Shown here in pieces: positions 1-43,911 of a DNA stretch of 43,911 nucleotides (its first letter is position 1; every line of letters begins with the position of its first letter). The notes under the pieces are model-generated. The model saw nothing but the letters and a program-made list of their open reading frames with translations, ran no database searches and was not told where the DNA came from. The stretch is taken from the NCBI GenBank assembly GCA_012033055.1, contig JAAUPR010000005.1, forward strand, positions 6,973 to 50,883, in the 5' to 3' direction. The stretch comes from Limnothrix sp. RL_2_0. Its GTDB lineage: Bacteria > Cyanobacteriota > Cyanobacteriia > Cyanobacteriales > MRBY01. A program made the position numbers and the translations under genes.

Positions 1-1142
1 TTTTTGGATTGACTGGCGACTTGGGCCGACAGTAGAGCATCTTCTAGTTCTTTGGCCCGCTGCTTGGCGAGGGTTTCTAGGTTGTTTTTCTGTTCTTGGA
101 GCTGTTGGTAGGAACGGGCTTGGAGGATGGCGATCGCCAAATATTCTGCCACGTGGGATAGAAAGGCCATCTCATTTTTACGCCAACGGCGAGGACTTTC
201 ACATTGGTGAGCGATGAGCAGACCCCAGAGGCGATTTTCCACCAGTAGAGGAATCGTTAAACTAGCCCGTGGTTGAACAAGTTCCGAGAGAATTGGCAGA
301 CAGAAGGTTGTATTGGCTATCTGGGTTGTATCGCTAATGGTCAGAGGATTGCCCAGTTGATAATATTCACGCACCGCCTGTTGCATTTTTGGCGAAAGCC
401 GCTCTTCTTGCTCAAAAAGGGTCGGGATGGCATTAGAAGACAACACTTCAAAGGTGACCCGATTCACTTGGTCATCCGGTAAGTCTGTGGAAACGTCTAA
501 TTGGTAAACCAGTAAACGATCAACCCGCAGTAACTGCTGTACCTGTTCTAGGGCCATGTGCACAATCACCATGACATCTTGATTTTGATAGATGCGATGG
601 GTCACGCTATTGAGGATGCGTTCCTGTTCTAAGCGCTGGTTGAGCAGAATATTGAGGGGTTGGTTGGGTGCTTTTGCTTCTGACCGGAGTAAATCCTGTA
701 CTTGCGGCGATCGCCCCACATCCAATAAAGCCAACATCATGGGATGGGGAACATAGGAATGGCTGGGTAAAGTCCGGGCCTGTAGCGCCTCCAGTTGAGG
801 ACATGCCCCCTGATTTTGTTGAAATGCCTCTAGCACTTTTGAAGTTTCTGCCGGAGAAAACGAGATAAAAATCTCATACTTATCCAGTGGTAGATTCTCA
901 CCAGCAGTCCCCTGCATATGGGGTTTACCCCAGAGCAATGCCGTAAAATCAGATTCAACCAATAATTGAAAAACCTCGTAGCCCACTGAAAAACCAGCGT
1001 CTAAAAGTTGGTCGCCATTAAGGTAAATGCGTTCTGCCGAGTTGGTGGTAATTCCCGATTCTCGCCAAAGATGACACAATTGTTGAAGTTTGTTCCGAGG
1101 AACAATCCAAGCTATATCAGGGGTCAGAGAAGTCAGGGTCAT
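1..1142 (-). CDS. DICT-GAF sensor protein, probable histidine kinase (3' end outside window)
   Basis: The frame is open from ATG at 1142 to the window edge, about 380 codons. The N-terminal ~170 residues resemble the DICT sensory domain found before signalling modules in cyanobacteria. A GAF domain follows (about residues 190-350, ending near the motif ENRLWGLLIAHQC, with the W-GLL-AH-C pattern of phytochrome-like GAFs). The last visible residues form a coiled coil ending in RAKELEDALL-SAQVASQSK, which in such proteins usually precedes a HisKA domain. The kinase part is therefore inferred and a GGDEF output is possible. It would act as a cytoplasmic or membrane-associated two-component sensor. 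No neighbour suggests its signal. Confidence 0.75.
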   Translation of the reverse strand, partial: MTLTSLTPDIAWIVPRNKLQQLCHLWRESGITTNSAERIYLNGDQLLDAGFSVGYEVFQLLVESDFTALLWGKPHMQGTAGENLPLDKYEIFISFSPAETSKVLEAFQQNQGACPQLEALQARTLPSHSYVPHPMMLALLDVGRSPQVQDLLRSEAKAPNQPLNILLNQRLEQERILNSVTHRIYQNQDVMVIVHMALEQVQQLLRVDRLLVYQLDVSTDLPDDQVNRVTFEVLSSNAIPTLFEQEERLSPKMQQAVREYYQLGNPLTISDTTQIANTTFCLPILSELVQPRASLTIPLLVENRLWGLLIAHQCESPRRWRKNEMAFLSHVAEYLAIAILQARSYQQLQEQKNNLETLAKQRAKELEDALLSAQVASQSK

Positions 1143-1376
1143 AGACGAGTTATAAAAGGATTAAACCAAAAGCTCTACTGTCTAGGATGACTGCAATATT
1201 GTCTTGCTGATTCAGACTGTAAGCTTTTCTTAAACAAAGTGATGGAGAAAATAGCTCAATAACGCATCTGTAAAGTTTTGCTGAACCGAGAAAAAAGATA
1301 CCATATAACTTTTCCTTATGACTATGTCATAGCCCTATTGTTATTTGTTTAAACTTTCCATTGTGAGATTTTTGTG

Positions 1377-2093
1377 ATGTTCTTAAAAAAAATTTTTCGC
1401 GCTGGTACTGTATTACCTCTCTTCGTCGGCAGTGTAACGATGATGGGTAGCGGCATTATTTTGGAACTGGTTGTTCCCATGACTCCGGCGATCGCCCAAA
1501 CCACGTTTAATACCAACCTGTTGATCCCGCTAGCTGATCAGGAAACCTATTCTGTCCTAGTCGCCCGTGCGGAGGCCAATGCCGAGGTTAAAGTGCAGGA
1601 ATTGTTTGATCAGGATTTGCTACGGACAGAGGTACGTCTGACGGTATTGGGGCAAAATGGTGCGGCGATCGCCCCCGTCCTCAAACTGCGAGTGTCCCGG
1701 CAAGAATGGACATCCTATCCCGACCCAGAAATCTGGAGCATCTATTACCCAGAATCAAAAATTTTACTCAATCTGGTAGAACCACCAACCCCAGAGCCAA
1801 AAGCTGAAACGGAAACAGATACCGAAGAAGTTGTGCCGATCCTCGAAGAAACCTTTATCACCCCCACCGGAGAAACCCTAATCAACAACCCATCCACCCC
1901 AGAGTCTACCGATGGCAACATCATCATAGATACTCCTGAAGCAGCGGAAATATTAGAAGACAACACCACAGAAAATACCGATGAGGATGTAGAACCTGCT
2001 GAGAGTGAGCCAACAACGGACACTGATGAAGAGACTGAAACCTCTAATGGCGGCACAACGATTCGTCGCTTAAGATTTCAACCCGCCGAGTAA
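1377..2093 (+). CDS. Secreted protein with acidic, low-complexity C-terminus, function unknown
   Basis: I place the start at the ATG at 1377; a GTG directly before it is also in frame. The first ~40 residues form a signal peptide with a positively charged start, a hydrophobic stretch and a likely cleavage site after TPAIAQ. A compact region to about residue 130 may be a folded domain. From there to the end the sequence is rich in E, T, D and P, which suggests an unstructured acidic tail, and it closes with a basic IRRLRFQPAE. It is likely exported to the periplasm or cell envelope. No known domain was recognised, and the divergent sensor gene upstream is separated by about 230 bases. Confidence 0.7.
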   Translation: MFLKKIFRAGTVLPLFVGSVTMMGSGIILELVVPMTPAIAQTTFNTNLLIPLADQETYSVLVARAEANAEVKVQELFDQDLLRTEVRLTVLGQNGAAIAPVLKLRVSRQEWTSYPDPEIWSIYYPESKILLNLVEPPTPEPKAETETDTEEVVPILEETFITPTGETLINNPSTPESTDGNIIIDTPEAAEILEDNTTENTDEDVEPAESEPTTDTDEETETSNGGTTIRRLRFQPAE

Positions 2094-2166
2094 CGTAAAC
2101 TCTAGTAGGGCGATCGCCCATTTTTATATCCTGCAAATTGGAGTGTTTTAGCCTCCAACAACTTCT

Positions 2167-2451
2167 ATGCCAAAAGCAATCTGGAACGGTACGGTCATCG
2201 CCGAAAGTGACCAATGCGAGATCGTTGAAGGAAATTATTATTTTCCCCCCGATGCCATCAACTCTGAATATTTTCAAAATAGCGATACCCACACCAGTTG
2301 TTTTTGGAAAGGTCAGGCGAGCTATTACACCATTAAAATCGGTGACGCACAGAATAAAGACGCAGCATGGTACTACCCAGAACCGAAAGCGAAAGCCGAA
2401 AATATCAAGGACTATGTCGCATTTTGGCGGGGCGTAAAAGTTGAGGCATAG
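2167..2451 (+). CDS. DUF427 domain protein
   Basis: The 94-residue protein matches the DUF427 pattern: a start such as MPKAIWNGTVIAES, then EGNYYFPPDAI, a central SCFWKGQASYYTI and WYYPEP near the end. The length is typical for the family, which forms a small beta-barrel. Its biochemical role is not established. It stands alone on the plus strand, 73 bases after the secreted protein, and an overlapping frame at 2138-2437 is a shadow. The family assignment is firm by motif; no function is claimed. Confidence 0.85.
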   Translation: MPKAIWNGTVIAESDQCEIVEGNYYFPPDAINSEYFQNSDTHTSCFWKGQASYYTIKIGDAQNKDAAWYYPEPKAKAENIKDYVAFWRGVKVEA

Positions 2452-2560
2452 TTAATCTTTAAAGTTAATCTTTGAAGTTTGCAGCAGTGCTGTCAGAGTC
2501 AAGAATCATTCTCTACAATAGAAATAGAGCTGATATCTGAATGTAAAAGGCAAAAATGCT

Positions 2561-3232
2561 ATGAATACCCTTTCGACGACAACATCCTACAGCGATCGCC
2601 AAATTACAGCATGGTTGCGAGGTTTACTGACGATAGCTTGGGCAGATGGTCAATTTGATGCAGAAGAACAGGAGCTGATCACTCGCTTAACCCAAACTGA
2701 TTTAGTCCCCCACAAAAGTCTGGGAGACCTCCAATCTATTAGTTCAGATGAACTATCCACCGAGCTAGGGGACAACGAAAAAACACGGGGAAATTTTCTC
2801 CGCACTGCTGTCATGATGGCGATCGCTGATGGTGTTTATTCAGTCGTCGAATCCGACAAAATCAAAGAATTTGGCCAAGCACTTGGCGTTAACATGAGTG
2901 CCCTCCATAGCCTCGAACAAACCCTCTACGACCCCGACAAAATCGTCACAGAAGAACCAGAAGAAGAAATTCATCTCGACGCCCTTAAACCCGTACGCAA
3001 TTGGCTCGATGAAATGGATGTCGATGACCCACGAGTAGCCCGTTTCGTCTGTAAAATGATTCCGCCCCAATGCCCCTTTGAACGGGATATCAAACTCTTC
3101 GGCAAAAAGATTGTCCATATCCCTCCCATGTGCAAACTTAACCCGCTTTACGAACAACTTGTTGGCTTACGCTTTCGATCTTTATCGTACCTAGCCGATG
3201 ATTGTGGCGAAGATATCTCAGAATTTATTTAG
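2561..3232 (+). CDS. TerB-like domain plus Mo-dependent nitrogenase C-terminal domain protein
   Basis: Residues ~10-120 look like the helical TerB/tellurite-resistance fold (ITAWLRGLLTIAWADGQFD, then MMAIADGVYS, the two characteristic A-DG repeats). Residues ~140-223 match the cyanobacterial Mo-nitro_C family, with VRNWLDEMDVDDPRVA, CKMIPPQCPFERDI and a C-K-NPLYEQLVGLRFRSL ending. Despite its name that family also occurs in non-diazotrophs, and no nif genes are seen here. The gene starts at ATG 2561 and ends 31 bases before the next gene, so the two may be cotranscribed. The function is unknown. Confidence 0.8.
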   Translation: MNTLSTTTSYSDRQITAWLRGLLTIAWADGQFDAEEQELITRLTQTDLVPHKSLGDLQSISSDELSTELGDNEKTRGNFLRTAVMMAIADGVYSVVESDKIKEFGQALGVNMSALHSLEQTLYDPDKIVTEEPEEEIHLDALKPVRNWLDEMDVDDPRVARFVCKMIPPQCPFERDIKLFGKKIVHIPPMCKLNPLYEQLVGLRFRSLSYLADDCGEDISEFI

Positions 3233-3262
3233 AGAAATCAACACAACAAACCACCCAAGATT

Positions 3263-3715
3263 ATGTGGAAGCAAAACGAGATATACATACAGGCGATCGT
3301 CCTGCATGTCACCAAGCGAGCTGCAGACAAAGCCCATACTTGGCGGAGCCACCCTGACCTAGATACATATTGTTATCTTCGCCATGGTGTTAGAGATGCT
3401 AAGCGAGCATTTGATATCTTTGATATCTATTTTTCAACACTTAAACAGACTTCTATCACCCAAGAATCTCCTATCAACATTGATTCTCAGACAATATTAA
3501 AAAGCATGTTGCAGGAGATAAAAAAACTTCGATCTTGCTACCGTAATATGCCGGGTGACGATGGCATTTACCAAGACATGTCTGTGGCGATAATTGAAGA
3601 AGATTTAAAAAAACTCATTGAAACCCATTATCAACCCAGCAAAACCGAATTAGACGAAGCAACGGCTTATTTAGAAACGATCAAACGAGATTATTTGAAA
3701 ATGATAAAACGATAG
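3263..3715 (+). CDS. Hypothetical helical protein
   Basis: The 150-codon ORF begins 30 bases after the TerB-like gene on the same strand, which suggests a shared transcript. The protein is hydrophilic and predicted largely helical, with a charged middle section (QEIKKLRSCYRNMPGDDG) and a lysine-rich end. There is no signal peptide or membrane segment, and no family was recognised. The codon usage resembles that of its neighbours less in the second half, which is AT-richer. The ATG at 3263 is the only good start. Confidence 0.6.
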   Translation: MWKQNEIYIQAIVLHVTKRAADKAHTWRSHPDLDTYCYLRHGVRDAKRAFDIFDIYFSTLKQTSITQESPINIDSQTILKSMLQEIKKLRSCYRNMPGDDGIYQDMSVAIIEEDLKKLIETHYQPSKTELDEATAYLETIKRDYLKMIKR

Positions 3716-3745
3716 AAATAATTTAAAAGTAAAATCAACTCTTCT

Positions 3746-4018
3746 TTAGTAAGCTATGAATTTAGTAAAAAGATTTTTTAAAAAGCTAAATCCTGAATAT
3801 TTACAAATAAGGCAAATAAAGAAAACAATCTGCCACTTCAAATTCTTCAGACTCCTCTTCATTACTATCCCGTGGTGATGGAGAGGCATTATAGGTACTT
3901 CAACCGATGTAGAAATCACCGTGATATACCCTTCAAAAACAGGTGTAAACCCATTATTTTGACTACCAATAACACCCGAAAAAAAATATAAACAGTTAGA
4001 AATTTTCTGAAAAGTCAT
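3746..4018 (-). CDS. Possible ORF downstream of the second leader of module A
   Basis: An ATG at 4018 lies 21 bases downstream of a leader core (AATTGTT, 4039-4045 on the plus strand). In module C the corresponding ATG lies 25 bases below the same core and opens a DUF4278 gene. The frame runs 90 codons. The product shows an SGV...EGY pattern that faintly recalls DUF4278 (YRGV...GKYRG) but is not convincing, and the sequence is AT-rich. It may be a decayed relative of the module C gene or a chance ORF. The position is seen in the sequence; the homology is inference. Confidence 0.25.
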   Translation of the reverse strand: MTFQKISNCLYFFSGVIGSQNNGFTPVFEGYITVISTSVEVPIMPLHHHGIVMKRSLKNLKWQIVFFICLICKYSGFSFLKNLFTKFIAY

Positions 4019-4032
4019 GGGCCGAAATCCTA

Positions 4033-4050
4033 GAAAGAAATTGTTGTAAT
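4033..4050 (-). repeat. Module A, second leader copy
   Basis: The plus strand reads GAAAGAAATTGTTGTAAT. On the minus strand this is a pyrimidine-rich run followed by ACAACAATTTCTTTC, the element shared with 16206-16223 and 25598-25615. It precedes the ATG at 4018. Confidence 0.6.
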
Positions 4051-4082
4051 GGAAGGCGAAGACGAAGAAAAAAATAGACAAT

Positions 4083-4184
4083 TTAGCGGTGAGGAAAGGA
4101 GAGATTAATGACCGGTTTACAAATAATACAGACAATGATGAATAAGGAATTAATGTCGTGGGCTGCGAGAAAGTGAGTAATCAT
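4083..4184 (-). CDS. 33-residue hydrophobic peptide of module A
   Basis: A 34-codon frame (ATG 4184, TAA 4083-4085) lies between the two leader copies, exactly where module C carries its 36-residue peptide. The core INSLFIIVCIICKPVIN aligns without gaps with FTTLVTVFCVVYAPLLS of the module C peptide, with L, C and P at identical positions and aliphatic residues elsewhere. It would be a single-span membrane peptide. No clear Shine-Dalgarno sequence is seen. The similarity between the two loci is the main evidence that it is coding; this copy could also be decaying. Confidence 0.4.
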   Translation of the reverse strand: MITHFLAAHDINSLFIIVCIICKPVINLSFPHR

Positions 4185-4191
4185 TGATTTA

Positions 4192-4217
4192 GGAATAAAT
4201 TGTTATCTACTGATAAT
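4192..4217 (-). repeat. Module A, first leader copy
   Basis: The plus strand reads AATAAATTGTTATCTACTGA at its core. It aligns with 16270-16312 and 25777-25820 (AAATTGTT, then an A/T-rich TTATC-like stretch) and lies 8 bases before the ATG at 4184. It is the most diverged of the three first-leader copies. Confidence 0.45.
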
Positions 4218-4336
4218 CTTATTATCTTTATAAAAGATTAGAATCTCAGTGACACTAACAATATCCAGATCATGAGACTGATCGGTGTGATGCGTAATAC
4301 AAATTACATAGAGTATCCATCAAAGAACAATCATCA

Positions 4337-4352
4337 AGTGACTTAGATCACC
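4337..4352. promoter_or_regulatory. CRP-type palindrome of module A
   Basis: AGTGACTTAGATCACC fits the N-G-T-G-A-N6-T-C-A-C pattern bound by CRP-family regulators (in cyanobacteria, SYCRP1-like proteins). It is 133 bases above the leader core at 4198-4204, the same arrangement as in modules B and C. No binding evidence is available. Confidence 0.45.
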
Positions 4353-4385
4353 GTCCTAGTCTTTTTTAACTATCAAATTTTTTAA

Positions 4386-4436
4386 TAAAAAAAGTGTGTC
4401 CAATTCCCAGATAGACGGGAAATAGATGACACACTT
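4386..4436 (-). terminator. Intrinsic terminator of fcl
   Basis: AAGTGTGTC (4392-4400) pairs with GACACACTT (4428-4436), with a nested TTCCC/GGGAA stem inside. On the minus strand the hairpin is followed by a run of T (A on plus, 4386-4393). It is positioned 51 bases after the fcl stop. Confidence 0.8.
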
Positions 4437-4486
4437 CAAGAACGAATTAAGTATTTGTATTGAATTGTCGTGTTTAGCGAAAGAAA

Positions 4487-5434
4487 TTAAGTAATAGAAT
4501 TAGCGTTCGCTCGGTACCAATCAATAGTATTTTTTAAACCCTGTTTCAACTCAATTTTCGCTTCAAAGCCAAAACGTTCTTTCGCTCGCTGAGTATCAAG
4601 ACAACGGCGAGGTTGTCCATTAGGTTGATCTGTTTGCCATATTAGATCACCTTTAAATTCCATCAATTCACAAATTAACTCAGTCAAATCTTTGATAGAA
4701 ATTTCAGAATTGGTACCGAGATTAACTGGATCAGAACTGTCATAATCCTGAGTTGCCATAACAATACCTAGGGCAGCATCTGTAGAGTAGAGAAATTCTC
4801 TAGTAGGGCTACCATCACCCCATACTTTTAACTCTGTTGCGCCATCCCGCTGGGCTTCGTATACCTTACGAATTAAGGCTGGAATCACATGGGAGCTACG
4901 AGGGTCAAAGTTATCTTCTGGGCCATAAAGGTTAACCGGGAGCAGGTAAATGCCATTAAAGCCATATTGCATACGGTAGGATTCTAATTGAACAAGCAAT
5001 GCTTTTTTCGCGATGCCATACGGTGCATTTGTTTCTTCGGGATAACCGATCCAAAGGTTTTCTTCTTTGAAAGGTACTGGAGTGAACTTAGGGTACGCGC
5101 AAATAGTACCAAGACAAACAAATTTTTCTACATCTGCTTGGTAGGCACTATGAATAAGCTGGGTTCCCATCATCAGGTTGTCGTAGAAAAGTTCAGCTGG
5201 TTTCTCACGATTTAAACCAATGCCACCGACATGAGCAGCGAGATGAATGACTATATGTTGATCTTTGACTACTTCTTGGCAAGCGGCTAATTGACACAAA
5301 TCGTATTCCCGAGAGCGGGGCACTGTAATGTTTGCTTCAGGGACTCCGGCAGTAATGAGTTGCTGGACAACTTGTTTACCAAGAAAACCTGCGCCTCCGG
5401 TGACGAGAATTTTCTTTTGGGACAGATCAATCAT
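4487..5434 (-). CDS. fcl: GDP-L-fucose synthase
   Basis: This 315-residue short-chain dehydrogenase/reductase makes GDP-L-fucose from GDP-4-keto-6-deoxymannose by epimerisation and NADPH reduction. The NADP site GGAGFLGKQV is at residues 14-23, HLAAHVGGI follows the second Rossmann strand, and the catalytic YxxxK is APYGIAKKALL around residue 140. LYGPEDNFDP and RREFLY-like (TREFLYS) motifs are typical of the GMER family. The usual partner, GDP-mannose dehydratase, is not next to it, so the gene appears as a single unit with its own terminator. Fucose would go to surface glycans. Confidence 0.9.
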   Translation of the reverse strand: MIDLSQKKILVTGGAGFLGKQVVQQLITAGVPEANITVPRSREYDLCQLAACQEVVKDQHIVIHLAAHVGGIGLNREKPAELFYDNLMMGTQLIHSAYQADVEKFVCLGTICAYPKFTPVPFKEENLWIGYPEETNAPYGIAKKALLVQLESYRMQYGFNGIYLLPVNLYGPEDNFDPRSSHVIPALIRKVYEAQRDGATELKVWGDGSPTREFLYSTDAALGIVMATQDYDSSDPVNLGTNSEISIKDLTELICELMEFKGDLIWQTDQPNGQPRRCLDTQRAKERFGFEAKIELKQGLKNTIDWYRANANSIT

Positions 5435-5537
5435 AATGCTGCTTTATAAGGGGAAAACCGTTATTATTCTATCGAATTGCTTCTATCTCTATTACAAAGC
5501 CATGGTAAAGATTGATCTAGAGGATATTTTCAGTTTG

Positions 5538-6758
5538 CTAGTTAATGGTGAGTTGGTGAAATAATTCGGAGAGAATGCTGTTGGAGAACAAAAATCCTTC
5601 TGGATCGCTAAAAAGGATGTTGGCGCGATCGCCGGAAAATTTCACCCAGTTTTTTTTGATAAAGGGTTGGAGAATTTCGAGGATATGGTCAACGGTAGAT
5701 TGATCAAATTCAACGGCGAGGTGGAAAAGGTTTAAACCAGTGGCAAGGCGGAAACCTAACATCAGCGTTTCTAATAGGCGATCGCCGTCCGTTAATTCCT
5801 CCGCGTCAAGTTTGCCTTGTGTCTGTGTGTAAGTTTCAACCCATGCAAAATATTCAGGACGTGTGCGAGGACGGGTAAAACGTTGATTATCAGTAAAGCT
5901 CGCTGCCCCCATCCCAAAGGCGTAGTATGGACGATTTTCCCAATAGACTCGATTGTGGCGACATTGATAACCGGGCTGGGCATAATTGGAGATTTCATAA
6001 TGGTTGTAGCCTGCGTCCCGGAGTGTGTGACTGGCAATACGGTACATCTCGGCAGTGTGCATATCGGAAGGTAAAGGCCGTTCCCCCGGTTCATACTGTT
6101 TGCCAAAAGGTGTGGAAGCTTCCACCACAAGGTCATAACAAGAAATGTGATGCGGTTTTAGGGCGATCGCCTTCCCTAGAGAATCCTGCCAATCCCCTAA
6201 AGTCTGATCCGGTAATCCAGAAATCAGATCCAAGCTCCAGGCGATCGCCGACTGCTGAATATGATCACACGCACTCTCTATATCTATTACCGTGTGCGAT
6301 CGCCCACAATTTTTGAGTAGACGGCCTTGAAAAGCTTGTACTCCAAGACTTACACGGTTTATACCAATATTTTTGTACCAGATCAATTGTTCTAAAAAAA
6401 ACGTACCGGGGTCAATCTCAAGGGAAATTTCCGCCCCTGCACACACCCCAAATTTGCTTGCCAAAGTCACTAAAATCTTTTCCAAGAGATCGATTGGCAA
6501 AAGAGACGGTGTGCCACCCCCAAAAAAAATTGTCTCTAGTTCTCCACCCAAGATCGGCGTTGCCATAATTTCCCGACAAAGCTGCTCAACATAGTTCTCC
6601 ATGCGTAAGCGAATGCTGTTGCTTTGCTGATCTGCCGAGGGGCGGCTATCAAACTTACCTATCACCGAAATCGGGAAGTCACAGTAAAAACAACGACTGA
6701 TGCAAAAAGGCAAATGCACATAAGCACTCGTCACCTGTTTTTTCGATTCTTGGTTCAT
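5538..6758 (-). CDS. hemW: Radical SAM heme chaperone HemW
   Basis: The protein is related to oxygen-independent coproporphyrinogen oxidase but belongs to the HemW branch. It has the CxxxCxxC cluster motif (HLPFCISRCFYCDF) without the fourth cysteine of true HemN, then FFGGGTPSLLP, and a HemW-type C-terminal domain. HemW proteins bind heme and deliver it to acceptor proteins such as respiratory components. I chose the ATG at 6758 (MNQESKK) because the 31 residues before it, reachable from 6851, have no family support. That gives 406 residues, normal for the family. Its 5' end overlaps a weak ORF on the plus strand. Confidence 0.88.
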   Translation of the reverse strand: MNQESKKQVTSAYVHLPFCISRCFYCDFPISVIGKFDSRPSADQQSNSIRLRMENYVEQLCREIMATPILGGELETIFFGGGTPSLLPIDLLEKILVTLASKFGVCAGAEISLEIDPGTFFLEQLIWYKNIGINRVSLGVQAFQGRLLKNCGRSHTVIDIESACDHIQQSAIAWSLDLISGLPDQTLGDWQDSLGKAIALKPHHISCYDLVVEASTPFGKQYEPGERPLPSDMHTAEMYRIASHTLRDAGYNHYEISNYAQPGYQCRHNRVYWENRPYYAFGMGAASFTDNQRFTRPRTRPEYFAWVETYTQTQGKLDAEELTDGDRLLETLMLGFRLATGLNLFHLAVEFDQSTVDHILEILQPFIKKNWVKFSGDRANILFSDPEGFLFSNSILSELFHQLTIN

Positions 6759-6908
6759 TCTTCGTTTATTAAAGTTAAAAAAGCCTTTAAAGCACTGCCT
6801 GATCAACAGGAATTCCTCAAGAATTTGCCTAATTATGAAGAAGCCCGGCAAATCAAAGCGTCTGGAAAGCTCATCGATATAATGAAAGCATTATCATTAT
6901 TATCTTAA
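6749..6908 (+). CDS. Possible small ORF or gene remnant
   Basis: The frame ending at 6908 encodes ~45 plausible residues (KALPDQQEFLKNLPNYEEA followed by a short amphipathic helix). Its beginning runs antisense to the start of hemW, and no good start codon or ribosome site is present (TTG at 6749 or ATG at 6714). The charged, helix-like composition suggests it was part of a protein. It could be the 3' remnant of a gene truncated next to hemW. The family was not recognised. Confidence 0.3.
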
Positions 6909-6955
6909 ACTCTAGAATTCTCGCTAAAAAGGCGATTTCTAGCCGGGTCAGACCT

Positions 6956-8035
6956 ATGTTCGATATTTTCCTTGTTCTAATTTTTGTCGTGGCGATCGCC
7001 CTAGTAGGATTCGACGTTATCGATCTATTACCAGCATCTATCCGAGACCAAGCTTCCAACCTTGAAGCATTACGGTGGATTGGCGCAGGCTTCGCTTCAT
7101 TACTAGGTTTATCTATCGGACTGTTGGCCCAGAGTAGCTATCGTCGGTTAGAATCCCAGTTTCGCCAGACCCCCATCGAAATCATCGTCACCCGTGCCGT
7201 CGGTTTAGTTATCGGTTTACTCGTGGCGAATTTGATGTTAGCCCCCATTTTTCTCCTTCCTATCCCCACAGAATTCGGTTTTCTAAAACCAACATTTGCA
7301 ATTCTAGGCAGCATTTCCTTTGCCTATCTCGGCGTTAGCTTAGCAGAAGTCCATGGACGTAGTTTTTTACAACTCGTTAGCCCGAATAGTCTAGATAACC
7401 TCCTCGTTTCCGAAGGTACCCTCCGTTCATCCCCCACAAAAGTTATTGATACAAGCTGCATTATCGATGGTCGCTTAGAAGAGCTTTTAAAAACGGGATT
7501 TGTGGAAGGCCAAATTCTAGTACCGATGTTTGTTTTAAATGAATTACAACAACTAGCTGATGCGAGCAATGATCAGAAACGAGCTAAAGGGAGACGAGGT
7601 TTAGACATTCTCCAAAGTATGCAAGATCGCTTTCCTAAACGTATTAATATTAATCCTGCTGACTATGAAGATATTAGTACTGTTGATGCCAAACTGATTC
7701 ACCTCACCCAAGAAATTAATGGGGTTTTACTCACTAATGATTACAACCTCCAGAAAGTTGCGAATCTCCAGAAAATCGATATTTTAAACATTAATGATTT
7801 AGCCCAAGCAATCCGTCCTATTTATTTGCCCGGCGATAATCTAGAGTTGAAAATTCTGAAACAAGGCCGTGAAGATAATCAAGGGGTTGGTTATCTCGAA
7901 GATGGCACAATGGTAGTAGTGGAAGAAGGACAGTCTTTTATGGGTACTGACATTAACGTAACTGTGACTTCTTCTCTACAAACGTCAGCTGGGCGGATGA
8001 TCTTTGCTAAATTAGCCTCGTCGCTAGCTACTTAA
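6956..8035 (+). CDS. Membrane protein with PIN and TRAM domains
   Basis: The 359-residue protein has about four membrane segments in the first ~130 residues. A PIN nuclease domain follows (VIDTSCIIDGRLEELL near residue 165, then TVDAKLIHL and VLLTNDYNL, which carry the acidic metal-binding residues). A TRAM domain ends the protein (GREDNQGVGYLEDGTMVVVE). This matches the YacL-like family found in cyanobacteria and Firmicutes, thought to act on RNA at the membrane; the substrate is unknown. The start ATG at 6956 begins the first hydrophobic segment. Confidence 0.88.
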   Translation: MFDIFLVLIFVVAIALVGFDVIDLLPASIRDQASNLEALRWIGAGFASLLGLSIGLLAQSSYRRLESQFRQTPIEIIVTRAVGLVIGLLVANLMLAPIFLLPIPTEFGFLKPTFAILGSISFAYLGVSLAEVHGRSFLQLVSPNSLDNLLVSEGTLRSSPTKVIDTSCIIDGRLEELLKTGFVEGQILVPMFVLNELQQLADASNDQKRAKGRRGLDILQSMQDRFPKRININPADYEDISTVDAKLIHLTQEINGVLLTNDYNLQKVANLQKIDILNINDLAQAIRPIYLPGDNLELKILKQGREDNQGVGYLEDGTMVVVEEGQSFMGTDINVTVTSSLQTSAGRMIFAKLASSLAT

Positions 8036-8104
8036 ATTTCAATTTCAATGGTCTCCAGATAATAGCCTATTGGATGTACGGCGATCGCCACAATTTTTCT
8101 GCCC

Positions 8105-8524
8105 ATGGAAATCATTGTATTTCTGATCTTTTTTGTCAGCCTTTGGTGGCTTGTTTTATTCTTACTAACCAAACTCAGCGGTTGGGATAAACTCGCAGAA
8201 AGATATGGCGATCGCCAGCCATTCCAAGGACAAATCTTTCACTTTTGTAGCGCTTATATAGGTCCGGTACGTTATAAAAGTGCGATTGATATTGGCATCA
8301 GTGAAGCAGGAATTCACCTCAATCCTTTTATCATCTTTCGTTTGAGCTATCCTCCCGTACTAATCCCCTGGCATCAAATTAGTGACTTTGAAGAAAAAAG
8401 CTTTTGGTTGATGAAATATTATGTGTTTAATGTTGGTGATTCAATAATTACAACCATCAAAGTACCATCAAGAGTTTTTACTGTTCACCCTGAAATCCTT
8501 GCACAATTGCTCAAACAACCTTGA
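8105..8524 (+). CDS. Membrane-anchored hypothetical protein
   Basis: The 139-residue protein begins with a hydrophobic segment (IVFLIFFVSLWWLVLFLL, residues 3-20) and continues into a soluble part with beta-rich, PH-like character (IDIGISEAGIHLNPF, then YPPVLIPWHQISDFEE). Such proteins are common, unnamed members of cyanobacterial genomes. It follows the PIN/TRAM gene by 69 bases on the same strand and ends before a strong terminator, so the two may form an operon. No function can be assigned. Confidence 0.6.
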   Translation: MEIIVFLIFFVSLWWLVLFLLTKLSGWDKLAERYGDRQPFQGQIFHFCSAYIGPVRYKSAIDIGISEAGIHLNPFIIFRLSYPPVLIPWHQISDFEEKSFWLMKYYVFNVGDSIITTIKVPSRVFTVHPEILAQLLKQP

Positions 8525-8542
8525 CTTAAAATCCCATTAAAA

Positions 8543-8572
8543 AAGCCTGACTATCCGAAAAGAGTCAGGCTT
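8543..8572. terminator. Bidirectional terminator between convergent genes
   Basis: A perfect 10-base stem, AAGCCTGACT (8543-8552) with AGTCAGGCTT (8563-8572), has A-rich sequence on one side and T-rich on the other. It serves the hypothetical gene on plus and desB on minus. Confidence 0.85.
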
Positions 8573-8610
8573 CTTGATTATGAATTGAAAACTAGAGATT
8601 TAGAAGCAAC

Positions 8611-9663
8611 TTACTTTGAAGGCTTGTAATAAACTTCTGCACCAGTATCAGAGATATAGTGACAAGCTTTTTGGGACTTAAAGAAGCTCTTCCAAATTGG
8701 TTCATGACTAATACGGTAGCGATCGCCGAGGAGAGGCTTAATAGCTTCCGTTGCATCCTTCAAATAATAGTGGGGAATCGTGTGAAAAATGTGGTGGGCA
8801 ACATGAGTCCCGATGTTGTGGTGAATATTATTAAAAATGCCGTAGTCGCGATCAATAGTCGAAAGCGCACCCTTGAGGTAATACCAATTATCGCCACGAT
8901 ACCAAGGAATATCGTCCTCAGTGTGGTGGAGATAGGTCACAAGATCGAGCCACACAACAAAAATTGCATAGGGCACAAAGTAAAACTTGATAAATGCCAC
9001 AACGCCAAAAGTGAGAGTAAACCAGCCTAAGAACGCAACCATAGTGATGATTGAGACAGTGCTGACAATGATGTCATTTCTTTCAGAAGCCTTAAATAAA
9101 GCACTCTTTGGGGAGAAGTGAGTACCCCCTTCGCGACCGGGAGAGCGGGTGAACAGATAGACCGGGTAAGCAATTAAAGGCGCGTAATAACGCACTAGCT
9201 TTTCAGGAAAACCCATTAGATCATAATCAGATTCTTTGATGGGATACCAGCTCTCGTCTGTGTCAACGTTGCCAGTATTAGAGTGATGAGTGCGGTGGGA
9301 AATGCGCCAGCCGTGGAAAGGAACCAAGATGGGGGCGTGGCTGAGGTGGCCGATGATGTTGTTGAGGAGTTTGGACTTGGAAAAAGATCCATGACCACAA
9401 TCATGACCGACTACAAATAAAGCCCAGAACATTGTGCCCTGAGCAAACCAAAATATGGGGTAAAAGAACCAAGAGTCGAGATAGGCGGCAACGGCGTAAA
9501 GCCCTGCAATAATGCCGATATCTAGAAAAAAATAGGCGAGGGAGCGGAACACAGAGGGCTGAAAGCAGTAGTCTGGAATGGCTGCTCTGACATCCTTTAG
9601 CGCGAATGGTAAGTCCTGACGTTCGGACTCACCGCTTCCTTGGGGGCGGACTGTTGTTTGCAT
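8611..9663 (-). CDS. desB: Omega-3 (delta-15) fatty acid desaturase
   Basis: This 350-residue integral membrane di-iron desaturase adds the omega-3 double bond to membrane lipid acyl chains, using reduced ferredoxin. The three histidine boxes are present: HDCGHGS (about residue 89), HRTHHSNTGN (about 125) and HHNIGTHVAHHIF (about 290). Several hydrophobic segments separate them. The length is normal for DesB. In cyanobacteria this gene is typically induced by cold. It is a single gene, with the shared terminator directly after its stop. Confidence 0.92.
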   Translation of the reverse strand: MQTTVRPQGSGESERQDLPFALKDVRAAIPDYCFQPSVFRSLAYFFLDIGIIAGLYAVAAYLDSWFFYPIFWFAQGTMFWALFVVGHDCGHGSFSKSKLLNNIIGHLSHAPILVPFHGWRISHRTHHSNTGNVDTDESWYPIKESDYDLMGFPEKLVRYYAPLIAYPVYLFTRSPGREGGTHFSPKSALFKASERNDIIVSTVSIITMVAFLGWFTLTFGVVAFIKFYFVPYAIFVVWLDLVTYLHHTEDDIPWYRGDNWYYLKGALSTIDRDYGIFNNIHHNIGTHVAHHIFHTIPHYYLKDATEAIKPLLGDRYRISHEPIWKSFFKSQKACHYISDTGAEVYYKPSK

Positions 9664-9852
9664 TGAGTTCTATCTGAAGGTTTACAAATTTTAATAATCT
9701 TACTCTCTTTTGCTTGGGTCGTGGGGCGATCGCCGAAATCCTTCGATGGACAATATGCATAAAATCAAGGTCTATCTCAGACTATTGAGGATGCTAGATT
9801 TGTTTCCCCGTAGGTAGAATAGGGCTATTGCACTTCAATAAAAAATTTTTCT

Positions 9853-10320
9853 ATGACCACCACTTCCGAACCGACCGATCGCCTGTTTGGGGCCCTGCCG
9901 TATCTACTACCGTTGGTTTATGCCTTGCCCTTTGGGATTCCTCTCTTGATGAAATTCCCCATTTTGAGTGTGATTTATGTGCCCCTCCAGCCCCTAATTC
10001 AGATTTATTCTTTTCCGTTTGCTGGCTTGATTATTTTCTTTATTCTCTACAGCGCAGTGGTTCGGAATACAAATATCAGTCACTTTATTCGCTTCAATGC
10101 TTTGCAGGCTATCTTGATCGATATTGGTTTGATTCTGTTTGGTTTAGTGATTCGTCTTTTTGGTGTTGGTGGCGGTGGATTGCTTGTCGAAACCCTCTCG
10201 AATGTTGCTTTCCTTGCGACCCTTGTTGCTTGTTTTTACGCGATGATCCAGTCTGTTTTGGGTAAGTATGCGGAGCTGCCGACTATTTCCCAAGCGGCTT
10301 ATGCCCAGTTGCCTTACTAA
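9853..10320 (+). CDS. Tic20 family protein
   Basis: The 155-residue protein has about four hydrophobic segments and the family features DRLFGALPYLLPLVYALPFG at the start and SHFIRFNALQAILIDI in the middle. Tic20 in chloroplasts is part of the inner-envelope import channel. The cyanobacterial homologues are inner-membrane proteins of uncertain role. It is a single gene with a terminator at 10361-10389. Confidence 0.85.
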   Translation: MTTTSEPTDRLFGALPYLLPLVYALPFGIPLLMKFPILSVIYVPLQPLIQIYSFPFAGLIIFFILYSAVVRNTNISHFIRFNALQAILIDIGLILFGLVIRLFGVGGGGLLVETLSNVAFLATLVACFYAMIQSVLGKYAELPTISQAAYAQLPY

Positions 10321-10360
10321 CTATTTTTTGGTGATTTTTGAACGAATTTAATTAGGGAAG

Positions 10361-10389
10361 AGTCAGTATTTGTAATGCTGGCTTTTTTT
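10361..10389 (+). terminator. Intrinsic terminator of tic20
   Basis: AGTCAGTATT (10361-10370) pairs with AATGCTGGCT (10374-10383) over ten bases with two G-U pairs. The stem is followed by a seven-T run. Confidence 0.8.
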
Positions 10390-10456
10390 GTGGGCGATCG
10401 CCTAAAATATCGAGACATTAAAAAACGTTAAAAAAAATTGGTTCTAGGCAAAACTT

Positions 10457-10999
10457 ATGGCGGATGTTTCTGTGCCCAATCCCTATCAATTATTGTTGGG
10501 GGGAGTGGCGGCGATCGCCCTATTAACAGTGGGACTAATTGTGGGAGTAAGCCAAAAAGTTGGCCGTAACGTATTGAACCCCCGATATTTTTTCTGTGAA
10601 CAAAGTCCATACCCAGTGCCAGAACAATTTATTTGGACTTTGATATATCGTTCTCCCAATCAGGAAGTTCAACCTTGGTTCAAACTGATGCCGGGTGTCG
10701 AAGGGGGCAATGATCTGGGTCAACGGTGCGCTCAGATGGCCAACGTCCTTGATGGATATTACAATGATCAGCTCCAAACATTGCTGTACCGAGTTCATCC
10801 CGCATCGCCTAATCGATATTCCCTCTGTGTGCGCACAGAAAAACATGGCCCAGAGAATTGTGCAACGCTCTTGATTTTGCAACCAAACACTTCCCCTAAG
10901 CCATATTTTGCAGAATTTACAGAACCCTTAGCCGCGTACCGCTCTGGGCAACCATTGACGGTGGATCTTAAGAAACTCCTTGTAACTGAGGCTCCTTAG
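10457..10999 (+). CDS. COP23-domain protein with N-terminal membrane anchor
   Basis: The 180-residue protein has a hydrophobic segment at residues 13-30 (LLLGGVAAIALLTVGLIVGV). A soluble domain follows with the COP23 pattern: an early FFCEQ, a paired RCAQMANVLDGYYN, and two later cysteines (YSLCVRTEKHGPENCATLL). COP23 was first described as a circadian oscillating protein of unknown function in Cyanothece. The last 32 bases overlap the 3' end of pfkA on the opposite strand, so the two transcripts are convergent and overlapping. Confidence 0.75.
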   Translation: MADVSVPNPYQLLLGGVAAIALLTVGLIVGVSQKVGRNVLNPRYFFCEQSPYPVPEQFIWTLIYRSPNQEVQPWFKLMPGVEGGNDLGQRCAQMANVLDGYYNDQLQTLLYRVHPASPNRYSLCVRTEKHGPENCATLLILQPNTSPKPYFAEFTEPLAAYRSGQPLTVDLKKLLVTEAP

Positions 11000-12116
11000 G
11001 TTCCGAAGTGAGATTGTCTGGAGTCGTCGCTTGGCGATCGCCGAGACAGATCCCTAGGCCCCGGGCTGTTTTTGCTAGGGTTCCTGCTGGATCAACGGCT
11101 CGATAGGTGGCGATCGCCTCCGTAATAGGCACACTCGAAACCTGACCATTTTGCCAAGTCACCATCCGATCGAATTTCCCTTCAGCGATCAGATCCACTG
11201 CTGCCACCCCAAACGCCGACCCAAGTAATCGATCCATAGGTGAGGCAATGCCACCCCGCTGAATATGACCGAGGACAGTCACACGGGTTTCTGAACCAGT
11301 TTTCGTTGCGACCGTATCCGCCAAATATTGACCAATACCCCCCAGACGATGTTCACCAAACTGCAATTCCTTCTGTAAGGTTTCCCCCGCATCCGTGCAA
11401 ACTGCTTCCGAGACCACCACAAGGGTATGTCTGCGTCCATGTTGTTGGCGATCGCAGATAAAATCACACACCGACTGCAAATCGTACGGAATTTCCGGCA
11501 CCAAAATCACATGGGCTCCCCCCGCAATCCCCGCATTGAGAGCGATATGGCCCGCATCCCGACCCATCACTTCCACAATCATCACCCGGTTATGGCTCGC
11601 CGCCGTAAAATGGAGACGATCAATCGCTTCCGTCGCAATATTGACCGCCGATTCAAAGCCGATGGAACGCTCAGTAATGCTCACATCGTTATCAATCGTT
11701 TTGGGGATACCGATGAAATTGATATTCCCTTGCTGGGCCAGTTTTCGCAAAATAGCCAGACTACCATCTCCGCCAATGCCGATGAGGGCATCAAGATTTA
11801 GGCCATGGTAGGCATCAATAATTTCCTGAGAACGATCCTTACGAGTGCCATCTTCCATCGGGAAAGCGAAAGGATTACCCTTATTCGTGGTTCCCAACAT
11901 CGTGCCGCCCATGGTGAGCCAATTATCAACAGTGGCTTCCGTGAGTCGAATCACTTCTGGGGGCTGTTGTAACAAACCAAGGGTTGCCCGACAGATGCCA
12001 AGCACTTCCCAACCATAGATGTTTTTTGCGCAACAGGTGACCGCTCGGATAGCTGCATTCAGACCAGAACAATCGCCGCCGCTCGTCAGGACACCAATTC
12101 TTTTAGAGTTTCCCAT
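10968..12116 (-). CDS. pfkA: 6-phosphofructokinase
   Basis: The 382-residue enzyme phosphorylates fructose 6-phosphate at the committed step of glycolysis. It shows the nucleotide-binding TSGGDCSGLNAAIR at the start, GGDGS (the glycine that favours ATP), PKTIDND with the catalytic aspartate, GRDAGHIALNAG and HIQRGG. The lysine in PKTIDND is the form usual in pyrophosphate-type enzymes, while GGDGS is the ATP form. This mixed pair occurs in a known subgroup of bacterial PFKs. The start at 12116 gives the expected N-terminus. No other glycolytic gene is adjacent. Confidence 0.92.
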   Translation of the reverse strand: MGNSKRIGVLTSGGDCSGLNAAIRAVTCCAKNIYGWEVLGICRATLGLLQQPPEVIRLTEATVDNWLTMGGTMLGTTNKGNPFAFPMEDGTRKDRSQEIIDAYHGLNLDALIGIGGDGSLAILRKLAQQGNINFIGIPKTIDNDVSITERSIGFESAVNIATEAIDRLHFTAASHNRVMIVEVMGRDAGHIALNAGIAGGAHVILVPEIPYDLQSVCDFICDRQQHGRRHTLVVVSEAVCTDAGETLQKELQFGEHRLGGIGQYLADTVATKTGSETRVTVLGHIQRGGIASPMDRLLGSAFGVAAVDLIAEGKFDRMVTWQNGQVSSVPITEAIATYRAVDPAGTLAKTARGLGICLGDRQATTPDNLTSEPKEPQLQGVS

Positions 12117-12275
12117 AGCAATAAATTTTACGTGGACGTATAAGCATCTGTAAGTGGCTTCATTGTCAGGGGAATTTCTGAGCAGGCAGAAGAACTGAGA
12201 TGATTTGTTGGATTTTTTGACAGTTGTTTACCCATTCCGTCAATTAATTCCGTATTAACTGCCATTTCCCGTGTT

Positions 12276-13037
12276 TTATTCGATTGGAATTGAGGGAATT
12301 GTGATGTCTGGAATACTTTGGTTGGTAATGCAGCGCCAATGGCAGGTAAAGAGATCTGGCTGCTGTACTGAAATACTGGCGATCGCCGGAGCAGCAGGAA
12401 AAGGCCAGAGACGGTCAAACATTATTTCTTGTTCAGTAGAAAAAGCAAACTGTAAAAGATACACGCTGGGTGTGGCGTTAATGGAATCTAGGAGCTGATA
12501 GCCAAGGTTGTAGAGCGACTGACGTTGAGCATCATCAAGATCCAATGGTTGATAGTAAGAATTAGGCATTTCCCCTTCACCAATCACTTCACCATACAGT
12601 GGGCCTTTCGCCGTGTAGATAATCGGTAGCCAGCGATCGCCCAGATGGTTTTGGTCACAAATTCTGTGATTAGCATGTTTCTGTACCCATTGCCGCCGCG
12701 CCCCAATATCACGACAAGCTTCAAAAACAGTGCGGCCTGTAAACTCAACCTGATCCGGTAAATCGATGGTCAACGGACAAAGTAGTGTCTGCTGACTCGC
12801 CTCAAAGGAGTGGTAGTGCACCATGGCAGGCGTTAAAACTTCGAGGTTGATTTCTGGATGGTGGCTGAGGATTGCACCCTTGAGAGCCTTAAGCATCCTT
12901 TCCGCCATAGGAGAAGCCGAAATTACAGTGCCGGCATGGGTCGGCTTGACCTCCGCATTGGCTAGGACAATAACTTTAGACAGCTCAGAAAGTGGGGATG
13001 GGGCTGCCAGTTTGGGGGTTGAATGTGGGTAGTTCAA
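12276..13037 (-). CDS. Conserved cyanobacterial protein of unknown function
   Basis: The 253-residue protein has no signal peptide or membrane segment. Recognisable features are an N-terminal MAERMLKALKGAILSH helix and a central WVQKHANHRICDQNHLGDRW with several His and Cys residues. A C-terminal section contains FSTEQEIMFDRLWPFPAAPA. It resembles unnamed proteins widespread in cyanobacteria. The ATG at 13037 lies inside the upstream coiled-coil gene (53-base overlap); a later start is possible. The overlap suggests translational coupling and a shared job. Confidence 0.65.
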   Translation of the reverse strand: MNYPHSTPKLAAPSPLSELSKVIVLANAEVKPTHAGTVISASPMAERMLKALKGAILSHHPEINLEVLTPAMVHYHSFEASQQTLLCPLTIDLPDQVEFTGRTVFEACRDIGARRQWVQKHANHRICDQNHLGDRWLPIIYTAKGPLYGEVIGEGEMPNSYYQPLDLDDAQRQSLYNLGYQLLDSINATPSVYLLQFAFSTEQEIMFDRLWPFPAAPAIASISVQQPDLFTCHWRCITNQSIPDITIPSIPIE

Positions 13038-13524
13038 TCTCAGATAGGCTGTGACGACGAGTTTTCACTGCAAGGCGATAGCTCACACTCTGGAGTTCAG
13101 CGTGGAGTTGGCGGTTTTCCTTCTGCAATTTTTCTACTTTATCGCGAACTGTTGTCATTCTCTCAGCAAATTTCTGACGATAGATTTGGGGTAATTCCTG
13201 TACCACCTGCTCTAACATCCGGCTGCGATCGCTTAGTTCTTGGACAGATTGACGGAGTTGATAAATTTCCTTGTCTTTGTGGGTGAGTTCTTCTTGGTAG
13301 AAAGAAACCTGCTGCTCTACTTCTTGGAGCTGTTCCCGGAGGAGGCGTAATTCTGCTTGGTGACGCTCGGAGAGTTCGGGCTGAGGAGTGAACTCGTCAT
13401 TGCCTTTAACTAAGCGAAATAGTTCTTGGGAGAGCTGTTGGACGAGCTGATCGCGCAGCTGGAGTTCCTGTTGGAGCTGGTCGGTATCGGGTTTATTGTC
13501 TGGAGAATTTATTGTTGTTGCCAC
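12985..13524 (-). CDS. Coiled-coil protein of unknown function
   Basis: The start is a GTG at 13524. The 179-residue protein is almost entirely heptad-repeat coiled coil from residue ~15 to ~150 (ELQLRDQLVQQLSQELFRLV, then LRLLREQLQEVEQQ, then KVEKLQKENRQLHAEL). The tail is short, proline-containing and probably unstructured. It is rich in Q, E and L. It is first in a two-gene unit with the overlapping downstream gene. A scaffolding role is plausible but unproven. Upstream is the divergent phosphohexomutase gene, about 270 bases away. Confidence 0.75.
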   Translation of the reverse strand: MATTINSPDNKPDTDQLQQELQLRDQLVQQLSQELFRLVKGNDEFTPQPELSERHQAELRLLREQLQEVEQQVSFYQEELTHKDKEIYQLRQSVQELSDRSRMLEQVVQELPQIYRQKFAERMTTVRDKVEKLQKENRQLHAELQSVSYRLAVKTRRHSLSEIELPTFNPQTGSPIPTF

Positions 13525-13794
13525 GGTGTTTCTTCGCTCCCTTTGTCGAAAGAATAACGCTAAATAGTTTTTAATTTAGACATGCTTTGATTAAAGCCGC
13601 GCCGCCCAATGGTTATAAAAGACAGCATTTTGTCCATTACTTTTTACTGTATGGGGCCAGTATAAACCTAATAATATCTAATACATCGGGAAAATGAGCC
13701 TTTTGGCCGCAACTTTGTTAAAAAAATCTCCATGGGACATTGCCGCTTGCGGATAAGATAGGGGGGATTTTTTAATAAGCCCAATTTTTCCTCC

Positions 13795-15228
13795 ATGAGT
13801 ATCGCAAGCAATCCCCCGATTAAGTTTGGAACCGATGGTTGGCGTGGCATTATCGCCGATGATTTTACGTTTGCTAATGTCTGTAAGGTGACGCGGGCGA
13901 TCGCCAGTTATTTAAAAACGGCCTATTCCCAAGACCGTCCCGTGTTGATCGCCTATGACACCCGTTTCTTTGCAGACGAGTTTGCCCAGACTGCAGCGGA
14001 AGTGCTCGCGGATCTCGGTTGGACAGTGAAGGTCGTCGAGCGCGATTGTCCGACTCCTGTCATTGCCTACAATGCAAAGTTCCTAAATTCTGCTGGTGCA
14101 TTGATGTTTACCGCAAGCCACAACCCGGCTCCCTATTGCGGCATCAAATATATTCCCGACTACGCCGGCCCCGCAACGCCGGAAATCACCGATACGATTG
14201 TGGCGAATATTGCCAGTTCTTCGGATGAGATGCCCACGGCAAAAAATAGCGACAAGATTAGTCGTTTTGATCCGAAGCCTGAGTACATGAAATTCATTTA
14301 CACCCTACTCGATGTGGAACGCATTCGTTCGGCGGGTCTAAAGGTGAAATATGATGCGCTGTATTCCACTTCCCGTGGTTATTTGGATGAAGTGCTCGCC
14401 CATTGTGGTTGTGAGACTGAGTCTTTTAATACCACTCGCGATGTGTTGTTTGGGGGCGGTATGCCTGAGCCTAAGGGTTCGCAACTCGTCGGCTTGGTAG
14501 ATGCGGTAAAGGGCGATAAGGCTGACATCGGTATGGCGACGGACGGTGATAGTGACCGTTTTGGCGTGGTGGATGAGCAGGGTAATGTGCTCACACCCAA
14601 TATTGTTTTGATGCTCCTCGCCCGCCATTTGTTAAAAAACAGAGGTCAGAAAGGGGCGATCGTGCGGACGGTGGCAACGACCCACTTGCTGGATAATTTG
14701 GCTGTGAAATACGGTTTGGATCTCATCGAAACGGCGGTTGGTTTCAAATATATTGGTGAGCAGATGCGCAAAATTGATGTGCTCATCGGTGGTGAAGAGT
14801 CTGGTGGTTTGAGTGTGCTCGGTCACATTCCTGAAAAAGATGGCATCTTGGCTGACATGTTGGTGGCAGAGGCGATCGCCTACGAGGGTAAGCCATTGTC
14901 CCAGTTAGTCGCAGAAGCCCTCGAAGATGCAGGCGGTGCATTGTTAAATAATCGTCTGGATCTCCACCTCGAAGAACCCCACAAAAAAGCGGTTTTGGAT
15001 CACTACAAAGCGAATCCCCCGGCAGCGGTGGCTGGTTTGGCTGTGAAGGAAGTTGGTCTAAAAGATGGCGTGAAACTTTATCTCGAAGGGGGGAGCTGGA
15101 TTTTGCTCCGTCCTTCTGGTACTGAGCCTCTTATGCGGGTTTACATGGAGACTAATTCTGCCGATCTAGAAGCAAAAGTTGTTGCTGAAATGGAAGCGGC
15201 GATCGCCAAGCTTGATCCAGCGAAATAA
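13795..15228 (+). CDS. Phosphoglucomutase/phosphomannomutase family protein
   Basis: The 477-residue alpha-D-phosphohexomutase has all four active-site motifs: TASHNP with the phosphoserine (about residue 102), DGDSDR for Mg (about 240), GGEESGG for sugar binding (about 325) and RPSGTEP for phosphate binding near the end. It interconverts hexose 1- and 6-phosphates. Whether glucose, mannose or both are used cannot be told from sequence alone. The length is normal and the start ATG directly precedes the conserved KFGTDGWRGI. A terminator follows at 15258. Confidence 0.88.
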   Translation: MSIASNPPIKFGTDGWRGIIADDFTFANVCKVTRAIASYLKTAYSQDRPVLIAYDTRFFADEFAQTAAEVLADLGWTVKVVERDCPTPVIAYNAKFLNSAGALMFTASHNPAPYCGIKYIPDYAGPATPEITDTIVANIASSSDEMPTAKNSDKISRFDPKPEYMKFIYTLLDVERIRSAGLKVKYDALYSTSRGYLDEVLAHCGCETESFNTTRDVLFGGGMPEPKGSQLVGLVDAVKGDKADIGMATDGDSDRFGVVDEQGNVLTPNIVLMLLARHLLKNRGQKGAIVRTVATTHLLDNLAVKYGLDLIETAVGFKYIGEQMRKIDVLIGGEESGGLSVLGHIPEKDGILADMLVAEAIAYEGKPLSQLVAEALEDAGGALLNNRLDLHLEEPHKKAVLDHYKANPPAAVAGLAVKEVGLKDGVKLYLEGGSWILLRPSGTEPLMRVYMETNSADLEAKVVAEMEAAIAKLDPAK

Positions 15229-15257
15229 GCCTTTTCTGTGAATTGAATAATCGCTAG

Positions 15258-15286
15258 TCCTCCTTTGTTTTAAGGGGGATTTTTTT
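15258..15286 (+). terminator. Intrinsic terminator after the phosphohexomutase gene
   Basis: TCCTCCTT (15258-15265) pairs with AAGGGGGA (15272-15279), with one G-T pair. The stem is followed by seven T. Confidence 0.8.
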
Positions 15287-15310
15287 ATGCTCTGATCGAG
15301 AAAACCTTCC

Positions 15311-15964
15311 TCAGGATAAATGCCCAGTTTTGACATAGATAGTGCAGCCCTCTTCACTAAACGGCGTGTGAATACTGCCCGACGGATTGCGCAGCCAAGT
15401 ACCCTGCGGATAAACCCCCTGCTCATCAGCAAAAGTTCCCTCAATCACAAAAATCTCCTCGCCGCCCCAATGTTTATGGGTTTGAAATTTTGTACCCGGC
15501 TCCCATTTCACCAGCGCAACATTTTCCGTGCCATGGTTATGGAGAGGCAACACGCTGAGTCCTTTGACCAAACCGGGAAACCAATGGGTTTTACTTGTGT
15601 CGTGGGTAACCTGCTTGTCGTCTTCGGGATCCATTTGCCAGAGTTTCACAAAGATCGTTGCCCCCGTTTTACTAAAAGGGGTGTGGCTAGAACCGACGGG
15701 ATTTCGCACATAAGTTCCTGCACCGTAATCGCCCTGCTCATCAGAAAAAGTGCCTTCGAGGACAAAAAATTCTTCGCCACCGCCGTGGGTATGGGCGGAA
15801 AATGAACTGCCCGGCGCATATTTCACTAGGGATGTGGCCCTTGCAACTTCGTCACCATCACGATCTAGCATCCGTCTCTGTACGCCCGGCATTGGGGAGT
15901 CTTGCCATGGCAATTCTTGGGTAGAGAGGACTACCCGTTCATTAAAGTCGGCGTTGATTTTCAT
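15311..15964 (-). CDS. Double-cupin protein, ChrR-like
   Basis: I start at the ATG at 15964 (MKINADFNERV), not the earlier in-frame ATG at 16000, because the conserved part begins there; this gives 217 residues. Two cupin domains are arranged in tandem, each with the metal-binding pattern (FSAHTHGGGEEFFVLEG at about 57 and FQTHKHWGGEEIFVIEG at about 155) and a later SSHTPFS or SIHTPFS. They resemble the cupin of ChrR anti-sigma factors, but no zinc-binding anti-sigma domain or sigma-factor gene is present. It may be a metal-dependent dioxygenase or acetylacetone-cleaving-type enzyme; the substrate is unknown. Confidence 0.8.
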   Translation of the reverse strand: MKINADFNERVVLSTQELPWQDSPMPGVQRRMLDRDGDEVARATSLVKYAPGSSFSAHTHGGGEEFFVLEGTFSDEQGDYGAGTYVRNPVGSSHTPFSKTGATIFVKLWQMDPEDDKQVTHDTSKTHWFPGLVKGLSVLPLHNHGTENVALVKWEPGTKFQTHKHWGGEEIFVIEGTFADEQGVYPQGTWLRNPSGSIHTPFSEEGCTIYVKTGHLS

Positions 15965-16127
15965 CGTGAATCTCGTGAATGGTGCTAAAAAAATTGGCAA
16001 AGTGGCGCTGCAAATAATTTAACGAATTTGTCCATGACGTTCTAGTTATCTTGATTGCGTCCGGCTATGAACGTTGCCGTTCCACTTGTCCTATTGCTGA
16101 TAATATTGCGGGCGATCGCCTAGTCAC

Positions 16128-16153
16128 AAAAAAACTCCCGAATGCTGAGAGTT
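16128..16153 (-). terminator. Terminator closing module B
   Basis: A seven-base stem, AACTCCC (16133-16139) with GAGAGTT (16147-16153), has seven A on the plus strand (16128-16134), that is a T run on the minus strand. It lies ~55 bases below the second leader copy of module B. Confidence 0.75.
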
Positions 16154-16205
16154 GAAGGGGGAATAAATTATCTAGAGTCAGTGGGGTTATAAGGTGTACC
16201 CCGAC

Positions 16206-16223
16206 GAAAGAAATTGTTGTGAT
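16206..16223 (-). repeat. Module B, second leader copy
   Basis: GAAAGAAATTGTTGTGATG on the plus strand, followed by a purine-rich run, is near-identical to 25598-25615 and 4033-4050. No ORF follows it on the minus strand before the terminator, so this copy may yield only a short RNA or be a remnant. Confidence 0.6.
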
Positions 16224-16269
16224 GAAAAAGAAGAAGAAATCGGTGTCCTTGAGAAAGAAATAAAAGAAA

Positions 16270-16312
16270 GAAAGAAATTGTTGCTTGTGCTCTATGACCT
16301 AAGTATCATCCG
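16270..16312 (-). repeat. Module B, first leader copy with promoter-proximal sequence
   Basis: GAAAGAAATTGTTGC, then GTGCTCTATGACCTAAGTAT and TCCG, matches 25777-25820 over about 40 bases. The small membrane-peptide ORF present at the same place in modules A and C is missing here. Confidence 0.65.
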
Positions 16313-16416
16313 TGGCGCTAGATATTTCTGTGATCCCTGAAGCGACATCCTCTGTACCTCGTCAATGGGAGCTGTGCTGGTGGCAACGAAAAAAACTGGC
16401 TGATATCGAGATCTTG

Positions 16417-16432
16417 AGTGATTTCAGTCACA
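16417..16432. promoter_or_regulatory. CRP-type palindrome of module B
   Basis: AGTGATTTCAGTCACA matches AGTGA-N6-TCACA. It directly abuts the T run of the preceding minus-strand terminator and lies 135 bases above the leader core at 16276-16282, the same distance as in module C. Confidence 0.5.
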
Positions 16433-16473
16433 AAAAAACCTCCAGCGCCTGTAGTGATGACGTTGAGAGGCTT
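16432..16473 (-). terminator. Terminator between the 59-residue ORF and module B
   Basis: On the minus strand AAGCCTCT (from 16473) pairs with the sequence ending GGAGGTTT, with an inner imperfect extension. The stem is followed by seven T (A on plus, 16432-16438). Confidence 0.6.
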
Positions 16474-16485
16474 GTTAACAATTTC

Positions 16486-16665
16486 TTATTTATACTGTAG
16501 CTGCCCGCTGGGCGAGATGGCATGGGTGAATAAACGTAAGTTTTGTCCGCTCTTTGCGCATAATGTCTTAGCCACATCGAGATTGAAATTTATGGTTTCA
16601 GCGGGCGATCTCGAAGAAAACCGCTTTGCGGTGCGCCACCCTTCAGAGAGATGAAAACGGGTCAT
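16486..16665 (-). CDS. Possible 59-residue protein
   Basis: The ATG at 16665 opens 59 codons ending at TAA 16486-16488, just above a terminator on the same strand. The product has a basic N-terminal half (RTAKRFSSRSP) and a more regular second half (INFNLDVAKTLCAKSGQNL). No membrane segment and no clear ribosome-binding site are seen. It occupies the place that pgr5 takes relative to module C. The terminator directly after it supports a real gene. The family was not recognised. Confidence 0.4.
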   Translation of the reverse strand: MTRFHLSEGWRTAKRFSSRSPAETINFNLDVAKTLCAKSGQNLRLFTHAISPSGQLQYK

Positions 16666-16786
16666 TTTTTAGGGATGTTGTTGATCAAGAGCCGAAGAAA
16701 ATCATCGATATCTAGAAGCTGTCTTTCATAATTAGAGAAGGGAAGGTTCTATATCTCCCGCCACCCAACACCAATATCTTCTTTGC

Positions 16787-17674
16787 ATGAAAAATCATTA
16801 CCTAACCCGTTCTCTCGCTGTTCTAGTCGGGATGCTCAGTGTTCTACTCGGTAGTTGTGAACCGGAAGAGACCATCTCCTCTGCCGCAAATTCTTCTGAA
16901 ACTGAAGCTGTCACCACTCCAGAGCAATCCGCTACAATCCGCCCTGCTGAGGCTGAAACTACCACCTCTGAGTCACAACCGACTACCAATGTGCAGTCCT
17001 CAAATTTTGAGATTTCCCACTACAGCAATGAAGACTGGGCGATCGCCGTTGTAAACACTGGCAATTTTGAGACTCCGAATTTGACTTATTACGCTTGCGA
17101 TCAAGGCAAAGCTAATTGCATAGAGTTGACCGGGGGCACAGAAGAATGTGGCGGCGATGTCTGCATTTATGATTGGACGAATGGTAATGTTCGCTATAGT
17201 TTGGAGGTTTCTGAATATGCCAAATTGTTGCAGGTATACGAGAATGACAAGCTGATCTTAGAGTCCACCGATTTGCAACAGGACTATGCGCAGTTTTATG
17301 ACGATGATGTGGATCTTGTGCCACAGGACAGAGAAGAAGTGGCGGGGATTTCTGAAGCGCAATTAAAAGCTCTATTACCCAAGATTCAAAAGGCTGTTTT
17401 TACTGAAAATTGGCAAACCTTGGCAGACATAAGTGCAGATTCGGTCAACGTCAAATTTTCTGAGGATGCGGAAATGACCGCTGTGCCTAAGGCTGCGTTA
17501 GCCAAAACCCTCGCAGAGCAAGATCTAAAGACTTGGAAAATGCGCGTGATGACCCAGACTTTTGAGGATCTGTTTTTAAATCAGTACGGTGCAATGATTG
17601 GTCAAGGTTCCATCTGGATTGGCAGCAAAGCTATGGAGGATCCTGCTCAGATTATCACGATCAATATTTGGTAA
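16787..17674 (+). CDS. Predicted lipoprotein of unknown function
   Basis: The 295-residue protein starts with a lipoprotein signal peptide ending in a lipobox (VLLGSC, acylated cysteine at residue 24). A T/S/E-rich linker runs to about residue 75. A small domain follows with two cysteine pairs (YYACDQGKANCIEL, then EECGGDVCIYDW), and the end is an alpha/beta region (LLPKIQKAVFTENWQTLADI onward). It is expected on the periplasmic face of a membrane. No family was recognised. It converges with the ABC transporter gene, whose stop is 11 bases away. Confidence 0.75.
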   Translation: MKNHYLTRSLAVLVGMLSVLLGSCEPEETISSAANSSETEAVTTPEQSATIRPAEAETTTSESQPTTNVQSSNFEISHYSNEDWAIAVVNTGNFETPNLTYYACDQGKANCIELTGGTEECGGDVCIYDWTNGNVRYSLEVSEYAKLLQVYENDKLILESTDLQQDYAQFYDDDVDLVPQDREEVAGISEAQLKALLPKIQKAVFTENWQTLADISADSVNVKFSEDAEMTAVPKAALAKTLAEQDLKTWKMRVMTQTFEDLFLNQYGAMIGQGSIWIGSKAMEDPAQIITINIW

Positions 17675-17684
17675 AGACTGACTA

Positions 17685-18671
17685 CTAGGCGATCGCCTTA
17701 AAATCTTCCTCGATGTGGGCGTTGGGGTCATGCTCACGGATCTTCTGGATGAAAAAGTCTTCCAAGGAAGGTCGGGCCAACTTAAGGTCAAGGAGCTGTA
17801 CCCCCATCAGATCTAACGATGCGATGAATTCTTGGCGATCGCCGACCAGATGTCCCACCCAATTATCATTTTTCCTGCGGAGATCCGGAACCCACTGTTG
17901 CAATAATTCCGCCGTGCCACCTTTCACCACAATTTGATAACGATCGGCCGTTCCCAATAGATCCTCTAACGTGCCCTTACAAATGATTTCACCCTTAGAT
18001 AAAATCGCAAGGCGATCGCAGATCTGCTCCACATCCGTCAAAATATGCGAATTGAAAAAAATCGTTTTACCCTGCTCCTTCAGCGAAAGAATAATCTCCC
18101 GCACCTGAAATCGTCCCAGCGGATCCAAACCAGACATCGGCTCATCCAGAAACACCAAATCCGGGTCATTAATCAACGCCTGCGCCATCCCCACCCGCTG
18201 CAACATGCCCTTCGAATACTTCCGCATCTGCCGCTTTTTCGCCACCTCCTGAGCCAGCCCGACCGTATCCAACAGAGATTTAATCCGCTTTTGGCGCTGC
18301 ATTTTTGGGATCTGGAACAAGCCCCCCGTAAAATCTAAAAATTCCCACGCCGTCAAATAGTCATAAAAATATGCATTTTCTGGCAAATAACCAATGTGTT
18401 GTCTAGTCGGGCGATCGCCGAAAGGTTTTCCCAGTAGCGTTGCCTTCCCCGAACTCGACCGAATAATGCCCAACAAAATTTTGAGCAGCGTTGTTTTGCC
18501 CGCACCATTAGGCCCTAACAAACCAAACGTTTCCCCCGCCGCCACCTCCAGCGAACAATTCTTTAGCGATTGACTCGTCTTATTCATCCAAAAACCAGTG
18601 CGATAGGTTTTCGATAAATTCCACGTTTTTACCACCGCCATATCATTCTTTAGTTGGGATTCGGGTTTCAT
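17685..18671 (-). CDS. ABC transporter ATP-binding protein
   Basis: The 328-residue ATPase has Walker A GPNGAGKTT (about residue 55), the Q-loop GYLPENAYFYDYL, the signature YSKGMLQRVG, Walker B LVFLDEP with the D-loop SGLDPLG, and a switch histidine in FFNSHIL. The C-terminal ~80 residues form the accessory region typical of ABC-2 type exporters (CcmA/NatA-like). The permease partner is not in the window, so it is encoded elsewhere. The substrate cannot be told. It is divergent from petJ, with ~150 bases between. Confidence 0.88.
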   Translation of the reverse strand: MKPESQLKNDMAVVKTWNLSKTYRTGFWMNKTSQSLKNCSLEVAAGETFGLLGPNGAGKTTLLKILLGIIRSSSGKATLLGKPFGDRPTRQHIGYLPENAYFYDYLTAWEFLDFTGGLFQIPKMQRQKRIKSLLDTVGLAQEVAKKRQMRKYSKGMLQRVGMAQALINDPDLVFLDEPMSGLDPLGRFQVREIILSLKEQGKTIFFNSHILTDVEQICDRLAILSKGEIICKGTLEDLLGTADRYQIVVKGGTAELLQQWVPDLRRKNDNWVGHLVGDRQEFIASLDLMGVQLLDLKLARPSLEDFFIQKIREHDPNAHIEEDFKAIA

Positions 18672-18819
18672 AGTGCGATTTCGTGACGAATTGAAACAAT
18701 TTGAACAATTTCGGTAGAAGCGTTTGAACCAAGCGTCAAGATCGATAAAATGTAGCTTGGTTGATTATATTAAACATTTAACCAATATTTTTTGTGAAGA
18801 GCTTAAAGAGGAAAACCCT

Positions 18820-19173
18820 TTGAAAAAATTACTTGCGATCGCTTTAACCGTACTTGCCACTGTATTTACTTTTGGCGCTCCCGCATTTGCAGCTGATGCC
18901 GCTGCCGGTGCTCAGATCTTTTCCGCAAACTGTGCTGCTTGCCACGCTGGTGGTAACAACGCCGTAATGCCCAACAAAACACTCAAAGAAGCTGCCCTTA
19001 AGAACTTCTTGGCTGGCTACAAAGACGGTAGCAAGTCCCTTGAAGACGCTGTTGCTTACCAAGTCACTAACGGACAAGGTGCAATGCCTGCTTTCGGTGG
19101 TCGTCTAAGCGATGAAGCTATTGCTAACGTGGCCGCTTACGTTGCTGACCAAGCTCAAAACGACAAATGGTAA
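18820..19173 (+). CDS. petJ: Cytochrome c6
   Basis: I choose TTG at 18820: it follows a good Shine-Dalgarno (AGAGGA, 18806-18811) and directly opens a signal peptide (LKKLLAIALTVLATVFTFGA, cleavage after AFA). The longer frame from 18724 has no support upstream. The mature protein is ~93 residues with the heme site CAACH and the axial methionine in GAMPAFGG. Cytochrome c6 carries electrons in the thylakoid lumen from the cytochrome b6f complex to photosystem I or cytochrome oxidase. In many cyanobacteria it replaces plastocyanin under copper shortage. A strong terminator follows. Confidence 0.95.
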   Translation: MKKLLAIALTVLATVFTFGAPAFAADAAAGAQIFSANCAACHAGGNNAVMPNKTLKEAALKNFLAGYKDGSKSLEDAVAYQVTNGQGAMPAFGGRLSDEAIANVAAYVADQAQNDKW

Positions 19174-19227
19174 GCATTACTCTTCTGAGTAATTGACCCA
19201 ACTCACTATTGTGAGTCCTTAAAAATA

Positions 19228-19266
19228 AAAGACCAGTCATTGCATCGAAAAATGGCTGGTCTTTTT
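19228..19266 (+). terminator. Intrinsic terminator of petJ
   Basis: AAAGACCAGTCATT (19228-19241) pairs with AATGGCTGGTCTTT (19251-19264) with one G-T pair, and the T run continues after it. A smaller ACTCAC-TATT-GTGAGT hairpin lies just upstream at 19201-19216. Confidence 0.9.
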
Positions 19267-19333
19267 ACTGCATTATTAAAAATCAACTACCCATCAATCA
19301 CTTGATGTGACGATCAGTCTCTATTTACAAGGA

Positions 19334-20701
19334 CTACACCTTTGTCGCTCTGTTCGGTGAACCAACACCCCGCTCGATCTCACGAACTTTTTTACCGCGC
19401 CACACCAGACGAATCGGCGTTCCCGGAAAACCAAGATCTTTGCGGAATTGTCTTTCGATATAGCGGCGGTAATTGTCGTTAAAACGTTTCGGATCATTTA
19501 CAAATAGGGAAATAGTCGGCGGCTGACTACGCACCTGTGTGCCGTAATAAATTTTGCCCTGCTTACCCTGGCGACTGGTTGGTGGGGAATGCCAAGTGAC
19601 CGCATCTTTAATGACTTCGTTAATCACGGAAGTGCTGACCCGACGACGATGGGACTCGGCGCATTTGTCCACTAAATCCAAAATTTTATTAACCCGCTGG
19701 CCAGTTTCGGCACTGATGAAGAGCATTTCTGCCCAATCCATAAAGAACAATCTATTTTTGAGTTCTTTGCGGTGCTCGTTAATTGTGTAAGTATCTTTTT
19801 CGACGGCATCCCATTTATTAACGATGAGAATAACTGCACGACCTTCATCGATGATACGTCCTGCTAGTTTCATGTCCTGTTCTGTTACGCCGTCGAGGAC
19901 ATCGAGGACAAATAAGACCACATCGGATCGACGGATGGCTTTAAAGGCACGGTTAATGCCAAAAAATTCTGCACCATAATCCACATTTTTTTTCCTGCGT
20001 ATGCCTGCGGTATCGATGAGGCGGTACTTTTGTTCACCTCGTTGTACGAGCATGTCGATGGCGTCGCGGGTTGTGCCGGAGATGGGACTGACGATCGCCC
20101 GTTTTTCTCCGGTGAGGGCATTGAGCAGACTGGACTTGCCAACGTTGGGACGACCGATAATGGCGACGTTGATGGTGTTATCTGCTTCAACTTCGGTGAT
20201 GGTGGGTAGGTATTCGATCACTTTGTCGAGCATTTCCCCTGTGCCGCTGCCGTGGATCGATGAGATGGGGAAGGGTTCACCCATGCCGAGTTCCCAGAAT
20301 TCGGCGGCTTGGACATAGCCATTCTCGATGGATTCGCACTTGTTGACGGCGACTACGATGGGGACTGTTTGTTGGCGTAGCCACTCGGCGATCTCGATAT
20401 CTGCGGCACTTAGTCCGTTTTTGCCATCCACGACGAAAATACCAACGGAGGCTTCATTCAGGGCGATCGCCGCCTGTTCACGGATAAAGGGCAAAAATTC
20501 TTCTTCGTCATCGAACACAATGCCGCCAGTATCGACAATTTGGAAATTTCGGTCTTGCCAAAAGCCGGGGCGATAGGTGCGATCGCGGGTGATGCCGGGC
20601 TGATCATGGACGATCGCCTGCTGATCACCAGCGATACGGTTGACGAGGGTCGATTTGCCCACGTTGGGACGACCGATCACGGCAATAATGGGGAGGTTCA
20701 T
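19334..20701 (-). CDS. der: Ribosome biogenesis GTPase Der (EngA)
   Basis: The start is the ATG at 20701 ([18 protein letters not shown]), where homologues begin; the longer frame to 20827 is unsupported. The 455-residue protein has two tandem GTPase domains. The first has [13 protein letters not shown] and NKCE, and the second (from about residue 178) has [17 protein letters not shown] and NKWD. A KH-like domain lies at the C-terminus. Der acts in assembly of the large ribosomal subunit. It is a single gene, divergent from the NUDIX hydrolase. Confidence 0.95.
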
Positions 20702-20898
20702 AGGATATTCTGCGGAGACAGGTAGAGAAAAGACTGGATTGTTTCTGCCGAAGTTCGCTACAATTATCAGTACAAGCGAACTTATCTGGAATTTACTGGC
20801 TGAAGCGAAACTAATTAGGATACGCAATTATACAGAATTTTTGGGGCGATCGCCATCATCCGGTATCATTTTCACAGCTTTTAAAGGAGTTTTCGTCT

Positions 20899-21447
20899 AT
20901 GTCTGCCGATTATGAATTACCCCAGCTCCTGCGACCATTGGCTAAGTATTTTGGCTCGAAATTTGACTATGAAGTAAGCCGTATGCGTTTACCTAACGGC
21001 ACTGTGGGGGAATATGGCTGTGTGCGTCATCCCGGTGGTGCGCTGGTAGTGCCGGTGACAGACGACGGCAAACTCGTGGTGGTCAAGCAGTATCGCTTCG
21101 CAATGCAAGGTCGGATTATCGAATTTCCTGCCGGTACGATTGAAGATGGGGACGATGCCCTTACTACGGTGAAACATGAGTTGCCAGAGGAAGCGGGTTA
21201 CAGCGGCGAAAATTGGCAGTTTCTCGGTAAATTTCCCATTTGTCCCGGCTATTCCGATGAGTGGATTTTTTCCTATTTGGCGACGGGTTTGACGAAGCTG
21301 GATAACCCTCCCGCTCAGGATGAGGATGAAGATATTGAGGTGTTGTTATTCACCCCAGAGGAATTTGAGGCGGCGATTAAAAGGGGCGATCGCATTGATG
21401 CGAAAACGATTGCTAGCTTTTATTTAGCAAAACCTTTTTTCTCGTAA
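20899..21447 (+). CDS. NUDIX hydrolase, ADP-ribose pyrophosphatase-like
   Basis: The ATG at 20899 has an AAAGGAG ribosome site at 20881-20887. The 182-residue protein contains a Nudix box at about residues 76-98 (GTIEDGDDA then HELPEEAGY). Two consensus positions differ: the first E of G-x5-E is D and the R of REUxEE is H, while the metal-binding EE is kept. The surrounding sequence (VVKQYRFAMQGRIIEFPAG, then CPGYSDEWI) is that of ADP-sugar pyrophosphatases. The altered residues may lower activity, and the exact substrate is uncertain. Confidence 0.85.
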   Translation: MSADYELPQLLRPLAKYFGSKFDYEVSRMRLPNGTVGEYGCVRHPGGALVVPVTDDGKLVVVKQYRFAMQGRIIEFPAGTIEDGDDALTTVKHELPEEAGYSGENWQFLGKFPICPGYSDEWIFSYLATGLTKLDNPPAQDEDEDIEVLLFTPEEFEAAIKRGDRIDAKTIASFYLAKPFFS

Positions 21448-21615
21448 TGGGCTAATTGAGTTTTCCGTGATTAATTGGCCTTGATTAATGGGGTTGGCGA
21501 TCGCCTGCTCACTGGTTGCTATGTCTATTTTTTGCTTATTTTAATAACGTGAGTTTAGATTTCGGGCAGCGGACAGCTAAGATCTGATCCACCCCTAAAT
21601 TCCGATACAAAACCC

Positions 21616-23100
21616 ATGGTTGCCTCGATTGTCCCCCCAAATTCTTCTACAAAAAATTGGCAATGGATTCTACGGCGACTCACGGAAATTGTTGGCAAAG
21701 ATGGCGTTGTGCGGCGCAAAGAAGAAATTCTCACCTATGAATGCGATGGTTTGAGTGCCTATCGTCAACGACCTGCCATCGTGGTACTCCCGAAAACCAC
21801 TGAAGAAATTGCGGCGATCGCCAAACTTTGTCACGAGCAAGAGATCCCATGGGTGGCGCGGGGGGCTGGCACAGGTTTATCGGGGGGCGCATTACCCCTA
21901 GAAAATGGCATTTTAATCGTCACTGCGCGGATGCGAGACATTCTCGATATTGACCTCAAAAATCATCAAATTACCGTGCAACCCGGCGTGATTAATAATT
22001 GGGTGACCCAAGCCGTGAGCGGGGCGGGATTTTATTATGCACCAGATCCCTCTAGCCAAAGTGTCTGTTCCATCGGTGGCAATGTGGCTGAAAATTCGGG
22101 CGGTGTCCACTGCTTTAAATACGGGGTGACGACGAACCATGTTTTGCGGCTTAAAGTGGTGACCCCGGAAGGAGAGATCGTGATCCTCGGCGGCCATGTG
22201 CCAGAAATGCCTGGTTATGACTTAATGGGGGTGTTTGTCGGCTCAGAGGGAACCCTCGGCATCGCCACAGAAATTACGCTGCAAATTCTCAAGCAACCCG
22301 AATCGATTTGTACTTTGCTAGCGGATTTTACCTCCATCGAAGCGGCGGGGAATTCAGTGGCGGCGATCGTCAGTGCGGGCATTATTCCGGCGGGTATGGA
22401 AATTATGGACAATTTCAGTATTAATGCGGTGGAGGATGTGGTGCAGCTCAACTGTTATCCTCGCGATGCCGAGGCGATTTTGCTGGTGGAAATTGATGGG
22501 ATTGTGGAGGAAGTGAAGGCGGCAAAGGAGCGGGTTAAGGCTATTTGCACAGCACAAGGGGCAAGGGCGATCGCCTCAGCCAACGATGTGGAAACTCGCA
22601 TGAAACTCTGGAAGGGTCGAAAATCGGCGTTTGCGGCGGCGGGCAATATGAGTCCCGATTATTTTGTGCAGGATGGGGTGATTCCCCGAACAAAACTGGC
22701 GGAAGTACTCACGGCTATCAATGGGATCGGCGATCGCCACGGTTACAAAATTGCCAATGTTTTCCATGCAGGCGACGGCAATTTGCACCCACTTATTTTG
22801 TACAACAGCGCCATTCCAGGAGACCTTGAGGCGGTTGAGGCTATTGGCGGCGAAATTTTAAAATTATGCGTAGCTAAAGGCGGCAGTATTTCGGGAGAAC
22901 ATGGCATCGGCTCCGACAAAAAAATGTACATGCCTGACATGTTTACCGAGGCAGATCTGGAAACCATGGGCTATGTGCGTAATGCCCTGAACCCAAAAGG
23001 ATTAGCTAATCCTGAAAAACTCTTTCCCACCCCCCGTACCTGTAGTGAATCTGCCAAGATGGTTGATGTCAAAAATCTCCAAGGAGTTGACCTGTTCTAA
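21616..23100 (+). CDS. glcD: Glycolate dehydrogenase subunit GlcD (FAD-linked oxidase)
   Basis: The 494-residue flavoprotein oxidises glycolate, the photorespiratory product, to glyoxylate. The FAD-binding domain (PCMH type) includes VARGAGTGLSGGALPL, DPSSQ and IGGNVAENSGGVHCFKYG. The C-terminal FAD-oxidase domain includes NVFHAGDGNLHPLILY and GSISGEHGIGSDKK. The length and motifs match cyanobacterial GlcD. The iron-sulfur partner GlcF is not adjacent. The ATG at 21616 is preceded by a ~170-base gap holding a HIP1 site. Confidence 0.92.
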   Translation: MVASIVPPNSSTKNWQWILRRLTEIVGKDGVVRRKEEILTYECDGLSAYRQRPAIVVLPKTTEEIAAIAKLCHEQEIPWVARGAGTGLSGGALPLENGILIVTARMRDILDIDLKNHQITVQPGVINNWVTQAVSGAGFYYAPDPSSQSVCSIGGNVAENSGGVHCFKYGVTTNHVLRLKVVTPEGEIVILGGHVPEMPGYDLMGVFVGSEGTLGIATEITLQILKQPESICTLLADFTSIEAAGNSVAAIVSAGIIPAGMEIMDNFSINAVEDVVQLNCYPRDAEAILLVEIDGIVEEVKAAKERVKAICTAQGARAIASANDVETRMKLWKGRKSAFAAAGNMSPDYFVQDGVIPRTKLAEVLTAINGIGDRHGYKIANVFHAGDGNLHPLILYNSAIPGDLEAVEAIGGEILKLCVAKGGSISGEHGIGSDKKMYMPDMFTEADLETMGYVRNALNPKGLANPEKLFPTPRTCSESAKMVDVKNLQGVDLF

Positions 23101-23150
23101 TCTAGCCCTCCTGATCGATCTGTCATACATGTTTTGCAAATAGGCTTTGG

Positions 23151-24116
23151 TTAAACCAAGCTGAGTTGTTGCCAATCCTGCTGAGTGTACTGACGGTCAA
23201 ATAATTGGGGATGAATCATTTCTGTCAAAATCTCGATGGAGTCGATCAGTCTAGGCCCCGGACGATTGAAATAAGCATTGCCATCACAAATGAAGAGTGT
23301 ATTCTCTTTGACAGCTCGCAATTCTTGCCATTGAGGGTGAGCTTTGACATCTGTTAGCATTTCTTGACGAGTCCGTTCTAGGTCGAAACCACAGGGCATA
23401 ATGACGACCACATCGGGATCTTTCGCCAATAAGCTATCCCAAGTGATGTAGGGAGAATGTTCTCCTTGTTTTCCTAAAATATTTTCGCCACCAGCAATTT
23501 CGATTAGTTCGGGTAACCAATTTCCGCCACCCATGAGGGGATCAATCCATTCGATCGCCGCAACTTTTGGGCGTTGCTCTGGGGTGAGATCTTGGGTGCG
23601 CTGTTGACATGCTTCAACGCGATTTTTTAAACCAGTTAAAGTGGGCTGGGGATCTACGTTAAATTGAGTGGCGACACGGGTAATGTCTGCATACACATCC
23701 GCAAGGGTATTGGGTTGTAGGGAAATGAGTTGGGGGTTGAGTTCTCCGCCGAGGCTGGCGATCGCCTGTTCGACATCCCCCAGCGTCACCGCACAAACAT
23801 CACACTGAGCTTGGGTCACAATGTGGGTCGGTTTCAGTTCCCGTAAAACATCGATGTTGACCTCATAGATCCCCAACGCCGCTTGGAGTAATGCCAACAC
23901 ATCCCGATCAATTTCACCGCTAGACCGCTCCGAATTGAGGCGAGCCGCAGTGCAAATCGGCCGACTGGCAATCTCTGCTGGATAATCGCACTCGTGACTA
24001 CGCCCTACCACAAAAGGCGTTAATCCTAAGCAATCTAAAATTTCGGTGGCACTCGGCAACAGCGAGACAATTCTCAAGGATTCGGTAGAAGGCATATCGA
24101 TAAATATTGGGCGCAT
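23151..24116 (-). CDS. Periplasmic-binding-fold protein of the BtuF/FecB type, without a signal peptide
   Basis: The 321-residue protein has the helical-backbone binding fold of cobalamin/iron-siderophore binding proteins: RIVSLLPSATEILDCLGL at the start, VVGRSHECDYP, then LKPTHIVTQAQCDVCAVTL, and IDPLMGGGNWLPELIEIAGG. Unlike transporter subunits it has no signal peptide or lipobox, so it is probably cytoplasmic. The conserved CDVC and HECDYP cysteines may bind a cofactor. No BtuC or BtuD gene is near. The start may be the second ATG (24095, MPSTESL). Confidence 0.8.
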   Translation of the reverse strand: MRPIFIDMPSTESLRIVSLLPSATEILDCLGLTPFVVGRSHECDYPAEIASRPICTAARLNSERSSGEIDRDVLALLQAALGIYEVNIDVLRELKPTHIVTQAQCDVCAVTLGDVEQAIASLGGELNPQLISLQPNTLADVYADITRVATQFNVDPQPTLTGLKNRVEACQQRTQDLTPEQRPKVAAIEWIDPLMGGGNWLPELIEIAGGENILGKQGEHSPYITWDSLLAKDPDVVVIMPCGFDLERTRQEMLTDVKAHPQWQELRAVKENTLFICDGNAYFNRPGPRLIDSIEILTEMIHPQLFDRQYTQQDWQQLSLV

Positions 24117-24178
24117 TGAGCAGATCTCTGACTATTGTAGCGATCGCCTCCCCCTTCCCGAATCTGTCTATAGCCCGA

Positions 24179-24589
24179 CTACACAGGCATCTGCAAAAAA
24201 TCCTGCAAACTGCGACACCCTAGTTTTTGCAAAACCGCATAGCCATGCTTACAGCAAGGACGTTGCAAACCTTCCTCCAGTTGTATTTCCCAATCCTTGC
24301 AATTACACCGCAGACGCTCTTCCTCAATCACCACCGAATAAACCTTTTCATGGGCTGCACTTTTGCAAGCGTAAAGAGTTGGTGTGATGCGACTGAGCAA
24401 AATATCACGGCTTTGCTGCTGCCGAAAATCCACAAAATCCCGCTGAAAATCGAGGGGATCCACCACATTTATTTTGCCATCTTTGAAATGCACCAAAATT
24501 GCTCCATTTCGCCACTGAGAAACTTTTTTCACTCGCTTACTGGTGATTCGCTCGGCAGCACGAACAGACACAAAATAATCTGGACTCAT
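24179..24589 (-). CDS. SWIM-like zinc-finger protein
   Basis: I choose the ATG at 24589 (MSPDYFVSVRAAERI), which has a GGAGG ribosome site ten bases before it. That gives 136 residues; the longer frame to 24646 is unsupported. The C-terminal part has a CxC...CCKHG pattern (RCNCKDWEIQLEEG, then PCCKHGYAVL) like a SWIM zinc finger, which mediates DNA or protein binding. The N-terminal half contains a beta-rich domain (QWRNGAILVHFKDGKINVVD). The UmuD-like gene starts in the opposite direction 260 bases away. Confidence 0.65.
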   Translation of the reverse strand: MSPDYFVSVRAAERITSKRVKKVSQWRNGAILVHFKDGKINVVDPLDFQRDFVDFRQQQSRDILLSRITPTLYACKSAAHEKVYSVVIEEERLRCNCKDWEIQLEEGLQRPCCKHGYAVLQKLGCRSLQDFLQMPV

Positions 24590-24821
24590 CGTTGTATATC
24601 CTCCACGGAATAAAAATGAGCGATGAAAACATTTACTAATACACATCTATTATAGTTTATTTGTACTGTATTTGTGTCGATCTGGGTTCCGTTGATAAAG
24701 ATCTGTGTTGTCGGTGCTTTTTTGTTGGTGTGTGAAGCGTGCTGGCTGCAAGGCTTTGGGTTAATGGCGATCGCCGACATCTATTGATTTTTAGTGAAAA
24801 TAAGTATTTTTGTATTTATAT

Positions 24822-24835
24822 AGTACAATTGCACT
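24822..24835 (+). promoter_or_regulatory. LexA-box-like palindrome before the UmuD-like gene
   Basis: AGTACAATTGCACT is one base from the cyanobacterial LexA consensus AGTAC-N4-GTACT. It ends 13 bases before the likely start at 24849. Nearby TTTGTACTG (about 24660) is a possible second half site. Confidence 0.4.
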
Positions 24836-24848
24836 GTATTCAATTTTG

Positions 24849-25202
24849 ATGTCTTATATCACTATGTTTTGCAACACAATTGATCATCTCCAGTACCCGC
24901 TTAATCTCAACGAATGTCTTGTGCCCCGCCCGACGGATACCTTCTTTTTTACGGTGACGGGGGATGCCGGAGCATTTTTAGGATTGAGTGCGGGGGACGT
25001 GTTGATCGTTGATCGCACGGTGGATGTTGCGCCGCAGCAGATGGCGATCGCCGTTTATGACGGGCAGTTTTCGATTGTGCAGCTGATCGAGGAATACAAA
25101 GATTTGAGCGTGCGATTGAGTGCGAAGTCCGTCAAGCTTTTGGAGGATGTGGATCTAGATATTTGGGGGATTGTGACAGGTTTGGTGCGACAGTTTCAGT
25201 AG
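24849..25202 (+). CDS. UmuD/LexA-type (S24) protein lacking catalytic residues
   Basis: The 117-residue protein matches the C-terminal S24 peptidase domain of UmuD: LNLNECLVPRPTDTFFFTV, GDVLIVDRTVDVAP, IAVYDGQFSIVQLIEEY and DIWGIVTGLVRQF align along their length. The nucleophile motif SGDSM of UmuD is TGDAG here (Ser to Ala), and the catalytic lysine of FTVKKL is replaced in FSIVQL. Self-cleavage is therefore not expected, and no N-terminal segment with a cleavage site is present. It may mimic the processed UmuD' form as a polymerase V accessory or a regulator. No umuC is adjacent. The start may also be the ATG at 24864. Confidence 0.75.
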   Translation: MSYITMFCNTIDHLQYPLNLNECLVPRPTDTFFFTVTGDAGAFLGLSAGDVLIVDRTVDVAPQQMAIAVYDGQFSIVQLIEEYKDLSVRLSAKSVKLLEDVDLDIWGIVTGLVRQFQ

Positions 25203-25342
25203 TTCGCTGCTGTCAAAATTTTGACCGTTCTAGATCGGTTTCACCACAGATTTGCCACGGTGGGGCGATCGCCAATTTTTTCCTAATTGAGGATGAACGG
25301 CGATCGCCTTTTTTCTTCATAACATGACCCAGAATTTTGCAC

Positions 25343-25370
25343 AAAAAAAGAGCCTCCACTCAGGAAGCCC
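25343..25370 (-). terminator. Terminator closing module C / DUF4278 gene
   Basis: On the minus strand GGGCTTCC (from 25370) pairs with GGAGGCTC (ending 25350) with two G-U pairs and a five-base loop. It is followed by seven T. Confidence 0.75.
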
Positions 25371-25408
25371 ATCTCAAACTATTGCCTAAATCTGAAAGGA
25401 ATGACTTT

Positions 25409-25579
25409 CTAATAAGCCACACCACGATACTTCGAACCCTTGTTGTTAATTTCCGTATGAATATGTTGGTATCTTTGATAAGCTTGACCGCGATATTTCG
25501 CACCCTGTTCAGCGATGGTCGCTGGCAGACGAGTCGGTTGATAAGAAAAAGTTGCGCCGTGAAAGTTGAGAGTCGTCAT
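25409..25579 (-). CDS. DUF4278 small protein
   Basis: The 56-codon ORF (ATG 25579, TAG 25409-25411) encodes a protein with the DUF4278 pattern: a NFHGATFSYQPTRLP start and two KYRG units (EQGAKYRGQAYQRYQ and NKGSKYRGVAY). This is a common, uncharacterised cyanobacterial family of 50-120 residues, often near photosynthesis or stress genes. The start lies 25 bases below the second leader core of module C, and a terminator follows the stop by ~40 bases. The function is unknown. The gene is shorter than the usual cutoff for automated calls. Confidence 0.7.
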   Translation of the reverse strand: MTTLNFHGATFSYQPTRLPATIAEQGAKYRGQAYQRYQHIHTEINNKGSKYRGVAY

Positions 25580-25597
25580 TGTTTTTTTGCCCCAAGA

Positions 25598-25630
25598 GAA
25601 AGAAATTGTTGTGATAGAAGAAAAAAAAGT
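25598..25630 (-). repeat. Module C, second leader copy
   Basis: GAAAGAAATTGTTGTGATAG followed by a purine-rich run (plus strand) matches 16206-16223 and 4033-4050. It is the untranslated leader of the DUF4278 gene. Confidence 0.65.
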
Positions 25631-25648
25631 TGTTCAGTCCGATGAGCC

Positions 25649-25759
25649 TTAGTGAACAGAACGAGCGCAGAGTATCCAACTTAGAAGCGGCGCGTAAACT
25701 ACGCAAAAAACCGTGACTAAGGTTGTGAATTGGAAGGCTACGATGAGTTCGTTAGTCAT
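25649..25759 (-). CDS. 36-residue single-span membrane peptide of module C
   Basis: The ATG at 25759 has a CCAAGGATA Shine-Dalgarno directly before it, and 36 codons end at TAA 25649-25651. Residues 6-29 are strongly hydrophobic (core FTTLVTVFCVVYAPLLS), followed by a short basic end. The peptide aligns without gaps with the 33-residue peptide of module A. It sits in a minus-strand cluster with the HLIP and pgr5 genes. By size, topology and context it resembles small light-induced membrane proteins that tune photosystem I or NDH-1 complexes, such as SliP4, but I cannot confirm sequence homology. Confidence 0.5.
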   Translation of the reverse strand: MTNELIVAFQFTTLVTVFCVVYAPLLSWILCARSVH

Positions 25760-25776
25760 TATCCTTGGCTCCGTGA

Positions 25777-25820
25777 GAAAGAAATCGTTGCGTGCTCTAT
25801 GTCTTAAGTATGCTCGTCCG
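25777..25820 (-). repeat. Module C, first leader copy with promoter-proximal sequence
   Basis: GAAAGAAATCGTTGC, then GTGCTCTATGTCTTAAGTAT and TCCG, matches 16270-16312 almost base for base. It ends 18 bases above the ATG at 25759. Confidence 0.65.
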
Positions 25821-25923
25821 CACCGGGAAACTCTGTGACATCAGCGAGGGAATCTTTGTGTCTCTCCTCAGGCGATCGCCTGCCCAATATTACGGAGAAA
25901 AGTAGACCGAAACCCCCATTTAC

Positions 25924-25939
25924 CGTGACTCCGATCACA
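25924..25939. promoter_or_regulatory. CRP-type palindrome of module C
   Basis: CGTGACTCCGATCACA (reverse complement TGTGATCGGAGTCACG) matches the CRP-family pattern TGTGA-N6-TCAC. It abuts the terminator of pgr5 and lies 135 bases above the leader core 25783-25789. Confidence 0.5.
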
Positions 25940-25979
25940 AAAAAGCCCCAAACATCTGAGTAAACAGACATCTAGAGCT
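25939..25979 (-). terminator. Terminator of the pgr5-like gene
   Basis: AGCTCTAGATGTCTG (minus strand, from 25979) pairs over 15 positions, with many G-U pairs, with CAGATGTTTGGGGCT. A six-T run follows. Confidence 0.65.
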
Positions 25980-26030
25980 AGATGGAGATAATTATTGTTT
26001 GTTTAAGAGGAGAGTTGTTTAGAGCAATGC

Positions 26031-26228
26031 CTAAGCCATAAAACCGAGGCGCTTACCGTTGTTGCGAGCTAAGCGAATTAATGTTTGGCGTGCCTTGGAA
26101 TCAATACCCACAAAATTGCAAAAATTAGTAATCGCTTTGCAGTGCAGACCGATAGCTTGACCACGGGTCTGGTTGAAGCGGGACTTCCCGATTGCTTGGC
26201 GGATCAGAATAACAAGTGATGCAAACAT
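26031..26228 (-). CDS. pgr5: Pgr5-like protein (cyclic electron flow)
   Basis: The 65-residue protein is close to the cyanobacterial PGR5 homologues (Synechocystis ssr2016 type). It starts MFASLVILIRQAIGKSRFNQ, continues RGQAIGLHCKAITNFCNFVG and ends ARQTLIRLARNNGKRLGF. Pgr5 supports antimycin-sensitive cyclic electron flow around photosystem I and protects it under fluctuating or strong light. It lies 57 bases after the HLIP gene on the same strand and is followed by a terminator, so the two may be cotranscribed. The protein has its full family length. Confidence 0.85.
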   Translation of the reverse strand: MFASLVILIRQAIGKSRFNQTRGQAIGLHCKAITNFCNFVGIDSKARQTLIRLARNNGKRLGFMA

Positions 26229-26285
26229 CTTTTTGTCCTCAGTAATGACTAGCTTAAGTAAGGCTCTAAATATTGTTTAAAAAAC

Positions 26286-26510
26286 TTAGAGTTGGAATAA
26301 CAAGTTGATTAGAGTGTCGCCACCAACCACTTCGGTGATGATCAAAGCAACGAAACCAATCATTGCAAGGCGGCCATTGAGCTTCTCAGCGTACTTAGTC
26401 CAACCAGCAGTATTCTCAGCGTCAACGTAGATAGTCGGCTCGACTGCGAAAGTGTTGGTGTAACCATCATCAGTAGCGATGAATCCGTCAGTTGCGTATT
26501 TGTTAGGCAT
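26286..26510 (-). CDS. hli: High-light-inducible protein (HLIP / Scp)
   Basis: The 74-residue protein has one membrane helix with the chlorophyll-binding motif ExxNGRxAMxG (AEKLNGRLAMIGFVALIITE), characteristic of the LHC-like small Cab proteins. HLIPs bind chlorophyll and carotenoid, dissipate excess energy and protect photosystem II assembly intermediates. The N-terminal ~35 residues are a soluble extension (MPNKYATDGFIATDDGYT). Upstream are TTTACAT elements like RpaB-binding HLR1 half sites and a CRP-type palindrome, in keeping with stress control. Confidence 0.9.
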   Translation of the reverse strand: MPNKYATDGFIATDDGYTNTFAVEPTIYVDAENTAGWTKYAEKLNGRLAMIGFVALIITEVVGGDTLINLLFQL

Positions 26511-26532
26511 TGGTGTTTTCCTGTTGTGTTTC

Positions 26533-26570
26533 TATGTAAATAAATATAACAGAGTATTGCAAAATGTAAA
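26533..26570 (-). promoter_or_regulatory. HLIP promoter region with HLR1-like half sites
   Basis: On the minus strand TTTACATT (26563-26570) and TTTACATA (26533-26540) match one half of the HLR1 motif bound by RpaB. The second half of each is degenerate. TATATT (26543-26548) can serve as the -10 element. Confidence 0.35.
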
Positions 26571-26592
26571 GGTGACCTCACTGGAGATTTAT

Positions 26593-26608
26593 TGTGATCT
26601 TGGTCACT
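26593..26608. promoter_or_regulatory. CRP-type palindrome before the HLIP gene
   Basis: TGTGATCTTGGTCACT matches TGTGA-N6-TCACT. It lies 83 bases above the HLIP start codon and just above the HLR1-like region. Confidence 0.4.
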
Positions 26609-26803
26609 AAGTGGTTTTGTCCTCTAGTTAAAATCCCTGAAAATCTTTCTCCACAAGGGTTTTGTTGATATATTGAGGAGTCGTGAAAACCCCAAAAACA
26701 CAGACCCATGTATTGGATATTTTGTCAATTAAAATTAACATTCCCCTGTTAAGAAGAAAAATAAGGCGAAGATAATGGGGTTAAATGTCACTTTTTCAGA
26801 TCT

Positions 26804-28313
26804 ATGTCGTCTTTTGCTGTTGTCTCAAGTTTTTGCCGCGCTGCTGTTCTTCCCTTGCTGTTGTTGGGTTCGCTGGGTTTGGGGGGGGATGCTGGGGCGG
26901 AAATTGTGGAGTTTCAACTGTTGCAATTAAATGATGTGTACGAAATTACGCCTTTGTCGGGCGGGACTGAGGGGGGGGTTGGCGCGGGTGGCGACGATTC
27001 GGCAAGAATTACTCGAAGCGAATCCGAATACATTAACGGTGCTGGGGGGAGATTTTTTTAGTCCATCGGCGCTGGGTACTGCAAAAATTAATGGCGATCG
27101 CCTTGCTGGGGAACAGATGGTCGATACTCTAAATCATTTAGGTTTAGACATTGCCACTTTTGGTAACCACGAGTTTGATATTAAAGAAGAACAATTTCGG
27201 GCGCGGTTGGCAGAATCTGAGTTTCAGTGGTTTTCGGGGAATGTGCTGACGGCAGCGGGGGAACCTTGGGACAATGTGCCACCCTATTTCATCACGACAA
27301 TACCGGGTGAAAATGAGACGGAAATTCGTGTGGGGTTTGTGGGGGTGACATTACCGAGTAATCCGGCGGCCTATGTGTCCTATCTCGATCCGTTTACGCA
27401 GATGCAGATATATGTAGATGAAATCAAAGATGACACCGACGTGATTGTGGGTTTAACTCACTTGGCGATCGCCGATGATCAGCGGTTGGCGGAAGAGATT
27501 CCAGAGATTGACATTATTTTGGGCGGACACGAACACGAGAATATCCAGATGTGGCGCGGCAAGGATTTTACGCCGATTTTCAAAGCCGATGCTAATGCCC
27601 GTACTGTATATATTCACAAACTGGCCTACGATACGGAACTGGAGCAGCTCACGATTAATTCTCAGTTGCAATTGGTAAATGAGGCGATCGCCCCCGATCC
27701 ATTTATTGCAAAAGTGGTGAATTATTGGCAACAAAAAGCCTTCAATGCTTTCCGAGAAAATGGCTTTGACCCAGAGGCGATCGTCACAGAAAGTCCCATT
27801 CCTCTCGATGGTTTAGAAAGCTCCGTCCGTAATCAGCCTACCGATTTAACCGATTTAATTGCCCAATCCATGTTGACAGCAACGAAAGCAGAGGCCACAG
27901 AATTAGCGATTTTTAATAGCGGCTCCATTCGCGTTGACGATGTTTTACCCGCTGGCTCCATTTCGCAATATGACGTGATTCGGATTTTGCCTTTCGGCGG
28001 CGATATCGTCACGGTAGATATTAAAGGTGCAGTTTTAGAACAGGCGCTCAATCAAAGTCTGCAAAATAGGGGAACAGGCGGCTATCTACAAACTGCGGCG
28101 GTAAGCCAAGATCCAGACACGCAACAATGGCTCATTGCAGACATTCCCCTCGATCTCAGCAAAATATATCGACTGGCAACGACTGATTTTTTGGTGTCCG
28201 GCAAAGAAACAGGGTTAGACTTTTTCAGTTTAGAAAATCCCGATATCACTTCTGTCAGCACTAGTGGCGATGTTCGTTTTGCGCTCATTAAACAGTTACA
28301 GCTAATGAATTAA
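26804..28313 (+). pseudogene. 5'-nucleotidase / bifunctional metallophosphatase, split by a one-base frameshift at a G8 tract
   Basis: The first frame (from ATG 26804) gives a signal peptide (LPLLLLGSLGLGGDAGA) and the metallophosphatase start LLQLNDVYEITPLSGGTEGG. At the G8 run (26971-26978) the reading frame must drop one base to continue as LARVATIRQELL. From there to 28313 the protein is intact: GGDFFSPSALG, GNHEFD, GGHEHEN, and the C-terminal nucleotidase domain with NSGSIR and GTGGYL. Restored length is about 502 residues, periplasmic, hydrolysing nucleotides. A second G8 run lies at 26881-26888. This may be a sequencing error, a switchable tract or a true pseudogene; the long open second part argues for recent loss or error. 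Confidence 0.85.
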
Positions 28314-28444
28314 GCAATAAAAATGGGGGGGAGGAGAGTTGAGGCGATCGCCAAAGTTCAAGCAAAATATTCGCTGGCAATAATTAAACTCATTTTAATA
28401 TTCGACCATTTACAATTGACGTAGAAAGCAGAGGCTAAATTGCG

Positions 28445-28998
28445 ATGACTTTAGCAACCTATCAATGGACAATCAAACGTTACCATCAAGCTATTGATGC
28501 AGGTCTTTTTGCAGACGAATCGCTGGAGTTATTACGAGGAAATTTGGTTGTTATGGCTCCAGAACGAGAAGCCCATGCTTACTACAACAGCGAAATCGGT
28601 GATTATCTAAGGAATTTGTTGGGCGATCGCGCGAAAGTCCGAAATGCTCATCCCATTACTCTGCCGAATCACTCAGAACCTGAACCTGATTTGGCGATCG
28701 CCCAGCCTTTGGGTCTTGAATATTTGCAACATCATCCCTATCCTGAAAATATCTTTTGGTTAATCGAATGTTCCCAAGCGACGCTTCATAAAGACTTAAC
28801 TGAAAAAAAGAAATCTATGCTGAAGCTGGAATAAAAGAATATTGGATTATTGATCTACAGAATCAACAACTCATTGTTTTCCGTAACTTACTCAATCAGA
28901 CGTATAAGACCGAGTTAACATTAACTTCAGGATTTATTTCTACTATTGCTTTCCCTGAATTACAAATATCTGTATCTACACTACTCCAAAAAGCATAA
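28445..28998 (+). pseudogene. Uma2-family endonuclease (DUF820), split by a one-base frameshift in a poly-A tract
   Basis: The first frame runs from ATG 28445 to a stop at 28834 and contains the Uma2 start (QWTIKRYHQAIDAGLF), EPDLAIA and FWLIECSQATLHKDLTEKK. At the A7 run (28803-28809), inserting one A joins it to EIYAEAGIKEYWIIDLQNQQ and the normal Uma2 ending up to TAA at 28996-28998. The restored protein has ~184 residues with the PD-(D/E)xK core acidic residues. Uma2 proteins are abundant in cyanobacteria; their role is unclear. Either a sequencing error or a recent frameshift explains the break. Confidence 0.8.
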
Positions 28999-29598
28999 AA
29001 ATCAACCATCAAAGATTGGCGATCGCCTGCTCACAATCCTCTTTTCCAGTAAAACAAGTAGAGTGTGTTAGCAAAGCGTAACGCACAAATTATTACAATC
29101 AAACGAACACAAAAAAGGCACGTTACATTCCATTAACGCACCCGAAAAAGTCGGCGATCATTGATCTAATATGCTTAGGCATGGGGTCGCTCCCTGCTAT
29201 TGATTTCATTGATTTGAAGTTAAACATCAAACACGTTTTGGGAAAAATCAAACAACTGTACCGAAAGGTTAAGCTTCTCCTTCGAGGAATTCGTATCGGT
29301 TGGTACGCATACTGCCTGATACGCGAGATATATCGATTTGTCGTTGAGATAATGAGATTATCAGCTTGACAAGATAGTAGGTGAAGAAGAGTGCCTGGCT
29401 CCTTCATGACGGTAAGAGTGCAGAGGTCGGTGCGTAGATCTCTGCATCTGGGTTCAATTTTTAGATAAGGTTTGACTAGTCGATTCCTTGAAAATTCAAA
29501 ATTTGGCTAATTCTTCACATTGTGGAAAACTACTAACAAGATGCTTTTCAAGTTCTGTCAATGCATCAGCATCAACCTTGGTTTTAATCACACAAAAG
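28999..29598. other. 600-base stretch without a convincing gene
   Basis: It holds a HIP1 site, two hairpin repeats (29063-29150) and two overlapping open frames on opposite strands (29181-29369 and 29123-29407). Neither has a good start site or a recognisable product. A lysine-rich peptide on plus (29181-29369) cannot be excluded. Confidence 0.5.
29063..29150. repeat. Two hairpin repeats of the GTGCGTTA type
   Basis: GTGTGTTA-GCAAAGCG-TAACGCAC (29063-29086) is an 8-base stem with one G-T pair. A related imperfect hairpin GGCACGTTA...TAACGCACC lies at about 29117-29142. Sequences like TGCGTTACGCTTTGCTAACA are scattered through many cyanobacterial genomes as small, probably non-autonomous repeats. 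Confidence 0.55.
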
Positions 29599-30138
29599 TC
29601 ATCTTCCCGGAATCGGAATCTCTCCTTGATAAGTTAATGAAAATCCCCGACCATAAGAAAGTGTGAGTTGCGGCGTGCCACGCTCTGAAGCATCGATAAA
29701 GAACCAATCAAACCCCCCTTCTTCCCAATAATCTTCAGAGAAATTGTATTCATCTCCCACACAATTATGGAAATTTTCTGATCCCGCAATACTAGAACCT
29801 CTCCAGCCAAAACTATCTGAATTCTTACATTTTTGAAAGTCGTGAAGACGTATGACTCTAGCTTCTTTCATTTTTTCACCAATTTGGTTAGGTGATCCAA
29901 TAAACGATAGGTTTGTCAAAGTGAGGTCTGTTTCTAGAGAAAGTACTAAATCATCACCAGACCAAAAAGTTTTCATTTCGCAACGTCCAGTGAACAAACC
30001 TGCTGTTGTACCAGCAGTACATCCACCTTTTACATGGCGTATTGCCGGTTGACTGTTAACTGATGGAATCCATAGTATGTTGAGACAAGCCACGATTCCA
30101 AGTAATAGTTTGTTGGAAGTAAAGGCTGTATTTTGCAT
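29599..30138 (-). CDS. Secreted protein of unknown function
   Basis: The 179-residue protein starts with a signal peptide (LLLGIVACLNILWIP, cleavage near VNSQ). The mature part has about five cysteines (GGCTAGTT, GRCEMKTF, QKCKNS, HNCVGDEY), likely in disulfides, and a beta-rich C-terminus. It is probably periplasmic or secreted. It resembles no family that I recognise. The AT-rich flanks and lack of HIP1 sites inside the gene differ from its neighbours and may indicate transfer. It stands alone on the minus strand. Confidence 0.6.
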   Translation of the reverse strand: MQNTAFTSNKLLLGIVACLNILWIPSVNSQPAIRHVKGGCTAGTTAGLFTGRCEMKTFWSGDDLVLSLETDLTLTNLSFIGSPNQIGEKMKEARVIRLHDFQKCKNSDSFGWRGSSIAGSENFHNCVGDEYNFSEDYWEEGGFDWFFIDASERGTPQLTLSYGRGFSLTYQGEIPIPGR

Positions 30139-30333
30139 TGTATTTTTAATATAGATTGATAAATCATGAATTGCTTTAATCGAAAATTTGTTTTGCGTAT
30201 TTTACCTCGTTAGCGTACTTCAAGAAATTACCATTAATCTTTATTTTAAGCTTACCTTGTCTTAAAAAGAATGAGATGTCTATATATTATGAATTTCATG
30301 AAAATAGGCGATCGCCTTCCCATTTCCCCCGCC

Positions 30334-30585
30334 CTATTTCTCGAAACGGACGGCATACCACTGCAAAAAGCCACCTTCAATATCCAGCTCACAGTAATCT
30401 TCCAGTAACTTATCGAGCTGTGCTGTCTCAGATAATTGGCTTAGTTCTGACGGTAAAAGGTCAGGTTCCGCTGCGAATAATGTTTTGAAAAAGTCACGAA
30501 TTTCATCTGGTTCCATCAACTGTTCCGGCTGGTCGGGGCGCAACACAACATACCCATCTTCTTGGTACATGATTGGATCTGGCAT
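30334..30585 (-). CDS. Small conserved-looking acidic protein
   Basis: I choose ATG 30585 (MPDPIMYQEDGYVVLRPD) because an AAAGG ribosome site lies directly before it and it does not collide with the start of selO; longer frames overlap selO. The 83-residue product is acidic and helical toward the end (DEIRDFFKTLFAAEPDLLP, then LDKLLEDYCELDIEGG). It has no signal peptide and no recognised domain. It is divergent from selO with a ~50-base gap, so the two promoters face each other. Confidence 0.6.
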   Translation of the reverse strand: MPDPIMYQEDGYVVLRPDQPEQLMEPDEIRDFFKTLFAAEPDLLPSELSQLSETAQLDKLLEDYCELDIEGGFLQWYAVRFEK

Positions 30586-30634
30586 AATACCTTTGACTCT
30601 TTCGACTAAGTTTGACTCTTCAAATTTTAAATGA

Positions 30635-32065
30635 ATGCCCCCCATCAGTGAGCTTACCCAAAATCCCCTCGTCTCTTTACCGTACGAATCAGTCTTTGCC
30701 AGTTTGGGCGAACAGTTTTCTGAAGTGGTTACCGCAGCGGACTTTCCACGCCACGAGCTACGGTTTCGCAATGATGATTTGTTGCCACAATTGGGCTTAG
30801 ATCCGGCTCAAGTCGAGGATCAAGATTTTATCGAAGCGTTTGGGCAATTCCATTCAACGCAACCGCTACAGGCTATGTGTTACCACGGTTATCAGTTTGG
30901 GCAGTATAACCCCCATCTAGGGGATGGTCGTGGTTTTCTTTATGGGCAAGTACGTAGTAAAGAGGGTGAATTATACGATTTGGGGACGAAAGGTTCGGGG
31001 CGTACACCATTTTCGCGACAGGCGGATGGTCGGCTCACATTAAAAGGTGGAGTGCGAGAGGTCTTGGCGGCGGAAGCGTTGTATCAATTGGGGGTGAAAA
31101 CATCGCGCTGTTTGAGCTTAATTGAAACGGGGGAATCACTCTATCGGGGGGATGAGCCTTCGCCAACGCGGTCTTCTGTGATGGTACGTTTTCAGCGATC
31201 GCACATTCGATTTGGCACATTTGAGCGGGTCTATTATCTACAGCGGCGAGATTTATTAGAGAAATTATTAGACCATACGATTGAGCATTATTACGGGGAA
31301 TATTGGGGCAAGGCTGAGGCTCGACCGTTATTTTATGCGGACTTGGTGCAGCGGGTGGCGCGGTTGGCGGCGCAGTGGATGGCGGCAGGTTTTTGTCATG
31401 CAGTGCTGAATACGGACAATATGGCGATCGCCGGAGAGAGTTTTGATTATGGCCCCTATGCATTTATTCCGACCTACGATCCCAAATTTACGGCGGCGTA
31501 TTTCGATTACAGCGGACGCTACTGTTACGGTAATCAGCCCGGTATTTGTGAGTTGAATCTGGAAATGTTGCAGCAACCCCTCGCGATGGTAATGGATCGG
31601 CGGGATTTGGCGACGGGCTTGGCGGGCTATGGGGCGGAATATACGCGCACCTATCGGGATCTGATGTGGAAAAAGCTGGGTTTCGTCGCGCTGCCGGAAG
31701 AGTTGGGCAATGATCTACTAACCGCCACCCTCGATTTATTACAGGAAACGAAAACGGGCTACCATGACTTTTTCTATCAACTCGCTGCTCAGTTTAACCA
31801 TGGCTGGCGATCGCACCCGGAGACGATTTTAGAAAATAGTGATTTCGCTGGCTCGGTGTTGGAAGAATGGCAAAGTCTATATCAACGGGCATTACAGGAA
31901 GTCCCGGAAGATGGGCTAAAAGAGATCGGCGATCGCCTAACTGCCCAAAACCCTAAAACTGCTTTGCTGCGTCCCGTGATCGAATCCATTTGGGAACCGA
32001 TTATCGCCGAGGACAATTGGCAGCCCTTTAACGATTTGCTCAATGCGATTCGCCAAAAACAATAA
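30635..32065 (+). CDS. selO: Protein adenylyltransferase SelO
   Basis: The 476-residue pseudokinase-fold enzyme transfers AMP to protein side chains and is linked to oxidative stress. It shows the SelO motifs [33 protein letters not shown], the [16 protein letters not shown] helix and [20 protein letters not shown] with the metal-binding N and D. The ending lacks the C-terminal cysteine/selenocysteine extension of longer homologues, as is common in bacteria. The ATG at 30635 gives the usual [17 protein letters not shown]-terminus. Confidence 0.92.
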
Positions 32066-32144
32066 GCAGTGCGACTGAGCATTTGTGCTCAAAAATCAGT
32101 TACAGTATCAACCAAAATCCCCTAAAAAAATCCCCGTAACCGCC

Positions 32145-32324
32145 ATGGAATGGACTGACGAAGCCAAGACATTGTTTAAAAAGATCCCCTTTTTTGTACG
32201 ACCCTTTGCGAAAGGCAAGATCGAAAAACTAGCCCAAGATATGGGTGCAACGGTAATTGACGAGGAGATCTACATCCAAGCCAAAGCCAAGTTTAACGAC
32301 CCCAGCAAATCCGGTGACGAGTAA
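32145..32324 (+). CDS. PCP_red domain protein
   Basis: The 59-residue protein (ATG 32145, MEWTDEAKTLFKKIP) is a stand-alone version of the C-terminal PCP_red domain of light-independent protochlorophyllide reductase ChlB. It shows FFVRPFAKGKIEKLAQDMG and EEIYIQAKAKF. Stand-alone copies occur widely in cyanobacteria and their role is not settled. An upstream GTG at 32085 is also in frame, but those 20 residues lack family support. The gene starts 80 bases after selO on the same strand, so it may be cotranscribed. Confidence 0.82.
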   Translation: MEWTDEAKTLFKKIPFFVRPFAKGKIEKLAQDMGATVIDEEIYIQAKAKFNDPSKSGDE

Positions 32325-32411
32325 CTCTCGCTTTTTTTTCAGGTAAGTTCGTAAATTTCTTACGAAATATTCAGGAATGGCTTAGGGGGAATAGAGGTTT
32401 GGACTTCCATA

Positions 32412-32984
32412 ATGAAATCGTTGCAAGTTCACTCCTCCTCCTTCGCTATGAAAATTTCTTCCTTGAAAACAATTTCTCTCAGCCTACTGATTAGTATTGG
32501 GGCGATCGCCGGATTTAGCCACGTCGTTGACAGCAAACCTGTCCCAGCCCAAGAAATCGTTGCCACTAAAGCAGACCGTACCGTTAGGGCAAACAAAACC
32601 AATAACACCCGCTTTATTAATAAGCAAAATGGCGTCGCCATCAAGGGTACAGATCCCGTCGCCTACTTCACCCAAGGCAAAGCTGTTAGAGGGAGTGCAA
32701 GTTTCACTCACAATTGGAACGGCGCAACATGGCATTTTTCCAGCGCAGCCAACCGCAACCTTTTCGCAGCCAACCCCACCAGATACGCGCCTCAATATGG
32801 TGGCTATTGTGCCTGGGCGATTAGCCAAGGTTACACCGCAGACATCGATCCGAATGCCTGGAAAATCGTTAATGGCAAACTTTATCTCAACCTGAATCGC
32901 AATATTCAAAATCGCTGGGAGCGGGACATTCCAGGCTTTATCTCGAAAGGAAATCTCAACTGGCCCCGTATTTCTGGGTCGTAG
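32412..32984 (+). CDS. Secreted YHS-domain protein
   Basis: The 190-residue protein (start 32412, or 32448 at MKISSLKTISLSLL) has a signal peptide and a YHS-like domain at about residues 70-140: GVAIKGTDPVAYFTQGKAV, WHFSSAANRNLFAANPTRY and PQYGGYCAWA. YHS domains bind metal ions, especially copper, and occur in periplasmic metal proteins. The downstream gene is a paralogue with about 60% identity by eye in the domain, so the two come from a local duplication. The pair may be cotranscribed. Confidence 0.8.
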   Translation: MKSLQVHSSSFAMKISSLKTISLSLLISIGAIAGFSHVVDSKPVPAQEIVATKADRTVRANKTNNTRFINKQNGVAIKGTDPVAYFTQGKAVRGSASFTHNWNGATWHFSSAANRNLFAANPTRYAPQYGGYCAWAISQGYTADIDPNAWKIVNGKLYLNLNRNIQNRWERDIPGFISKGNLNWPRISGS

Positions 32985-33033
32985 GCGATCGCCATAACCT
33001 AGACTTTTGAAACCATTCAAATTTGGATCTATT

Positions 33034-33612
33034 ATGAAAATCAATTTAAAACAAGCCGCCGTTATCGGTGTACTTTTAAGCCTGAGCATTCTCGGCGGCT
33101 GTGGCAGTGCGAGCCAAACAAACGAAGTCAGTGAAACCAGTTCAACCTCCCCCGCTGAAACAGTCACTGAAACCCCTACAACGTCCTCCACGGAAACAAG
33201 TACCGAAACTACTGAAACCGTAGATATTGCGAGTTTTATCAATAAAGACAACGATGTCGCGATTAAAGGCACAGATCCCGTGGCCTATTTCACCGAGAGT
33301 CAGGCAGTGGCGGGCAAGGCTGAATTCGCTTACGAATGGAACGATGCTGTATGGCATTTTGCGAGTGCAGAGAATAGAGGGCTTTTCAGCGCAAATCCAG
33401 AAAAATATGCACCCAAATATGGCGGTTATTGTGCATGGGCAGCCAGTCAAGGGTACACCGCAGATATCGATCCGGAAGCTTGGACAATTGTCGATGGCAG
33501 TCTCTATCTGAATTTCAATGCACAGATTCAGAAACGTTGGGAAAAAGACACCCCCGGTTTCATCTCTCAAGCTGATATAAAGTGGCCTAGTGTGGTGGAA
33601 GAGAATTCTTGA
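33034..33612 (+). CDS. YHS-domain lipoprotein, paralogue of the preceding gene
   Basis: I choose ATG 33034 (MKINLKQAAVIGVLL), which opens a lipoprotein signal with a lipobox ending LGGC (Cys 23); the frame from 33007 adds nine residues. A T/S/E-rich linker precedes the YHS domain (VAIKGTDPVAYFTESQAV, AENRGLFSANPEKYAPKYGG, YCAWAASQGYTADIDPEAW). It differs from its neighbour mainly in being membrane-anchored. Together they would place related metal-binding domains both free and tethered in the periplasm. Confidence 0.8.
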   Translation: MKINLKQAAVIGVLLSLSILGGCGSASQTNEVSETSSTSPAETVTETPTTSSTETSTETTETVDIASFINKDNDVAIKGTDPVAYFTESQAVAGKAEFAYEWNDAVWHFASAENRGLFSANPEKYAPKYGGYCAWAASQGYTADIDPEAWTIVDGSLYLNFNAQIQKRWEKDTPGFISQADIKWPSVVEENS

Positions 33613-34099
33613 AAATAGGATAGTCCTCAATCTGTAAGGATAATGGAGGAAAAGTCTTCTGAAAATGCCCCTATGTTCCTTTTCTTGGGGGATGATTGCG
33701 ACCATTGTCAGGCATCCCGTCAGTGGTTGCTTTATGCTGATGTGGATTAACGGTGAGATTAAGGTTTTATTTGTATTGGATATATTGTCTGGATTTCCAC
33801 TTTTGCAAAGGTATTGTAGATAAATATGTTGCTTTCCTTGGCGGGGGATTGTAAGAAACGATTTTTATTTTTGCTGAGAACCCAACTGTGTGTCAGTATT
33901 ATTATCTTGCAGAATGGCTTGAGCTTCAGTTTCTTCTCGATCGTTTATTTGTTGGGATTCACAGTCAGAATCTTCTGGATTGCCTTCTTGGTTTTGTGAT
34001 TGGTTGGGATTAGATCGCTATTGCTTCGGTCATAATAATTGTCGAAGTCTTATTACGACAACAGGCTGCTTTCTTGAAAAATCTGGTTTTGAAATCACT
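33613..34099. other. Intergenic stretch with a possible broken small ORF on the minus strand
   Basis: Between the YHS lipoprotein and the CHASE2 gene nothing is clearly coding. On the minus strand an ATG at 34033 opens MTEAIA, and a one-base shift near 34015 joins a 50-codon hydrophilic frame (NPNQSQNQEGNPEDSDCESQ and onward) ending at 33865. It could be a frameshifted small gene or chance. Confidence 0.3.
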
Positions 34100-35875
34100 G
34101 TGAAGATTCGCATTCCTCCAAAATTGAAGTTTTTGAACTTTTCGACGGCTTATCAAAATTTTGCGAATGCAACTTTGTCGAGTTTTGTGGCTGTTGGACT
34201 TAGTTTTACTGGGATTTTTCAGCTGGTGGAATGGGCTTATTATGACCAGATCTTAAGTTTTCGTCCTATAGAGCCACCCGATCCCAATCTTGTGATTATT
34301 ACGTTTGACGAGGCTGATCTAGAGGAGATCGGTGCTTGGCCAATTCCGGATGATGCTTTAGCGGAGATTTTGAGCCGTATCACTCAGTATGGGCCGCGGG
34401 TAATCGGTTTGGATTTATATCGTAATCTGCCGGTCGGTCGTGATGGGCATGAGGCTTTAATTCAGATCTTTGAATCGAATGAGAATCTTTATGGTGTTAC
34501 GTTGCAGGGTGGGAAAAATAGTGTTGGGGCATCATCGGTTTTAGAGGAGTTTAATCGGATTGCCTTGGCTGATGTGATTTTGGATGTGGATAGTAAGGTG
34601 CGGCGATCGCTGTTGTCTACTCGGAATGAGGCAGGGGCTTTGCAATTGTCGATCGGAACTCAATTGGCTCTCACTTTTTTGAGTGCGCGAGGTATTGAAC
34701 CGGAGGTCTTGGAAAATCAAGATATTCGTCTTGGTGAAGCGATTGTTAGTCCGCTGCGACAAAATGAAGGTGGGTATGTCAATGCTGATATGGGGGGATT
34801 CCAAACGCTCTTGAATTATCGGGGGCTGGAGGATAATTTCCATACGATTTCGATTACTGATGTGTTGGCAGATCGGATTCCCGGTGAGTTGATTCAAAAT
34901 CGTATTGTTTTAATTGGTGCGACGGCTGGTACGTTGAATGATTTTTTTCAAACGCCCTACAATGGCAATCTTTTTACTGAACAGATTGCACCGGTGCCTG
35001 GGGTGATTATCCATGCGAATATCACGAGTCAATTGGTTAGTGCGGCTTTGGGTGATCGAGCGTTATTAAAGACTATCCCTGATTATTGGGAGTGGGCTTG
35101 GGCATTTGGTTGGGCAATTTTGGGGACAAGTGTGATCAACTTTTGGCTCGAACATTTGGGCCGTGTGAGGGGGGAGCTACGCAGTCGAGTTACCATCATG
35201 CTGATTTTTATTATTTTGGAAGCTGGGTTATTGGTGGCTGCGGGCTTGGCTTTGCTCTTGAACTGGTGGATTCCGATTATGCCGGCTAGTTTTGCGCTTG
35301 GTTTATCGGGGCTCTTCTGCATTTTGTGGTCTAATCGTCAGTTGCATAATTTGGCTACTCTCGATGAACTTACTCAGGTGGCAAATCGGCGATCGCTGGA
35401 CCATTACCTAACCCAAATTTTCACCGAAAGCACAACTCCTGTCTGTTTGATTCTCTGCGATATCGATCATTTTAAATTGTACAACGATACCTATGGTCAC
35501 CAATGCGGTGATGTTTGCTTGTATCAAGTTGCAAAAAGTATGCGCGATACCATATGCCAGCAAGATTTTGTTTCACGATACGGGGGAGAAGAATTCGCGA
35601 TTATTCTGAAAAAAACGACACCAGAACTAGCGGAAGAAATCGCATGGCGCCTGTGTAAGAAAGTATATGAACTGAACATTCCCCATATCGCTTCAGAAAC
35701 CTCGGAGTCTATCACCATGAGTTGCGGTGTAAGCGTTAGGGCGTTGGATCGTCCCATGACCAAAGAAGAGCTGATTATGATGGCAGACCAAGCTCTCTAC
35801 TTCTCTAAAAAACGAGGTCGTAACCGCGTTACTGTCTACAAAAAAGCAAATAATCAATTACCAGAATCTTTTTGA
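34100..35875 (+). CDS. CHASE2-GGDEF diguanylate cyclase
   Basis: I choose GTG 34100; an in-frame TTG at 33980 would add 40 unsupported residues. After an N-terminal membrane helix, a CHASE2 extracellular sensing domain (about residues 60-320) includes LVIITFDEADLEEIGAWPIP and GYVNAD, then RIVLIGATA. Three membrane helices follow, then a GGDEF domain (from about residue 420) with DELTQVANRR, DIDHFKLYNDTYGH and the active-site GGEEF. The inhibitory I-site RxxD is CQQD here, so feedback by c-di-GMP is probably lost. It makes c-di-GMP in response to an outside signal. Confidence 0.88.
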   Translation: MKIRIPPKLKFLNFSTAYQNFANATLSSFVAVGLSFTGIFQLVEWAYYDQILSFRPIEPPDPNLVIITFDEADLEEIGAWPIPDDALAEILSRITQYGPRVIGLDLYRNLPVGRDGHEALIQIFESNENLYGVTLQGGKNSVGASSVLEEFNRIALADVILDVDSKVRRSLLSTRNEAGALQLSIGTQLALTFLSARGIEPEVLENQDIRLGEAIVSPLRQNEGGYVNADMGGFQTLLNYRGLEDNFHTISITDVLADRIPGELIQNRIVLIGATAGTLNDFFQTPYNGNLFTEQIAPVPGVIIHANITSQLVSAALGDRALLKTIPDYWEWAWAFGWAILGTSVINFWLEHLGRVRGELRSRVTIMLIFIILEAGLLVAAGLALLLNWWIPIMPASFALGLSGLFCILWSNRQLHNLATLDELTQVANRRSLDHYLTQIFTESTTPVCLILCDIDHFKLYNDTYGHQCGDVCLYQVAKSMRDTICQQDFVSRYGGEEFAIILKKTTPELAEEIAWRLCKKVYELNIPHIASETSESITMSCGVSVRALDRPMTKEELIMMADQALYFSKKRGRNRVTVYKKANNQLPESF

Positions 35876-36000
35876 GCTGGCTATTCAATTTTGGCTTTAG
35901 TAGTTAGTGAAGGAGTTATTCCTAAGGCATATTGGCGATCGCCGTCCGGGAGACGAAGAGATTTGAATTAAGCCCAAACCACCTCGCCTGTTACCGTAAT

Positions 36001-37434
36001 CTATCGAACCATCTCAGCCTGCGATCGCTGACGCATGAGGACAAAACCAACCCCCAACCAGAAGACCAATAATCCCCCAGTGATCAGCAAAGTATTCACC
36101 AGACCCAATCGAGCAATTAAGGCTGGTGCAGCAGCAGTAAACAAACCGCCCCCAACAATCGGCTCAAAAAAGAGCTGCTTATAAGCAAAACTTTCAAACG
36201 CACCAGAACGATTTTCCGGGTCAACCATGCGCAACAACAGAATGCCCGTGGCCGTCACACCCATCGATTGACCGAGATCGCCAATGCCCTTCTCAAACCA
36301 GTGATCAGGAAAAATCTTCGGAGCATAGTACAAAAAGAACACCACATTCCACAAAATACCGACAATGCTTAAGGTGAGGAAGATACCGAGGTTACCGCCA
36401 ATCACGGTGAGGGAGATGGAAGCCAAGGCTGTGACAACCACCACATCAAGCGCCATCCCGGCAATGTTTTTGGTGAGTTCTGGAATAATCAAAGCGTCCA
36501 AATCTAAGCGCACCATGATGATCTGGACAATAATGCCACCGATTAAAGCCATGGGAAAAAGAGGCACATAGCCCATCATAGTGAAGCCGCTGAGTCCCCA
36601 AGTGACAGATTCCACAAGCACTAAACCTTTTAAGATGACCCAGCCGATGATGATGGCGATGCCGACAAAACCAAAGTTCAGAGACAAGGGATCGATTAAT
36701 AAGCCATGGGTTAATTGCCTACGTCTTTCTCGCTTGGCTTGGGTCTCGCTGTGGGAGAGATCTGGTAAATCGTCAGGCTGTTCTACTTCGCTCTGGACAC
36801 TTGCTACGTAGCCTTTCTTTCGTCCCCATTTGGATAGGAAAGTCCCAGTCACAATACCGGAAATGATACCCACGGTAGCCAAACCGAGGGCAAGGTCTGC
36901 GCCTTCTTCAAAGCCTAATTCGATAAAGGTATCGGCCATACCGCCTGCTGTACCGTGACCGCCTTCAAAGGCAATTTCGATTAAAGATCCGGCAATGGGA
37001 TTTGCGCCAAAGACTGGGATCAGGATCAGTAATGTCGCCAAAATACCGACGACGTATTGACCCCATGCAAGGGATTGACCGAAGACAACTTGGGGGGCTG
37101 CTCGACGCCAAATCTGTTTGGGGCTGGGAATCACTTCACCGAGGAAGAGGGCGGCAAAGACGATATTGATAAAAATACCGGGGGATTGGGACCAGATTGT
37201 CCGAATTTCTTCGGGAAAAACACCGCTACTGAGGGCTGTGCCTTCGCCGGAAATGGAGGTGGCGATCGCCCCTAGGACTTGGGGGCCGAGTAATAGCGCC
37301 AAAACTCCAGCCACAATGGATTCTGGTAAATATAGCTGTCGGATCCACCCAACCCGTTGTTTGATCAAGCGTCCAGCTAGTACCAATAGGGCAATCCAGA
37401 CAAAGGCAAAAAAGACATCTCGGAGCGTAAACAT
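36001..37434 (-). CDS. gltS: Sodium/glutamate symporter GltS family
   Basis: The 477-residue membrane protein has about ten hydrophobic segments in two halves joined by a charged central loop (about residues 205-245: KKGYVASVQSEVEQPDDLPD). The GltS features are the start GRLIKQRVGWIRQLYLPESI, AFEGGHGTAGGMADTF with the GGHGT motif, and GDLGQSMGVTATGILLLRM in the second half. It would import glutamate with sodium at the inner membrane. It is a single gene with no partner nearby. Confidence 0.88.
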   Translation of the reverse strand: MFTLRDVFFAFVWIALLVLAGRLIKQRVGWIRQLYLPESIVAGVLALLLGPQVLGAIATSISGEGTALSSGVFPEEIRTIWSQSPGIFINIVFAALFLGEVIPSPKQIWRRAAPQVVFGQSLAWGQYVVGILATLLILIPVFGANPIAGSLIEIAFEGGHGTAGGMADTFIELGFEEGADLALGLATVGIISGIVTGTFLSKWGRKKGYVASVQSEVEQPDDLPDLSHSETQAKRERRRQLTHGLLIDPLSLNFGFVGIAIIIGWVILKGLVLVESVTWGLSGFTMMGYVPLFPMALIGGIIVQIIMVRLDLDALIIPELTKNIAGMALDVVVVTALASISLTVIGGNLGIFLTLSIVGILWNVVFFLYYAPKIFPDHWFEKGIGDLGQSMGVTATGILLLRMVDPENRSGAFESFAYKQLFFEPIVGGGLFTAAAPALIARLGLVNTLLITGGLLVFWLGVGFVLMRQRSQAEMVR

Positions 37435-37641
37435 AGGGAGGAATGCCTCATAAATAGTAGATCGTCCAAAAAGCGCACTGGGCTAGAACCACACGCCTAA
37501 TATCTGTATTTACCTTTAAATACCAGAAATCTGCTGTAGCTAGACTGACAGCGCCAACAAAAGTAACTTACCGACATCTGAAAATCTAATTAAGGCGTAA
37601 TTTAGGGCGATCGCCACCTCTTATGGCACTTTAGGGCAACT

Positions 37642-38507
37642 TTATGGCAACTTTGCTTTATAGCTATTAAAGGTATTTTGCAGCAACATCGCGACGGTCA
37701 TGGGGCCAATCCCACCGGGCACAGGCGTAATGTAGGATGCCACTTTTTCCGAGGCCTCGAACGCAATATCGCCCACCAAACGCGCTTTCCCCGTCTCTGG
37801 ATTTTTGACCCGATTAATGCCCACATCGATCACCACAGCACCGGGTTTGATCATGTCTGCAGTGATGAATTCTGAACGTCCCACTGCGGCTACTAAAATA
37901 TCTGCTCCACGGGTTACTGCCGCCAAATCTGCCGTCCGGGAATGGGCAATGGTCACCGTCGCATTTTCTTCTAGAAGCATCAGCGCAATCGGTTTCCCGA
38001 CAAGGATACTGCGACCTACCACTACTGCATTTTTCCCTTGGATCGGAATGTCATATTCCTTCAGCAATGCCATCACGCCGTAGGGGGTACAACTACGTAA
38101 ACCTTCTTCTGAGCGTACGAGATGACCGAGGTTTAAGGGGTGCAGTCCGTCGGCATCTTTTTCTGGCGCAATGGTGAGGAGCAAGCCTACAGAATCAAGG
38201 TGATCGGGCAGGGGCAATTGCACAAGGATACCGTCCACTCTGTCGTCAGCATTAAGTTCTTGGATGACGGCTTCGAGTTCCCTTTGGGTGACATCGGCTG
38301 GGAAATGTTTGCCGAAGGAGGTCATACCGATGCGATCGCAGGAACGTTCTTTATTGCGGACATAGGCGGCACTGGCGGGATTATCCCCCACCATTAACAC
38401 GGCTAAACCCGGCGATCGCCCCATTTTTGGCGCGAGGAGAGCAATCTGTGCTTTGAGAGTTGCTTGGATTTTTGGGCAAAGCCTTTGCCGTCGAGAATAT
38501 GTGCCAT
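37642..38507 (-). pseudogene. folD: FolD (methylene-THF dehydrogenase/cyclohydrolase), split by a one-base frameshift near the 5' end
   Basis: From ATG 38507 the frame reads [13 protein letters not shown], the normal FolD start, and then hits an A5 run (minus strand) at about 38467-38471. Adding one A joins it to [20 protein letters not shown] and the rest, which is intact to 37642: YVRNKERSC with the catalytic Lys, [19 protein letters not shown] and [10 protein letters not shown]. The restored length is 288 residues, normal for the family. FolD makes 10-formyl-THF for purine synthesis and is usually indispensable, so a sequencing error is the likeliest cause. Otherwise the protein would start at 38424 without its first 28 residues. 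Confidence 0.85.
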
Positions 38508-38596
38508 AGGTGATGCGCTGGGGGGCTGAAAATTTATACGGATAAATTTATCCTAAAGCTGATATTTAACAGCGGCATCGGGCTTGTAACATTTCC

Positions 38597-39523
38597 CTAG
38601 GTTTTCGCTGGGGTTTTACGGGCACGGCTCTGGCTGGGTTGGATCGCTTTTTTGAGGAGACTGGGCAAATCCTTTAGCGATCGCCCGAACAATAATTTTT
38701 CCCGTTTAAACGCCGCTCCCATTTCGGTGGGGGTATAGGTTTCGCTGAGGCAATAGGACAATTGATTGGCGATGATCGTCCCGGCATCGTGGCAACTGCG
38801 GTGAATGGGGGCATGGCTACCGCATAGATAGGTCACGACGGGGGTTTTGATTTTGTCGCGGATGTAGGGGATTAACTCGATTTCTTCTTGGGAACCGTAC
38901 CGTCCGAGGAGGGCGATCGCCTGCGTTTCCGGATCTGCATCGAGCAAATCTAACCATTGGGCAAAATTAGATCCCGGTAGATCGGCATTGCCCACATCGA
39001 TAATGCAAGACTGACCCAAAGCCTCATCATTCAGAACAATCGCCGCCTCTTGGGACAAACTACTAAAACGACTGAGGATGGCAATATTACCCGGTTGAAA
39101 ATGAGTCACAAAGCCTGTGCCGAGCCACAATTTACCGGGGATGACAAAGCCGCTACTGCCCGGCCCCAAAATGAGCACTTGGGATTTTTTTGCCATAGAA
39201 AATAACCGCACCATGTCCAACGGGGGCACACCTGCCGTCACAATGATCAATTGGGAAATGCCAGCGGCGATCGCCTCAAAGGCCACATCCAACACCTCAA
39301 AAGCATCCACAAAAATCAAACTCGTGGTGAGCTCCCCCACCTGCCGTACCGCCTCCGATACCAGATCAAATACAGGTAAACCACAGATCTCTTCGCCACT
39401 CCGACCCGCACTGACACCGCCCACAATCTGCGTACCATAGGCCACCATACGCGGCACATAATATTGCGCAAGGGGGGTGTGAATGCCCTGAATTAAAATA
39501 TTTTGGTTGATTTTCCAGTCCAT
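38597..39523 (-). CDS. Succinyl-CoA synthetase alpha-like protein with altered active-site motifs
   Basis: The 308-residue protein aligns along its length with SucD (AYGTQIVGGVSAGRSG, GLPVFDLVSEAV and DADPETQAIALLGR are close). The functional motifs are changed: the CoA-binding loop GFTGSQG is GIHTPLA, GPNCPG is GPGSSG, SRSGTL is SRFSSL, and the phosphohistidine position of RMGHAG reads SCHDAG (Asp at the aligned place). Normal catalysis is unlikely. It lies 48 bases after the beta-like gene on the same strand, so they form an operon. It may bind an acyl-CoA or act as a structural or regulatory partner. Confidence 0.8.
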   Translation of the reverse strand: MDWKINQNILIQGIHTPLAQYYVPRMVAYGTQIVGGVSAGRSGEEICGLPVFDLVSEAVRQVGELTTSLIFVDAFEVLDVAFEAIAAGISQLIIVTAGVPPLDMVRLFSMAKKSQVLILGPGSSGFVIPGKLWLGTGFVTHFQPGNIAILSRFSSLSQEAAIVLNDEALGQSCIIDVGNADLPGSNFAQWLDLLDADPETQAIALLGRYGSQEEIELIPYIRDKIKTPVVTYLCGSHAPIHRSCHDAGTIIANQLSYCLSETYTPTEMGAAFKREKLLFGRSLKDLPSLLKKAIQPSQSRARKTPAKT

Positions 39524-39571
39524 GGTTTTGAGGTGAATGGATTATGCGAACAAGAATGGGGACAAACGTCG

Positions 39572-40762
39572 TTACACAGGGATTTGCTTTTGTTTACTGA
39601 GGGCGATCGCCCGTTTCACTGCATCCTCCAGATCCCCTTCCCAATAGAGGGAACTATCAAACGTATTATCGAGGGCAGGTAGACAACGCACCACAATTTC
39701 CGGGAGGGTCGTCTCCGGGGCAGACTGGGGCACATCGATATTCGGAGCGCGGTTCACAATGGGTGCGGGTTGATTAGTCCGGCCGATCAAAGTTTCTAGA
39801 ATTTTTTGATTAATGCTACGTTCCGCTACCAAATTCAGCAGCAACACCTTCACCTGCGGCAACTTCTGGAGATGGTCAAGGATAGCTTTAATCTGATGAT
39901 CCAGCTCGTGGGGTGAAAAGACTTTCCCTTGGGCACGGGGGCCGAGAATCCAGCAACAGGCGGGATGTCCTTTAGTCTCGTGGAGCAGATCCCAAATCAA
40001 CGCGGCGGAACCCACACCATCGCAAATGATGCCAATATTCCCTCCATGGGCATCGTGTTCCCAGTAGAGGGGCAAATCTTGGTTTACGTTGGTTTCTTCA
40101 AGGGGGCGATCGCCGAGGGCAGCGAGATCAGGGTGTTTACGAATGGCCGTATCATGCACCGTAATTTTGCCATCCAGCGCCATCAGTTCCCCCGCTTGGT
40201 TAATGCCGAGGGGATTGATCTCCACCAGCTCCAAATCCTTCGTCTGCAACAGATGGTACATCTTGCCGATAATCTCGGTGAGAGCTGGCACTAATGCCCC
40301 AGTCACCCCCATTTTGTTGAGTAGGTGGCGGGCATAAAACGGCGAAAAGAATTCTTCGATCACCACTTGGTGCAGGTTTGCCAACAGTTTGTGGATCTCC
40401 ATGCCACCATAGGCCGACCCCAGCAATACCGGGCGCTGCAAATCATAATCGAGCACCACCGCTAAAAATAATTCTTGGGTGCGATCATAATGGGCTTCTG
40501 CGAGTAGAAACTCTGGATATTGCCCAGAAATAGCAAGGTTAAAGATACTCCGAGCGGCGGCGATCGCATCAATCGTATTCTGTGCCCGACGAATACCCCC
40601 CGCTTTACCCCGGCCCCCAGTACGCACCTGAGATTTCAGCACCACCGGATAAGGAATGTGTAACTGCTTTAATTCCCTTGCATCCGAAACAATTTGTGAG
40701 GGTAGCGTCGGAATGCCCACTTGTTCAAAAAGTTGTTTTGCTTGATATTCGAGCAGTTCCAT
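39572..40762 (-). CDS. Succinyl-CoA synthetase beta-like protein (ATP-grasp half intact, C-terminal half altered)
   Basis: The 396-residue protein is SucC-like. The ATP-grasp domain looks functional (LLEYQAKQLFEQVGIPTLP, VRTGGRGKAGGI, ELVEINPLGINQAGELMALD). The C-terminal half, which holds the phosphate-relay and subunit contacts, is altered: the FLDVGGGA motif reads WILGPRAQ and the NIFGGI motif reads NLVAER. The changes match those in the alpha-like partner downstream, so the pair has changed together. The start ATG at 40762 gives the standard N-terminus. True SucCD activity is doubtful. Confidence 0.82.
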   Translation of the reverse strand: MELLEYQAKQLFEQVGIPTLPSQIVSDARELKQLHIPYPVVLKSQVRTGGRGKAGGIRRAQNTIDAIAAARSIFNLAISGQYPEFLLAEAHYDRTQELFLAVVLDYDLQRPVLLGSAYGGMEIHKLLANLHQVVIEEFFSPFYARHLLNKMGVTGALVPALTEIIGKMYHLLQTKDLELVEINPLGINQAGELMALDGKITVHDTAIRKHPDLAALGDRPLEETNVNQDLPLYWEHDAHGGNIGIICDGVGSAALIWDLLHETKGHPACCWILGPRAQGKVFSPHELDHQIKAILDHLQKLPQVKVLLLNLVAERSINQKILETLIGRTNQPAPIVNRAPNIDVPQSAPETTLPEIVVRCLPALDNTFDSSLYWEGDLEDAVKRAIALSKQKQIPV

Positions 40763-41005
40763 CGACAGTAAAATAACCCTGATGTATTGAGGGCAAAATA
40801 AAATTGAATCCCACTATTTATCATAGCGGCGGCGCCAACATTTCCCAAACTTACTTATCTGATAATTCGGTTCAAGTTGGTTAGTCGTCCATCGATGTAT
40901 CTTAGACAAGTATCTTAGACAACAAAAATCTAATATCCTAGTTTTTTGAGTACTGTACTTTTGAATGTACTGTTACGGAAATTTAGTAATGCAATTGTTG
41001 TAAAA

Positions 41006-41641
41006 TCACGCTTTTTGGAGATAATGATCGAGCTTTAGTTTTAGTCGCGCTTGGGCAAGATATAGGGAGTCACAGGCTTCGCATTGATCGAGGTGATGAT
41101 CTTGCAGCAAATTTTCCCCAGCAAATCGGTCTGGGTCTTTGAAATAACTAATTAGATTGAGTCCTAGGCTCGCATTCTCAAAGATAAATACGGGTAATAA
41201 ACTCGCTTCTGGAATACAGCAACCAAATCTTTCGATGGCAGATTCTGCAACTGTTTTGCCAATGATTCTTTCGTCTGCAAAAAAGATTTTGCTTCCCGGA
41301 ATTGTTAGGGTGTAAAGCATGATTTTGTCGATCGCCAACCAATCTTCTGCGGTGGCTTGCTCGGTCAATTTTTCCCAATATTTGGCATCAGTGCCTAATA
41401 GGAGGGTGAAGGTGGGTAAGGCTTGGTATTCGGATTTATATTGCTGGCCTTCTCGTAATAACAGCATTTGAAAATACCAGCCTCTGCGGTGCTCGCGGAA
41501 GACGATTTCGAGGTTTCCTTTGGCATCACGAATTCGTAAAAAAACGATTTGGATGGGTTCTCCGTAGGCGATCGCACAAACTTGTTGTAGATGGGCTTCT
41601 GGATCTCGGGCGGGCTGTTTATTTGGGGGGGAATCGTTCAT
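41006..41641 (-). CDS. Hypothetical protein with a Cys-containing C-terminus
   Basis: The 211-residue protein has no signal peptide or membrane segment. It contains an N-terminal alpha/beta part (EPIQIVFLRIRDAKGNLEIV) and a cysteine pair in DQCEACDSLYLAQARLKLK near the end, which resembles a zinc-binding or anti-sigma-like tail (HHLDQCEAC). I recognise no family with confidence. It is a single gene between the SucCD-like pair and the PhoX-like remnant. Confidence 0.6.
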   Translation of the reverse strand: MNDSPPNKQPARDPEAHLQQVCAIAYGEPIQIVFLRIRDAKGNLEIVFREHRRGWYFQMLLLREGQQYKSEYQALPTFTLLLGTDAKYWEKLTEQATAEDWLAIDKIMLYTLTIPGSKIFFADERIIGKTVAESAIERFGCCIPEASLLPVFIFENASLGLNLISYFKDPDRFAGENLLQDHHLDQCEACDSLYLAQARLKLKLDHYLQKA

Positions 41642-41948
41642 GGGGCGGCAAAGAGAGGCTCGAAATGCCCACGGAAAGGGACATAAGGAGTCGTCATCCT
41701 ATCATTTTTCTGGCGATCGCCGAGGTTACAACATCAGACTTTGGGACAAAAGATCAGCCCTTTTTACGCAAAAAAAAGCAGCCATTCAGTTCGTGGGGAA
41801 ACTGATATGATTTCTTGGGCAACACTCAAAAGGAAGAGGTAGGAAGAAAAGTGATCTCTGCCAAAGTGATATTACAAAGGGGACTAGCCTGATTAAGGGG
41901 GAGCAATGTGCCCCTCACACCCAGCAGAGATTCACTCAAAACAGAAAT
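41642..41948. other. Intergenic stretch without a gene
   Basis: It contains a HIP1 site at about 41714 and a GC-rich hairpin around 41897-41917 (GGGGGAGC...GTGCCCC). An open frame at 41623-41805 has no start site or product that supports it. Confidence 0.5.
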
Positions 41949-42290
41949 CTAAGAACCGATAATGCCGCCATCTTTGCGGGTAATCACAAAGGTGCAATCG
42001 CGGGGGATTTTACCACTGCCCTGAGGGGCGGGGAAGTTTGTCACATCGGGATCCACCCAGAGACCATCAGGGTCGCTAAATGTCGTCTCATCGCCGACAC
42101 CGTGGGTATCCTGAGCAATGACAAAAATATCCCACTCAAAGGTTGTACCAATATGGCGATCGCCGTACCAGCGGATATACTATTGCCTGTAAGCTTTTGG
42201 GTTGTGGCAGCTTCAGCAGATTTGAGGGTATTATTGCCGGCGATCGCCAATGCTACGATGACCGAGTGACAAAAATAGAAGGGACTTAAC
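41949..42290 (-). pseudogene. Remnant of a PhoX/DUF839-type phosphatase
   Basis: On the minus strand a frame ending at TAG 41949-41951 encodes YIRWYGDRHIGTTFEWDIFV, continues with SDPDGLWVDPDV and ends KDGGIIGS. This is the pattern of the DUF839/PhoX calcium-dependent phosphatase (ATTFEWDIFV...SPDGLWFD). The part before it is a different frame with a secretion-like stretch (VIVALAIAGNNTLKSAEAA, about 42200-42290). Most of the ~600-residue family is missing, so this is a deleted remnant. PhoX enzymes release phosphate from organic esters outside the cell. Confidence 0.65.
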
Positions 42291-42573
42291 AGCTTCGTGC
42301 AGCAGTTCAATTGGAGTGAAGCTAAAAATAAGCAGCTTAAAGCGGAAAGAAATGTTAGCTTTGAGGATATTGGGCTAGCTATCAGGTCGGGAGCTTTACT
42401 TGATACAGCAAAACACCCAAATCAAGAGAGATATCCCAATCAATAAATATTCATTGTTTATTTTAATAAATATGTTTATATTGTGCCCTTTGTGGAAAAT
42501 GAACAAGAAATTTTTCTCAAGACAATTATTCCTAGTCGTAAAATGAAAAAGAAATATTTAGGAGGATAAAAAT

Positions 42574-42840
42574 ATGGCAAATTTAGATCAAGAAGAACTC
42601 GAACTTTTAGAATCCGTAGAAAATGGTGAATGGCAAAGCATAGATAATGTAGAATCAGAAATTCTCAGATATCAGCAGATTGCTGAACAACAGTTTAAAA
42701 CATCAATTAACATTGAGCTGTCTTCCGAAGAACATCGTCTACTACAACAGCTTGCTAATAGTTCAGAGCAATCAATAATCAGTTTTACCCAAGACATATT
42801 ACGTAAATTTTTAGCCGGAGAATTAATGAAAGTTCTTTGA
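42574..42840 (+). CDS. Antitoxin-like small protein
   Basis: The 88-residue protein has a perfect AGGAGG ribosome site just before ATG 42574. The first part is acidic (DQEELELLESVENGEWQSI, a pattern seen in BrnA-like and other small antitoxins). The second half looks like a ribbon-helix-helix DNA-binding fold (KTSINIELSSEEHRLLQQL, then ISFTQDILRKFLAGEL). No toxin gene follows or precedes it, so it is an orphan or its partner is lost. The AT-rich sequence fits a mobile origin. Confidence 0.65.
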   Translation: MANLDQEELELLESVENGEWQSIDNVESEILRYQQIAEQQFKTSINIELSSEEHRLLQQLANSSEQSIISFTQDILRKFLAGELMKVL

Positions 42841-43097
42841 CAGACTAGGTGATTTTATCCGTAACAAAAAATATAGCTTACAAGCATAAATCGTTTGATC
42901 AGTGCACAGGTTTAAACAAATATCTATCGTAGCGGCGATCGCCTCCCACTAGATTTCTAATTCAACTAGATCAAAGTGGTATTGATGTTAACAGCAGAAT
43001 AATGATCGAATTATTTATTGGAAAAAGCTTTTGCGGCGATCAAGTGATTTTGGGATCAGCGATAAAATAGAAAAAGTTTCAATCTTGGGTAGAGCAA

Positions 43098-43333
43098 ATG
43101 ATAACTCAAACAATGGTTCAGCCATCTCATTGGGTCGAAGGCGGAGTCAAAATCCAGCAAGTACGCGGCTTAAATCTTTTCAAATTCACCGAGGAACTTC
43201 AGATACGCCTTGAAATGCTTCTAGAACAGAAAAAGGAAGATTGTCTTACCTCGGAAGAAGCTACTGAACTCGCAGGAATAACAAGCTAAATCGCATTTTC
43301 ACGATGCTTAACGATCGAATGATTGCTGAGTAG
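43098..43333 (+). pseudogene. Small conserved protein with a one-base frameshift near its end
   Basis: The frame from ATG 43098 reads VKIQQVRGLNLFKFTEELQI, then LEMLLEQKKEDCLTSEEATE and ELAGIT, and stops early at 43289. In the next frame the usual ending of this family follows (KLNRIFTMLNDRMIAE to TAG at 43331). Adding one base near 43282 restores 78 codons. Proteins of this kind occur next to toxin-like genes in several cyanobacteria; the function is unknown. It lies just before the convergent HEPN gene. Confidence 0.6.
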
Positions 43334-43339
43334 AAAAGC

Positions 43340-43711
43340 TCAAAGATTAGCTTCTGCAAAATCCAGCATTTCTTGAGCTTGAACAATAGTTTCTTGAGCA
43401 TTTTCTGAAGTGATTTCTAGCTCGACACCATAATCTGCATCTTTTCTCGCCTTTTCCGCAGTGATTAAATATCGATGGAATTGTTTGGGAACCCGTCCAG
43501 TTTTTGCAAAGTTTTTCCCAAACGCCCCAATTACAGCCGAATGCTTCCCGAAAGATAAGCCGTCGCCTTCTAGAAATGCAGATGCCACATAAAATATTGT
43601 GTAATAGGCTCTGGACAGTGCGAACTCAGGAAAGCCAGATTCTTTATTTTGTCGTGCAACAAGTAGACTTCTTTTCGCCTTTTCAAGATACTGAGCTTGA
43701 GTCCGATTCAT
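43340..43711 (-). CDS. HEPN-domain toxin of a HEPN/MNT pair
   Basis: The 123-residue helical protein matches the HEPN fold (YLEKAKRSLLVARQNKESGF, then ALSRAYYTIFYVASAFLEGDG and KHSAVIGAF). The conserved R-x4-6-H motif of RNase-type HEPN proteins is not clearly present; the RAYYTIFY helix is typical of the nucleotidyltransferase-linked type. Its ATG overlaps the stop of the upstream MNT gene (ATGA), which shows translational coupling. Such pairs act as toxin-antitoxin modules in which the MNT partner modifies and silences the HEPN toxin. Confidence 0.85.
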   Translation of the reverse strand: MNRTQAQYLEKAKRSLLVARQNKESGFPEFALSRAYYTIFYVASAFLEGDGLSFGKHSAVIGAFGKNFAKTGRVPKQFHRYLITAEKARKDADYGVELEITSENAQETIVQAQEMLDFAEANL

Positions 43712-43911
43712 AATTCAATTCCATCTTTACGGACATTGCGATAAAATCCGCTTTCTGCTAGATTCCATTTTTTTGAAGTGGCAAAACAGCAGCTTAAATA
43801 AAGCTCATAGTCTAGGCAAAGGTCGCTAATAAAACCACTAATTTTTTTTATCTCATCGAAATAGTTAAATGAGTTTTTGAGAACAATCAAAATGTCAACA
43901 TCAGAATCTAT
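43708..43911 (-). CDS. MNT-type nucleotidyltransferase antitoxin (5' end outside window)
   Basis: The frame runs from the window edge to TGA at 43708-43710. The first visible residues, IDSDVDILIVLK, contain the D-x-D motif of the minimal nucleotidyltransferase fold; the GS motif and start are outside. A helical section follows (YFDEIKKISGFISDLCLDY), and the end is KWNLAESGFYRNVRKDGIEL. It partners the HEPN gene, with a four-base overlap. In characterised pairs this enzyme adds AMP to the HEPN toxin. Confidence 0.8.
   Translation of the reverse strand: MDSDVDILIVLKNSFNYFDEIKKISGFISDLCLDYELYLSCCFATSKKWNLAESGFYRNVRKDGIEL

What the first reader, a model, noticed from the sequence alone, without database searches (positions are those of the whole stretch)
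3746..4352. Repeated regulatory module, copy A, with constant spacing to a CRP-type site
Three minus-strand loci (A about 4.03-4.35 kb, B about 16.2-16.43 kb, C about 25.6-25.94 kb) share one design: a previous gene's terminator, a CRP-type palindrome, a leader core (AATTGTT on plus) 133, 135 and 135 bases below it, and a second leader copy further down. The near-identical spacing with otherwise diverged sequence points to a true family of transcription units rather than chance matches. I know of no described system with this layout.
Basis: partly seen in the sequence, partly recalled or inferred. Interest (0 to 1): 0.75.

Follow-up and report, generated by a model that had tools for sequence, protein, structure and literature searches.

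The report
Small-RNA regulon of tiny cyanobacterial genes
The repeated module is a family of CRP-type promoters for very small genes whose messages carry a short sequence complementary to the front end of several tiny, terminator-ended RNA genes, which suggests a previously undescribed small-RNA control circuit in a few related cyanobacteria.

Summary
The same promoter (CRP palindrome; TCACAG box; ATACTAAAGACATAGAG start region; leader CAACAATTTCTTTC) recurs in this genome and in two of the five other species of the genus held. The CRP site, which no search model contained, lies 126-129 bp before the start box in 27 of 31 units. Downstream genes are mostly tiny: a 33-36 aa membrane peptide, a 58 aa protein, DUF4278. 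The key point was missed. The reverse complement of the leader is also the predicted 5' end of 55-63-nt RNA genes with their own terminator. Of the 20 exact copies of the 14-mer in three genomes, a strong terminator follows one strand in 11 and the other strand in none. One such gene lies in the window upstream of unit B (16432-16488, minus). I propose sibling small RNAs that pair with leaders just upstream of start codons and repress translation. Unit B has no start codon but two leaders and a terminator, so it may be a decoy. The parts are sequence facts; transcription, pairing and direction of control are inferred. New variant of a known kind.

The parts
4337..4352 (-). Unit A: CRP-type site GGTGATCTAAGTCACT (8/10)
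4247..4252 (-). Unit A: TCACTG box, 27 bp before the start box
4210..4225 (-). Unit A: start-region box ATAATAAGATTATCAG, 127 bp after CRP start; unit A found by model R3 although not in its training set (E 9.9e-4)
4192..4204 (-). Unit A: leader 1 (diverged)
4083..4184 (-). Unit A: 33-codon hydrophobic ORF, possibly a decayed F1-type peptide; no Pfam match
   Evidence: likeness to F1 judged by eye
4033..4046 (-). Unit A: leader 2, exact CAACAATTTCTTTC
3746..4018 (-). Unit A: 90-codon ORF after leader 2, no Pfam match
16519..16539 (-). Upstream box TTACGTTTATTCACCCATGCC of the small-RNA gene before unit B
16485..16497 (-). -10-like region of the small-RNA gene
   Evidence: weakest of the 19 in the tested window (2/6)
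16432..16488 (-). Predicted 57-nt small RNA: 5' anti-leader TAAGAAATTGTTA then terminator hairpin; its T-run abuts the CRP site of unit B. It is the only R2 match above noise in the window
   Evidence: a training member of R2
16417..16432 (-). Unit B: CRP-type site TGTGACTGAAATCACT
16328..16333 (-). Unit B: TCACAG box
16290..16306 (-). Unit B: start region ATACTTAGGTCATAGAG
16270..16283 (-). Unit B: leader 1, exact
16206..16219 (-). Unit B: leader 2, exact
16128..16153 (-). Unit B: weak terminator (-6.8 kcal/mol, 7 T); the predicted 166-nt transcript contains no ATG, GTG or TTG
25924..25939 (-). Unit C: CRP-type site TGTGATCGGAGTCACG
25833..25838 (-). Unit C: TCACAG box
25790..25811 (-). Unit C: start region ATACTTAAGACATAGAGCACGC
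25777..25790 (-). Unit C: leader 1 (one mismatch, CAACGATTTCTTTC)
25649..25759 (-). Unit C: 36-codon F1-type membrane peptide
25598..25611 (-). Unit C: leader 2, exact, before the second cistron
25409..25579 (-). Unit C: 56-aa DUF4278 protein
   Evidence: PF14105, E 2.7e-8

Best explanation
A, B and C are three members of a dispersed regulon of CRP-type promoters that drive short messages, most of them for very small proteins. The messages carry a 14-nt leader, CAACAAUUUCUUUC or close to it, shortly after the predicted start and usually 10-20 nt before the first AUG; four measured units carry it again before a second cistron. A family of 55-63-nt RNAs (7 aligned copies in each of two species, 5 plus weaker ones in this genome), each with its own promoter-like sequence, begins with the complement GAAAGAAAUUGUUG left mostly unpaired and ends with one terminator hairpin. 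Mechanism: these sibling RNAs pair in trans with the leaders, cover the region just upstream of the ribosome-binding site and repress translation (or destabilise the message) until CRP-driven transcription outruns them. Unit B, with two leaders, no start codon and a terminator, would act as a CRP-induced decoy that titrates the small RNAs. Shown by sequence: the promoter family, its spacing, the leaders, the anti-leaders with terminators, the complementarity, and the absence of start codons in B. Inferred: that the small RNAs are made, that they pair, that they repress, and that B is a decoy.
For: Family: R1 and R3 find strong units in G000, G004 and G005, none of comparable score in G001-G003 or elsewhere in the 60 relatives and 386 phylum genomes searched (G004 was not in the 386). 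CRP, outside all models, at 126-129 bp in 27 of 31 units. Of all 20 exact GAAAGAAATTGTTG copies in the three genomes, the GAAAG strand enters a strong terminator in 11, the other strand in 0; random positions do so in 45 of 4000. Of the other 9, 7 have an ATG 11-18 nt after the leader and 2 are the leaders of unit B. Folding of 19 anti-leader RNAs leaves the seed largely unpaired (mean probability 0.56-0.98) with a 3' hairpin. Leader-seed duplexes beat all but at most 2 of 200 mononucleotide shuffles in 26 of 31 units. -10-like hexamer of 5/6 in 12 of 19 (background 3%); ACCCATGCC-like box of 8/9 or better in 6 of 19 (background 0.3%, box taken from these same sequences). In 8 of 19 the terminator T-run runs straight into a TGTGA CRP site. 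Second leaders begin 25-32 nt before the second-cistron ATG in four units. B: no ATG, GTG or TTG in 166 nt.
Against: No expression data. No compensatory change between a small RNA and its neighbouring leader was found; pairing rests on conserved complementarity. Five of 31 units pair no better than chance (G000_C160, G004_3b, G005_5, G005_6, G005_10). The 19 anti-leaders in the alignment were partly chosen for having a terminator, so 19 of 19 is circular; only the count on the 20 exact copies is unbiased. An ATG near the leader is not specific: 2 of the 11 terminator-type copies also have one 11-18 nt away on that strand, and 7 of 11 within 60 nt. The -10 of the copy next to unit B is poor (2/6) and its seed is shorter, giving only -7.1 to -10.8 kcal/mol with the window leaders. 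The terminator of unit B is weak (-6.8 kcal/mol). Neither A nor C has a small-RNA gene upstream. Distribution is narrow: three species.
Confidence: 0.62

Rival explanations
1. Only a promoter family: CRP and a second activator drive small genes, the leader is a translation-enhancing or RNA-stability element, and the anti-leaders have no role in trans.
For: The promoter part is very well supported. The promoter layout also occurs without the leader in another cyanobacterial family upstream of a 66-aa protein.
Against: Leaves unexplained why 11 of 20 exact copies lie, on the complementary strand, directly before a strong terminator.
Confidence: 0.15
2. Type I toxin-antitoxin-like modules: the 33-36 aa membrane peptide is a toxin and the upstream small RNA its antitoxin.
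For: Tiny one-helix hydrophobic peptides (one helix by reading); in 8 of 19 anti-leader copies the terminator T-run runs directly into the CRP site of a unit; a cyanobacterial type I candidate was reported in 2025 (PMC12390103: abstract and two sections read).
Against: The same promoter and leader serve 58-aa proteins without such a hydrophobic stretch, DUF4278 proteins and peptidoglycan-binding-domain proteins; most units have no adjoining small RNA; one shared seed is unlike independent addiction pairs.
Confidence: 0.12
3. The 14-mer is a DNA site for a regulator, used in both orientations near starts and terminators.
For: It occurs on both strands and near promoters.
Against: Second copies lie between cistrons just before start codons; the reverse copies sit between a -10-like hexamer and a terminator.
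Confidence: 0.06
4. Same pairing, opposite sign: the small RNAs stabilise or activate the messages, for instance by protecting their 5' ends.
For: The pairing site lies close to the predicted 5' end of the message (about 8-10 nt, inferred from the start box).
Against: The site stands just upstream of the ribosome-binding region also in inner cistrons, the usual place for repression (established knowledge).
Confidence: 0.15

Closest known systems
Sibling trans-acting sRNA families (cyanobacterial Yfr2-5, seen in passages of PMC6202907; LhrC, Qrr and the like in other bacteria recalled)
   Same: Several short RNAs per genome sharing one single-stranded seed, many mRNA targets (this description of the known families is recalled).
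   Different: No Rfam match; 8 of 19 copies are joined to the CRP site of a target unit; targets share a CRP-type promoter; a codon-free transcript with two sites exists.
SYCRP1 (cAMP receptor protein) regulon of Synechocystis
   Same: CRP palindrome TGTGA-N6-TCACA; review PMC4284465 (passages read) reports that several SYCRP1-regulated genes are also under Hfq control, so an RNA layer on this regulon has precedent.
   Different: Here the CRP site lies 126-129 bp before the start box with a TCACAG element at 27 bp; the passages of the prediction study PMC2633013 that I read describe no such layout.
Type I toxin-antitoxin systems with 5'-UTR-pairing antitoxins (zorO/orzO, tisB/istR; recalled) and Microcystis msoT1/msoA1
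   Same: Short hydrophobic peptide gene next to a short RNA that can pair with its mRNA.
   Different: [quoted passage not shown] here one seed matches many unrelated small genes.
SigJ J-Box promoters (GGGaAtacT) of hormogonium genes (PMC6495340, passages read)
   Same: An AtacT-type -10.
   Different: The GGG of the J-Box is present in 1 of 31 units; a CRP site and TCACAG instead.

Membership tests
Sibling trans-acting sRNA family | Several short, terminator-ended RNA genes per genome with one conserved single-stranded seed | tested here: met
   (sequence only)
Sibling trans-acting sRNA family | Conserved complementary sites at translation starts of several mRNAs | tested here: met
   26 of 31 units beyond all but at most 2 of 200 shuffles; 5 not
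Sibling trans-acting sRNA family | RNAs are expressed and regulate the targets | not testable with these tools
   no expression data
Known Rfam sRNA families (Yfr1, Yfr2 and others) | Match to the covariance model at gathering score | tested here: not met
   Searches (window; 8 loci): 0 matches
CRP/SYCRP1 regulon | TGTGA-N6-TCACA palindrome at a fixed promoter position | tested here: met
   27 of 31 units
CRP/SYCRP1 regulon | CRP with matching recognition helix in the genome | tested here: met
   protein with RETVTR helix in all six genomes; identity with SYCRP1 itself not tested
CRP/SYCRP1 regulon | cAMP-dependent binding and activation | not testable with these tools
   needs experiment
Type I toxin-antitoxin | Small hydrophobic peptide as the regulated product | tested here: inconclusive
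   F1 peptide in 7 units, 58-59 aa F2 proteins in 8 others
Type I toxin-antitoxin | Antitoxin RNA dedicated to its toxin gene | tested here: not met
   near-identical seed in the 19 aligned copies and matching leaders in most units of all kinds
Type I toxin-antitoxin | Toxicity neutralised by the RNA | not testable with these tools
   needs experiment
SigJ J-Box promoter | GGG extension before the -10 | tested here: not met
   1 of 31 units (G005_2b)

The most novel reading that the evidence does not exclude
A self-contained RNA circuit spread by copying a cassette (small RNA gene whose terminator runs into a CRP site, then a leader-bearing small-protein operon): sibling small RNAs silence a whole class of tiny-protein messages, and CRP releases them both by raising the messages and by making a codon-free decoy RNA with two binding sites (unit B; G005_2b, with two leaders and no ATG-started ORF of 18 codons or more in the next 340 nt, may be a weaker counterpart). 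The promoter is older than the RNA layer, which was added in one branch of one genus.
Probability: 0.3. Interest if true: 0.82.

Novelty: new variant of a known kind. Interest (0 to 1): 0.68.

Why it matters
It would be a multi-copy small-RNA regulon in cyanobacteria with a clear single seed, readily testable, that controls genes for proteins of about 33 to 70 residues, a size class that annotation often misses. It also defines a CRP promoter class with a rigid second element (TCACAG, 27 bp before the start box) that reaches into other cyanobacterial families, and offers a natural candidate for a CRP-induced decoy RNA.

Tried and rejected
Rfam families: no match in the window or in eight anti-leader loci. 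The 7-mer AATTGTT as the signature: near chance. Compensatory change between a diverged small RNA (upstream of G000_C160 and G005_7) and its own leader: looked for by eye, not found. Small-RNA gene upstream of A or C: none; the only R2 match above noise in the window is the one at unit B. Homology between the 58-aa family and the 66-aa protein of the other family: not supported. Presence of the CRP as the reason for the narrow distribution: rejected, all six congeners encode it. TCACAG as half of a second full CRP site: no TGTGA partner by eye. Whole-collection scan for the promoter pattern gave one match, in a Clostridium metagenome genome, taken as chance (the tool says near relatives may be left out there). 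Phylum scans with R2 and R3 gave only weak extra matches (3 genomes near 35 bits; 8 genomes at 20-24 bits); of the latter only G008 (L213) has both a CRP-type site and TCACAG at the family spacing. Literature searches listed nothing that describes this layout; the library holds open-licence papers only. Rows dropped: 8 of 39 before the unit counts (G000_C27, C67, C106, G004_7b, 14, 15, 16, G005_9); one search skipped the G001-G003 loci and L101; 4 of its 20 rows (L011, L023, L025, L078 at 983) were left out of alignment A3, of which L011 later scored 39 bits with R2; three copies were added to A3 by hand (window B, L127, L125); 6 of 31 units were left out of A4.

Full report
What was checked. 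The 7-mer alone is near chance, but the longer core ACAACAATTTCTTTC occurs exactly 7 times in the 4.13-Mb genome and 48 times within two mismatches, against 12 for the reversed pattern. The genome is inferred to be cyanobacterial from the many GGCGATCGCC repeats and an NtcA-type regulator (named from recall). The genome's name is not given; the relative G004 (5,125,950 bp) recalls Leptolyngbya sp. PCC 7376, from memory and unverified.

The promoter family. A sequence-only model (R1) from five own-genome copies found further copies here and, among 60 relatives, strong ones only in G004 and G005 of the same genus, none in G001-G003. Of 39 matches displayed, 31 had a recognisable start box and were measured. 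A CRP palindrome of 8/10 or better lies 126-129 bp before that box in 27 of 31; 91 control windows had a mean of 0.07 units and a maximum of 3. No search model contained the CRP site, so this is independent. TCACAG lies exactly 27 bp before the start box in 22 of 31, and TCAC in 29 of 31 (this box was inside the model, so it is not independent). A TGA...ACA-like element lies further up. A refined model R3 (25 units) gave 8, 12 and 9 matches at E 1e-6 or better in G000, G004 and G005 (25 of these 29 are training members). It also found unit A, which was in no model (E 9.9e-4), with CRP at 127 bp and TCACTG at 27 bp. Elsewhere in 386 genomes of the phylum nothing exceeded 24 bits (G004 was not in that sample).

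What the units encode. Behind the leader come mostly very small genes: a 33-36 aa membrane peptide (F1, 7 units), a 58-59 aa protein (F2, 8 units and a possible ninth in G004_8), and DUF4278 proteins as second or only cistron (over the Pfam cut-off in G000_C, G004_1, G004_2 and G004_10). A similar ORF in G000_C80 gave no match; two F1 peptides with a DUF4278-like tail (G004_13, G005_6) stayed below the cut-off or gave none. Two loci encode peptidoglycan-binding-domain proteins (G000_C60; G004_14, the latter not among the 31). One unit (G004_11) has a 459-codon ORF, so not all products are small. F1-like peptides occur in a few other families of the order (best outside the genus E 2.9e-6). F2 matches were found in 22 of 386 phylum genomes at E 0.01, best outside the genus 9.2e-9 against 1.2e-28 inside.

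The complementary RNAs. The reverse complement of the leader is the predicted first part of short RNA genes. All 20 exact GAAAGAAATTGTTG copies in G000 (8), G004 (6) and G005 (6) were classified: on the GAAAG strand a strong terminator follows in 11 of 20 (3, 4 and 4), on the opposite strand in 0 of 20; at random positions in 45 of 4000, so 11 of 20 by chance has a probability near 6e-17. Of the other nine, seven stand 11-18 nt before an ATG on the CAACA strand and two are the leaders of unit B. The ATG criterion alone is not specific: 2 of the 11 also meet it. In G001-G003 one-mismatch matches equal the control, 13 against 12; in G000, G004 and G005 they are 22, 22 and 18 against 3, 5 and 3. 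Nineteen anti-leader genes were aligned: seed nearly invariant, hairpin sequences diverged. Folding leaves the seed mostly free. A -10-like hexamer sits just before the seed in most (4/6 or better in 18 of 19, background 27%; 5/6 in 12 of 19, background 3%), so the seed should be at or near the very 5' end; an ACCCATGCC-like box lies further upstream in about a third. Model R2 finds these genes again, adds G000_C47 and weaker copies upstream of G000_C160 and G005_7, and finds nothing convincing outside the genus in 386 genomes of the phylum. In 8 of the 19 the terminator T-run runs directly into TGTGA of a CRP site; others are free-standing.

Pairing. The best leader-seed duplex per unit beats all but at most 2 of 200 shuffles in 26 of 31 units; five do not. 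Since leaders also begin 25-32 nt before second cistrons in four units, where no promoter of this kind is seen, the element most likely acts in the RNA. I found no compensatory changes, so pairing is an inference from conserved complementarity.

Unit B. From its start box to its terminator (about 166 nt) unit B has no ATG, GTG or TTG, but two exact leaders. It cannot make a protein by the usual starts, and is best read as a decoy for the small RNAs or as a decayed unit. A small-RNA gene lies directly upstream (16432-16488). Units A and C have none: R2 finds only the copy at B above noise in the window.

Depth of the promoter. An exact pattern for CRP, TCACAG and ATA at the family spacing, over 388 genomes of the order, matched 13 places in the three species of the genus and 6 in five genomes of two other families, with no match for the reversed pattern in any genome. 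In four of the six the start region resembles that of the genus (12 or 13 of 18 positions, for example ATATTAGAATCATAGAG) and leads to a 66-aa protein without the leader. The promoter is therefore probably older than the RNA layer.

Regulator. All six congeners encode a CRP-type protein with an RETVTR recognition helix, so its presence does not explain the restriction of the family to three species.

Literature. Eight searches listed nothing describing this arrangement in the open-licence library. Read: passages of PMC2633013, PMC6495340, PMC4284465 and PMC6202907; abstract and two sections of PMC12390103.

Verdict. The interpretation as a family of transcription units is right but incomplete: the notable feature is a matching family of small RNA genes. 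I rate it a new variant of a known kind, sibling small RNAs acting on a shared leader, tied here to a CRP promoter class and a possible decoy transcript.

Noticed in passing
window 26593-26608 and 26286-26510: Another strong CRP-type palindrome (TGTGATCTTGGTCACT, 9/10) lies upstream of a 74-aa minus-strand gene that looks like a high-light-inducible protein (name from memory); it is not a member of the leader family by reading.
   Followed up: partly
window 26031-26228: A 65-aa gene precedes unit C; a clearly similar gene precedes unit G004_6 in the relative, so the position looks syntenic although the downstream small genes differ (by eye).
   Followed up: partly
L271, L272, L277, L270: The same CRP-TCACAG-ATA promoter drives a 66-aa protein without a family match in other cyanobacterial genomes, without the leader.
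   Followed up: partly
L213 (G008): A CRP-TCACAG promoter at family spacing before a 47-codon ORF in another family of the order.
   Followed up: partly
L087 (G000 C60), L082 (G004_14), L088 (G000 C67): Proteins with a peptidoglycan-binding domain (Pfam for the first two, likeness for the third) stand behind promoters of this kind, of varying strength.
   Followed up: partly
window 16787-17674: Plus-strand protein beyond unit B with only a sub-threshold Pfam match (New_glue, E 0.007); function unknown.
   Followed up: no
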